Of a stretch of DNA of 64,000 bases, positions 1-64,000 are shown piece by piece; the first letter of the stretch is position 1; each line of letters starts with the position of its first letter. Source of the DNA: Sipunculus nudus. Taxonomy: Eukaryota > Annelida > Sipuncula > Golfingiida > Sipunculidae. Below the pieces are notes generated by a model. It was not told the DNA's origin. It made no database searches and saw nothing but the letters and a program-made list of their open reading frames with translations. The translations under genes and the position numbers were made by a program. The stretch is from assembly GCA_026874595.1 (NCBI GenBank), contig CM049309.1:50690079-50754078 (forward strand), written 5' to 3'.

Positions 1-1173
1 TTGTGCCGTTTTCTTAGTTATACTAAATATCTATGTATAGTAAAGCACTCGCGCCACATTTGTTTACATGTGCCACGGTGTTGAGCTTAATAAGATTCTG
101 TATCCGTCCCCTGACAGGGTTGACTGTCCCCCGCCAACCCTTTTGAAGAAAATGGGTATATTCTGTTAGCAAATCTAGGGCGTTTTCGAGAGACTACGAT
201 GACGATACGCACAAAGAAATGTGAGTTGGATTGATCGGAAGTAGATGTATCAGTAACCCAGCGTAGAAAGCTGGTGTAATCCCGACGTCTTTGATGTCGT
301 CGCCTGGGGCTGGAAAAGAGCTGAGCTCACCAGAAGATTGTAACTCAGGCTCCAGCGTCCGCAAGGATTGCTTTTGACAAATATTCCTCATAAGAGAAAC
401 AGCTCCCGCTAAGTGTGAGAGGAATAAAATGGCGCTTCCTGTTGTAAAAGGAAACATCCGCTGACATTAATAAGGCCGGTAACATCGATCTTTTGAGCGT
501 ACTATTAGGAACATCAATTAAAACGGCTTCCCTTAGTGCGACTGTACTTGGGATTTTCATATGGTGATTTAAAAAATACTGTGCGTAAATTAAAATAAAT
601 TATTTTTTATATACGCGTGGGACTGACAGACATTTCTTTTCTCCAAGTGAATCATGATCAACCAGGTGTAAAACCTGTTGCAACGGCAAGGTACAGACAT
701 ACAGTTATAAAAAAAATATGACAGCTCCCGATTGGACCAATGCCCTCTGGATATAGAGCACAAACTTAATGAATCGAAGAAACGCCTCGCTTTGGCGCAC
801 AACATGAAATCAATAGTCCGTCAGATAAGAAAACTCCGTCTTCAGAACTAGCAGCGAAAACGATTCTGCACAGATACCCCCCGGGGCCCTGCTCTATCCT
901 TTTTATTTTTTAAACCACAAGAGTGAATCCGGAAAAAAATGCCGCAAAGGATTTCTGTGTACAGAACTGATAATTTGCTTTCAGGGGGCAACGCGGTACC
1001 ACCATTAAAAATAAAGACTACAGCATATTTCAATTTTTGGTTTAACATAAACCTTTATAGCCTCCAGGTATGTACGTGTAAAATACAATGATACAAGTCG
1101 TCTTAGGACAACATAGCTCGCCGGTATGGGGATTTAGTAAATTCGTGATGAGATTTTCCAGGAAAAAATAGGT

Positions 1174-1176
<3 letters not shown>

Positions 1177-1205
<29 letters not shown>
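1177..1205. repeat. (TA)n microsatellite
   Basis: Uninterrupted AT/TA run. Confidence 0.95.
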
Positions 1206-1210
<5 letters not shown>

Positions 1211-1618
1211 GATGTTAATTAGTAAACAAAATATGTACTTTAAGCATGAGGCTACTCATAAGCTTATAGAAGTCAAAATATTGTTTTGCTTGGGTTAATG
1301 TAGACATGCCCGGATAGCTTTATGGTCTGAAAAATAGCTTTCTAGCACTCCAGTTTCAATGTTGGTTGGATAAATGTTGGTAAACAGATGGTCTAGAAAT
1401 GACTTGTGATCTATTGTGGGGCAGTCTATACATTGTCTATATTCTTTCAAAATGTGAGGATTTCATGATGTGAATGTTTGATAATGTCTATGATAAAGTC
1501 ACCAACAACTATGACTTGATCTGTATTCATTATTTGTAGATTATATTTTTAAGTTGAGTTTGAAGTTCTTTAAAAGTGGCTTTTGAAGATGAATACAGAG
1601 CCACAACAGAAAGGTTCA

Positions 1619-2110
1619 GATGAGAGTAAACAAAAATTTTAACCTTGGCTAGCTTGGGATCTGTACAAAGTTTGTTTGTGAGGTGATAATTACTGGTCCA
1701 GAAATTCAAATATGGGGAAAGTTTTAATAGCTCTCCTGGATATTGTCAGTGTTAACCAGTGTACAATGTTTAATTTAAATATCTTCATAAGCAAATGGAG
1801 CAATGAGCCTAACAAACAAAAAAATTTAACCAGACTTGTTCATGAACAACCGGGACCTCTGACGTGACCCTTTCATCCCTAAATCATACGGGAGATGCCT
1901 AATCCCCTATGCAATACATATCTGAAATATAAAAGCAAGTGGTTGCCAAATTATAAAGAGTAAACAAAAATTTTAACCTGACTTGTTCATGAACAAGAGA
2001 GGTCTGTGAGCTTGCACTTATGTTTAATATGAATGCAATCGGGTTAATGGCTGTCGAGTTATAGACTTAACAAAGAAACTTTAACCTGGGGTGTCTTACT
2101 CTTGCGCGTA
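1619..2110. repeat. Imperfect tandem repeat, ~147-bp spacing
   Basis: GAGTAAACAAAAATTTTAACC occurs near 1624 and 1958. GACTTGTTCATGAACAA occurs at 1833 and 1980. A weaker copy (AACAAAGAAACTTTAACCTG) lies near 2069. It is intronic, and no coding frame follows the period. Confidence 0.6.
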
Positions 2111-2543
2111 AACAAGTAAAAAGAGAGTGTTCTGTATTATTTCGGAACAGAATTTTTAATATTTCGTCGCTTTTCAACCTTTTTGTTTCATAAAATCTTT
2201 CAAAATTGAACTATATCAACACTAAGAAGAAAAAGTGATTATATTTTATTATGAAATTTAAAGCATTTTGATATTACTAGATATATAGGGTGTCTTCGTA
2301 AGAGAAATAGCCATTGAGTGATTTGCTAACAATATATAGGCCGCCACTAATGCAATATATATGATAAAGTTGGAAAAGAAGGGAGCGCTTTATAGTAATA
2401 TTAGGAAAAAACCCTGCAATAATGTTGCGTTGGCCTTCCTTTACCTTGTACCAAAAATTAATTACCTGTGCCATTGCCTCTAAAAAGTCTTGTAGAAAGA
2501 CATATGTAAAACATATGTATATATGTTTTATACGTGTACATAC

Positions 2544-2679
2544 CCTGAAATGTCCTGTTCCACATGTTACGTGTGATGGCTTTGCCGTCAGTTGCGTTGC
2601 CTCCCTCTGACAGTGTTTTGTTGAGGGCCAATGCGTACAAAATGACGGCATCGTGAAAAGCGCCCACAAAGCTGTTCAC
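2544..2679 (-). CDS. NPR3-like: NPR3-like receptor, exon 4 (last exon in the window)
   Basis: The exon is 136 nt, begins in phase 0 and ends in phase 1. It encodes VNSFVGAFHDAVILYALALN and then KTLSEGGNATDGKAITRNMWNRTFQG. The FHDA-[IV]-[IL]-LY-x-LAL core and the closing W-N-R-[ST]-F-x-G motif are family signatures, and the first is especially close to NPR3. The acceptor is TTTTTATTCCGAAACAG before 2679 and the donor is TTTCAGG followed by GTATGT. Three sequons are present (NKT, NAT, NRT). I looked for the following block (a glycine-rich turn leading to an N-G-D-R-type motif) on the minus strand of 1-2543 and did not find it. The next exon must be outside the window. Confidence 0.92.
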
Positions 2680-5600
2680 CTGTTTCGGAATAAAAAGATA
2701 AGGTGAAAACATAGTGAAAATAGTAAAAAATTACAAAACCCTTAGTTCTACGGCATTTACGTGCATTGTAACTAGAAAATAGGGGCATTGTAAATACAAG
2801 ATGTGCAAATTTGATTGAATTCCAACCGTTACCAAAATTGTCTAAATATAGATGGCATTCCTTATATATATAGTTTCAATCTTTAATATATTAAATGTGG
2901 TTGATAGGATATACGGACACGAAACTTGTTTTTGTCAATGTTTAACTGTCAACAAACAACGTTTACATAACTAGCGGGATACCCTTAATTCCTATACATG
3001 TCACTTACGACACCCGGGTTTTAGTTTGTACGCAAATGGCAGCCTCTAAACACGAGTGGTTTCGAAAGGTCAGGGTTTGATAAGGGCACGAAAAGACGCC
3101 ATGTACTCCAAGAACTGTCTCAAGAAGTCCATTAGACTCGCATGTTCCAAGAAGAAGCCGATGGAAAACGGTGGTGATGACCGCTCCCTCCTTTTCAAAT
3201 AAAAATTCATCAGCCCTGCTATTCTATACTTTTTATAACTTTTTTAGACTTTATACTTTTTTTAGAATTATATTTTTTTCAGATTTTTAAAATTATTAAT
3301 TATTTTTTATAATATATCATATTTCAGGTGTTGACACTTTTTTATTTTTCCCCCTAAAAACATCAAGTTCAAGATGGCGTATTTAGGCTTTTTACAAACG
3401 TTTTGTAACAGAGTTTGGTCATCTCAGCACTGATTAAGTTGAGTAATGTATAACAATATCATAAGAATTCGTAATTTTGCAACCTGATTTTTCCCTTTTA
3501 ATATAATTAAATCTATAGAGTGCATTTGCTTCATAAATAATATTTAACTGATGTCGTGGTGTTTGTCAAACAGACACAATAATGGTATGGAGTTCTGTGT
3601 TTTTATGTTTGGTTATGACAGATCAAACGACAATATAAAAAGTAAAAATTATTTCACGATTACACCAGTTGATATATTGTATCTATACAGGCCAGGCCTA
3701 GTTGTCTACAGGTTTTTCTACAGGTTTATCTACAGCCTTTATGCATTGACGGGGCTCCCACAGGGTTCCTTGAGAAATAAAGGAATGTTGTAGCAGGACT
3801 TGAGACAAATATATAGGAGTTTTTGGTGCACAATCGTGGTTTACATGAAGCATTATTATGATGGACTTTTCTCAATGCAGCGTCTAAGGATCTGTTCATC
3901 TGGTTAAGATACCTGAACTTTTATATGACTGCAACACTCATAAGCGCCGTTCTACAAAAGAGCTGCATGGTTTCAATAATTATTTATTTATATAACAAGA
4001 GGTATTCAGTTATTACAATGATTTTGAAAACAGGATTGTGCAGTTAAAACAATAAAGCAGAATATAGGGGATTACGATCTAAGTAATGGAATATAGGATA
4101 TTATATGAGGCATTGTTTTTCATATGAGAATATAGGAAATTATAGGAAATATTGGAGTAAGTGGCAGCCCTGCATTTATCTTCCTCAGCCAGACAGTTTT
4201 TATCTGACCTTTGGCAGAGTAAATTGCACAGAATGTATTTGTGAAGGCAGATGTCGCATTATCTTGGAGACATCTGTATCTTATTCCATTAAATAACATT
4301 TAACATAAACCTAGGTCAATCTAATTGTAACCTTCAACATAAATAGCTCAATATCTTTGTTTTCATATCGATAGTTCGACGGTACCTCCGCCTATTTAAA
4401 TTATAGCTTAAACATTTAGCGGCGCCATCCCTGATATGAAACCCAAGTCATGAAGTTATGATGTACGAGATTCATGTTATGAAAGTTTTTATTGTACAGA
4501 TGTATTTATATTTTTTTCACAAAATAGAAAAAATGTAATCTACATTTACGTCAAATGCAATGATTTCGCGTATTTTGATAAAATCCTGATCTCTTCTCCT
4601 GTAGGTTATGTCATGAATATATTTTGAAGCAGTCGATGTAACCATGTCACTTTGCTTTTCACGGCATACTCCACACGCAAGCCATGTAGAAACCTATCTT
4701 GATCCTAAACCGTATATTTTTGCGTCACACAGGTGGGAGTTGTGGGGTTTCAACGTGAACAGCAACCCAAGGAACGGGTCCCCACACAGAGTACTCAGTA
4801 CTATAAATACTAAATACTTAATCGCAAACGAGAAGATTTACAAGACGCTCCGACCTGCGATGGCTTGAGGGTGTTAGACTACTTTTTGCAAAAAAACCGT
4901 CCTTTTTATGCATTCATTCTCGTTTTCATTAACTATTCTTTAGTACAAAGAGAAAAAGAGAAAAAATTAGAACACCAGAGAGAGAAAAAGATGTACGTGA
5001 GATCTTTTTTTCTGATCCTCTTGGTTGTTGCCTTCTGGGCGCAGCTTCTTAATGGACTGTAGATTTACACTTGTTGCCAATAATCATATCAGCGCTAGGG
5101 GATCTTGGATTTCCTTTGCCGTGTGGACGCTAATGCTTAGCGACTAGTTCAGTTGGTCTGATGAATGGTGTTTCTGGAAAAATTGAAGGCTACATCACTG
5201 GATAGAACGCACTGCAGACAGAAGGCGACATACCGTGCGGACCGAGGTATCACCTGCCTTAGCGTCGGAAATAACCACTAGCGACTTGCCCAATCTCTAG
5301 TCAACAAACATCAACAGTAACAAGCCCCTAATGTAGCCTGGCAGTCTCCTAGTAACCAAAGGTTCCGAAATAATCATTTACACACCTACAACAATCTAAC
5401 ATATGAACATGGTGGCAGAAGTGGGATAGCACAGATCCGAAATCAGTTCACGAGGACAGGGTTAAAACAACCAAAGAACGCTAGCTTTAGGGGCACCAGA
5501 AGCAACAATTAATTAAATGAAGGAGCCAACGTTGGGTTCCTGGACTTTTCTGTGGTAGGCATTTACTCGAATATTCTTAGGATCCCATAAATCGACTTAA

Positions 5601-7350
5601 TTTAATGAGATAATTCACTTAATATTAAAGCAGGACCTTGTGAAAGAGCAAAATAGATTCTTTGTCTTATTCTGATTCTTACTTTTAGTCTCCGATTACG
5701 AGTCAGGAGACCACCTACGGACTGGTTATGGTTATTAGGGGTGATTAATGGAAAAAAAAACATATACTGGTGCTTTATTTTAATAAACCGCGGGGCCTGA
5801 CGTCTAAGAAGATTGGTCTGGGCCCAAAATTCGTTCAACGAAACATTATCAGCAAGTGTGTTTCAATTGAAAGGTCATTTAAAACAATGATGTCGTTTAC
5901 AATAAAATATTATATTTTCATTATATTGTATCATATCAGGATTTAGAGTTATTGTATAGACTTCGCAAACAATTTTTGATATACCAATGGCTTACAGTCA
6001 GTGGACACACCAGGAACCCACACCCTTCTACTCATTTTAGTCACAGGTATGTTGAAAGACAATTAAGACTGGAATTAAGGTGATAAAGAAGCAGAGACTG
6101 GAGTTCTGTTGCCATAAAATGCTGTCCGACATTGTGTATATGGGTCAAATATTTAGTCAGCATGCGGAAAGATGATGAGACACGTTAAAAAATTAGTGAA
6201 ACCCTATACTGGTTTGGGGAATAAGGATGACAGGCCTTATAATATTCTAACTGCTCTTCCATAACCCCATGAACATATTTTTCATAACCTACTTGTACAT
6301 CTTCTAATGGCTTATTACAGAAACATGACTCTATTAACGCTAGGGTTGCACAGCTTGAAAGTGGATTGGATTCACATGACCTTTATTCTGTGCTAATTTT
6401 ACCAGGTCAAAACGAAAACGCTCGAGGCAAATTCCTGAGTATAATATGGCAGCACGACTCTTTCGGGTTGTTATGGGAATATCAATATACAGCTAGTTCT
6501 CCATATGACACTGGAAACAAATCGAAGTCGTGCAAGGTTTTTGTGCCCTGCACGCATTGTTATGAAGGAGACAAACATTGATTGTCGCACGAGCTTTTGT
6601 TATGCGTCGCATGCTTGGCTACCTCCCGTGTTTACCTAATTGCGTGTATTTTGACTGTGTCACCAGGACAAGTCGTGGCCCGAGGAGGTGCGTAATTTCG
6701 CGCTTTCGTTACCGCTTTCGATTCTCTTGTTTCAACGATGTCTTGTTTCATGACTAAATGATTACTTCACATCAGTCAAGAGGGCTTCAGGAGGCGTTAA
6801 ACCGGCAATCCGTAGGCAGTATCTTGCGCCCCGCAAACAAGCTTGAATCGAACTAACAATGTACGATGTTAACTGTATATGGCAGGGGGCGTATCCAAAA
6901 GTGGACGGCTACAATTTATAACGACATGTTGCCCGTGGGTTCTGACGCTAATTTGTCGAGCTTGGCTTAGATAGTCAGTTGAGGAGTATTTGTTATTTTA
7001 CATTTGTTTCCGATATAAAAATTATCAATTTATATTGCATACCTTTACACTTAAATAGCCAGACGCTATTACATGTTATTTTTAGGTGGATCTCAGAAAG
7101 GACGTCGAAACATGATATTTAATATAACATTTGTCAAAACTGAAGCATAAATATGAGAAAACAATATATCAAGCAAGGCTGAAACCAAATGTGGTGAGGT
7201 CTATAAGATACGTCTGGCATTTTGCTAATAACTACATTCATTGATAATATCTTAGCTATTTTGTAACACAAGAAGACAGACGGATGGACGGGAAGACTGA
7301 TAGACAAAAAGACAAGAGATAGGCAGACAGATTACATTGATCAATAAGTG

Positions 7351-7353
<3 letters not shown>

Positions 7354-7394
<41 letters not shown>
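7354..7394. repeat. (CT)n microsatellite
   Basis: Uninterrupted CT run, about 20 units. Confidence 0.95.
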
Positions 7395-7401
<7 letters not shown>

Positions 7402-9087
7402 CAATTTGAGCACAATATAGGGTGTGTCGTTATATTATAAAAGACACATATTTCGACAGTTCAAGTAATTTTACCATCCAGAAAGATGGGTCTTCAATGG
7501 CATACCCATAATCCTACAGATTTAACAATAAACTTCTCACTGCTACCAAGACCACACTATTTTACTGTTCCCTTTAATGTGAGTGATCTAAGGCTAGAAA
7601 TATATATGGCGGTGAACATGCCGGGCCAATGAGATGTCCGTTTTGACAAATGGTGCTATTTAACCGCATGTGTCAGATCGTTAAATGTCAAAATTATAAT
7701 TAATTAAGGAATATTAGCTCCTCAGCGGCTAGCTTGTCATGGAAATAAGCTTCAGTTGTCTTCTTTGTATGACCGTCTTACTTGTTGTTAATTAAATATT
7801 AGGAAACCGTCGGCTTGATCGCTTGGCAAGAATTGAAGCTTCCAATTCCGGAAAAAAAGAAGCCAAAATAATCCTTTTCATAGATATCTGTCCAATAAGA
7901 GCACGTCGTCAAGATGGCGGACTTGCAAAGGCTAAAGGTTTTTCTCATTAGGCATCTTGACTGCCAATAAGTCACACTGGAGATCATTATCAGCTCAGAG
8001 CAAGCGTGAAAGCAATGGCGATATAAACTGTTTTCGCACCCATCTTGTGCAACAGGCGAAATAGCATGTAACATTTTGGTCATATTAATTTTAAAAGTAC
8101 CCTTGCTTGTTAGTTTTTTTCATTATCTCAAAGGATTTCCAGACTCACGGGCTCTCACACAGCCTGGTCATTATTCTCCAGCTTGTGAGTGGCTGAACCG
8201 GAAGCAGACGGCTTTACATAATACAAAACACAAAACCAGAAACGGACACGGAGAAAATAATATACAGTCACCTGACGAGTTGGTCTGGCGGGTGTGTATT
8301 GAGGATGTCCCTAACCTGATCGAGGGCTTCATAGTTGTGTGCGTCCAGAATTAATAACGGCTCATATTGGTGGCAGCCGACTTAAACGCTGACTTCGTCT
8401 AGCTATCTCGAGTAATTGGAGTAATAAGCCTGGAAGAGCAGTTCATGAAATTCCCGTCACAGGAAACCAAGTGTGTCTAGCCTTTCATTTCCCGAACGAA
8501 GCCAGTTTTTCTCCTTAACGATCGGAAACTATATTCATTTCTATCCATTCCTGGGCCCAATTATTCCAGAAAACGTTACATACAAAAGTATGCCTTTTTT
8601 CCTCTTCAGGACGTAGGAATAAAGTATATTTCTTCTAGAATATATATCTTGAATATTTCAGTATATGTGTGATATTTATGTTAATATCTTTAGCCTCACA
8701 AGAACTGCAATATGTCACAATTTGAAGTATATGGCAACATATCGGTTCTTTTTTTCCGGTACATAAGATTTTTTTTTAGGTGCAAATAATCAACCACAAT
8801 TTCCTTCCACATGATGCAATAGATTTCCTGACAGAGCATGAGGAGAAATGTTTGATGGACCATCAAACCATTGGTAGAGGAAATATAATATCCATATATC
8901 ATATTTAAGTGTAAACCTAGATGGGGCTGATACCAGATCTGGTAGTGTCGAGTTCTTCAATCCAAGTTGCTTTCGTTCCGGATCTGCCCATACATTACCT
9001 ATGTATAAATTGTGCATTTGTATTTTATGGTATATTAAAGGGATATACCCTTATTTGTGACATTCGGGTTTTAGTCAAAATGGCTAA

Positions 9088-9117
9088 CCCCCCCCCCCCC
9101 CCCACCACACACACACA
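9088..9117. repeat. Poly-C tract followed by (CA)n
   Basis: Sixteen C residues followed by a short CA run. Confidence 0.95.
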
Positions 9118-10348
9118 TATTTGCGCGATTAAGGTTGATAAGGATACTGTGAACTAATTTCAGGTTTCCAAAGAGACTTTAAAATGGCCTGTACTATTTG
9201 TCTGTACTCTAATATTTTAGGTTCAACAGTTAAGACTTGTGTCCTGTCTGACCCTCTGGATGCTAAGAATCATGTTTTAGGCCAATAGCTCGCAGGATAT
9301 AGGTCACCTCGGCCTAATTTTAGGAGCTTTGCCCAGGACCTCACAGGGTGTAAAGTTTCTACAGAATGGACGACGGACAAAAGGATCGCTATAGCTCAGA
9401 TGACTTTTGGTAAAAAAAAGCCGAAGTACAAATCTATGTGAAAATTCCAGATGAGTACGATATCAGCGAGGATGAATAAATGGCCAACGCTGCAACACGA
9501 GGGACAGGGCTACCTAAATAACAACAGTGATGTATTATTCTCGAGGAAAAGTCGCTCTTGGCCTGACCCAGTTCATAAATTGCGATCTGTGATCTGAAGC
9601 AGCTCTTAAACTATGGACCGTGGTGTGAATAGAATTTTATATCCCAAACGAGGTCTGATGACCAAGATGAAGAGCTAATGCGTGGGATGAAAGCACCAGC
9701 TGATTAACCTGTTATAACTGATACGTGATACTGAAAATCCATCCTCATCAAATTACCTTCCATAATAATGTCACATTACACAGAATACGTTTTTTTTGTC
9801 CTTTAGAATGAAAATTAAGATAAGCAATTTAAGGTGACCGACGCATCGTTGGCTAGTGTTACATAATTACTCTTCTTGGCACCTGAGCACATTGATATTC
9901 AATAACTCTGTCCCCTTGCTACCTGTGTTGTTTGATTTGCTTTTGGTGTACGATTAAGCCATCTCTCGTGATAAACCATTTGAACGAGAATTCTTGATTC
10001 ACAAAAAAACCTGGCTAATCTAAAAAGAATGTCATACGGCGAATTGATGGGTATAGTAAAGTATCTCCTGTTTCATGTGAAAGATTAATTTGTTTTTATA
10101 ACAAACTAATCTACAGTTTTTTTAATTACATAAAGTCAGATAAATTAGTTTATAGATAGAGCTGAAACTATAAACTGCTTTCTTTTGTATTCAATCTCGC
10201 CCCGAAGCAGGGAAGTAAGAAATAGAGTAAAATTTGAATATGAAATGTTGAGCCTATTTTTCAATATTAAAACGAGATATTTCTTGGCGCCACAGGAGCC
10301 TTAGTATCCCCAGACAATTAATCCCCCCGCCACCCCCTTTATGAATAG

Positions 10349-10371
10349 CCCCCCCCCCCCCCCCCCCCCCC
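10349..10371. repeat. Poly-C tract
   Basis: About 23 consecutive C residues, just before the satellite region; its length may be a sequencing estimate. Confidence 0.9.
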
Positions 10372-10460
10372 ATCTTCAGCAGCATATACTGACACTTGGC
10401 AAACGACTAAGGTTTTTTCCGTCTATCAACTTGAGAAACAATATCTTTCACCTAAAATGG

Positions 10461-11020
10461 GGACCAATACGGTAAATCACTCTTGAGAAAAGAGCATTAA
10501 TTTATTTTACGGAAACGGGAAGGTAATTTTCGCCACCTGTCTGGGTTACGAGAAAATTTTCCAAGATGAAAGACATGCCAAATTTAAGACCAATATCTTG
10601 AACCACTCCGGAGATATGAGCAATATTCACCCAAAGCACATGTAGAGATGGACGCCACGCCAAAATGATAGCAGATGGCGCCACCAGTCTTGAGTACAAG
10701 ATTGAGGAGTCCAAGATCTATAGATATGCACGATTTCAGGCCAATAGGGCAAATCGCTCCCCAGAAAAGGGCATTAATTTATTTTACAAGAACAGCAAGG
10801 TTAGTTGCGCCACCTGTCTGGTTTATAAGAAAACTTTCCAAGATTTGATGGACATGCCAAATTTCTGACCAATACCGTGAACCACTCCGGAGATATGAGC
10901 AAATATCACCGAAAGCAAACGTACGGATGGACGCCACACAATTACGATTGCAGATAGCGCCACCAGTCTTGAATACAAGATGGAAGTATCCAAGATCAAT
11001 GGATATGCACAATTTCAGCC
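10461..11020. repeat. Satellite, two copies of a ~277-bp unit
   Basis: GCATTAATTTATTTTAC recurs at 10494 and 10771, and the flanking words (CGCCACCTGTCTGG, CCACTCCGGAGATATGAGC, GGCGCCACCAGTCTTGA) recur in the same order. Identity is moderate by eye. The open frames across the unit appear to be incidental. Confidence 0.8.
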
Positions 11021-11023
11021 CGA

Positions 11024-11960
11024 TCTGTCCATTAGTTTTAGTCTTATAATGCTCACAGTACTGTCAAGTGGCAATGATGGGGTATTAGAGGGGGCGAAAA
11101 CAAGAAAAGGACAGAAGGTAGCGCCACCTGTCTTCCACAGAAGACAAAGCTATCCAACATCTTCGGTCAATTTGATTTTTGGACCAATCCATGCATCCGT
11201 TATTGAGATATTTATGATTTTGTGTGATTTTCACCATATATCGCAATATTCAAGGTCAAGGGCACACTCATAGGAAAGGTCATGCCCACAATTCAAATAT
11301 AATCATCCCATAACCTATGTCTATTTAGAGCATAATATGAAAGAAATCTGTCCATTAGTGTTTGACTTATAATGCTCACAGTACTGTAAAGTGGCAATAA
11401 TGGGGGTATTAAACGGCAGGAAAATAAGAAAAGGATAACAGGTGGAGCCACCAGTTTCCGGTACATGGCAACACTATCAAAGATCTTCGGTCAATTTGAT
11501 TTTTGGACCAATCCATGCATCCGTTATTGAGATATTTATGATTTTGTGTGATTTTCACCATATATCGCAATATTCAAGGTCAAGGGCACACTCATAGGAA
11601 AGGTCATGCCCACAATTCAAATATAATCATCCCATAACCTATGTCTATTTAGAGCATAATATGAAAGAAATCTGTCCATTAGTGTTTGACTTATAATGCT
11701 CACAGTACTGTAAAGTGGCAATAATGGGGGTATTAAACGGCAGGAAAATAAGAAAAGGATAACAGGTGGAGCCACCAGTTTCCGGTACATGGCAACACTA
11801 TCAAAGATCTTCGGTCAAGTTGATTTTTGGATCAATCCATGCAAGATTTCTTGAGATATTTAAGAATTTGTGTGATGTTTCCCAAAAATGGACTTATTCA
11901 AGGTCAAGATCACTCTCCTAGTAAAGGTCATGACCCCATTTTAAAAAGGCTTCGTCCTAT
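11024..11960. repeat. Satellite, about three copies of a 324-bp unit
   Basis: The word CTTCGGTCAA recurs at 11161 and 11485, and as CTTCGGTCAAG at 11809, each step 324 bp. TCTGTCCATTAG recurs at 11024, 11347 and 11671. Copies one and two are identical over long stretches, so the expansion is recent; copy three diverges after about 11820. The unit carries GACCAAT...GAGATAT...TTTTCACC, a layout also seen in the neighbouring 277-bp unit. The array runs into a phrase at 11979-12030 that resembles a repeat I recall as common in molluscs. Confidence 0.88.
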
Positions 11961-12305
11961 CACCCATATCTATGCACATGTCAAGTTTGGTAAAGATCCA
12001 TAAAATATTTTTTCAGTTATCGCATCCAAACGAAATCGACCGTGATTAAACCACAGTATCCCGACTTTGTCTTGGGATACAATAAATGATAGGGACAAGC
12101 ACATTCTTTTTTTATTTAAGGGGAACGTAGGAACACTACGTTTCACTGCATTTCAATGACGTTTATTCGGTACTCACAGGCCATCATGGTCAAAGAAAAA
12201 TGTAAAAACAAAACCGAAAAATTTATAAAAAAAAGTCCAGAGATCAACCCAGCGTGATCAAGCCTGATCTAGCAAGGAACAATTAGATAAATCGCCAAAT
12301 TAATA

Positions 12306-12723
12306 ATGGAAGTGGATAAAATATTCAGCAGCAGCAGAAAAAGTTTACGCTCGTCGAGCAGCCACAGGTCGCTGTGGTCAAGACCTCAGCCCTGTGCGCT
12401 CCTTGAGCACGTTCTCCGATCCAACAGACGCGATGCCACACCAAGCCAAGCAGAGAGCCGCGAGAGGTCGCCACCAAATATCCCGAGCCGGTGACCTTTT
12501 AGGAAGGCTACAGCATCTACAGCCGCAAAGACAGAAGCAACCCACATTCCCTCCACCGATCCAAGCAGCGGAGAGCCAGCCATGCCATTCGAGAGCCGAA
12601 CTCGATCATTGTGAACGACAGTGTTTCGAGACGCATCACCTTTATACTTTTCGGCCATTGGACCGTATAACCCGTTTCCCAGTTATGCAAGCAAGTTTTT
12701 TCGACATCGGCCGGATAAAATAA
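12306..12723 (+). other. G+C-rich patch with overlapping open frames, unassigned
   Basis: Two plus-strand frames (12306-12494, Ser/Arg-rich; 12394-12723, Gln/Arg-rich) and one minus-strand frame overlap. Such multi-frame openness usually reflects composition. No domain or splice pattern was recognised. Confidence 0.15.
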
Positions 12724-13017
12724 TGTTTAGGGAGATATCGTGACGCGTATGCAGTGTTGAAGTTGAAATTCAAAATTTTGTCTAAAAATTCCAGTATTTA
12801 GAGACCGTGAATAAAACCTAATTATCTGTCAATTTAATTAGAAGTGGTTACGAGTAACATTATTTAGGTATCGCGTCATTTAAGAAATGCTCAAGTTTAA
12901 ATTGAAAAATAAAAAAAAATAATGAAAATTCAAGAAAGCGCTTTTTAAATTCTAAATACAGGCAAGAGGTCCCATAAGATATACATCGTCTACCAAACCT
13001 ATCAGGAGTGGATACGC

Positions 13018-13018
<1 letters not shown>

Positions 13019-13072
<54 letters not shown>
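13019..13072. repeat. (TA)n microsatellite
   Basis: 27 TA units without interruption. Open frames of alternating Tyr and Ile here are artefacts. Confidence 0.95.
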
Positions 13073-13073
<1 letters not shown>

Positions 13074-13372
13074 CTATACATTGTAGCAGTGTACAGGATA
13101 TAGCACATATCACATATTAGGTTCATAAATCGATTGATACCTTATCATTGTATCCAGTAGGAAGCAGGGGCCTGAAGGGGTGGATCAGTTTATTGTTATT
13201 TTCATGTTACAGTAAAGACATTTTGTGGGTTGACCCAGTTAGGTCCCCCAGATAGCAAAACAATCGATTTCAAGTGTTTTCTTTCTTATGCCATTTTCTG
13301 TTTGCGCTATATCTCCAATATGGCTTTTTTCGAAAGCTGAAATTTCAGGTAAATATTATTATTCCTAGGCAC

Positions 13373-13470
13373 AGATTTTTACCTGATATTTATTATTGAC
13401 CTTGACCATATTCCCGAGGTCGTACACTCCGAATTCTATTCACCCATTATCGCTCCGTTGCGGGACCGGA
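13373..13470 (+). repeat. Possible dispersed repeat, partner near 14581-14660
   Basis: ACCTGATATT-AT, then TTGAC-TTGA and GTC-TACA-TC-AATTC, are shared in order with 14581-14660. Identity is low and the match may be partly chance. Confidence 0.3.
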
Positions 13471-16189
13471 AGAGGCGTACGGTGATTAGCGTTTGCGTAC
13501 ATGTAGCTTTCTTATTCCTAATGTTTGCTTGGAATGATGATACGCCCAATTACATTGTTACTCACGAGCAGTGGGCTTTCAACTCGAGTAGGATATTCTT
13601 AAATTCTAGTAAAAAATTTCTTTATGTGAAAAAAATCCGCTTGGTTCGTGTATTTGCATGACCAAGCACGTTACGCGGAATGTATAAATCGACCTGAAAA
13701 ATCATATCCAGATGGTAAGACATTCTCTTACGTTTTTAAATGTATAAAACTGAACACTTTTCCTACCGCACGTCTGAAGAAACGCAAAACGTCACAGTGA
13801 CTCCTGTGCTATAGATACAAGTAATTAATCATCAGGTGTGTTGCTCAATCTCATGTTTACTGGGCACAGATGGTCCCTCTCTGTTACTGTACGGATACTT
13901 AAAAACAGATCTTGTCGGTCACATTTGTGACTTGCTATCCAACCAGTCATGGGCAGAAAGAATTCGCTTATGGTACAATGATATTCAAATATTGCAGGTT
14001 TAAAAGGTGACATTATTTGAGTCGATTCCTGATTCACATTTTACATATTTATGGCTCAGGGCACGATTTATACAACAAGATTCCTGTATTTCAAAATAGT
14101 CATAACAATATAACACCTCTCCTTTTTAAGTTGGGTCGTCTTCAAAGTCGGATCGATGTAAATTGAAAACATCTACTTTTTTCAGTTTCAGGGGCTTTAG
14201 TTCTGTTATAACACAACAATTTCCGGTATTGTACATGACATGAGTATGCGAGAGTCGGTCCATTTGGTATTATGTAAACTGAATATTGAGTATACCTAAT
14301 AAAGTAGCCTCCTCGTCCCCATCACCGTGCTTTGGCATACCCCCTTTTTACCAAGCCCATTATTCGTCTTATTTTAGCCTCTGCCCGATTTGAGATGAAG
14401 TTTATGGAGCTTGATGAGTTAATTTTTATGTAAATATTTTAAATCAAAATTTTCTTTGATTCTCCGTTTGCAAAATCATCGACGAACTTTTTTTCTCATT
14501 CTCAGATTTGAACTCAGTTTCCAAATCGGCTGATTAAAAATGAAATTTACCTTGGATCACAGTTAATATCACAGGTGACAGATGAACACCTGATATTCAT
14601 TTTTGACTTTGATGTTCTTTTAAAAGTCCTACATTCAATTCCCTATTTTCGCTCAGTTGTTTGATTCGCGGGGAGAGGTTTCTAGTGATCACCTCTATAG
14701 CTGGCTATTTTATTTTGATACTGCCGAGCTTATCGTATGTCCTACTCCTGAGGTCAAACCCCACCTTCACCCGTGTGTTCAAATTACAAATGTTAGGAAG
14801 CGAATCATGAAAGTGTGCAAACTCAAACTGAGGCCGTGCTAAAGAAATTATAAAATAGGTCGCAACGGCCGCACACGAGAGGGCCTCTTTTGCTTCTAAT
14901 AATGCCCACACGGTAAGCACAGGGTATGTAACATTCTGCAATAACGTATCATGCTGTTAGGTTAAATTACAAATAAACGCTGTTCTAATTATGAGAGGAT
15001 CCACTCCGAGTTAATTAGTATGTATGCCTAATAACAATATCCATTTTAATATAGATATCACGATTTCTGTACGAGAACTACTTCTGCAAAGTAGTCTTTA
15101 ACTGCAAGGGAGAACAATTTAACACACGCACCTTAATCAGTAAAAACGTAAGGATCCGAAATTGTCATCTGGATTTTCTAATCAAACACATTTTTCTTAA
15201 GAAAATTAATATAAAATCTTGCGTGAAGGAAAAAACCCAAATTAATCCACAGTAAAAATAAAAACTTGGTGCTTGCCTTTGACTTAAATAAATGTTATAT
15301 AAGCACAAATGGCTTTGCAACGTTTACGTCAAACAAATTATGTATATAATGAAGACCATGTAAGTTCTTGTTATAAGTTACCATATCAAGCTGAGTTATA
15401 GTACAAATGCACCAAACATCACCCAATGCACAAGATTATAAGCATTTAATGAAAGAGGCCTATCTGAATAAATGTTTTCATTTCATTTTTTTATCGAAAT
15501 AAATCAATAAACTATTCAAAACTAAACAGTGAGAAAGAAGGCTGAAGTGGCGAACGTGTGACGTAATGTGCCAGTTAACATCCTTAGCCTAGATTTTAAT
15601 CCCAAATAGGCTTTATTACCCGATCTATCACGTGCGGACTGTATCAAATAAAACGATGTTACATATGGGTATATTTATTTCTGACAACCTGATTTATCTA
15701 ACAATCCAAATAAGAGAAATGAATGCAGCAATGCAGCAATGCCCCCAGCCAAAACATACAGCAGCGGAGAAAATTGGAAAATATGTTGTCTTTGTTAGTT
15801 CCCCTTCAAGGAATCAAACTTATTTAAAGCACTGCTGTTTTAACGTTTAACATATTTAGGCAGATACACACGATTTGCTAAAAGCATAAGCAAATGGTAC
15901 AGACAGGATGTACACAGATACTGGAAGGAAGACCCGTAAATTATTAAGAAAACATGTGGCAACCTGTCGTTTTATTGGGTTAGACAGACACTCTTGCAGA
16001 CGTTCACCAATATCATTGATAGAAATTCCGATGGCTATGGCATTATCTTGTCGATTCGTGGAAATAAGACTTGACCAGAGGTCAGCAAGCAGATATCAAT
16101 CTTGCCTGGCGTTGCTAAATGCAATGAGAGTATCGACGCTTCTCTGCCTGCAAACTCAATCCTCTACAAGTGGCACTTAACACCATTGC

Positions 16190-16202
16190 CGCGCATGCGC
16201 AG
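16190..16202. promoter_or_regulatory. Perfect NRF-1-like palindrome
   Basis: CGCGCATGCGCAG contains GCGCATGCGC, the core of the NRF-1 binding consensus. It is isolated in intron 3 in a small G+C-rich patch, with no coding region assigned beside it. Binding is inference. Confidence 0.35.
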
Positions 16203-16570
16203 AAGCCAAACATCAATATAGCGCACAAAAGCATCCGCGGCAAGCCACCCATTAAACTGCCATCCCTCATTGAAGGGTTACTCTGTGTTTTGAAACGCGG
16301 TCACTAATTGAGGGTCATTAAGGTATGATTTTTGCCAATTTATGTTTTCATAATTTAATCAAAAATCCTATTGGGGGGCTTTGCTTTCGGTATCTTCACG
16401 CTGTATATCCTACGGATTTATCTGTTCAGCTCTAGTTCTATTTTCCATGGTATATGTGACATTTTTTCTACAGCCTGGTGCTTTTGTTGGACAACCCATC
16501 ATTTATTAAAACCCGACACTTCTTTTGTAGTCGCCACCAGAAGAATTCTGTTTCTTATATTTAGTGCGTA

Positions 16571-16705
16571 CTGACAAGGGGCGTAAGCAGGATTTAGGAA
16601 AAGGGATTGTCCAGACCGCAAAATTTTGTCTGAACCCTTAAAAAAAGGATGCTTCGGATGAAAAAGGGGGGTCCGGATCCCTCCACCCCTCCGGATCCGC
16701 TTATC
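16571..16705. repeat. Probable dispersed DNA-element relic (GGGGCGTAAGCAGGATT ... GGATCCGC)
   Basis: The stretch opens AGGGGCGTAAGCAGGATTT and closes CCCTCCGGATCCGC, with a G-run/C-run pair around GGGGGGTCCGGATCCC that can fold back. This layout is typical of small invertebrate repeats. No second full copy is seen in the window; TGAATCCGCCCCTG at 53380-53394 resembles its edge. Confidence 0.35.
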
Positions 16706-17206
16706 TGAAAAGAAATGCTCCATTAATCAAGAATTTTTTTACTTCAATATAATTTGAATTTACTCATTATCTGGTTAAGGAATCAATATTATTATGAATG
16801 TATTTACCAGGAAAGAACACGTCTGATGCTGCTTTCATGGACTGTATAGATGCAACAGGAAATGGGGATCACATTTAACCAACCCCTCAAAAACGACATG
16901 CGATATCCGCTTTTAAAAAATTGCAGGTCAGGGTCTGCGAGCTCAGTGTTTGACAAGGACACGAAAGAACTACAGAAAAGTACCCGCAAAATCTATATGG
17001 TCGCCAGTATCATCTGAGTAGATGCCGGAGGAACGCTTTGAGGATCACCGCGGCCTCGACCGCAAATCAAAGTGGGATATCAGCTCGCTAGGCTTAGACG
17101 TTTATGGGTTTTCCACTTTCTGAATAGGGAATGCAAGAAAACGTAAATATCAATAAATACTACACGCACGTGAGTTATTATTACTCATAAATATTGTTTT
17201 GCCTAC

Positions 17207-17402
17207 CTCTTCCTCGCCGTAGGTAAAGTTTTTGTGTTCATCTTCCGCTCGGCGTTTGACTTCCTCGGAGAACTTCCTGTATTCGTCACTGTCAGGTTTT
17301 CGTAATGTGACCGTCATGACGGCCTCGTAGGCCTCCTTCGCCTTCCGGTTCCTCTCCGGAGTATCCCCCTCCCGGTACCATGGACGCTCACTTTCATTTT
17401 TA
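17207..17402 (-). CDS. NPR3-like: NPR3-like receptor, exon 3
   Basis: The exon is 196 nt. Its first base completes a Ser codon from exon 2 and it ends exactly in phase 0. The product starts KNESERPWYREGDTPE and continues through AYEAVMTVTLRKPDSDEYRK to a charged end with NFTYGEEE. This matches the receptor stretch that runs from the W-x-R-G-D segment to the residues before the FHD motif. The acceptor is TATATATTTTCAG before 17402 and the donor is GAG followed by GTAGGC. Two N-glycosylation sequons are visible (NES, NFT). The charged KFSEEVKRRAEDEHK segment corresponds to the variable helix before the next conserved block. Confidence 0.92.
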
Positions 17403-18515
17403 CTGAAAATATATAACAATGTGTAGCCCAAATGATTTTCCAATATTCATACAGATAATCATAATCAGTGAATGGATATTATGAGTACGTTGACAAAATA
17501 AGCAGGTAATCAGATAAATTATGTTATATATTTTAGTTTTGCCTCTGTGCCTCCTATACAACAAAATACAATAACCCCGTTTATGGGACCAAGAACTTGG
17601 TTCTCTCATCTGGGTTCGTATCCGGTAAAGCCGTTGAAGATTTTGGGCAAGTGCTCGTCTCGAGAGGTGCTATTTAAGTCAATCATACATAATACTTGGG
17701 ATCAGTAGCAAGTGTTTTATGCTTATGACCTGTCGTTGTGGCCCTAAAACCGACACGTCTGAATCATTTCCATAGACCAGTCTCCATGGAGTAAATGCAG
17801 AGCTGGGGGCCGGTCCTCTGAGAGAGAACTTGAAACTACTTTGCTCGCTTTGCCTTTAATGCTAGAGGCTGCTGTTGCTAGGGGTTCTCCTTGGCGACAG
17901 TTCTTGGTAGGGCGTAAAAAAACTGAGTATTAGCCGACACACATAAGAGGCATATCACAGCATCCCCATAAGACGGTTATATATGCAGCCCGCGGTAACG
18001 AGCCAGCCTGGGCCTTTTTACAGCCTGCTTTGATGGGCGAATTTACTTGAAAGTACGCAAATATTGATGTTATAGTATTGACATGATTACACAGGGTTAT
18101 AAATGCGTCTTGTTCACATTCTACCATGTTTATATACACCAGGTGAAGATCAATGTTTTCCCATGTCATCGATGACACTTTGTTACCATGATTTTTGTGA
18201 CTGCAGATGGCTATGTTGCAGCCAATTTTCACAAAACCTCCTATATTCTGACAATTATTACGTGCTTAAAAAACTATCATAATGAAAATGTGTCTTTGTT
18301 TTCACTTCAGCCCCTTGAAGCAGGTCCATATAAATGGAAGCACCACAACACACAAATTTCACCTTAATAAATAACGTTTATCATAATAATACACTTATAC
18401 AAGGTCATGTATCATAATCATTTATGTATGACAAATGAACAATAAAAATGGTAAATATAGTACAAATGCAGTCATGAATACTTTACGGGTGGTCACAAAT
18501 GTTGATAAATCAACA

Positions 18516-18518
<3 letters not shown>

Positions 18519-18578
<60 letters not shown>
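18519..18578. repeat. (TA)n microsatellite
   Basis: 30 TA units without interruption. Confidence 0.95.
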
Positions 18579-18581
<3 letters not shown>

Positions 18582-19019
18582 TACTCTTACCATTTAATAG
18601 TTGCGTTTTGTGCCTGTGCTATGGAATATTTCAAATGCTATATTTAGTAAGACTCCATGAAGAAAGCGACATGGAGAGAATTAACGGTCGATCAACTTTA
18701 ATTACCTCCTCCACGATATATTTTTTATCCGTAATGTTTTGTTAGCATGTTGGCATGGAACTAAATTCAGGAAGGCTCCTGTGGAGAGGTGCGTGATGGA
18801 CAAGGGAAGTTCCCATTATTCAGGTACCGGTTTGATTAAAGGGATGGAGGTATGCGTTTCCAGAGATATATTCTTGTTGCCTCGGACAGGAGGGTATGTG
18901 TTCATCCCCGTTCGTATGTGTGTTTGTTCACAACATCACTCGGGCAATCATGAACGGAATCTCATTTCAGGGTATTTCGGGAGCGGGCCAATGAAATTTT
19001 AAGTGTGGATCCGACACAT

Positions 19020-19124
19020 GATCCGGTTTCAGGAACGTCATCAAGTATTGTTCACAGATTTACAGTCTCTTATGCAGGAATGAACCTGGATATGGGCCGA
19101 ATAAGTGAAGGCAAGTATGGTTTT

Positions 19125-19126
<2 letters not shown>
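19020..19126 (+). repeat. Dispersed repeat, copy 1 of pair
   Basis: It aligns with 26081-26184 through ATCCGG-TTCAGGAACG, TTCACA, GAATGAACCTGG and GGGCCGA-TAAG-GAA-GCAA. The right side runs into a (TA)n tract and the TRIM-like element. Family not recognised. Confidence 0.6.

Positions 19127-19178
<52 letters not shown>
19127..19178. repeat. (TA)n microsatellite, insertion site of the TRIM-like element
   Basis: AT run directly abutting TGTTAC at 19179; a shorter AT run resumes at 19579 after the element. Confidence 0.95.
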
Positions 19179-19182
<4 letters not shown>

Positions 19183-19578
19183 ACGGGGTGACATAAAAGC
19201 GGACCGAACTGTCTCGCTAGTGAAGCTTGCTTTGCTAGCGATGCGGTTGGGACGCCGGACTTGTGCGCCACCGTTATAGGTTCGACTCCCGGATCGGCCT
19301 AGGATTTTCCCCTCAAAATTTTCTCTTTAAAACTTTGTGGCCCAGGGAATAAGCTCACCAAAGTGTGACTCTTGGGATAATTAGTCTTGTTCTGATAGCA
19401 GAACGCTCTTAAGAGGGGGTATGTTATGGGGTGACATAAAAGCTGACCGAACTGTCTCGCTAGTGAAGTTTGCTTTTCTAGCGAAGCGGTTGGTACGCCG
19501 GACTTGTGCGACACCGACCTGGGTTCGACTCCCGGATCGGCCCAGGATTTTTCCCCTCAACAATTTGGCTTCGTAACA
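19179..19578 (+). mobile_element. Miniature LTR-type element (TRIM-like) with tRNA-like LTRs
   Basis: A 400-bp element lies inside a (TA)n tract. It starts TGTTACGGGG and ends CGTAACA, the usual TG...CA termini of LTR elements. Two direct repeats of about 157 bp (19179 to about 19336, and 19422-19578) flank about 85 bp. The 3' repeat is preceded by a purine tract AAGAGGGGGTA (19411-19421). TGGCCCAGGGA (19338-19348) follows the 5' repeat where a primer-binding site would be. Each repeat contains a tRNA-like section with Pol III boxes. No coding capacity. Alternative: a dimeric tRNA-derived SINE. Confidence 0.6.
19479..19532 (+). promoter_or_regulatory. Pol III type 2 promoter-like A and B boxes in the 3' repeat
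   Basis: TAGCGAAGCGG (19479-19489) matches the A-box consensus TRGYNNARNNG at every fixed position. GGTTCGACTCC (19522-19532) matches the B box GGTTCGANTCC. The gap is 32 bp, as in tRNA genes. The 5' copy has boxes at 19236-19246 (one fixed A-box base changed) and 19279-19289. The sequence does not fold as a proper tRNA: the acceptor arms do not pair. Confidence 0.6.
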
Positions 19579-20265
19579 ATATATATATATTTGGGATACC
19601 ATGCGGAACCGGCAAAAATACCGACTCGTGTCGCAGGATACGCATTCTGCATATAGAATCACACCTTATTTATTTTGTCTATACCGATTTTTATCTGCAT
19701 TCCGCAGGCCGCGTTTCCGCATTCGCGCATATGGAAATGAGTTTCAGTTATGCAGAGTTTCTCTTGACATCAGGTTGACAGGAAGAAAGTGTATCAAAAT
19801 GGTCTCAACAAGAAAAACAGAATACAAACCAATATTTTTTATTTTGTTAAAACATTCTTTGATCTCAAAGAAATGACATGAAGGAAAAACATTTATATAA
19901 AAATACGACAATATTCCCAAACCCAACATGTGCATCCAAAAGACTAATGAGTTTCTAAATTTATTTTTTTCCACGTATGTCAATTCTTAACAAAGGGACT
20001 TTTACACTGTTCGGGCAGATGACATGCTAGGCCAACTATTGCCCCGGCTACAAAAGCTTGTAAAAGTAAATCCCTCAGTGGAGAAGAAAGGTTCTAGCTG
20101 GATTTATGGAATTTAATTTATAACCATAAGGCTTATACCAATTAGATGCTAGATGCTGATAGATGTAATTTTTCATCCCCGTTTTTTACATAATCTCCGT
20201 AATTAATCATAATATGTATGTGTGTGTGCGTATAATAACTGTATGTTGACGCTTAAATGCATGGG

Positions 20266-20271
<6 letters not shown>

Positions 20272-20315
<44 letters not shown>
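20272..20315. repeat. (TA)n microsatellite
   Basis: 22 AT units without interruption. Confidence 0.95.
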
Positions 20316-20317
<2 letters not shown>

Positions 20318-23300
20318 CTAATTACCAAAAATATTGTCCAATACGGTAGCGTCAATCACATTATTTATGTTCAAATCAGGAGTATTATGTTAATTTATAC
20401 AGATAAATAAGGTGAGGGAAAAACACCATTGAAAATGGATTACTTGTATTTCATTGAATATTAATCGCTTATAGAGGCGGCCAACACCATTTGACCTGTC
20501 CAGACACCAATACAATGCTTAGAATATCATTACAATCGAAACCATTCCTCAGGTTCCAATTACAGCTCATCTGCCGTATGCAGAGTGTGAACCAAGGTTA
20601 CCAAAACACGGCTGTGGCCAGTTGTAACCACGGGCTTAAAAGCAACGGAAAAGGTCACCAAGAGGCTGTGCCACGCGAAAAGCAGGTCAGAACAAGGGAG
20701 TAAGATTGGTATTCAAGACAAATCCAGAGCGGCAGAAGAAAATCCAAAAGGAGACCGGGTCCTCTGGCTATTAAGGGAAATAGAAGAGCGGTCGAAACAT
20801 CTGGCGCGTCAGTGACATGACAGGGAGGCCTGTTTTATACTGACTGAACACGCGTGCTCCAGAAGACGTTAAGGGGAAAAAAATCCCCATCAAGTATGGG
20901 CGAATTATTCCAGGCAGGACATTCTAAAGATAACACATAGTCTTGGGTTTATAAATAAAATAATCATATTAAGCGATGGTTTGCTGATTGTGCGGATGTC
21001 GGGGCACCGCTTCACCTCCCCGTGTCATTAGAAAATTGACTTGATGAAAGCCAAATTATCTGCACAAGTTCTCTAGCACCACGCTGAACTCGCAGAAAAG
21101 AGGTTTTTCTCTTAAGCTGCTTAGACGGAAGAACGATCACAGAGTCAAGCTCCTCGCGTGTCCCTATGGATGACAGCAACTCTCGCGAAGCGGATGCGAC
21201 ACAACTTGAGGCTATCTCATTTTAGCCATGTAAATGGCGCGCCCCTGTTGGATTTGACGGGATGGCCTTCAAAAGCAGCTCAGAGTAATTAGTCACGTCT
21301 TACCCCCTTACTAAGGCCCACCTTGAGACATCCTGGTTTAAGTCTGCTATGACTTAGGTTCCCAAAAGAATGCCAGCCATAGACTTATGACTGAATTAAG
21401 AAAGCCTACAGACAGAAGCCCTCAGCACTGTTTTGTATCGTTAAGCTTCCGTCAGTTACTTTCAGGGATTCACGGTAGCCGGGTGACCTTTGAAATGGAC
21501 GATCATGTGGCCGTAATGTACACTTGAAGGAATTCAATATTTCATAGCTTTTTCATGACCTTTGGGGAACATTCATGACCCTTTTTCTCCACAAATTTCA
21601 TACAAAGCTGTTATATATGATACAGGTAATTAAGTTTATTGATTATTTGCACGATAATGTAAAAAGAGTACTAAATTAATTATTTTTATAGGACTGTTCT
21701 CAAATTCTAGTGGTCGATTGTATATACCCACATGAAACAGCTTATGTAAAAATCCCATGTATTTTGGGTGTGTGCGTGTGTACGTGTGTATGACACTCTA
21801 CGCATGTAAATTGTTTAAAAAAAAACCATTGTATACAAGGTTAAAACCAATATCTGAAAATAATATTAATAAAGTAACAGTGACAGTATTAATGTTCCTA
21901 AAACCAACCAATTCTAAGATATTATCCAAGAATCTCCAGCAAACGTAAAGTTATCAATTTCTATGTAAATAGATGCCTTTCAATTACCCTAGGGGTAAAG
22001 CCATTTTAGTTTTTTGTATATTAAAAGCTTGAAAATAAACCTTTCTCAAAGCTTATCTAATTTATCTTGATGACCTTCTAAACACACACGTATAACATTT
22101 GGCGAAAAATACTTAAATCAAGATATGGCAATTTTTATCATTTGGTCGGTGGGTTCAAATTGTAAATTCATCACTGGAAAGTTATGTTTCTGGTATGACT
22201 GAGGCATGCAATAACAAAAACCAATCCGAACCACCTACTTTAAGTCAACTACGTGCAGCTTGTAAGGTTAATTAATATCTTAGGAAGTCGACCCCCAGAC
22301 GACTGCTTCATGTTTCTGTTCAGTGTGTCGGGGGAAGCCAGCGGAAATTGGCTCCTATGCTGACTTCCGGCCTAGAAGCAGACGATAAGATATTCGTTCC
22401 GCATCACTGTCGTCTGCCAATACGTCACAAGGGACGAGGACGCTATAAACCCACTACCCTATAGAGTGGGAGTTTAATGTGCAGGGTTCTATCGGAAACA
22501 CCCAGTAAACGATTTTAAAGATCAAGGGTCTCCCTTGTGGTATCGAGGGGATTTTATGCGGCACATTTCAGGATTTATCATGGCCGCTCTGGTACCGTAA
22601 ACGCTCGAAAAAAAGACCTCTGGTGTTTGAATGATAGACTGCTCATTTGGCTGAGGTTACTCTAAAGGGGTCGAGATTAACCGGGTATTCGCCAGTTCGT
22701 CTGCCTGCACGATATTATTTCTTTAACAAAGATGATGTTTTTGAATTATTAATAATTGCAGCAACGTTCATCTAATCTTATTCTAAAAGGTTCGAGCGCA
22801 ATTGGACTTTGCTGCCCTGTGCAATCATATTTCTTATACAAACATACGTGACTTCTTTCTTTTGCGTAATATTTTAGGAATTATTTTCAGGTGTAGCTTC
22901 AGTTTGGTGGGGGAGTAAAACCTCAGAGCAGCTTATTCGACTAAAAATTAAAGTAAACAAGCAAATGAGTCATTTGCATGTATAATTTGCCATTGAATTC
23001 ATTGTGCAGAAATGAATGTTCGTCAGGAGATCACTGCTAAGGCAGAAACACATCCGCAAGCGCAGTGGCCACACGTGTGTCAGTTTCAACAAAATGAGTT
23101 CATATATGTTTATTAATCGATTTATATTAATATATGTATACAAATGAAAAATACAATGCTTTGTTATTCTAATCTGCAGGTTAAAACTATGATAGTAAGT
23201 TATCAAATTTAATAGTTTTGTGCAAAGGAACCATAAATCAAGGAAAAGAAAAATATATCTATTGAAAATAACGAAGAAGTTGGAACATTATCACAAATTA

Positions 23301-26080
23301 TCATTCCACTTATCATCACATACAGTTAAATAGTGAAAAGGCTCATAGCCTGCGAGTTATGAAATTTTATACTTATACCACTGTACACCTAACAGTAAGG
23401 TGCCTGACACTCAGTTTGATACTTTTTATAATAATGCTGTTTTATATAAGATGAGAACCCTTGTAGGCTATGAGTGTAAAATAAAATCAAGAAGGACTGC
23501 ACTGATATCGCTATTGATGAACTCTCACTCAAAAGAGAATCCAGAATTTCCGACAATACTCCAAGAGTTGTCTTTCAAATTAATATACCATAAAGTATGA
23601 ACCAAGCGAAAACATACATGGCTAAGAACCAGTTGTATTAAATATCGAGTCAAAGCTTGTCAGATCATCATACTGACACAATGTGAAAAAAAAAACAAAT
23701 AGTTTGCAACATGTGTGCGATGTGCGACGTATGTGATAAGAATTTAATCGGATTCATAATTTGGTTTTTAAGACAACTGTACTTTCGGAAAAAACTTCAA
23801 AAACGCCCCGACTCCCGTGCTTGCATCGTAGACATCAGTTTGGATTGTTTTACATTTCCATGGTCATATATCTTAATCTATATCTTAGGTATTTCTTAAT
23901 AATTGCCCCCGCTTAAAACATTAGCAAGCCGTTAAATTCATTTGCGTTTGTTTGTGTGTGCAATTCACAGGTTCAAATAAGTTTTTTATTCCCTCATGCT
24001 TTTGAATTATATCTGCTCCTCTTCGATGTATTAACACCGGGAGAAAAATAAGATTAAGAAATGCGGTGCTGAGGGAGACCGGCGGTACCATGAAGACCAT
24101 GAGTGCTGCAGATACTGCTGCATGGCTGTTTATCATGTTAAGAGCAATAGTGCTTAGCTTGCGGCACAGGCTGAGATATTTACATAAGACATAGCCCTCA
24201 CCTGTGAGATATCCCAGTCATTGACATGTGGAACTGAGGCACATGCAAGTAATGTAGAAATGGCCGAGCTACATGTGGACCGGTGGCTAGTATTTCTCGT
24301 TAACGGGCAATTGATCCGGGCTGTGATGAGCACGTGCTGCCGGACTGGGGGTTTTGGGATATTGATGAGGAAGATTAAGAGTAGGAGTGACTTTTCTCCT
24401 CCCGTTCTTCTGCCAGGTAAATGGCCGTGTGGTCTTCAAGTCCAATGGTCTGTAGTGAATATCAATCACACGGCAGCGACGCCGGAATGTGACGTGCATC
24501 CGTCCCTCTTTGTCTTTCCTCAACCAGTCAATATAAATTGGATATGTTCAGCTCAAAGGACTGTTATTAAATTTATACCGAGCCGGACCATGTAGCCAAT
24601 ATAACGTCACACCTACGTTAATCATATGTAGAGTGAGGACACATTATACCCTGCTTATCGGCCCCGTATTCTCAAGCTGCTTCGTTACGCCGTTAAAAAT
24701 AAAATTATTATTTTAAAGATATTATATCCAATCATTTTCTCAGAAAACAATATATATTTAGTAATGTATTCATGGATATATGAAGAAAATATCCGACAAA
24801 ATGGATATCACACCTGAATGTCACCTTTTCATGTCCATCATGACCATGCCATACTCACGCCGCTTAATATGTCCTAATTATTATCAGGATTGTAACTTCG
24901 CACGGAGACCAAGGCATGGATATCGAAAAGCTGTCATCCCCCATCAGTTAATATCTGACCTGTACGGTGTACTCTTTGTACACATTTGAAAATTTCATGA
25001 AACTAATTGGGAAAAAGTTAAGAGGAAAGTTGGGTAATCATGTAAAATTTCTAATGAACTTGTCCACAGATTTTGGCCATTGAAAGAAGATGCCCTGAAA
25101 ATGAATGACATTAATATGATACGTTTTAATGAAGTTAGTTTTGAGTTCACTCATGTCAGTTTTGAATTCACTCCAACTTGTTAACTGCGCTTCCTTGGAG
25201 AGTTCCCGTGTAATTAACGACCAAGCCAGTCCGATCCCGCTGCGGGTATACATGGTAGAAACCCGCTCCAAACGGCTTGAGTTGCTCAGACCCGTACATC
25301 AGTACATAATCCGTCATTGATGAAGTCATGATTACCAAACCCTACAAACAGCAGGGAACTGGCACCGGTGTAACTAGTTCAGATTATCCCCGTTGGCGAT
25401 AACCCCCCTGTTAAGATACTCAATCCCCCCTCCTCCCGATATACTTGAAAACACTTACCCCCGGGGTTTACTTATTCAGAATCAACTGTAATCAGTTACT
25501 TCTTTATGTTTTGCTTATTAAAATTCTGAAAATATCTTTGTTGTGAACTTCTTAATAAAGGTGAATTCTAATATAGTTGTGTTTTTATGTAAATATTCAA
25601 ACGTTTTTGTAAGGTATAAGAGTCAATATAAATTTAATTATTAATGATTCAAATTTATACAAATCTCTCATATCTCACTTGTTTCACTGGATTAATATAC
25701 CGTGAGTGGAAAGCATAGGGATTTATCATTAAGCTAAAAAAGAAGGGTAATGTGTACGGTGCGGGGGAATCTGTAATCGATTTTAGATTACCGGGGGGCA
25801 ACATGAAATGGGGGTAACCTGTAATCTTTACATCTGGATCTATTCTGCCTTTGGATCAGCGGTCAAGGTCATCGTGGTGTAAATCTTCCACTGCAATAAA
25901 CATCGGATTAAACTGGAGACAAATAACTAAACATATCCGCGCCTTCTACATGGCGGACTATTTATTTAAGCCCACCAGCTTCAATCTTACTTACAGTTTC
26001 TGTATAATTGTAAACCCTAATTGTTAATTGTTATATAAAAAATCAAGTGTTAATTGTTATAAAAAAATCGTAATATAATC

Positions 26081-26184
26081 ATCCGGATTCAGGAACGCCT
26101 CATGGAATATTCACAATTGTTCATCTCTTTTACCTGAATGAACCTGGGAATATAGGGCCGAGTAAGCGAAAGCAAACACGGTTT
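26081..26184 (+). repeat. Dispersed repeat, copy 2 of pair
   Basis: Partner of 19020-19126 in the same orientation, about 7 kb apart in the same intron. Neither copy codes for protein. Confidence 0.6.
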
Positions 26185-28157
26185 GGGGAGCATCCGAAAC
26201 AGGCTACCCCCACCCCTCATGGCGGAGGCTTGCATTCCTTAGAATGTATAACCTAGATACTAACTAAAATAATCAGAAACTGCTCCCGATGGACCGGCAT
26301 AGGATAAAAGATAAAATAGGTATAAAACGGGTAGAACTGTATGCATTGCAACCTTTTAGCTTTCACCGAAGATGTTAAATGCTAGTGTCAAAGATTACAC
26401 AGTTTCTATGTGATAACCATCATTATTTTGTTGAATACATGGAAACAAACATCAAATGGGCGTACAATGTAAATGTTTGGCTTTAAGAAGAACATTTGAT
26501 TGTCTTTGTAGGCTGCATAGTTGTAGGTTCAACATCAGAAAAAAGATTATTTAACAAAAGTAACTACTTTTTAGTATGTGCTTCTGCAAAACGATTTCTG
26601 TGACATTTAACATAATCAAGTCTAAATTATGTTTAAAAGATATGATAAAAGATAAGGTATTGCATTCCTCGTTAACATAAAAAAATGACTGGTGCGAGGT
26701 TGGGATTAAATTAAGGGCCGGCATACAAATAAAAATGATGGGAATGGAACGCTTTTGACCCGAAAGGCCTTATGTAACTATATAATGTGGCCGGATTCTG
26801 CAGGATTTCATCTTTTGCCGGGCGTGCTTTGATACCATAACAATCAGTCAACCAGTGTGTTTCATGATTTACAGACTCATTACTGATAAATAACACAGAC
26901 TCGTATTTATGGCTATCTCAGAGCACGTACTTGTTTCGGGATTAAAACTGTTCTAAGATTACACATAATTAGCGCATCCATCTGTGAGCAGTGTTTATGT
27001 AATCAAACCCCCAATATTTAATTCTCATCTCGGATGTTGCAGCTTACGGCGGAATAAAGAGCCTCATAGAACAGGAAGTTATCTTTCCTGACTGACTTGT
27101 ATTGGCTGGGCTTGCAAAAGTTCTTATGTAAGAAATCTATACATAATACTTCGGGATAATGCGTTTAAAAAGCATGTAGGAGAAACACAATCTAAGATAG
27201 CAATCTTTAATCAAACTGCCGGCAAAAACCAAGTCCCCGTCGTCTTTGAATGAAGAATGGTTGTTGCCCAATCCATTTATCGAGCGCTTTGAGACCTTTG
27301 CCATAAAGAACTGAATATAATTAGGTTCCCTCATGACGTCAGGGGTAGCTCTGTCGCATTGGTATACGGCAGAGAAAATTTCCTGTGAGGTTTGGGGTGG
27401 AACTCTTCAGGTCATAACCCTGGTTACTATATATTTCCCGATTGGTTTTGCTTGAGTGTAACCAAATCAAGAAATTCGATTGAAACAAAATAAGTGTTGA
27501 ATCTGGAATGGAAAAGGGGTTCCTGGGAATCAAAGTCTCCCCTCAAGATCTTCTAAAGCAGTTTATAATTTCTGTTGTTGGTTATTTGAAAACAATCCCC
27601 TTACATGATATTAAATATTATTCTAAATACCTTCCCGAGAGCAAGATCTTATGCTCAGTTGAGCTCCTAGCCTGCTATATCGTGAATTTTGAACAGGCAC
27701 GGAACTGATGGACCAATCAGAATGGCCTTTACAATACTACAAAGATTTCAAAACTTTTCAAGTTTTACAAGCCTTAATATGGTTGGTCAGATTCTCTATA
27801 ACGTCTCCCATCGTCAGACGATAGATCTAAAAATAGTTTCCGCCGCCGCGTAGACGGGATGTATACGAGCCACCTGATTGGTTCCATTATCTAATTGATA
27901 ATTCATGGAATAGCATGCTCGGGGGCTCGCTTATGCAAGGTACCTTGAGCTGCATGGCTCTCAGGAAGATGATTCTTAAACCTTTTCTTAGATCTTGAAA
28001 ATAACGTAATTATTTAGCATATATATTATCCACACTAAAGCGAGTACACCCCTCATATCACTACATGCAAGAATCATCATAATGCGTGCGTGGCCACCCC
28101 ATGTTTAATATCGACATCTTTATGCAATCTCACTATGTTTGTTAAGTCGCATGTTTT

Positions 28158-28226
28158 ATATATTCTGAAAGTGAACAACATTTGTTAAAGGCTCTTGGGG
28201 CGAGACTTGCAGTCTTCTAATCATAT
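28158..28226. repeat. ~60-bp direct repeat left of the LINE
   Basis: This repeat shares TATTCTG-AAGTGAACRACATT and then GGCGAGACTTGCAG-CTTCTAATCA with 30060-30122, with a few substitutions and in the same orientation. It is either a host sequence interrupted by insertion, or the 3' end of an older LINE copy. Confidence 0.65.
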
Positions 28227-28339
28227 TTCATATTACTAAACCGTTATTTTAACTATTTTTATGGGTTTAATGTCCTTGACATTTACCTGACAGATCTACC
28301 TTAAGTGCCCTTCACTCATTCACTGATGATATTTATACA

Positions 28340-29878
28340 CGTATGGGCAGAGGAGATATGCAACTTGATATCTCGATATAAGTAAAGGTTTTGATACAAT
28401 TAATCACTCTTTACTTTTGAGTAAACTCAGCCAGTTAGGCTTCACTGTAGAGACAATAGCCTGGTTTGTTGCTTAATTTAAAGATCGTGTTCAACTAGTG
28501 GGATGCAACCGGTAAAACTGTAAAGGCTCATACGATTAATACGGGGGTGCCCCAAGGTACTGTACTCGGCCCTATTCTCTTCCTTTTATATATTTATGAC
28601 GTTTTACATTATAAGACCTGCAAAATGTATTGCATACGCTGATGACACAACTGTCTATTGCCATGGAAATACAGTATCTGAGGTGCAGCAAAACTTACAA
28701 AATGCGGCCCATGTAGCTTGTAATTGGTTCGAATTAAAAAGATTAACTATTAACATTAACAAATCTTCTGTCATGCTGCAAGGTACTAGAAGTCGCGTTA
28801 ATAATCATAGTCTCTGTATCATTGCAAATGGTATTTCATTACAGGAACCTTCTCAAACTAACCTCCTGATGTGACCATAGATGCTATAATCTATCATGGC
28901 GCCCACATGAAACAGCCTTATGCGAAAATTATCATCGAATCTAGCACTTTTACATGGACTTTGTAACGTATTATCAATCAATACATTAAAAACAGTCTAC
29001 AGTACCACAATTCAACCACACACGACTACCCGGTTAGTGTGTGGGGCAAAATGAAAACGTCAGTATGCCAAACAAAGGTGCCAAAAAAAGAAGCAAAATC
29101 GTGCTGCACGTATAGTTACCAGCTGTTACCAAGCGCAACCATACTGAAAGAGCTACAATGGCTTACAGTTTCTAAAAGATGTGAATATGTTATATCATAT
29201 CAATTCTGATGCATGGATATGTACACATCTACAATCCCAATAATTTTACGTTTTCCAATGATATTCCCAACTATGTTACTAGATCTGCAGCAAGAGGCCC
29301 CTATTTCAGTGCAAAAAACCGAGAAATGAGTTCTACAAAAATAGCTTTTCATACCGAGGTCCTTCTGTTTGGAACTCATTACCTGAAGAAATCGGGTCTT
29401 TACAATCATTATCAACTTTCAAACGAAAGGTAAAAGCTTTCCCTATATTTTCTTAGCTTTGTATAATTAAAGAGAAACTTTGAATAACATTATCTTTTTA
29501 CTTTTCAAATGATCCCGTTTTAAAATCGCGACGTGCAGAGTATATTCTGATTATACTGTGTTTTATTCTTTTAACATATCCTTTTAAGTCATCTGAAACA
29601 CATTTTTGACGTGATTGAATAATTCGGTTACTTGTGATTTGTACTTAGGAACGGGTTTTTGCATTATGATATATATGCCATAAGTATTGTCTGATATGTA
29701 ATAGATCATATTTATGTACTTGTATAATTTGTCCGTTCACCATAAGAATATTGTATGTTTTATCATTTTATGTATATTTTATCTTATTGATAGTGCCCCG
29801 TGTATATACAATTTCTTATAACTGAACTTGTTACCCAGTATAAATATTTTTGAATAAAATAAAATAAAAAAAATAATA
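28340..29878 (+). pseudogene. Decayed non-LTR retrotransposon (LINE), reverse transcriptase and 3' end
   Basis: Reverse transcriptase motifs appear in order: a degenerate motif A (SKGFDTINHSLLLSKL, near 28385-28430, with stops nearby), motif B GVPQGTVLGPILFLLYIYD (28543-28600), motif C AYADDTTVY (YADD at 28635-28646, one frame away from motif B), and the usual C-terminal phrase SVWNSLPEEIGSLQSLSTFK near 29365-29425. Stops and frameshifts separate them, so it cannot make an active enzyme. An A-rich tail (AAATAAAATAAA type) closes it near 29878. Motifs fit the CR1/Jockey group. The 5' half (ORF1 and endonuclease) is absent, as in ordinary 5'-truncated insertions. Confidence 0.85.
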
Positions 29879-30059
29879 GTATATTACTGGATTATGTGTA
29901 TTTCTTAACCAGCCTAAGTAACATCTTAATTTTAGTCTGCATCTTTATTTTAATTAAGATTTATTTTTTTATAGTCAGTCCTTTTTTATGCAATTGCTTT
30001 CCTGTAATAGCGTTTTACGCTTTACAAAATAAAATATTATTTTTTTTATTGTTATTATT

Positions 30060-30122
30060 TTATTCTGTAAGTGAACGACATTCGTTGAAGGCTCTTTGGG
30101 CGAGACTTGCAGCCTTCTAATC
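30060..30122. repeat. ~60-bp direct repeat right of the LINE
   Basis: Partner of 28158-28226. It lies about 180 bp of AT-rich sequence beyond the A-rich tail of the LINE. Confidence 0.65.
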
Positions 30123-31564
30123 ACTTATCGTCGAGGACACCGCAGAATCCGGCTTTACTTGTGTTAAACGACTGGTGTCGGGCATTTTTAAGTTTCACTA
30201 AATAAGAAGTAAGCCGCGAAAGTGTATGTATGTACTCTGCAGGGACAGCGAGGCATGCAACTTACAAACAGTAAACATTGACGAGTAGTGTTTAAAAAGT
30301 TAAAGCATTTTTTCTGTTTAAAATAAATTTGAACATAACTACAATGATGAAATGATTATAAATGATTAAGTTTTTTTAAATTTTTCTTTTATCTTTTTTA
30401 TTTAGAAATATAAACTTTCACTATAAAAACTCCGGGTACTTTTGTTGGAAATATGTACTTTCATAAACTCTCCGATAATAATGTCTTCAGTTATAATGCC
30501 AAGTGTTTACGTGAAAGCAATGGTCTCGCTAACCTACAATGAGAGCCAAAATTGATCAAACCGATCAAGTAATCCCGGGCAACATTCCAGAAGCGTGTTG
30601 GTGAATATTTGCAAAGTTAGGCTCTGCATTGCTTCATGAGCGCGGCACTTATACATCGTGATAAATTGAGAATACTGTTGTTTGCTTTGTCATCAAAGCA
30701 CTAAACCAAACACTGTCAGCGCACGTTCCGTAAAATTTGCCCCCGAACTAGAGATCACTCGCATCTCCTGCCGGCGAGGCGAACCGGCCACCCGTGCTGT
30801 AATTGTTCAATCGTGTCACACGCCAATCTTAATTTTATGAAGGTAATAAGAGACGCCCCTGATCGATTTTAAGTGGATACTAAGTATCACTTCCGTGGTA
30901 ATTTTTCTTCTCTAATCACCAACTGGATTATCATAAATGATCACAAGACTTCCATCGCATACTAATGTAACTAACACCGGGGAAACCTTAAAACCAACTT
31001 AATCAGAGCACCGGGTTTTCGATTGCTTCAGATGTTCGTAATCTACTTTTTATCAGATATATGTTTGGCACTGAGCACCAAGCACATCCTCTCAGCTGGC
31101 CCTAGATTAAAGTTTAATCTAACTAATTAACAGATTCCACCCGTCGACGGAACCAGGAACATTTTAATTCAAGGAAGGTTAAACCTATGGGCATAAAACC
31201 CCGTCACCTAAATCTACAACATATTTTTGAATTTCACTGTTAGGATTTCATTTAACGAACGTGCTTCCTATTTCTGCGGAGTCATTAGAATTCCAAGTCA
31301 CAAATACCATTACGGCAGCTTGGAATAGATAACAAGAGAGGTGTGTGCAGGTGAATTCAGTTTGAAATGTCAGAGTTAATGGCGGACCTGCATTTCCTTG
31401 TATTTTGCAGCTTATGTCTGGACGTGTTACTAGCGCTGGCGTATGTGTAAACACGCAAGGCGCCCACGACTGCTGAGGTAACAACCCCAGGGCTTGGTAA
31501 TATCAGTATCTTTTTAACATATTTATGTTTGTGCAATATTGATCAGAAAGATTACTGCTGTAGA

Positions 31565-32290
31565 AATAATGGCGATGGCGAAGATTATAATGATGATGAT
31601 AATGATGATGAAGAGGGTTGTTATTATGGTTACGATGGCGGAGGGTGTTCGAGATAATTAGGTATATCGTTCAGATATAAGCGGTAATTTTGCGAGTACG
31701 GTGGCGATGAGAATGTAGTGGCTATCAGCTATACCAGAAGTTGTTAATTGTATATCGGGACGTAAATGTAAAAAAATTTGGTCGGTGGATATGATACTTA
31801 AGATATTATTGATGTTAATACAGCAGCAACCTTAGGGATCTTTTTTCCAGTTCTTACTTTATATGGTGATAGTAAGTAAAATGATTAGTAGTTATGATCA
31901 GTATGCTCATGATGATGGTGATGAGGCTGGAGAGGAACTAGATAATGTTTGTGATGATGGTGATGCTCTAGAGTATATAGTTATCAATGAATTAAGGACT
32001 ATCGACATGATGAAGATGCGTAATATTGACGGTTTGGCGAAGCGAAGGTGATTAAAAACATACTGGTAAATAACCCTGGAGATATTTTGGCTTTTTTTTT
32101 TTTGCAATGATGACGATGAAGATGATGATGATAATAGTGATGCTGATAGAATTATCGGTGGTGTTAGGTACTAGAATGATAACGACAATTATGCCTGTTA
32201 AGATGGCTAGAGGTTTAATGAAATTTTCCAGTGACTAATCAGTTATTAACTTTTGTGACCTAATGATGATGAAAAAGATGATGATGACGT
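31565..32290. repeat. Degenerate GAT-rich region
   Basis: Many short runs of GATGAT, GATGATAAT and GATGGTGAT are scattered over about 700 bp. They give short Asp-rich open frames in one direction (31863-32051) that I regard as a by-product of the repeat. Confidence 0.7.
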
Positions 32291-32658
32291 TATTTAGAAA
32301 GGTGTACAGGGCTGAGGGACTCTGCAGAAACAGCACTAGACTTCTTTAACCTGCTGCTGTATGTTTCACATAATAAGTCATAACATGAAAGCTCAAGGGA
32401 TAATGTTTTTGCACATGTCGAGTTCGTATAATTCCCAGAGCATGCATCAGCCATGCATAATCAATACAACTCAAAGTTGGCCTAAAGATCGGACACGTCA
32501 TGTCAGTTACATATGACAATATTTGTTCAACCTTAAACCCGATAACAACCAGAATATGGGACGTTTGTTACCGACGTGTAAAGATTTATGCTTGTTGTTT
32601 TATCCAAGGATTGGCGTCGAAACTCCTGGCATGTCATTGAGATTCCGATGTTACTCAC

Positions 32659-32770
32659 CTGCTAAACAGGTCGATATTGAAGAAGACGTATTCCCCATTG
32701 ACGAAGTTCAAATCATGGGCCTTCAACATAATCTCTCGAACCGATTCTTTGGATGCGCACAACACAACAA
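32659..32770 (-). CDS. NPR3-like: NPR3-like receptor, exon 2
   Basis: This 112-nt exon encodes VVVLCASKESVREIMLKAHD and then LNFVNGEYVFFNIDLFS. It corresponds to the segment of vertebrate receptors that starts with VVIMCAS and ends in YAFFNIELF. The acceptor is strong: a pyrimidine-rich run ending TTTCATTTCAG directly before 32770. The donor is CAG followed by GTGAGT. It begins with two bases completing the codon left by exon 1 (G plus TT gives Val), and protein alignment needs no further exon between them. The Cys in VVVLCAS is the expected partner of the Cys in exon 1B. It ends in phase 2. It was found by translation of the minus strand; it contains only an internal Met and so is easily missed by ATG-based ORF calling. 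Confidence 0.92.
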
Positions 32771-33776
32771 CTGAAATGAAAGACAAACAATGGGTTACTC
32801 GGGGTCACGCACGTATGTCGCCTTACGATTGATTTATTCCGATTGATTTTCTTATCTCTGGAGTGCAGGGAAGTATTTAACAACGATGTGTAGGCCATCA
32901 GTACGAGCTAGCTTTACGTGTGTAGGCCTCAGGCGACCTTTCTCACGTTTGGGACTGAATTAAGTGAAAACGTTCACCTTAATAGCTCATGCAAGTACTC
33001 AGATTTGGCAAGACGTATATGAACAGATTATGCAGTTCATAACATAACATATATAACAAAACAGATATAACATACATATCTTAATACAAAGAAACCAAGC
33101 ACAAAGTGCAAAATTTGACTAAATCCTAATCGTTCATTAAGATTTTGTCTATATGCAAATTAAGTATGTAAAGGTATGTATAAATATTGAAAATGGTAAC
33201 AGTGTAGCGCAAAGGATTTAAACGGACTTTGAGTAACGCCAAGCAAAGAAACTTTAGATCACACAAAACCGGGGTTCAGGAAACGTCGATTTATGAAACT
33301 AAACGTGGAAATGCCGAGGATTTTCCTGGCACGGCTTGTACCGGAATTTTCGACTTGCTTTCTGACAGAGGGTAAACACTGGAAGATGTAGTGGGTTTTA
33401 TTATGGTGGCCAGAATAAATATTACAGCCAAGAGAGCAAACACGCCGCCCTTGCCCTGCCACCGCGGGATGAAATAGTGCAGGTTTCACGATAAGAGAGG
33501 CTTTGTGCGGTCTTAAGATTAAGAACCATAGAGGGAAACAAAGACAGAGCCAACAACGCTATAGAAATCACGAATGCCATTTTAAAACAATACAATATAC
33601 GTAAACATGTGCTGGAGCTCGCTAACGCCGAATGCTAAATAGTCAAGGAAGAATCAAATGTGTTTCAAAGGCCTTGGTTAATACATTATTTCCCTTCAAT
33701 TATACCTTTAGCCTAAATCAAACAAACCATATAGACGTGCACATGCACCTAACGAATGTTCTTGTGAGATTCGGGT

Positions 33777-33779
<3 letters not shown>

Positions 33780-33872
<93 letters not shown>
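33780..33872. repeat. (TA)n microsatellite, interrupted
   Basis: A long TA tract with interruptions TACAT and TAACTA; about 1 kb upstream (minus-strand sense) of receptor exon 2. Confidence 0.95.
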
Positions 33873-33875
<3 letters not shown>

Positions 33876-34700
33876 TCACCCGTCTTATACACATTTCCAT
33901 GGATAAAGCAACCAATGTTGTTTAATATGTTGTGGTAATATCGTGGTCTATTTCTACAGCTTATTATATTGACCCATGAAGCCAGCAATGTGTATTTACT
34001 ATAAATAGTATCCGTATGTATATAGCGTCGTGAACATAGACTGACTTTTTTCTAGTCTTGTGGTAAAGCAACACAGTTGATTTGCTGATAAGCTTCGTAT
34101 CTTTGTAACCGGTCAAACACAATCTACTATAAATACTGGATCTAAGATACACATAGTATAAAATACACACAAAATATTACCTGGTATGTAAGCTGGGCTA
34201 ACACGCCGGTTGAGATACGATATAGTGAAAATTAAACGGTTCCTTAAGATTAATTGTTACTTGATGTTGTTGTCGTTATGCTTACTTACAAATAAACGGC
34301 ACCGACACCTGTGCCGGTACCTCATATGTTACTATTATTAAATAAAAGGTCTTATATTGCTTCCTCGAGGACGTTTTGTATAATAAAAGCACTTGTCGAA
34401 ATGAGAACATCACACCGCTATGTCAACCATGGATTCATTTCAGGTAACTTATTGAGCATTATAATTAAATAAACGTATTTCATAGTGATGAATAACACTA
34501 AATTATTCATCTTCAGTTCTTTCAGCTTATTTATTTATGACATTTTGGAAATAAGTTTCACTGCATGGATGTCCACTTTGAAGAGCTGCATTCAGGGGCG
34601 TATACGACATGATAGAAAGAGGATGACAAGCACCCCGGCACATGTTAACATGAATGCTGGGCGTGCTAGGGGACTAAAGACATTACGCTCACATGCAGAA

Positions 34701-34780
34701 GTACACGGAAGAAACGAGAAGTATATGAAATAAAACAGATGTACACGGAAGAAACAAGAAGTATATGAAATAAAACAGAA
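34701..34780. repeat. 40-bp tandem duplication
   Basis: GTACACGGAAGAAAC through AAATAAAACAGA occurs twice in a row (34701-34740 and 34741-34780) with two substitutions. Confidence 0.95.
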
Positions 34781-34839
34781 TTGCACGAAAAAACTACATA
34801 TGCGAGAAGCATATCCCTGACACCACAGGCATTATCGGG

Positions 34840-34930
34840 CGCCTCTTTTCGGGCAGTATGCGTTTTTAGACTATTTCCCAAAATGTGCTGGCCGAATAAA
34901 TAGGCGCGCCCCCTGCACCCCCTATAAATC
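34840..34930 (+). repeat. Dispersed repeat with CCCCCTGCACCCCCT end, copy 1
   Basis: TTAGACTATTTCCCAAAATG, then GGCGCGCCCCCTGCACCCCC, matches 40982-41041 with substitutions. Probably the end of a small DNA-type element; no terminal inverted repeat was established. Confidence 0.5.
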
Positions 34931-36222
34931 TGGTGCCGTTTATATACCAACGCTTATTCAGTCAAAATTCGGTTTTGCTCACTGTACAAGTTCACAATCA
35001 GGATGCATTATTAGAGAGCCAGTATACATTCTTGCTATACTCATCAAGCGGAAATCCTCATTCAGATCATTACATTCGGTTTAAAAAGGATTGGAGCGGT
35101 TTGAAATTTCCAGAAATTACTCCCATACGAGCATTTAACCCAAAAAGAGTGAACCTTAGACAAACTGTTTGCCTCATAAAACCAAAGTATTACGCAAAGG
35201 AAATATGAAACAAGTGACTCTCATAACAACAAGCTGAAGCTTGTGAAAGAGCTCTTGACACATCTTATAGTAAAACCTTAATAAATCTAAATTTTCATTG
35301 CGTGTACCAATTTCCGTACAACGTGTACCATGAAGACGTGATGGAAACAAGTATTTATCTTTATAAGTACACCAAGTTTCCCGCCTAACAGGAATTAATT
35401 ATATGTGCCTTGTAAAACAGGGAAAACTACATAATGCAGGTTTGGAAACCCTGTACCGAGGGCCCGCCTCGAGGAACATGGGGCCGATGTTGCCCATTAA
35501 CATAGTGAGGTCGTATGTACCACAACCGTTTTAATAACAGCCTCAGGTGGTTACCGACTTATTGGTTCAATTTACAACTTTAAATGCTTTTATATTATTT
35601 ATTTGTATGCCATTTTTTAGAGATACATATTAACGACCTCGTTTTAACACACACATATAAAGACTAAAAGAAAAAATACAAGATTATACAGGAGAACAAA
35701 ATAATAACTTAATTCAGTACCAAGAGTTCAAGATTACTACACAATGGAATATTCGACCTGCGTGAGTGTCCTTTTTTATACAACGTACTGCCACAGTACT
35801 GCTCCCGCTAGAAGAATGGTATCAGTTAGAACAACCATCTGTTTTGGGAAGTTGTTATTTTCCAACAGAGGTTAATCGAGGCAGCTCAGTGACGCCCAAG
35901 CATCAGGCATGAAACATGCAAACTTTCTATTTTTTACCGCGTCAGGTTTACTACGGCAGTCGTGTTATCTTTTGCCAACATAGTTTTTAAACAAGAAGGA
36001 TGCTTAGTTGCGTGCCTCAGACCATAAAATCCAGATTTTCTTTGCTGGTCTGCTAGCTTCTGGGAGGTAAACTCCTAGGAAAAAGGGATTGTACAAAGTA
36101 TGGCGTGGAAAAAAAAAAACAGGTACGGGAACGTTATCTTCTGCAGACTGGTGATAATTCATCGATTCTTCTGTCGCCAGCCTGAAACTATGAGACTGGG
36201 CTAATCTCAGATAAACATCTCA

Positions 36223-36393
36223 CCCCATACGGTGGCGCAAATGGATCGTCACTGTTCGAGATTTACCCCCGGGGGAAAGGACCAAGTTGATGTCGGAAAT
36301 CTCCCCCACGGGCGTGATGCTGAACAGCAGGCTACCGACTACATCTCTCGGCACTGTGCCATTCTTTTCTGCCTCAGCAGCTGGGGGTGAAAG
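36223..36393 (-). other. Unassigned open stretch with splice-like edges
   Basis: Minus-strand frame of 57 codons without a start, bounded upstream by TAA. It includes NGTVPRDVVGSLLFSITPV and ISDINLVLSPGGKSRTVTIH. Possible acceptors (CACCCCCAG at 36381, GAGGCAG at 36369) and a donor-like GTGAGA at 36223 frame it. Base composition is richer in G+C than the neighbourhood. However, the plus strand is also open in two frames here, and I recognise no family. Phase matching shows exon 1 joins exon 2 directly, so it is not a needed part of the receptor. Confidence 0.2.
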
Positions 36394-39300
36394 TTATGAT
36401 GCCACAACGGGCTAATGGAAAACATCCAAAGAGAAAACAGATAATGCATATCCCAAAGATAGCATAAAACAGAGTTAGATGTATCAGAGGACCCACTGCC
36501 GAGCTTAAGAATATCCAGAAGAAAAGGTTAAACGGACGGTCTTTAACGTTTATGAACTCAAGTGACTGAAGGCAGAGTTTTTTTGTCCTTTCAGGCTTTT
36601 AAATGACTTTAAAATGAAAGTAAATTATAAGGTTGTGACCAAAATGTTTTGTATACCGCCAAAGAAGAAACTGCTCGTTGTAAAATTAAACTTGAAAACT
36701 TGACTATTGATAAAATAATTCCAGAACTTCAAAACTATTCCCTCGTGATTATTTACCAAGAGCTCGTGTAGAAAAAACCTGAGCCTTAGACTACACAGAA
36801 ACCCTGCAGCAAAAGTTGGACCGACAAAAAAAAAGAGTCCGATAGTCCGATAACTTTTTCTTTGACTTCGCGATGGATTGCGCAAGCGCAGCACTGACGT
36901 TTTCGAATATTTCTGTATTTATTGACTGAAATTGTAATGTGATATCTTCTTGTCAAATAACATGTATGATATATAACCCTGATCGGTTTACCATACGTTC
37001 TGCAATTGGCGGAAAGCGTTTCTTTTTTGTGGATTTCTTCTCGGCAATGGCAATTTGTATTCCTTCTAATGCCAGAAGTATAATATATTGCCTCTTCTTT
37101 CATTATTGGTTATTTATAGGTCCTTTTAACAAGCTAGAAATACCTGTGATATTGATCAGGTAAAAAACGATCGTGATGGCTTTCTTCAAAGTAATTCATC
37201 TTATGAGCAGGCCGTCCGTGACCCAACCCTCGCCCGTAAAGATTTGATTTTCCTTTGTCAAACAACGCTTGGAATCCTGTACATTTTTTCCCGGAGACAG
37301 GCAGATCTATTAATTATTTTGAGAGATGCCAACTGTACAAATGGTAGCAGTAAACCTGGTTTTATTGCAGCATTGAACAAGCTGCCCATGGCAACGTGCA
37401 ATAATTGTAAGGTTAAGAGGGATTTGCTGATAAGGCCACTGACAGTGACAAATCTAAAATGACGCTCTGTTTGCATGGCGTCGTTCACGATGCATCAAAC
37501 AATTGGACTTATTGCATTCCGTCCCAGGTTCATCTGTTTCGGGGCATTTTCTCAGTTCTCCCCTCAATATTGCCAGGTAGCCACCGTATAGATGAAGCCT
37601 ACCCCTGCCAGGCAAACAGGTCTACCAAGATTGATAGTTTAACTGTCACTTGGGGCGAAATATATATCCAGTAGCTGCCATCAACTTGGGACACCTAAAA
37701 TAGATTTCAAGTGAAATTGTTTGTTACGCCTTGTCTTGCAGTCAGTCAATACTAAAACTCATCCATCACTGATATTAACGAACTTGTAAGGAATTCTGAT
37801 GTTTCGTCTTGTCAAAATTTTCCTTTAATCAACTAGTTGTTTAGAAAACTAAATTTAACCGAAGAAGTTTTGACTTGAGGGATCGCAATGGTCAGGTTAA
37901 CATTCTGAGTTCATATATGCAGGGCAAATTATAAGCTAACAAGGTGGGCGAATTGGCACTGATCTGAAGTTACAGTCTTTCGGCTGAACAACTCCCAAAG
38001 CCATGGCCCTGTCTGGCAATTTCTAACCAGCCATACAATCAATTTAGCTCTTCCACGTGAATATGGCCTGCAGTAAGACAGCATGCAGGGCTCGCTCCTG
38101 CACTTACCAATATCTGCTAGTCTCTTTTTGAAGTTTGCAGAAAGTAGTTTCCCCGACAGAGCATTTTAAAGCAGCGGACTTTCATTTGCTCGAGTGTAAC
38201 ATAAGTTTTATAGAGTTCACACCCATTACTGTTTATTATTTGGGTCAAATGGGGTCGCGACTGCCTCCCACTAATGTCTTACTAAAATTTTCTATACGAC
38301 CCCACCGGTGGGTCCCATGGTGAAATCCTGCAACGGACAAAGCTGTGAAGTAGCTATTTTCTACCAAATTCCAGACCATGCTGATTACTACTTTTAATTA
38401 ATCACCCGGTCTGTGCTCAACGTGTCCATTTTCCAAAGAGGAAGGTCTGCAGTTACGGAGAACCCTTTAATTCAGGCGGAGCATTAATGTATATTTGAAC
38501 CTTCTAGGGATCGTGTCTGGAAGGCACTACTGATGTCTAAATGTTAGAAAGCGGGTACAAAGTGCAGAGCTTTCCTATAACTAAGCAAACATGACTTCCC
38601 ACTCAGTATTATCTGATACCCATGTCGAAATCGTACCTTTTATGCAAAGGCACATAAGCCACAATACTATGAGGCTGCGGGCGAATGGGAATATTGCGGG
38701 AGCAGACGGATTCAGTTATATATATCCGCGGGGTATTGATCAAAGCCCGAGAAACGCTGCAATCTGAGAGTTGTACAGAAAGATCAGGGAACCACACCCT
38801 ATGGTCAACGTGCGGCTTCGCATTCCACCGCTACACCAACACAATAAGAGCCGAACACAGCAAAACCCAAACCACTCCACAAGAGTCCATTTCCGCCGCG
38901 GCCAGTCAGAAAAGCGTGCTTATCCCTACAGGTTTGCCCAGATGCTTAATCAGCCGGACTCGGGCGCTTAGACGCCAATGTTATCTCCGGATAATGTCTT
39001 CTGCATGAGGAAGCAAAATTTCCTTCATCAAACGGCTCAATTATTGAAAGCCCTCAATGCATGTTGTAGCCTAATCCACCCATCCCCAATTAACTACGGA
39101 GGTTAATAGCAGATTTTATTGGTTGAATCTCGATCATTTCGGGGAAAACAGCCAATTTCTGAATTAACGCGGGAACAACAGTGGAAAACAAAAACTAATT
39201 GTAAACTCTATAAATGCAAATATCTAAATTTGGCTGGTTTATGCGTTCAGACTAATACGGCTGAGTGAAGGCCATTTGCTCTTGCTTACTCCTTCAGCGG

Positions 39301-40964
39301 CCATTTCCTTCCGGGCACGTGACTACGACAATCAGCTTTGGGAATACAAGTGGTTATAGAGCGGTCTGTTCTTGTCTGTGAGGGTTGAAACTCTTTGGAA
39401 AATGGTATACAGCCACCTTTACACATACAAGCAACAGGAAGTTCTTATCGATTGGATTTAATTGATTGCTTGGAAACCGAAGGGGAGCTCTGTGGTTGGG
39501 CGCGGCAGTGCTATGTCAGGACATCGGTTCCTGGCGCAGAGGAAGGCGTAATGGCTTATATGCTGGATATTTAGGCATGCCATGCTGGAGGACCTGCGTC
39601 ACTTTACTGTATAATCCTGAATTATTCCTCACTTAATCACGAAATACAGAAACCATTGTTATCAGCAGAAGCCATTTCATCCTTCATCCATTAACAATCT
39701 TTTGCATGAGCATGTCCGTAAGCCTTATTGTTTCACCATTAACATCATAATTCGTCAATTTGTTCTTCAAAATACCGCTTGGGGTTACCTGTAAATCAAA
39801 ATACGATGATCTATTAATTAAAAAACGAATTAATGTTTATATTAGAAATTAAATATAGAAATTAACTGACAACGTTTGTGCGATTCGGACGCCGAGGCTT
39901 TGATTTATCGGTTGTGTGTCAAGCAAAAGCATTTTTTTTGGCATTAGCGTATTAAAACAAATCGTCTGTATTCCCTTCCCTATTGTCCCTTTTATATTAT
40001 GTTTTGCTGAACGTAAGCTTATTGATATATCAATAATAACGCGTACATTTATCCCACAGTCAATTTATTTGCTAGTTAATGACAAGAATTCCTAAAGAAC
40101 TTTGTTTGTGACTGAAATGTCAATAAGATACTTTTTCATCAAAGAGTGCAGAAAAATGGGGACAGTAAATAAGTATTATATTAACTGATTATTATGACAC
40201 GGAGGCTGAATGGGTGCTTCAGAAGAGATGTTATTCCGCTGGGCTTCAACTTCCATTAAAACATAAATACTGTTTCTACAGGTTTTTATCCAAGAGAATA
40301 TGCCTCGTGGAGACATTAAATTAGTATTATATTGGCTGATTATTATAACAAGACAGAGAAATTAGAGATTCCGGTGAGGTTTTCTACCGCTGGGCCTCGT
40401 GCACTCTTGGGACTAATTACATCAGGTTGAGAGCCGGTGCCCTTGGGGCCTCCCATCAATCTATTCATGTGAAGCACAGATTATTTTCTGATAGCCTGAT
40501 GTGCCTAAAACAACAGCCTCTGAAGTCATTTCTCCTGGACATGAAAACATCCTCTGCATGCAGGAAGAGCCTATAAAGGATTATACAGAGGAAAGATTCG
40601 CCTATTAAAACTCAAGCATATCACCTTTTAACATCCCCTTTGAGAATACCAGTCACGGCGAAAATTAATTTCATATGACTATATGCCATATATTCATTCT
40701 GAAAGTAATGAATCTGTCAATTCCAACACTATACCCCCATTTAGTATCGATTTTAAAGAGGGGGGGGGGGAATTCAGCTTAATAGCTTATCGTATACAAC
40801 AAATAGGGGAGGATATAGGATCTTAGAAAAGGGGGCGGGGCTCAACACCTTGCCGTGGGTAAAATTAGTGTAAATTGAATGATAGTTCACATTATACAAT
40901 ACTCGCGCACGCAGAAATGAAGAGATTAATATTGACGCACAAGACGCAAATCCGGCGCTGCATA

Positions 40965-41062
40965 TCGGAATTAAGTGTATGTTAGACTATATCCCAGATG
41001 TCTGGTCGATCAAAGAGTGGGCGCACGCCCCCTGCACCCCCTCCCTCTATATTCGCCACTGG
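40965..41062 (+). repeat. Dispersed repeat with CCCCCTGCACCCCCT end, copy 2
   Basis: Partner of 34840-34930 (TTAGACTATATCCCAGATG, GCACGCCCCCTGCACCCCCT). It may form one element with the G-rich stretch from about 40757, but the left boundary is not clear. Confidence 0.45.
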
Positions 41063-42033
41063 CAAGACTCACACCAGATGTACAGCTCTGGGTCAGGCAA
41101 GTAACATACAGAAATGAAACCCTATATTAGCAGAAATTCATGAAGCCTTTGTGATTTATGTTTATACTGCTCATGGGTTTTTATCAAAACTGAACATGAG
41201 CAGCCCATATGACCGGTGAATGTTAACGATACAACAAGAGCTGAGGCTTTATTGGGTCTAATTCAAAGACCCTGACAGCCAAAAGGGCACGGGCGTCCCA
41301 AAGGACTTTTGTCGATGGACCCTTCCCTATTTAGCTTGCCTAGCCATGGATCCAATTTCATTTTAACAGTCTATTCTTCTCTATATTCTGAGAGTTACTC
41401 TGTCTAGTTTATAGCCTATTTAGAAAAGCCAGATTCTGGAATTACGTTGCACCGCCTACCACTGTTGCACTGGAGGTTTTCAACGCCACGAGGAATTAAG
41501 CTGGCACCGGAAGTCTTAATAAATGGTGGTCCCTCGCTGTTTAACTGCTCAAGCAACGGCAATTGGACCACAAAACGGTATACAGGGTAATACAGGCGGA
41601 GGAAATATTGCATGGGCGCAGGGGAAGACATCATATATTGCTCATATTTTGATATATAAAACACATTTGTTGTTCAATATATTTACAAGTACACTAAATA
41701 CGGCCAACAGAAAATATTAACGATGAAATTATGTTCACACTTTCAGTGCTGACGGCTTAAATGTCCTCTTTCTATTGGAGGATTGATTGTCTTATGATAT
41801 CCTCGGGTCGTTCGGAACAGTTATAAGTAACAAGAGTATTGTCGTTCATTAAATTCAGTCCGGCATAAACTGGTACTTCAAAGATGTTGAAATGAAATAT
41901 AAATGGATACAATAGAGCAGTACAACATTTTCATCTGTGTATTTGGTATCATGTATCCTGCCGGCTGTGAACCGACTTTTTCTGTGTATACCCTTTCCAT
42001 CTATATACAATGTCGTGATCCAACCTGGCTATT

Positions 42034-42036
<3 letters not shown>

Positions 42037-42068
<32 letters not shown>
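42037..42068. repeat. (TA)n microsatellite
   Basis: 16 AT units. Confidence 0.95.
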
Positions 42069-42071
<3 letters not shown>

Positions 42072-44022
42072 AATAAATACGCAAAATGCGTGCAGTTTGC
42101 ATGATCGCACCGTCAAGCATATACCACTATATGTATATGGTCCCCGCCAAGGTTTTCAAGGGAGGAGATCTTGTGTACACAATCAGGAACATTAGTTACA
42201 GGGGCGATAAGGAGTTTGGCAGTGGGGAATCTTCCAAAGATCGGTTCGGAGGCGGCCACTTAAACACAATGTACACGGTGAGACGATTCATTTTACACAA
42301 ATGAGGCCGGGCTTCAGGTCTGGCACCGTTAAGTGTTGGCGTGCTGGCACGAATTCGCGCATTACTTTATCGCCAAGGATCGTGTGTGGGCGAAACCTGT
42401 GTTGTAATTAATCCAACATCTCCAGCGATGTACTTTGAAACCGATCGTTTCGTATCAAATGACGTTATCACAATAACTATCGTACAAACGTAGTCACGTG
42501 TGTGAGTAAGAACCCCCAAATCGTCTTGATCCATGGCCCTCCCAGCTAATAAATGTTTTGTATCAAACAGGGAAAACGTAGCGAATCTTAGTATATGGTG
42601 CATTGAAAATGAGAGATACGATCAAGCTCTTCAGATGATATACAACACCCTCAATACTTAACGTATGGAATCTGGAGCACTCTTATCACAGCCTTACTGT
42701 TTGTATGATATATTTTTTTCATTAAGGGTAGGTATGTGTGCTGCTTGGAAAATGGACTTAAAAACATACCTCATTGTTTAAGTAGGGGTTACATGTCAAC
42801 CCCCACTGAATGCGGCGGTCACCATGATGCACTTAGTGACACCGATATGCCACATGTACACACAAACAGTAAATACTCGTCTAATTTACTCCATATATAT
42901 AAATATATATATAAATAAATATATGTAATATGGAAATGATTTGGTTGCCTTTCAAGATTTTATGAAGACACACACATATTATATATATATGAATATATGT
43001 ATGTGCGTGTTCGATAACTATGTCCTCGGCGCGTGACGTGTGAGTTGGTTCTTAAAGCGTTTAAGACGTCGAAACCATACATAACACGAGTAGAACAACC
43101 AAGACAGGACCAACCAAATCGAATGGTTAGCGAGAATATTGTATTGTTTTCAACAACTACGTCCTCGGCATTTTAGGTTTCCTGGTAGGAGTTCGTTTAA
43201 TTCAAAATTCGTTATGCTTCCCTATGTTAAGAACAGCCCCGCCGGACTGTACCCTAGCGCCAGGTTTATATATTATTCACAGGATATTATGAGCCATTCA
43301 GCGCGGGTCAGTACAAGACTGGCCAAACAGACTCAGGCTGACCAGAAATGAAATAGGGATACAAAGAATACGGGGGTGTTTCTAATTAAATGGACTGCGT
43401 TTGTGGTAATTGGGTTTCGATCAAGACCTTGAGAGTCTGCAATGAAAACAAATGAAGGGACCCCTTTGTTCAGAACTGCGTAATCCAAAAAGAATATATT
43501 GAGAATTGGCTGGATCAACACGGGTGCACTCCTTTAAAGAGGTTGTTCTTGCTAATGTTGATTGTGCTTTTAAACAGCGACAGCCAGATGTTTGTGATAC
43601 CCGCACACGCGAGATAGTCTTTACAACCTGTAGCGAATTTTTTTCGGATCTTGTTCAGATCCCTTAGGAAGAAATTCCAATCAATCGATTTGGCCGCTGG
43701 GCTATTTTGGGGATCGCCTCAGAAATTGTTCATTGCAGCAACAAAGGGTTAATTCGACTGCATTGCGCCTGCTTTTAGTTAAATCAAGCTAAGCTGCCCC
43801 AAGGGATGGAACAAAAAGATATAAGAGACAAAACTAAGAAGGGCGCGGTGGCTCTTTCATCTAGTTGTCATGTGGTTTCTTATAAGAGAGGATATACCGC
43901 TCCAATACACGCACGTCTTCCAGAGACCGTGAAAAAGCCAGAAGCTCCACTGTTTAATCCGAAATAGATGTTAATTTGTGACGGGCTACATGACACAAAA
44001 CTTGAATTGTGAAAAGCACTTA

Positions 44023-44397
44023 GCGAAGAACTGGTCCCATGGGGCTGCTTAAACTGGAGACATTCAAGAAAGTCTCTGCAGCTGCTGGTCTCCCAAAAGG
44101 CTGCTGTTGTTCGGGGCAAGGGCCGCGTGCTGGTGGTCTGCGCAGTGCTGTACCCTGTAACACCTGCGCCACCGGAGCTCTGCTCCTGAAGACAGCCAGC
44201 ACAATGATTGAATTAGGAATATGGAGAAATGGCACGAGAACCAGGGCACTGATTGTTCCTATACATTCACGGTTTTTATTGTCTATACTCCGGTTCTGCC
44301 AAAGATCCACATCATAGAACGTCAGGCTCGTATTCAGTTCCTGAATCAGAGATTTCATAAAAACATCCACCTGCATTCTAAGTACTTTAATCTCCAT
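44023..44397 (-). other. Unassigned 125-codon open frame
   Basis: This is an ATG-initiated frame with a favourable start context (CAAAATGG) and no recognisable domain. The N-terminal half contains MQVDVFMKSLIQELNTSLTF and a hydrophobic stretch (ALVLVPFLHIPNSIIVLAVF). The C-terminal half is Pro/Arg/Ala rich and sits in a G+C-rich patch that is open in several frames on both strands. It lies in intron 1 of the receptor. It could be a nested small gene, a retroposed fragment, or chance. Confidence 0.15.
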
Positions 44398-47300
44398 TTT
44401 GCTGCGATAAATTAATAATATTGAATTCAGAAGATGGGCGCGTGTTTTTTCTCATGTTAATACCCTTGAATTACTCAACTTGCACACTGGATAGTAATGA
44501 ATTTAAACAAATTTATGGTCTCCTGGGAACAGAAAGTGACTAAAATTTCACAAATTGTCAGTGAGCAATGAAATCAGTTCCATTAGAAATATATACAGTG
44601 GTCCGAAATCCCATTAGATGCATCGACATTCAGCAGTTCCCTGATAAATAATCACGTGGGAAAAAACCACAGTAAGTTTCATAAAGAATTTAATGGCATA
44701 ACAGATTTTACTTTTTTACCTGATCTTGTTTTACTAATGGTGTATTTGTCAGTTAATAATTATCGAGTATTCATTATTTCATTATTTATGGCTCTTCTCT
44801 CATTACCTTCACGCAGGGTTGAATTTTAGCGTAACAGAAAACAAAAGACTTGGTAATTTAAATAGTCTTTGTGTATTTGTTTTAGTATTCGTTATGATGT
44901 AATCAAAACGTATTAATTAATTCAACAGCATCATGCGACCTAACTTTATTGCACTGACGGTCGCCTCCTAATACCAAAGAGTTTAACTTCGAAAGATTTC
45001 CGAATAAATGCAGGTAACTGAAGTACAGTATTCCTGCAATCTTGTTTAAAAATATAAACCCTTATACAGCATGCTGAGGTTCGTAGCTAGTTGATGTTCG
45101 GCAGACTTTTCTATTATCGGAACTTCACGTGTTCTGTTAGCGCAGGGCGCCAGTACGGTGAAAGCTCAATGATGACCATACCGCCAGTCTCTACTCCTTC
45201 GTCTCCCAAGTTGCAATTACCGGCTCACCGCCCGATACCGGTTATCCCAGAAATGGTCTTAACAGCGATAAGGGTGAGCTATAAGGAGTGGATGCTATAT
45301 TTCACATGTGGCCGCTGCCAAGTAACGGTGGAGAAATTCCAGACAGCTTGTTTACCTCTCCCGTAAAGCCAAGCATTGTGAAATGTTTCCCCAAGTCGAG
45401 CCCTCCACCGATCTTGGAGCCCCGGCCAGGGTGAACCCTGCAAGCTTTAGAAGTAACGCCGTGCTCGACATGAGTTTATTCAACAGCAGAGCGTGCATGG
45501 CTTCATGTCATTTCTCAATGACAGACTCCGAAGGGAGGGCAATGTAAATAGAATATTAATTCATCAATCCGGTCCCAAGTGTTATCAGGTCAAGCTTTCT
45601 TACTTTTGTCAGCTTTCTAAGCTTGCAGAATGTCTCTTTTGTGGACACTATGTTATCACACAGAAGACAAGCCACTTGAGCGTGTCTCGACCCGCCAGGT
45701 TTTTGCCATCGTCTTTTCATGTAGAAAAAAATGCTTCTTTGAAACGTGGTTATAATATTTTCCTTATGACAGGCGTCCTATGAAAGACACACAAAGAATT
45801 ACTCTAGAAAAAGTGAAAAGTGCCTTCTGGACGTCTGTTTGAGTAGGGAGCATGGGCATACTTTTGAAACGGCACGTATAAGAAAAACTCGGGTCAATGA
45901 ACACACCCCGCTTCAAGTGTTGAGGTGACAAACACAATGACGGCAAAATAGCATGCACTCGATTGCATTCACTAAAGAATCCAGACTAAAACAACCTTGT
46001 ATAGAAGGTATATCATGAAACTATATATGAATGTATATAAACTGCAAGGACATTCAGCAAGCATGGTGTCTATTCATCGAGGGGACCACAGACGCTTTCA
46101 TATGGGAGGTACCTCTTTTAACGCCCGAAGAATTCCACTGAATAAAATCATCCACTTTTGACAGGAGATACACATATGCAAGACGAACCGGCATAACATG
46201 AAAAGTATACTGTACCCTCAGAGTCACATAAAATAAACTGATCCGGTGAGATTGTTAATCCATCCTTTCTATGTATCAACAGCACATGGACCATCAACAT
46301 AAATAAATTTTATAATGATGATTTAAAATGCCATCAGAACTATACGCCTGTAGCACAGCCACAACATTCTGGGAATGTTTGGATTACGTGAATCATTTAC
46401 TCTTTAATAAACGGGGATTCAAAAACGTTTTCCAATTTGTACACCTTTAATGGAAAATCCTGGTTGTCATAGCGACAAGGCGGAGAGCATAGACACCGCT
46501 GTGGTATTTTGATTACGTTGATAAGAAAAAAATTCATAGACTCGACATCTTATATGGTCTAGTATCCGCTGTCTGAAATAAAGCTGACAGAGTCAAACTC
46601 GCTGCACCGGATGAACTATATGAGAACTATATGCATTAATTACGCCGATATTGCCTTCTAAACACGCGAGTCCAGATCAGATCCGAAACCAGCTTACATT
46701 TTGTTTGGCATTTACATGTGTATATGTAAATGTATATGTATATGTACATATATATAAACATTTTCCCGGTGTAACTCAATGTCGTCTCTTTGTTTACAAG
46801 GTCTGTCAGGTAAAACTGATATATTAACAAACACGCGACACAGCACAAAACTCTGCTAATGAAAACTCACGTAGTCCTGTCATATTTTCAAATTAACAAT
46901 TTAAAACATTCCTGATACAATATAGAATAATTCGGTATAAGAATAAAAACCATGCTGAATCTTACAGAACAAACAGCAAATAATTAAAACATAATTACCC
47001 TGTATCACATCGTAAATATCATATCCGTTTTAATACAAGCAGGCACATGTCAATCATGTTCATACAATTATCACGGGTTAAATATATACCTATCAAAATA
47101 TACCTTATATAAATGAAGTCTTTGAATTTTAATCCGTTTGACGTGTCCTCAAATTATTTAAAAGAACCAAACAGCACTTGATACACGGTCTGAGACAGCA
47201 ATATAACATAAAATGGAAAACCTCGAGGTAATAAGATTGGATAGATGGGATGAAGGTATAGTATCGGCTTAGAACTCCGAATGTCATACTTCTGTCGCCC

Positions 47301-50300
47301 TGGCTTGTTTGAACTGGAATTTCGAATAGTCTGATGGGGAGGCGTAGAGCGTCTGGGAAGAACCCGAGACAGCCTCATCAGATGAATCATATTGATCTAC
47401 ACCGATAATGGAACACAGGCAAATACTGAGGGATGAACATAGAAAAGGATTCTGAAGAGTACCTACACGGTTAATATGTATGATCTGACGGTCCAAATGT
47501 GGGCGCAGGCCGGGGCCGATGGCCCGCGAGTCGATCGGTAAGTTGTCTTATCCACGGGCTGTGATAGTCAATAAAGCTGCAGGAATTAAAGTTAGTTCAC
47601 GCTTAGCAGGGTTTCAGATGTCCTGCGGTGGTCATTGTGTGGCCGCGACGTCCAACACACTCGCCCCCTCTTTCATACTATTGACCATAATGCGGCTAGT
47701 TATATCATGGTTTATTTTACACGCGCGTGAATACCGTTTACAGCGTTTGGTCTTCGCGTTTGTGTACCGTCTGTAAGACAAATACAAAGCTTTCTTGGTT
47801 ATTTTCAGCTCTTGAGCACGGTTTCCTGGATACACCCTCACAATTAATATTTTCTGTCATTACTGTGGGAATAAACATTAAATTAAACTTGATTCCTGTC
47901 ACTATTACAGTAATTACAGTCAATATTACGTAACATTAATTTGAAACTGTTCGAGGCTGGTTAGTGGTGTTCGCCTTCCACATGCGGCTCATGGGCATGA
48001 ACCTACCGCTTAATGACAAATGATGGAAGAAATGCTACGAGAAATTAAACTGCGCGTCAAACCTAAACGTGATATAATTGGTACTCTGGACTAACTGTCA
48101 TGATAGAAAGGGAGAGATAAAAACGTTTTGCTTAATAATGAATTTTGAAAATTTTAACATGATTACACCATCCTGCCACTTTCAGTGAAAGAGCCAAAGT
48201 TTGCAGTTCCAGAAACGCCATGAACATCAACGGAGTCCCACGGCCAATGTCAGAGACGTTAATCATTCCCAGAATATCAGGACAGTGGCAGTTGAGTGTA
48301 TCCTGTTGATGACTGTATGACAGAGTTACCCCAATACAAACCTTACACTGACAAATTTTGAATACTTCATCAAAACTTTCCAATCACAGCTTATTATTTT
48401 ACTAAGATTAACTTGTCGTCATATCAAGTGTACTAGTGTTCCGTGTCCCGTTTTTTCATCCCTTTAGTATGGAACTAGAATGGCTTTGTTTTAGCAACTG
48501 AAAAATCAGATATGTCTTTTGAGGCTCGTAAAAGAATTGGGTGGAATCAAATTTTGTATCGAATTCGAGAAAAAATATGCAATACTTTAACGGTGATTGA
48601 GTTAAAATATATTTCGGATAATTTGAACCTGAAGGTCACCTGCTTTCAAACCCGTCCGAAAATTTTGAATATTCCTAAATTTGCGTTTCAAATTTCAGGG
48701 AATAAATATTCAACGCTTCGGAAAAAAACGCTCTCACAGTTTTGACCACATACCACGTAAAAAACGTGACTGAAGACATCTCCCCATATGACTGTTCAAG
48801 ATCCATACTAATGAATGGAAATCAGGGAATCACACAGACGCTAATGAAATGACGTTTTTGCATAAATAAATAAATAAAAAGTCCATGTATTGTCTGTCTC
48901 CATCCCACAAAACAAGAAAAGCAGAACAATAAATTACGGATTAAGCTGATAAGGAGGACACAGCCTTACTGCATAAAGAGACTGAAAGGGAAATAACGTG
49001 ATCTCATCTTACCATTGTTGGGCAAAGAAATAAAATAACTAAAAAAGAGCCCGAAGAAAAAGTTTTTAAGTAGACAATGCACCGGTATGGTGTTACACAT
49101 TTCGTGACGACTTGAAGTATTGTATAACAATCTGCCACTTTGGAACCGAGTCAGTGTCATGCAGAACGGATGAAATCTGCCATTTGAGTTTGAATTTTCA
49201 GTTCGAAAGGAAATCAGCTTACATAGCCGCAAAAAGCTCATACAGGCACGGCATGCAGTGAGACAGGGGGCACCTGCTTGCCTCACACGGCAACAAAAAG
49301 GGCGGGCGCCATGACATTGATGTGAGGGAATTATTGGCTCCAGTTAGACAAAACGGCATTGCTTCGGATGTTCTTTCAATCTCGTCAACGCTGACGAGAA
49401 GGACCAACACTTGTCATTTTGCTAAACCTACCCTGCACCGAACGAGTGGTGGTCCTGTGATTAATCTGAGTTAAATGAACCGATGTCTCATCTGAGCTGA
49501 GCGGGAATTGCGGTACACACGTGTATGAGCCGTCATTACGGGCCATACGTTACGGTTGTGAATACTGCATGGATGAAAATAAATGTCCATCCATAATACA
49601 TAGTAGCTCGCGTGACGCTTCTGTGTAACGTATTTCCATCCTCTTGGTAACGCAGAATCCATGCCAAGGATTTAGGACCACGCGTATTGACTCAACTCAC
49701 CGCAAAAACTGTCAAGGACTGTCATTGGTGGAAAAGCTATAGGGATTTTATGGCTTCTCCACAGCCGGAAGAGTCATATACAATATTCTGTGTCGCATTG
49801 CCCGGAGAATAAAGTATAATCACACCGGCCTTTAGTAATATGCATCGGGAACTGTGAATATATGCATTATGTTATGAAGTTTATATACCCGAGTTGGTTC
49901 TAATAATAATAGATGAATCATTTCGATTCCCGAAAATGCCGCGATTGGATGTAATTGTTGAGGAAAATGGAAATGTGTGAACTGCATATAAACGTACATT
50001 TTTTTTTCTTGTTGCGGATTGATTCTACTCTTCAAAAATGGCTTGGGTTTTAATGTCTAAGCAATATCAACTTTCTTTAAATGAAGTGAATAAACACACT
50101 TTTACTGTTGAGTTGAACGGGTGATATTAGTTTTTTTTATCATACAGCGAGAGGTATAATATTCAGTGAAATATTTGGTACATAACATTTTCTCATTTAC
50201 CGAAGTGACAATTTAATACTTTTTTTCAGATTTGAAAGAATCACATATATGTGCCGGGTACATACAGCAGATGTTGCTGTAATCATATTAGCAAAATTGC

Positions 50301-50654
50301 ACAAAGGATGCTACATGAAATCCACATTGAAAAAGTTTACATAACCAGGGCACAGACTTGTTTTTGTGTGTGTGTTCTCAAAAACTATGTCATCGGCACG
50401 TGCATGTCACAGGATTAACCTTCATCATTTGGCCCTTTAATCTTACTTTGTGCCTGTGTAGTCGAGCTTTACTGTTGTACAAAACATTACCCGCAGATGA
50501 ACCAAACATCTCATATTCTATTGACCCCTTTTGCATCCAAGCGGTAAATAAAAAACGTGTGCGAGTAAAAAACATCATTAACAGCGCTGTCCTCCTTTCT
50601 TCATTCATGTAACCGGTGTGTGATGACAATGGGAAGTGTCGCGTTTCATCACTA

Positions 50655-51101
50655 ACCATCCATTGGCAACTCGTATTTGAAACGAGAGATTTTATGTTCG
50701 GGTCTCATCAGGTAAAGGAAGCCGGCTTTTAAGGGAACAATGTTGACAAACCCTAACAATGGTGTCCCCTCACTCCGGGCGGGAGGTCCCGTGCCATACA
50801 AAGCGCCTACAAGTCCGCAAACCAGCAGTGCCACCTGAAAATGTATTACAATTTGGCCTGTTGGAATTGTCCTCCCCGGAAGTAAAGCGGATTTGTTACC
50901 CTTATAACTGTAAATCGCCCTCATGTTATCGGGATTTCCACGTCCGGGCCGATATCCAATTGTAACTCGATCCGTGACACCTGCACGCTTGTAACGGTTG
51001 TGCACTGACTGGGGCCGTGGACAGACGTTTTTAATTGAACTGGCCTTCCGGCTGACACGTTTTGTTCTGGGGATAATTGTTCTCTGACCATTCGCCGTCA
51101 A
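50655..51101 (-). other. Unassigned 149-codon open frame without early ATG
   Basis: This is the longest open frame outside the receptor exons, but it opens with TTG and its first ATG is about 60 codons in. The part from about 50836 down follows an acceptor-like ATACATTTTCAG and reads VALLVCGLVGALYGTGPP, somewhat signal-peptide-like, ending at TAG after PMDG. No homology recognised. Possible terminal exon of an unknown gene, or chance in a G+C-rich patch. Confidence 0.15.
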
Positions 51102-54100
51102 TCATCTTACCAGCTCCAGGCGTAATGTATGGTTGTTCAATACTTTGAACTCTTTTCGTTCCAGATACACGGTTTTATAAACAATTGACGTCTCGTATCT
51201 CTGAAGATCACATATGATACTTGATAAATATATTTTTATCTTAATGTGAAATTATGCTTAAAAAATTTGTTTTCAAGATACATGGCTAGTCGTGTTAATA
51301 AAAATGTCCAATGTTACTGTTATACCTAGACATTGACCTTTATATCATGTCATAATTTTCCTCGCTATTCCACTCCGATTTCGTGTGCTCATATCTTAAA
51401 TTGTAACCGGAATTTTTATTTGTTATACACCGTAAAAATGCTCAATAACACAAAAGCTATTTTGCAGGGATAATGGGAGAGTTCTGACAGGTTGTGCGAC
51501 AATTCTTCATGACATGATATCAGCCATGTTAAATTAAAGGCACGGTCTATGATAAACTGATAAGATATTGATGTACTTAATGTTATGTTTAAGTGATTAC
51601 CTGCATCAGTCAGACCTACACGTCCCCCTCTTCATCACGTACAGGTAAACACTATACAGGTAACAGTGCAGGACCGACCAGACTGTGTACAAACAGTCTT
51701 CTGTCCAAACATTCCCTTAACATACACGGTGGTGATTTGATCCCGTCCAGCTGATGAACTGGTCAGGGGGCTGTTGGCTTTGAGTATTCTATACCAAACG
51801 ACCTTAAATCTGTTGGGGAAAACACCTCTAACATAAATCATCTGGGGTTCGAGAAATCACACTTTTTTCCGTAGCCATGTGCCTGTTCAGACGGGAATCT
51901 TCAGTAGTTTTTGATTAAATAACTCTTTGGCAACACATGCGGATCGGCTTTCTGACCATAGCTGGATTATCATGCTGGTTGTGTCGAGAAACTGGTGCGT
52001 CCGTCAATGATATTGATAAGCTTGTTTTAACCAATATCGCAAATAAAATTCTATATACTGATTTAAAAAATCACCTTTTACTGAGCATTTTCCACTGCAA
52101 CCGATCGTTATAGAATTAAATATTCGGGTGACGCTTTTAAAAACGAGACTTTTTTTATAATCTTTTTTATTTTCTCGCGACTAGCGGATGTCGTCTCCCT
52201 GTTATATGACCTGGCACGCTGCGACTTCCTTTTCAAAATATTTTACAACGCTGTTCGGTATTGGAACAGCCGTAACAGGAGAGAGTGGGCGGTTCGTGGT
52301 TTGACATTCTAGGCTTATTCCGTAAACACCACCAGGACCTATATGATTCTGCGGTGATTACAAGTCAGCTGATCCCCTGTAACATTTGAGTTGTCTGCGT
52401 TTCCTTTATCTCATATCAACTCATCTATATTCTCCACATTCTTGCAAAAAGAAACCCAGTATAGCCGTATAGCGTATGGTTACATAATACCGTGCTTTGT
52501 ATAAGACATCTTTGCACGATTGTCTGTCTGTCTTGGGGATATATAGCGTTCATGATGACCACGTGCCTGCAAATAACTGTTGCTGAAGAATATGAACCCA
52601 TGCAGCCATGGGAAACGTAGACATGTAAAGTTGATACGCTGGGCAAAGATCCCTCATTGAATGCAATTAAGCCCAAACCCCTTAGGGAGATAAAACCTGC
52701 ACTTCAGTTTAACCCGTCGCCAATCGTGCAAGAATATTGGCTGAATAATGACCTGAATGAGCTCAGGTCGACATGATAAAAACAATCAAAACTTTAATCC
52801 TCAGAGGGGGAAAAATTTCATAAGGGAAGTTTCACAGCGTACCAGGTTCATATCAGTAAGACATCTGTAACCAGAAAACACAAGAAGAGCGCAAATGGTG
52901 GACCACGACCCCGTTTTTATTAGACTCAAAAATAATTACATTCAATTTTTTATATACCCTCGTAGAGCCAACCCTCCACAGAAAATTGAATTCTTCCTGA
53001 ATTTTGAGGTATAATGCAGAGACGAACAGACAAACATCAGTGGAATAAACAGGTATGTTGAGACAACATATGTTGAGACAACACGTTTGTATATACATAA
53101 ACAGTATATGTTGAATCTCGGGCTTTACCGTTAAAAGTGTACCTCCATTCACAATTAGTTTGCTTCAGACTGGCACTCCACTTAATTAGAAATTAATTGT
53201 TTATCTGAGAAATATAGAAATAAAACACGCTTAATACGAACAATCTGAGAAGTTTCGTACAGTTTATGTCTTTACTTCTGCATGCGAGAGTTAATTATGT
53301 ATAAAATCTACTATCACACCTGCGACACGTGTTTAACTAAGCCACCGTATATTGAACCCCATCCTCTTTCTAAGATCCTGAATCCGCCCCTGATTTCGGC
53401 AACGATGTGAAGGTGTTTATTGTCATTATTCCGCCCGCATCGCTAAATGTTCCATTTTTGAGTTAATAGGTCCAATTAAGCTATCCATTGATCAAAGAGC
53501 CACCATGCAACAGATCATTACGCTTTCATTATCCAACTAACTGACTGCTTATTTGTTCCACACCACACCCACAACAGTCGATGTGTTAAAGAAAATGAAA
53601 GCTTATATGCCGTAAAAACGTGACTTGAAGTTTATCAAGTATAGAAAATTATAAAATTGGTAAGAATCTGAAAATGGCACCCATTAAAATACACAATTAA
53701 ATTCCTCTCTGATTATATTTAATTGTGTTTCCAGTCTTAGTCATGAATATTTATTAGTTTGGTCATGTACAATTGACTGGTGTAGGTTCTCAAGGTACAT
53801 GAAATCTAAAAGCAGGTGTAACATAAACAGTTCACCTTTGATCTCTGGCAGACCATGACGTCAGGTTAATGCGCCTTTGGTTGTTCATAAGAACTCTGAA
53901 ATACATTTAAAGTACCATATATGTATTTTCCATCCTTGTATTCCGTTGCGTGTAACCTGAGCTGTGCTAACATAATTACAGAGCTATGAATTTCAGTTCT
54001 CAATAAAATATTCAAAGGTTCCATTAGGGAAATGTGGTTATTTCGCACTTCTTAAACTAATGAAAAACTGGAATTCGCCAAGCCGAGGTATATAACATAA

Positions 54101-55833
54101 TAATATAGACGAATCACTCAGGTGGGCAGTATGCTCTTGCATACAAGTAGGGGTCAGGAAGTCCGGTCAGTAAATGAAGGTATAGGGCCTATTGGGTTTT
54201 AAGGGTGCAGATGTACCCGAAATCGTCACATAGCAAAAATGCAACCCTGAATTTAAATACAAAGGGCCTCCAGGACTATGGACATTGGTGCAGAGGTAAC
54301 TTATGACATGCCACGAGCTTATAATTATACGGAGGAAAAAATCAATATATTGTTTTACGGTGTTTAGTTGTAACTGCAATAATAGTTGTTTCTATCTAAA
54401 ATAGACGCCGGCTTTATATAACTGCTGATATGGACGGTTTAATATATGTATATCTGAACAAAATAAATTAAACAGACACAAATTTAAGAAAATTATTTAA
54501 TAATAATTTTACTAGAGTATTAGCCGAGAAATTAATTGCCATCAGTGGCGATCGTTCGTTTTGTTTTATCCATCTCTTTGCTTTTTTATATTAATACCTT
54601 CACACGTATATACTACAAACAGTTTTCCGAACTTGCAATGGAAAGAGGCATAGAAGCTTATATGTGCTTGTCAAAATAAAACTTAAGTATTTTATTTAAT
54701 TATATTAATTTCCTGCGGGTATATATTCACGCAATCAGAATATATTGACAGGTGTGTTCGGAGTTTACTAAGATGTCTGCTGAGGTGCTGTTTCATTGTT
54801 CATGTTTGTATAGGGGGTCACATGACAGCACCGGGGAGCTCTCACTGTGAGACTAATTGAGGAGTAACATTAGCAGACAAAAGCCTAGAAGGTTAGACTC
54901 TACTTAAATTTGGCCCTGTGGATATAATCCCAGACACCGGGATGACTGGCTGACAACATATAGAATGAACAGCTACTGGGGTTGAATCTATACAATTTCA
55001 GTGGCCAGTGCAAGCTACTCATAACCTTAATGCCTGTAGCTAATTTGGCCGTTCAGGAGGCTGTTATTGCATGGAAACACAAGCTGAGCTGTACATACAC
55101 ACTTCCGAATGCTGTATTGAAATAAATAAATATTTCGATAATACGATGACCTTGCCGGTACTCGTTTCCTGACCATACAGATTTTTCTGTTATAAACCAC
55201 TAAACCCCCTGACCAGTGAAGGATTATCACCACAAGCTGCAAGTGTTTGCTAATTAAACAAACCATGCCCGTTGGTCGAATTCCGACACTGGTGGGCTGG
55301 CCGGCTTTGTGTGCTGTTGGGCGATGTTTTGTACTCTTCTATAATGGCCGTTAAAGAGCTGTCCACTGTTTGTCGGTAAACAAGTACTTCTTGCTAGAAG
55401 TCTATTTCTGTTTATGATTATTGACTGTACTCCTAATGCTGACAGGGCCAAGATACTGGAACGTATATAATAACTACATATTCGTGTACACGGTAGTGTC
55501 ACAGCTGAATCCAGAGATGAACTGTTTTGTGAGTTCATCTGTGCCTGTTCCCAGGTGAAGAGAAAGTTGTGATCGAGCCAATATTTACGTTCAGTGTAAT
55601 CAGGTATAACAATATTGGTGTGTAGCCATTGTGAATAATCCACACCGGACAGCCATGTACGGCAATTAGTACTTTACACAGTTATAATGCGTCACGCTTA
55701 AATAGCAACTGTTCGCGTGGTAAAATTTGAATTTTTTTTTAAACCTTTTCCGCCCATAGTGTATGACTGTATACTTTGAAGTTTCACTTCAAAACATGTT
55801 ATTTATATTGCTGTTTATTATTATTATTAATAT

Positions 55834-55922
<89 letters not shown>
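55834..55922. repeat. Compound (TA)n (GA)n microsatellite at the edge of duplication unit A
   Basis: An interrupted TA tract (55834-55900) is followed by GA repeats (55901-55922). It marks the left edge of the exon duplication and may have taken part in the rearrangement. Confidence 0.95.
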
Positions 55923-55923
<1 letters not shown>

Positions 55924-56035
55924 CTCTAATTTACGAATTGTTTCTGAGACAAAATTTGTTCGGATAATTAAGGTTACGGATATGCGAAGTCGGACATTTA
56001 CTACTAACGTATTGGTATGTACGTTGGGAATATCA
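55922..56035. mobile_element. MITE, truncated copy in unit A
   Basis: This sequence corresponds to the left third of the MITE at 57807-58129 (shared phrases AATTTGTTCG, ATATGCGAAGTCGGACA, ACGTTGGGAATATCATTAT). The right part and right end are missing, so the element predates the duplication and was later shortened here, or was lost during it. Confidence 0.5.
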
Positions 56036-56419
56036 TTATATATATCATATGTAAGGTGTGTTAAAATTACATAACCTAGTATTGCACATGACACGTAAAG
56101 GACAATAACATTTATGTGCTTAACCTAGCCATCATTAATTATAAATCCATCAAACATTTTGATATTACTGTAAATACGTCACATTTATGTTTATATTTGA
56201 GTTTGAAATTTTTGTCCAAGACTCTTCAAGTCAGTATTGCATTAAGCAATTAAGCGCATTGATGTGTCCCGTTTTCAGAGATTACAGAAGGCATTTTATA
56301 CACGTTTTTCATTCAGAAAAATTCTGCCCAGAGAGATAACATTTTTTTTTAAATACATATCTAATGCTACATGTGTACGTCCGAGTGGTAATAAAATAAT
56401 TTAGCCGATTCAAACTTAC

Positions 56420-57128
56420 CTCGTGTGTTTAATGAAGCTTCTTTTAATAAGGGTTCGAACTGTTCATATGAATTTGCATAACCGGTTTCGAAATGTTTGT
56501 ACCATATTTGTTTTCCATCTATCGTCTTAATAAGATGAAACAAGGACTCCATGATAAAATGGCCGTAGTTCCAGCTAGTTTTTCCTCTGGTAGATGCTTC
56601 ATAGATAAGACCGGGGGTATACCACTTAAAATGGTACAGCAGGTCCCTAATACAAATAGCCAATTTGTCATATGTACCACCTATCCTCGTCAACAATTTA
56701 TATATATCTTTGTTGCTAAAGGCTTTGACCAGAGCACCCGCGGTGATCATGGGCAGGTCCCAAAACTGAATAAGTCGCGCGATAGGAGCCACCGCGTAGT
56801 CACAAGCTGGGCCAAATAACACGTTGGCTTCTTTGTTTAAATACATATCAATGCCATATAAAGGTCCAAAAGTGTCTGAACATTGCGAATCTTTGAATGT
56901 AGCTTCTATAGTAAACTGTGGTATTATTTCTCTCAACCTACTGCTGTTTCGTGCTATCTTAATGGCTTGCTTCGTCTGACCTAAACTCCATGGAAACGAG
57001 CGCTCCGCTGGTAAAATCACTCCAAGTTTAATTACGTATTTTCCGTTTTTGATGGGCAATGGTCCAAAATCCTTCTGACACCAGACCATTCCATAACACA
57101 AGAACGTAAGGTATAGTCCGGCTTGCAT
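56420..57128 (-). CDS. NPR3-like: NPR3-like receptor, alternative first coding exon 1A (tandem copy of 1B; conserved Cys replaced)
   Basis: This exon is the same length as 1B and 15 residues different, with an intact frame, the same candidate starts (ATG at 57128 or 57182) and the same donor (exon ends at 56420, CGAG before GTAAGT). It encodes a signal peptide followed by the N-terminal ANF-receptor lobe with GPACDYAVAPIARL and WDLPMITAGAL. Thirteen of the 15 replacements lie in the last ~100 residues. The most striking is SWNYGHF, with a Gly codon (GGC) at 56562-56564 where 1B and vertebrate relatives have Cys. A receptor built from 1A would therefore leave the exon 2 cysteine without its usual partner. 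Having its own start and signal peptide, 1A most likely serves as an alternative first exon. A non-functional copy is possible, but no stop or frameshift is seen. Confidence 0.88.
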
Positions 57129-57212
57129 GATGTTACATATCCGGTCCGACTGCCAGCGCGAAAGACTGTGAACGCACAGCATTATGGCCAAACACGGGCT
57201 GTTCTCAACCAC

Positions 57213-57787
57213 TGCATAAACACCTCTAACTCACCACCTAAACGTATAAGATTATCTTTCTCCAGCTTGCATAGGGGTAGAACAAGAAGCGGTAGGCTGG
57301 AATAGACTGTGGGCAGTGGAACCATCGTGGGCTGCCAGTAGTGTGGCAAGCCTGCTTACCTGGCTCCTATACTGCAATGTTTCCAGGGCTAGCGAACGCC
57401 AGCGTCATTATCAGTGCTAGCGACATCCTATGGACGCTGCCGGCTTCTCCCTGTGCGCTCGCCCTTAACCGTGTTCTTTTCAACCACGTACAAATCCCAA
57501 CGATGTAGTCAGCACACTATCTCAAAGTGATCGTTTCTCAGAGACGTCTGATCGCACCAACGCTCATACAACAACTGATCCGTTCGATTTCTCTTCTTGC
57601 CGCACATTTCGATAACTCTTAATGCGCAAGCGCGAGCAGATTCCGGCCAAGTGAAACCAACACGACTTTTGGTCCGAAGGGACCGTCTCCAATAACTCGA
57701 TATCATACTAATGTGGCGCACGGGGATTCCCGCAACAGATTAACACGTATGTGGTGGCATGCTGTCCCACACAACAGCTGTTAATTC
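57213..57787 (-). promoter_or_regulatory. Putative promoter / 5' UTR region of exon 1A
   Basis: This is the duplicate of the flank of exon 1B, with scattered substitutions. It also carries TGCGCAAGCGCG (57623-57634). Because the flank was copied together with the exon, each copy could have its own start site. No direct evidence of transcription is available. Confidence 0.35.
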
Positions 57788-57806
57788 TTAATTAGCTGTT
57801 TATATA

Positions 57807-58129
57807 TATATAGAACCCCGAATATACGAATGGTTTGGGGGATATAAAATTTGTTCGAATAATTGAGGTTACCGATATGCGAAGTCGGACACTTTTTCAA
57901 GAAGTATACTACTAATACGTTGAAATGTACGTTGGGAATATCATTATCAACGTTCCACAAGTATGGTAATATTGGCATGAACTGCGGTTATCTCATCAGC
58001 TAATTTTTAATCACCGTGAATCCATTTTCCTTTAAAAAGCAGCGAAGCATTTAATAGAAGTAAATTTCCGTTCTTAACTTTCAATTTCGGAAAAAAAGAG
58101 ATACGGAAATTCGAGGTTCTACTGTAAAT
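57807..58129. mobile_element. MITE, pogo/Tigger-like (full-length copy)
   Basis: The left end reads TAGAACCCCGAATATACGAA. The right end, GAAATTCGAGGTTCTACTGTA, is its approximate inverted repeat. The body has the typical TTCGAATAATTGAGGTTACC phrase. About 320 bp, with no coding capacity. The family name rests on the ends only. It sits in intron 1 of the B unit. Confidence 0.55.

Positions 58130-58133
<4 letters not shown>

Positions 58134-58179
<46 letters not shown>
58134..58179. repeat. (TA)n microsatellite beside the MITE
   Basis: 23 TA units immediately after the right end of the MITE in unit B. Confidence 0.95.
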
Positions 58180-58182
<3 letters not shown>

Positions 58183-58543
58183 CATATGCAAAGGTATGTT
58201 AAAGTTATATGACCTAGTATTGCACATGACACGTATAGAACAAAATTTATGTGCTTGACCTAATCATTAATTATAAACCAATCAAACATTTAATATTTGT
58301 AAATAAGTCACATTTATGTTTTATATTTGAGTTTGAAATTTGTATTCAAGACCATACAACTCAGTATTCAATTAGGCAAATAAGCGCATTGTTGTCCCCT
58401 TTTTTCAGAGATAACAGAAGGCGGTTTATTCACGTTTTTCAGTCAAAACATTCTGCCCAGTAATAACATTTCTAAAATACATATATAATGCTACATGTGT
58501 ACGTCCAAGTGGTAATAAAATAATTGAGCTGATTCAAACTTAC

Positions 58544-59252
58544 CTCGTGTGTTTAATGAAGCTTCTTTTAATAAGGGTTCGAACTGTTCAAATGAGTTTG
58601 CATAACCGGTTTCGAAGTGTTTGTACCATACTGTTTTTCCATCTTTCGACTTAATAAGATGAAACAAGGACTCCATGATAAAATGGCAGTAGTTCCAGCT
58701 ATTTTTACCTCTTGGAGATCCATCATAGATAAGGCCGGGGGTATACCACTTAAAATAATACAGCAGGCCCCTAATACAAATAGCCAACTTGTCATATGTA
58801 CCACCTATCCTCGTCAACAATTTATATATATCTTTGTCGCTAAAAGCTTTGACCAGAGCACCCGCGGTGATCATGGGCAGGTCCCAAAACTGAATAAGTC
58901 GCGCGATAGGAGCCACCGCGTAGTCACAAGCAGGGCCAAATAACACGTTGGCTTCTTTGTTTAAATACATATCAATGCCGTATAAAGGTCCATAAGTGTC
59001 TGAACATTGCGAATCTTTGAATGTAGCTTCTATAGTAAACTGTGGTATTATTTCTCTCAACCTACTGCTGTTTCGTGCTATCTTAATGGCTTGCTTCGTC
59101 TGACCTAAACTCCATGGAAATGAGCGCTCCGCTGGTAAAATCACTCCGAGTTTAATTACGTATTTTCCGTTTTTGATCGGTAATGGTCCAAAATCCTTCT
59201 GACACCAGACCATTCCATAAAACAGGAACGTAAGGTATAGTCCGGCTTGCAT
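58544..59252 (-). CDS. NPR3-like: NPR3-like receptor, alternative first coding exon 1B (signal peptide and N-terminal ligand-binding lobe)
   Basis: The exon encodes the secretion signal and most of the membrane-distal half of the ectodomain. The proposed start is the ATG at 59252, which opens a compact signal peptide (MQAGLYLTFLFYGMVWCQ). The frame is open back to 59336, with another in-frame ATG at 59306 that would give an 18-residue N-terminal extension. Family hallmarks are the start of the fold (YVIKLGVILPAE), a first disulfide pair (C in KDSQCSD and C in GPACDYA) and the signature GPACDYAVAPIARL followed by WDLPMITAGAL. The motif SWNYCHF, with its Cys codon at 58686-58688, keeps the cysteine that pairs with VVVLCAS of exon 2 in vertebrate receptors. 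There is one NSS sequon. The exon ends in CGAG before GTAAGT (phase 1), which fits exon 2. It lies 2124 bp upstream of its tandem copy 1A. Confidence 0.9.
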
Positions 59253-59336
59253 AATGTTACATATCCGGTCCGACTGCCAGCGCGAAAGACTGTGAACGCA
59301 CAGCATTATGGCCAAACACGGGCTGTTCTCAACCAC

Positions 59337-59909
59337 TGCATAAACACCTCTAACTCACCACCTAAACGTACAAGATTATCTTTCTCCAGCGTGCATTGGA
59401 TAAAACAAGAAGTGGTAGTCTGGAACAGACTGTGCGAAGTGGAACCATCGTGGGCTGCCAGTAGTGTGGCGAGCCTGCTTACCTGGCTCCTATACTGCAA
59501 TGTTACCAGGGCTAGCCAACGCCAGCGTCGTTATCAGTACTAGCGACAACCTATGGACACCACCGGCTTATCCCTGTGCGCCGGCCTTTACCCGTGTTCT
59601 TTTCAACCACGTACAAATCCCAACGATGTAGTCAGCACACTATCTCAAAGTGATCGTTACTCAAAGACATCTGATCGCACCTACGCTCATAGAACAACTG
59701 ATTCGCTCGATCTCTCTTCTTGTCGCACATTTCGATAACTCTGAATGCGCAAGCGCGAGCAGATTCCGGCCAAGTGAAACCAACACGACTTTTAGCCTGA
59801 AGGGACCGTCTCCAATAACCCGATATCATACTAATGTGGCGCACAGGGATTCACGCAACAGATTAACACGTATGTGGTGGCATGCTGTCCCACACAACAG
59901 CTGTTAATC
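59337..59909 (-). promoter_or_regulatory. Putative promoter / 5' UTR region of exon 1B
   Basis: This flank directly precedes exon 1B and is duplicated with it. It is richer in G+C than the surrounding introns. It contains TGCGCAAGCGCG at 59746-59757, one base off the palindromic NRF-1 consensus. I see no convincing TATA box at a fixed distance from the start. An out-of-frame ATG lies just upstream of the coding frame. Calling it a promoter is inference from position. Confidence 0.35.
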
Positions 59910-60322
59910 GTGTGTTGAGTTAACATAAAAGATCAAAGTCGAACGCTCGGCCCCGCATGATGCCCACACCGTGTTTTAGGCGGGATAGAACACCGTGATC
60001 AATTACCAATTCGATACAGCTTTGTAGACTTTCGACCAACCAGTGGACCCGATCGAGCTAGCATGGCGATAAACAGCCCATATGGCTCGAGGCTATTTGC
60101 CAAAAGTGCTTGTCCATGCACGGAATTTCTTCAGCAGGGCACCAGACAGTGAAAGACCCGCTAAACAAGTGGCGACCATGAAAGGAGCCGATATTTCACT
60201 CAAGCGAGAGAGTGTATTAAACTGGTTAGCAGGCCTTTGGTCGTTCATTTCAACAATGAGATTAGCATACAGATCTCTTCATGTTCCCACTCATCCCCGC
60301 CCTTGTCGCAGCGACAGAGGCC

Positions 60323-60324
<2 letters not shown>

Positions 60325-60385
<61 letters not shown>

Positions 60386-60446
60386 ATATACACACACACA
60401 CACAGATGGAGGGGGGGGGGGGGGGGGAGAGGGAGGGAGAGAGAGA
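60325..60446. repeat. Compound (TA)n-(CA)n-G17-(GA)n microsatellite
   Basis: TA units 60325-60382, CA units around 60390-60404, an uninterrupted G run 60411-60427, then GA-rich sequence. Confidence 0.95.
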
Positions 60447-60515
60447 GGTACGTACCGCGTGAGGTTACAGAAAAGATAATACAGCGGGAATGAAATATTG
60501 AGCTAAGGTGCGTTC

Positions 60516-60520
<5 letters not shown>

Positions 60521-60549
<29 letters not shown>
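60521..60549. repeat. (CA)n microsatellite
   Basis: Fourteen AC units. Confidence 0.95.
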
Positions 60550-60551
<2 letters not shown>

Positions 60552-60873
60552 CACTACCACTCAATCTGCTAATATATTACCTATGCTGAGGAGGTTATGT
60601 TTTCAACCCTTTTTATTCTAAAAATAGTTGCTTGATTTCTTTGTTTGACTTATCGCTTTTTCTGTGGCTGTCTGTTAGTAGTTCTATGTAAAAAGGCACT
60701 AAGCCAATTTCGATAAACTGAGCAGCGCCAGGGAAGAGCAAATTACATTTTGGTGTGGATCTCGATGAAGGGGCTCAGCTGCATATATATAGTTTGAGTT
60801 GTTTTGCCTTGAGTGTCTTCTAGTTTATAGTGTGTCTTAAACTTGTGGCACACGTGGGACGGTTTAAGTCTAT

Positions 60874-60874
<1 letters not shown>

Positions 60875-60909
<35 letters not shown>
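60875..60909. repeat. (TAA)n microsatellite
   Basis: Eleven to twelve TAA units. Confidence 0.95.
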
Positions 60910-61464
60910 TCAAAATATTAACAATAAAAATAATAATGGAATAGTATTAATAAAGATAATTATTAAAATAAAATGCAGTTTCTGAAACTAGTTGTATATC
61001 TGATTTAATTAGTTATGTACAAAAAGAAATGCACTTCGCAGTGTGAAGTAATTACTTTCAATATCTAAATGAAAGAATTAAATCGTTTTGATATCGAAAA
61101 GGCCGGTTTTCCCAAAACACCTATCGCTCCTCTACGTAAGGTATCTGACTATTGTATATAATATAACTTATAAGACATATAATCAAGACGTTACATAAGG
61201 ACCACAGAGCTTTTGCTTAGTTTTAAGGAAGTTTCAAAGCACCGAACTATTTCAAAGAATTAAGAATAAATAATACTTTATTTTCTGTAGTGTCCTTATT
61301 TTTAATCTCATGTGTTAATAACTAGCACACCTTGTGTCTTTAATTGAAGCCTCGGTTGTACTCCAGTTTTAGAAAACAACCACCTCCTGGAAGCAGGCTA
61401 ATTTACCACATGGACGGATTAAGGACCGACCTAGCTCCATTTATTTAGGCCATTTTTGACCCAA

Positions 61465-61523
61465 GATATATATATATATATACATATATACATAGATATA
61501 TATATATATACATATATACATAC
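61465..61523. repeat. (TA)n / TACATA imperfect microsatellite
   Basis: A TA run interrupted by TACATATATACATA, itself repeated twice. Confidence 0.9.
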
Positions 61524-64000
61524 GAAAGTGCTTGCACACCATGCGATATAATTTTATATGTTTCGATAAAAATATATATGATCAGGGAAAAGCATGAAAA
61601 TTACATAATTGTTTTGGTAAACAGGTAAAAGAACTAAATAACGAGGGAAATCTGATCAAAATTGTATTATTAGTTTATCATCTTAACAGATGAAAATAAA
61701 AATAATTATTTTTATGCGGGGCGGGGGTGGGGGGGTTAAAATTGGCGCGGGCGGTCCCTGAGAACCATACCTTTTTGGCCTCAACACATCTTTTTGAAAG
61801 CATCTTCTCTTTTATTGTACCTATGTTTTAACGATTTTGTATTTTGTTTGTGTTTCAAGCTGCACACAAGGAATGAAAATGAGCGGAACTGACGGTTTAC
61901 TGGGTCCTTTATATTTCACTATTTTCACGATTAATAACATGAGATGGTGACACATTTCATACTCGTTAATGACATGTGACAGTTCTTGCCGATCCATGTC
62001 ACGCTCCAAAGTATTGTTTGACGCAATGAAAACGTTTCCTGCGTTTTTTTTTTTTTTTCACGATAAATGTCGATGACTTTCCTTTTATATGTGATGTTGA
62101 AGGTACGCATGCATTTTGTTTATTCACAGCCTTTTTTACTTGTTCTTTTCCCTGTATTGTTTTGTGCCCTTATTTTTATAGGTTTCCGGGGTTTTTTATT
62201 TCATTGCGTGAGAACGTATAAAACTTCATTTAAGAACCGCACATTAAAATGACAGATTCCTGACGTTACAAAGCCAACGGTCAAGTAACAGATTCCACAG
62301 AGCGAAGACGGTCTGCGTGCCGTGGCAGCGAATGGTAGGAAAACACATGGCAAATCTTTTTCATTTGTCGCAAGATCAATACTGCATTAGAAGACCATTT
62401 ATGGGTGGACCCGTGTAAAGACTGGCGTTATTACTGCGGAGTACCACACAATAAACAAGGGTGGGATAAATCAGCAGGAATGGCAATTTCTGATGTACGG
62501 TCCTTCAAGTTTACACCACATGCTTCACGTGGCAATTACATCTTGGGGGCTTTTATGACAATGCATGGGGCTTTAACGAAACCAGTTAGGCGCCGCAGTA
62601 TTGGTCATCGCCAATCTTTAGGGCTTCCACGAACCTGTAACCAGTGCCACGTTAACACCTCACGCAACTCTCTCTTAATAATCTCATGTTCCTACTCCAG
62701 GTATTTCTAAGGATAAATAGAGTCCTATATACTCAACAGCAAATTGAGTCAAGCTGCTTTGGAACAGGATATGTTTTAAGCAGGGTTGTGTGGTTTCTAA
62801 ATGTGGGAAAGCCCAGCTGTACTGTTGCATTCACTATGAATCAATAAACTGGTTGTAGAAAAAAAAAACTCCGGGACATATGATTGCGTATAAACTAATA
62901 GTATATTGACTAGACTGGGATATAAATACAACAAAATAATTATGCTTTAATGGTTGGCGTTACGTTTCCATGGCAATGTGAGGATACCAGCGTTGGTTAT
63001 GTTGATAACTTGCGTTGTTAGGCGTGTGCTGCATTTAAATTAAGTCTCACAATACACCGAAGAGTACCAGTCACTTACAACAGAGCTTGCCAACTAAGCG
63101 ATGCAAGCAAAGTTAAACAGGAAATTATATATGTTAAGTTGGTTAGAGGTTTTATGAATATGAAATTACATGGAAACAGAATGATTGACAGGAACCCCGC
63201 CCACCGGGCCACACGGTAATGGGTTCGCTGCAATCACACCTGCCCGTGTATGCCTCTTCAGGTGACGGCTGGTTCGGCCTCTTTAACAAGCAACAAGAGA
63301 CAGGGAAGACAGGTATTATTAGACATGCTAAATCCAGACATGGTGTCCACACCTTCAGACAAATCCCCAGGTTTACGTGTAATGACTGCTGTAAGATGCT
63401 GGCACCTGGTCTCTGCTATTAAGGTGTTATACCGGATTTGTTCACTGACCACAAGCACCTTCTCTTGATAACAAAAGAATTCAGAGTTTCTGTGCTGAGG
63501 GAGGCTGGCAGCCGGTACACCTACAGTGCATGACACGAAGACAAAATAAGTATGTGTTAGAAATACAAAAAGAAAATATCGTGTCCTCAGTCAAATGCGT
63601 GACACTTCATTGTCCGAGGTATTTGAAGATTCAGGCGAGTTTGGGTCTGATTTCTTGTAATTAAGTAATCAATGCGCGACCCATAATTAAATCATTATAA
63701 AAACCTATTATATGACGCATAAGGACAGAGGAATTTTCCCGAACACAATATAAAATCAGTTTTATTCTTCCCATCTTTAAGAAACTTTAAGATGAATCGC
63801 TGAGAGGGAAGATGGGTTGTTGATCTTCTTAACATCTGCACCAGTAATTCTCCTTTGCAAAATGCACCTGGGAAACCCTGAGTTCACTTGAATCTTATCG
63901 TTCATGTACAAAACCATATGACCGGAACTTTACTGAGTTTACCAATCAGATTATGTTCTTGAGTAATTGTTAACCGTCTGGTAATAGGTGTATATTTCCA

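Follow-up and report, generated by a model that had tools for sequence, protein, structure and literature searches.

A tandem pair of putative alternative first exons at the proximal end of a probable larger first-exon array in a natriuretic-peptide-receptor-like gene of Sipunculus nudus

Two homologous first exons that lie in tandem in Sipunculus nudus DNA probably belong to a single receptor guanylyl cyclase gene with eight or more alternative first exons, of which they would be the proximal and youngest ones. The stretch analysed here (the window) comprises 64,000 nucleotides of contig CM049309.1 (C4 below; assembly GCA_026874595.1, positions 50,690,079 to 50,754,078), and the features on which the argument rests are the following.

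58544..59252, minus strand: exon 1, upstream copy (236 codons plus 1 nt), open; Pfam PF01094, E 4.7e-18
56420..57128, minus strand: exon 1, downstream copy, open; Pfam PF01094, E 9.4e-18
59253..59908, minus strand: 5' flank of the upstream copy, duplicated along with the exon; presumed leader and promoter
57129..57785, minus strand: 5' flank of the downstream copy, duplicated along with the exon; presumed leader and promoter
57786..57811, minus strand: duplication seam, in which AAACAGC and a short filler precede the unit start ATTAACAGC; by eye
57812..58124, minus strand: element in the intron where the upstream unit has its 3' end, bounded by imperfect terminal inverted repeats (CAGTAGAACCTCG... 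type); borders by eye
32659..32770, minus strand: exon 2 (constant), AG/GT, in phase; carries a Cys aligned to NPR-A Cys213
17207..17402, minus strand: exon 3 (constant), AG/GT, in phase
2544..2679, minus strand: exon 4 (constant), AG/GT, in phase
About 2.2 kb and about 19 kb left of the window, minus strand: exons 5 and 6 (constant)
C4 50.618-50.620 Mb, about 70 kb left of the window (about 50 kb past exon 6), minus strand: guanylyl cyclase exons, typical; PF00211

The gene to which these exons belong is natriuretic-peptide-receptor-like and encodes a putative receptor guanylyl cyclase, for which peptide binding and cGMP output are predictions from sequence. The assembled ectodomain matches NPR-A over residues 35-455 (E 1.8e-81) and NPR-C over residues 33-437 (E 2.9e-73), the ANF_receptor domain (PF01094) is recognised in both exon-1 copies and in exon 4, and exon 6 reads PPPDVPKCGFNGSGC, a juxtamembrane cysteine motif. 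Cys83 and Cys109 align, by position only, with NPR-A Cys60 and Cys86 (NPR-A disulfide positions as given in excerpts of PMC4049422).

The preliminary description had reported two open 709-nt exons, 2124 bp apart from start to start, with the same donor in the phase needed by exon 2, and all of this was verified (59252-58544 and 57128-56420); the shared donor is CGAG/GTAAGT, in phase 1, and the exon phases match across the gene model. No further occurrence of GAGGTAAGT was found on either strand of the whole 64-kb window. The duplication is head-to-tail, and its unit, about 2.1 kb, is larger than first described: 59908-58166 and 57785-56030 form a single gapped alignment (1762 columns, 92.4%, E = 0), and matching pieces beyond it extend the unit to about 57810 and about 55815-55930. 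The sequence AACAGC is present, by eye, also at both outer edges. The right part of the intronic element, which we take to be MITE-like, is found in the downstream unit too, so that the element is probably older than the duplication.

That an assembler had set two haplotypes of one exon in tandem, a worry raised in the preliminary description, is highly improbable and is largely answered by divergence and by a whole-genome DNA search. The breaks do lie close to a (TA)n run and to the intronic repeat, and such sequences are places where assemblies can fail. However, the introns of the two copies differ by 11-16% and dS between the copies is 0.11, both high for alleles; the contigs are chromosome-sized (97.5 Mb for C4; 153 contigs for 1.43 Gb); and comparison of the window with itself gave an array of repeats in units of about 0.3 kb but no further tandem copy on the kilobase scale. 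The search with exon 1 found three places, namely the two tandem copies and one on another chromosome-sized contig, C3, where a paralogous locus has one exon 1 only. This single exon 1, together with the dS value, makes an allelic artefact unlikely.

Each copy has, as had been proposed, its own start and a hydrophobic, signal-like N-terminus, which is followed by the first part of the ANF_receptor ectodomain. The start codon is most likely the one that begins MQAG at 59252/57128, since an in-frame ATG 54 nt upstream (59306/57182) is missing from the C3 paralog; the longer N-terminus that it would give was dropped. The copies also share their 5' flank, as described earlier, over about 656 bp instead of about 570 bp. 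Flank divergence is 1% in the last ~100 bp and 6-9% farther out. Ahead of the ATG, about 116 bp match perfectly; this was considered as a sign of leader constraint and set aside (chance P 0.09; not kept in C3). The CpG profile of the pair is without clear promoter signal, and no match was found to Rfam (window 55000-64000), in an NCBIfam search or in a scan of viral contigs. A predicted structure was left unused (pLDDT 39.6).

Since each copy has its own start, signal-like N-terminus, phase-1 donor and flank, alternative first exons joined to a common body from exon 2 onward, as the preliminary description had it, are the best reading of this anatomy, although the full set would be larger, with the pair at its proximal end. 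We see only a small chance that the copies are instead mutually exclusive internal exons that follow a common noncoding first exon and are chosen by splicing. Candidate AG sites do precede the ATG, one pair of them (59420/57297) with a pyrimidine fraction of 0.72, and both flanks contain a CAG/GTAAGC donor. Against this, the shared candidate nearest the ATG is weak (0.61 pyrimidine, 0.28 T; the acceptors of exons 2-4 have 0.67-0.83 and 0.44-0.67), the duplicated unit carries the long 5' flank, and the flank donor is missing from the C3 paralog; a noncoding exon ending at that donor in each flank was accordingly retained only as part of this alternative.

The larger set emerged from a genome-wide protein search with exons 1-4, in which six of the 15 matches are extra first exons upstream of the pair, on the same strand, between 50.83 and 51.03 Mb of C4. 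With them, eight homologous first exons lie on the minus strand of C4, at 51.034, 50.989, 50.948, 50.880, 50.834, 50.826, 50.749 and 50.747 Mb. All eight are open, have an in-frame Met before a hydrophobic stretch, encode the N-terminal half of ANF_receptor (Pfam recognises the domain in 6/6 of the extra exons) and end in a phase-1 donor at the homologous place (donors located by script at 8 of 9 exon loci and by eye at the ninth). The six upstream exons are strongly diverged, with about 21-28% identity to the window pair and 20-51% among themselves, and are open over 243-285 codons.

Such divergence would also suit a different arrangement, in which exon 2 is used by the pair alone, or by just one of its copies, and the six are first exons of cyclase-less, NPR-C-like genes with later exons too diverged to detect. 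Exons 2-6 are short, and most of the 300 kb was covered without direct reading: heuristic searches covered some 50 kb (50.764-50.814 Mb) and the greater part of 50.836-51.03 Mb. We nevertheless consider this arrangement rather unlikely. Exons 2-6, used as a genome-wide query at E up to 10, gave 22 matches, five in this gene, five at the C3 paralog and 12 on other contigs (C2, C6, C7, C10, C12, C14 and C16), with none elsewhere on C4 and thus none in the array stretch. The 12 are weak (E 9.5e-4 to 9.7), but nine of them have a cyclase match no more than about 105 kb away, and the search therefore reaches distant receptor-type loci, although the 12 cover a minority of cyclase loci and diverged constant exons could escape it. 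A 21,650-bp stretch around two first exons 7.7 kb apart was read directly, and its closest resemblance to exons 2-6 scored E 0.087; that exon-6-like hint, at C4 50818663, stands between stops without the exon 6 motif and was taken as chance. As a sensitivity control, an NPR-A query recovers 5/5 constant exons of the window gene (E 2e-4 to 2e-12). Between 50.6 and 51.1 Mb of C4, PF01094 gave eight N-terminal pieces and one C-terminal piece (115 of 138 candidates scored; among the constant ectodomain exons of the window gene the model detects exon 4 only, E 3.3e-4), and PF00211 gave two adjacent pieces at 50.618-50.619 Mb (150 of 154 scored), with no second cyclase domain detected by this heuristic search in the same interval. 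The array is thus followed, on its own strand, by a single detectable set of exons 2-6.

The two copies in the window encode products that are 94% identical and differ at 15 of 236 residues (6.4%), 12 of the 15 at residues 162-221, so the preliminary claim that they differ in most of the outer ligand-binding lobe was overstated. Pairwise dN/dS is 0.27 overall and 0.09 for residues 1-155. A model that leaves one copy free and keeps the other fixed is rejected over residues 1-155 (P = 0.006), only marginally so over the full 236 residues (P = 0.082) and not over residues 156-236 (P = 0.65), the split at residue 155 having been picked after the data were seen; when this post-hoc split is allowed for, the P value for clustered nonsynonymous changes is 0.064. 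Purifying selection on residues 1-155 of the pair bears on another alternative, that gene duplications left the upstream exons behind, and perhaps one member of the pair with them, as orphans that give no product. First exons for which no separate body was detected would be expected of such orphans, and C3 suggests that partial copies occur (exons 1-6 are there, with the nearest C3 cyclase match at 81.1 Mb). We nonetheless judge this improbable: besides the selection on the pair, the six upstream exons have kept their long open frames and donors despite their mutual divergence.

With C3 as outgroup, 13 of the 15 amino-acid differences fall on the branch of the upstream copy, the downstream copy agreeing with C3 at 13/15 sites; the downstream branch has 2 nonsynonymous and 6 synonymous changes and the upstream branch 14 and 6 (Fisher P = 0.044). 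The noncoding branch is also longer for the upstream copy (33 vs 16, P = 0.021), so part of its coding excess may be due to rate or conversion, and 13/15 amino-acid against 33/49 noncoding changes on that branch is not a significant difference (P = 0.20). One of the differing residues is Cys189 of the upstream copy, aligned to NPR-A Cys164, so that with upstream exon 1 both positions of the Cys164-Cys213 pair are filled; position 189 is Gly in C3 and in the downstream copy, while exon 2 keeps its Cys. Loss in the downstream copy was our first idea and was given up, as the C3 outgroup also has Gly; parsimony over the three copies places the change on the upstream branch. Cys also stands here in NPR-A and NPR-C, as well as in three of the six distant first exons, and regain, conversion from a Cys-bearing exon or parallel loss may each account for its history. 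It is missing from four of the eight C4 first exons, and a single shared exon 2 would leave its Cys213 unpaired there, which speaks against the array reading. The variable sites appear enriched at NPR-A contacts (6 of 13 alignable sites and 27 of 184 remaining positions are contacts, P = 0.010; P = 0.17 when the comparison is confined to residues 156-236), which is suggestive, the contact list coming from part of the tables of a docking study (PMC9699598) and 2/15 variable sites being unalignable.

We infer the following scheme. Transcription would start before one first exon, those farther downstream would be skipped for want of a good splice acceptor, and the chosen exon would be joined to exon 2, giving isoforms alike in body, membrane part and cyclase but different in the first lobe and in part of the second. 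Once the C4 and C3 loci had separated, a duplication of about 2.1 kb would have produced the pair, the downstream copy staying conservative and the upstream copy changing, chiefly at residues 162-221, with a Cys that would complete the NPR-A-like Cys164-Cys213 pair. Natriuretic-type receptors bind peptide between two ectodomains, so mixed dimers with composite binding sites might arise in cells that express two isoforms. More speculatively, and by analogy, at least eight promoters might select ligand-binding first exons for one signalling body and so, with mixed dimers, give combinatorial hormone or sensory specificities marked in part by the presence or absence of one disulfide; this we hold only tentatively. 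If the first exons do serve one receptor body, one gene would make many receptors with different binding surfaces, diversification would proceed inside it by exchange of the binding lobe while the signalling body stays constant, and each isoform would test what the variable lobe recognises; the pair would be a natural near-isogenic comparison, with 15 residues changed, one of them a conserved disulfide cysteine. Ligands are mostly unknown for non-vertebrate natriuretic receptor orthologs (excerpts of PMC6878697), and receptor guanylyl cyclases are numerous in some lineages, with 23 in Crassostrea gigas (excerpts of PMC4883820).

The gene resembles NPR-A, NPR-B and NPR-C in its ectodomain, Cys60-Cys86 positions, juxtamembrane cysteine motif and putative downstream cyclase domain, and differs from them, as they are reported in the partial texts among the literature matches listed, in its proposed variable-first-exon array, none being described there for natriuretic peptide receptors or receptor guanylyl cyclases. 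Clustered protocadherins and chelicerate sDscam are adhesion molecules, whereas the present gene encodes a receptor, but they likewise have an array of 5' ectodomain exons before constant exons. In both, the arrayed exons have their own promoters and are spliced to the constant ones (excerpts of PMC4835542). The cassettes of sDscam, unlike those here, consist of two or four exons. Drosophila Gr39a, of an unrelated chemoreceptor family, is similar in its large alternative exons, small shared exons and exon duplication. In Gr39a the large exons are joined to the shared ones, exons have been duplicated and lost, and purifying selection is weaker in duplicated exons (excerpts of PMC2204066). In UGT1A the first exons are homologous and lie in tandem; each encodes the N-terminal substrate-binding part and has a promoter of its own, and they are used mutually exclusively with one common set (excerpts of PMC9013439 and PMC1885805). 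The likeness lies in the homologous tandem first exons for an N-terminal binding part and the one common exon set; the difference is that UGT1A encodes enzymes, with promoters and transcripts established, and the present gene a receptor for which they are inferred. As in a variable-first-exon cluster, tandem homologous first exons, eight of them on C4, lie on one strand with a start and a compatible phase, upstream of a constant set that is single within the sensitivity of the heuristic searches, and the best reading is an architecture like that of UGT1A or the clustered protocadherins, with promoters and splicing that would follow the same plan.

In the genome searched (1.43 Gb, 153 contigs), the window spans 50690079-50754078 of contig C4. 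The preliminary description had proposed two open 709-nt first exons with a common GTAAGT donor, and these are borne out among the following exons of its receptor gene (window positions).

59252-58544, minus strand: exon 1, upstream copy; 709 nt, open, 3' end CGAG|GTAAGT
57128-56420, minus strand: exon 1, downstream copy; 709 nt, open, 3' end CGAG|GTAAGT
32770-32659, minus strand: exon 2; AG/GT borders, phase continuous
17402-17207, minus strand: exon 3; AG/GT borders, phase continuous
2679-2544, minus strand: exon 4; AG/GT borders, phase continuous

The two copies of exon 1 belong to a head-to-tail duplication, in which 59908-58166 aligns with 57785-56030 at 92.4% over 1762 columns and extra matching pieces put the ends of the unit near 57810 and at about 55815-55930. 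The hexamer AACAGC flanks a short filler at the seam and recurs at both outer edges. This tandem exon duplication is real and far beyond chance. Both copies match PF01094 (ANF_receptor; E 4.7e-18 and 9.4e-18). Comparison with a paralogous locus on contig C3 placed exons 5 and 6 beyond the window's left edge; of these, exon 6 contains the juxtamembrane cysteine motif. Once assembled, the ectodomain has 461 residues and aligns with NPR-A (E 1.8e-81) and NPR-C (E 2.9e-73). Typical guanylyl cyclase exons lie on the same strand at C4 50.618-50.620 Mb, and their order and strand suggest that exon 6 is joined to them in one gene; by family, the protein is a receptor guanylyl cyclase. Intron 2 also holds a reverse transcriptase fragment (28524-28874, plus strand; PF00078, E 1.2e-5, under the curated cut-off), probably a LINE relic. 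Elsewhere in the window, 10464-11945 is a tandem array whose repeat copies measure roughly 280-325 bp and are 80-91% alike.

A genome-wide protein search with exons 1-4 gave 15 matches: three are exon 1 of the known copies, six are their exons 2-4, and six are additional first exons, all on the minus strand of C4 and 26-34% identical in the matched part. The alternative-first-exon arrangement described earlier was probably of the right kind, but the rest of the putative array, these six exons, lay outside its view.

C4 ~50.825 Mb, minus strand: first exon L030 (C4:50825544-50825954)
C4 ~50.834 Mb, minus strand: first exon L027 (C4:50833684-50834157)
C4 ~50.880 Mb, minus strand: distant first exon
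C4 ~50.948 Mb, minus strand: distant first exon
C4 ~50.989 Mb, minus strand: distant first exon
C4 ~51.034 Mb, minus strand: distant first exon

Each of the six has an open frame of 243-285 codons between stops, matches PF01094 (E 1.3e-24 to 2e-13) and carries an in-frame Met ahead of a stretch that is hydrophobic by hydropathy score (2.2-2.75 for the best 11 residues). Phase-1 GT[AG]AG donors were found by script in eight of nine exon loci (six distant, two tandem, one on C3); the donor of L026, a distant exon, is GCAG|GTAAAC, its phase 1 read by eye. The start phase of exon 2 matches these donors. Judged by sequence identity, the tandem pair is the most recent addition to the putative array. 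L027 and L030 form a second, older neighbouring pair (51% identical, 7.7 kb apart), and thus local first-exon duplication probably happened more than once.

With exons 2-6 as query, the whole genome (E up to 10) yielded 22 matches, five in the window gene, five in the C3 paralog and 12 on other contigs, with none elsewhere on C4. Nine of these 12 lie no more than about 105 kb from a PF00211 cyclase match and two overlap PF01094 matches; the search therefore reaches distant relatives, at E 9.5e-4 to 9.7 and at a minority of cyclase loci only. Among the 115 of 138 PF01094 candidates scored, at least 79 match genome-wide, and C4 50.6-51.1 Mb holds eight N-terminal pieces and a sole C-terminal piece, exon 4 of the window gene. 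Among the 150 of 154 PF00211 candidates scored, there are at least 127 matches genome-wide; only two adjoining pieces (50.618-50.619 Mb) fall in C4 50.6-51.1 Mb, and the remaining C4 matches are at 50.01 Mb. An NPR-A stretch (chain 1dp4_A) recovers all five constant exons of the window gene (E 2e-4 to 2e-12). Within ~300 kb, we read directly the stretch 50813987-50835636, which contains two of the first exons (50.826 and 50.834 Mb), and nothing there resembled exons 2-6 at better than E 0.087. Thus, between the 50.834-Mb exon and the first exon that follows it, no separate receptor body is detectable, though short diverged exons could escape. The hint at E 0.087 lies between stops and lacks the exon 6 motif, and was rejected. 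Separately, small contigs (C61-C66, C69, C71-C75, C89, C90) carry repeated PF00211 matches of identical or near-identical score in long uninterrupted frames of 493-834 aa (one partial, in a 709-aa frame), whereas most large contigs have split cyclase exons; they are perhaps a multi-copy prokaryotic associate or contaminant.

Searching the whole genome with exon 1 DNA found three places, the two tandem copies and C3:64068762-64069470 (91%). The C3 paralog is collinear over exons 1-6 but has only one exon 1; its intron 1 is much shorter, and the homology continues upstream of exon 1. It occupies C3:64049937-64079963 (loci L004, L005, L008 and L009); the PF00211 candidates scored genome-wide gave no cyclase match near it, the nearest on C3 being at 81.1 Mb. 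An insertion of ~4.6 kb, holding a possibly THAP-like ORF, interrupts its 5' flank some 350 bp from the ATG. Noncoding differences are 0.094 (upstream-downstream), 0.162 (upstream-C3) and 0.132 (downstream-C3). These distances group the tandem copies as sisters, so their duplication apparently postdates the C3/C4 split, assuming rough clock-likeness among three sequences without a deeper outgroup. That the pair might be two haplotypes falsely placed in tandem is unlikely given this apparent age, the dS of 0.11 between copies and the chromosome-sized contigs.

The strong difference once claimed for the duplicated exons does not hold, since only 15 of 236 residues differ, 12 of them at residues 162-221. 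Pairwise dS is 0.108 and dN 0.029; dN/dS is 0.09 for residues 1-155 and 0.52 for residues 156-236, a cut chosen post hoc with the data already seen. A model in which one copy is free and the other fixed was rejected for residues 1-155 (P = 0.006), marginal for all 236 (P = 0.082) and not rejected for residues 156-236 (P = 0.65). Nonsynonymous clustering gives P = 0.064 once the choice of cut is allowed for, and the mean positions of nonsynonymous and synonymous changes differ (one-sided P = 0.016). Polarised with C3, 13 of the 15 amino-acid differences fall on the upstream copy and two on the downstream copy. Placeable nonsynonymous (N) and synonymous (S) changes, omitting three positions where all three sequences differ, number 14 N and 6 S upstream, 2 N and 6 S downstream (P = 0.044 between these branches) and 24 N and 16 S on C3. 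Noncoding changes are also in excess on the upstream branch (33 versus 16, P = 0.021), so the asymmetry need not all be selection on protein. Cys189 of the upstream copy aligns with NPR-A Cys164, and exon 2 carries the partner position Cys213 (disulfide pairs from a portion of PMC4049422). Position 189 is Gly in the downstream copy and the C3 paralog; among the six distant first exons it is Cys in L021, L024 and L027 but not in L025, L026 or L030. The upstream cysteine may have been kept, regained or received through conversion.

In the simplest model, alternative first exons in the array would feed one constant body, and transcripts begun at a more distant first exon would pass over those closer to exon 2, provided that these have no good acceptor. 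The candidate acceptor common to the tandem copies and nearest the ATG is weak, and of the 48 AG sites that precede the ATG of the downstream copy, only three would keep a reading frame open through both exons. Among the matches listed from open-licence PubMed Central text, no title or opening of an abstract describes a variable-first-exon array in the receptor guanylyl cyclase family. In Drosophila, the gene hydra offers a precedent for duplicated initial exons with a flanking transposable element (excerpt of PMC9013439). With its inferred promoters and splicing, the array, known here from genomic sequence only, would be of the UGT1A/protocadherin type; judging from parts of the respective articles, the same architecture as that of the putative C4 array is seen in the UGT1A cluster (PMC9013439, PMC1885805), in clustered protocadherins and chelicerate sDscam (PMC4835542), and in Gr39a (PMC2204066).
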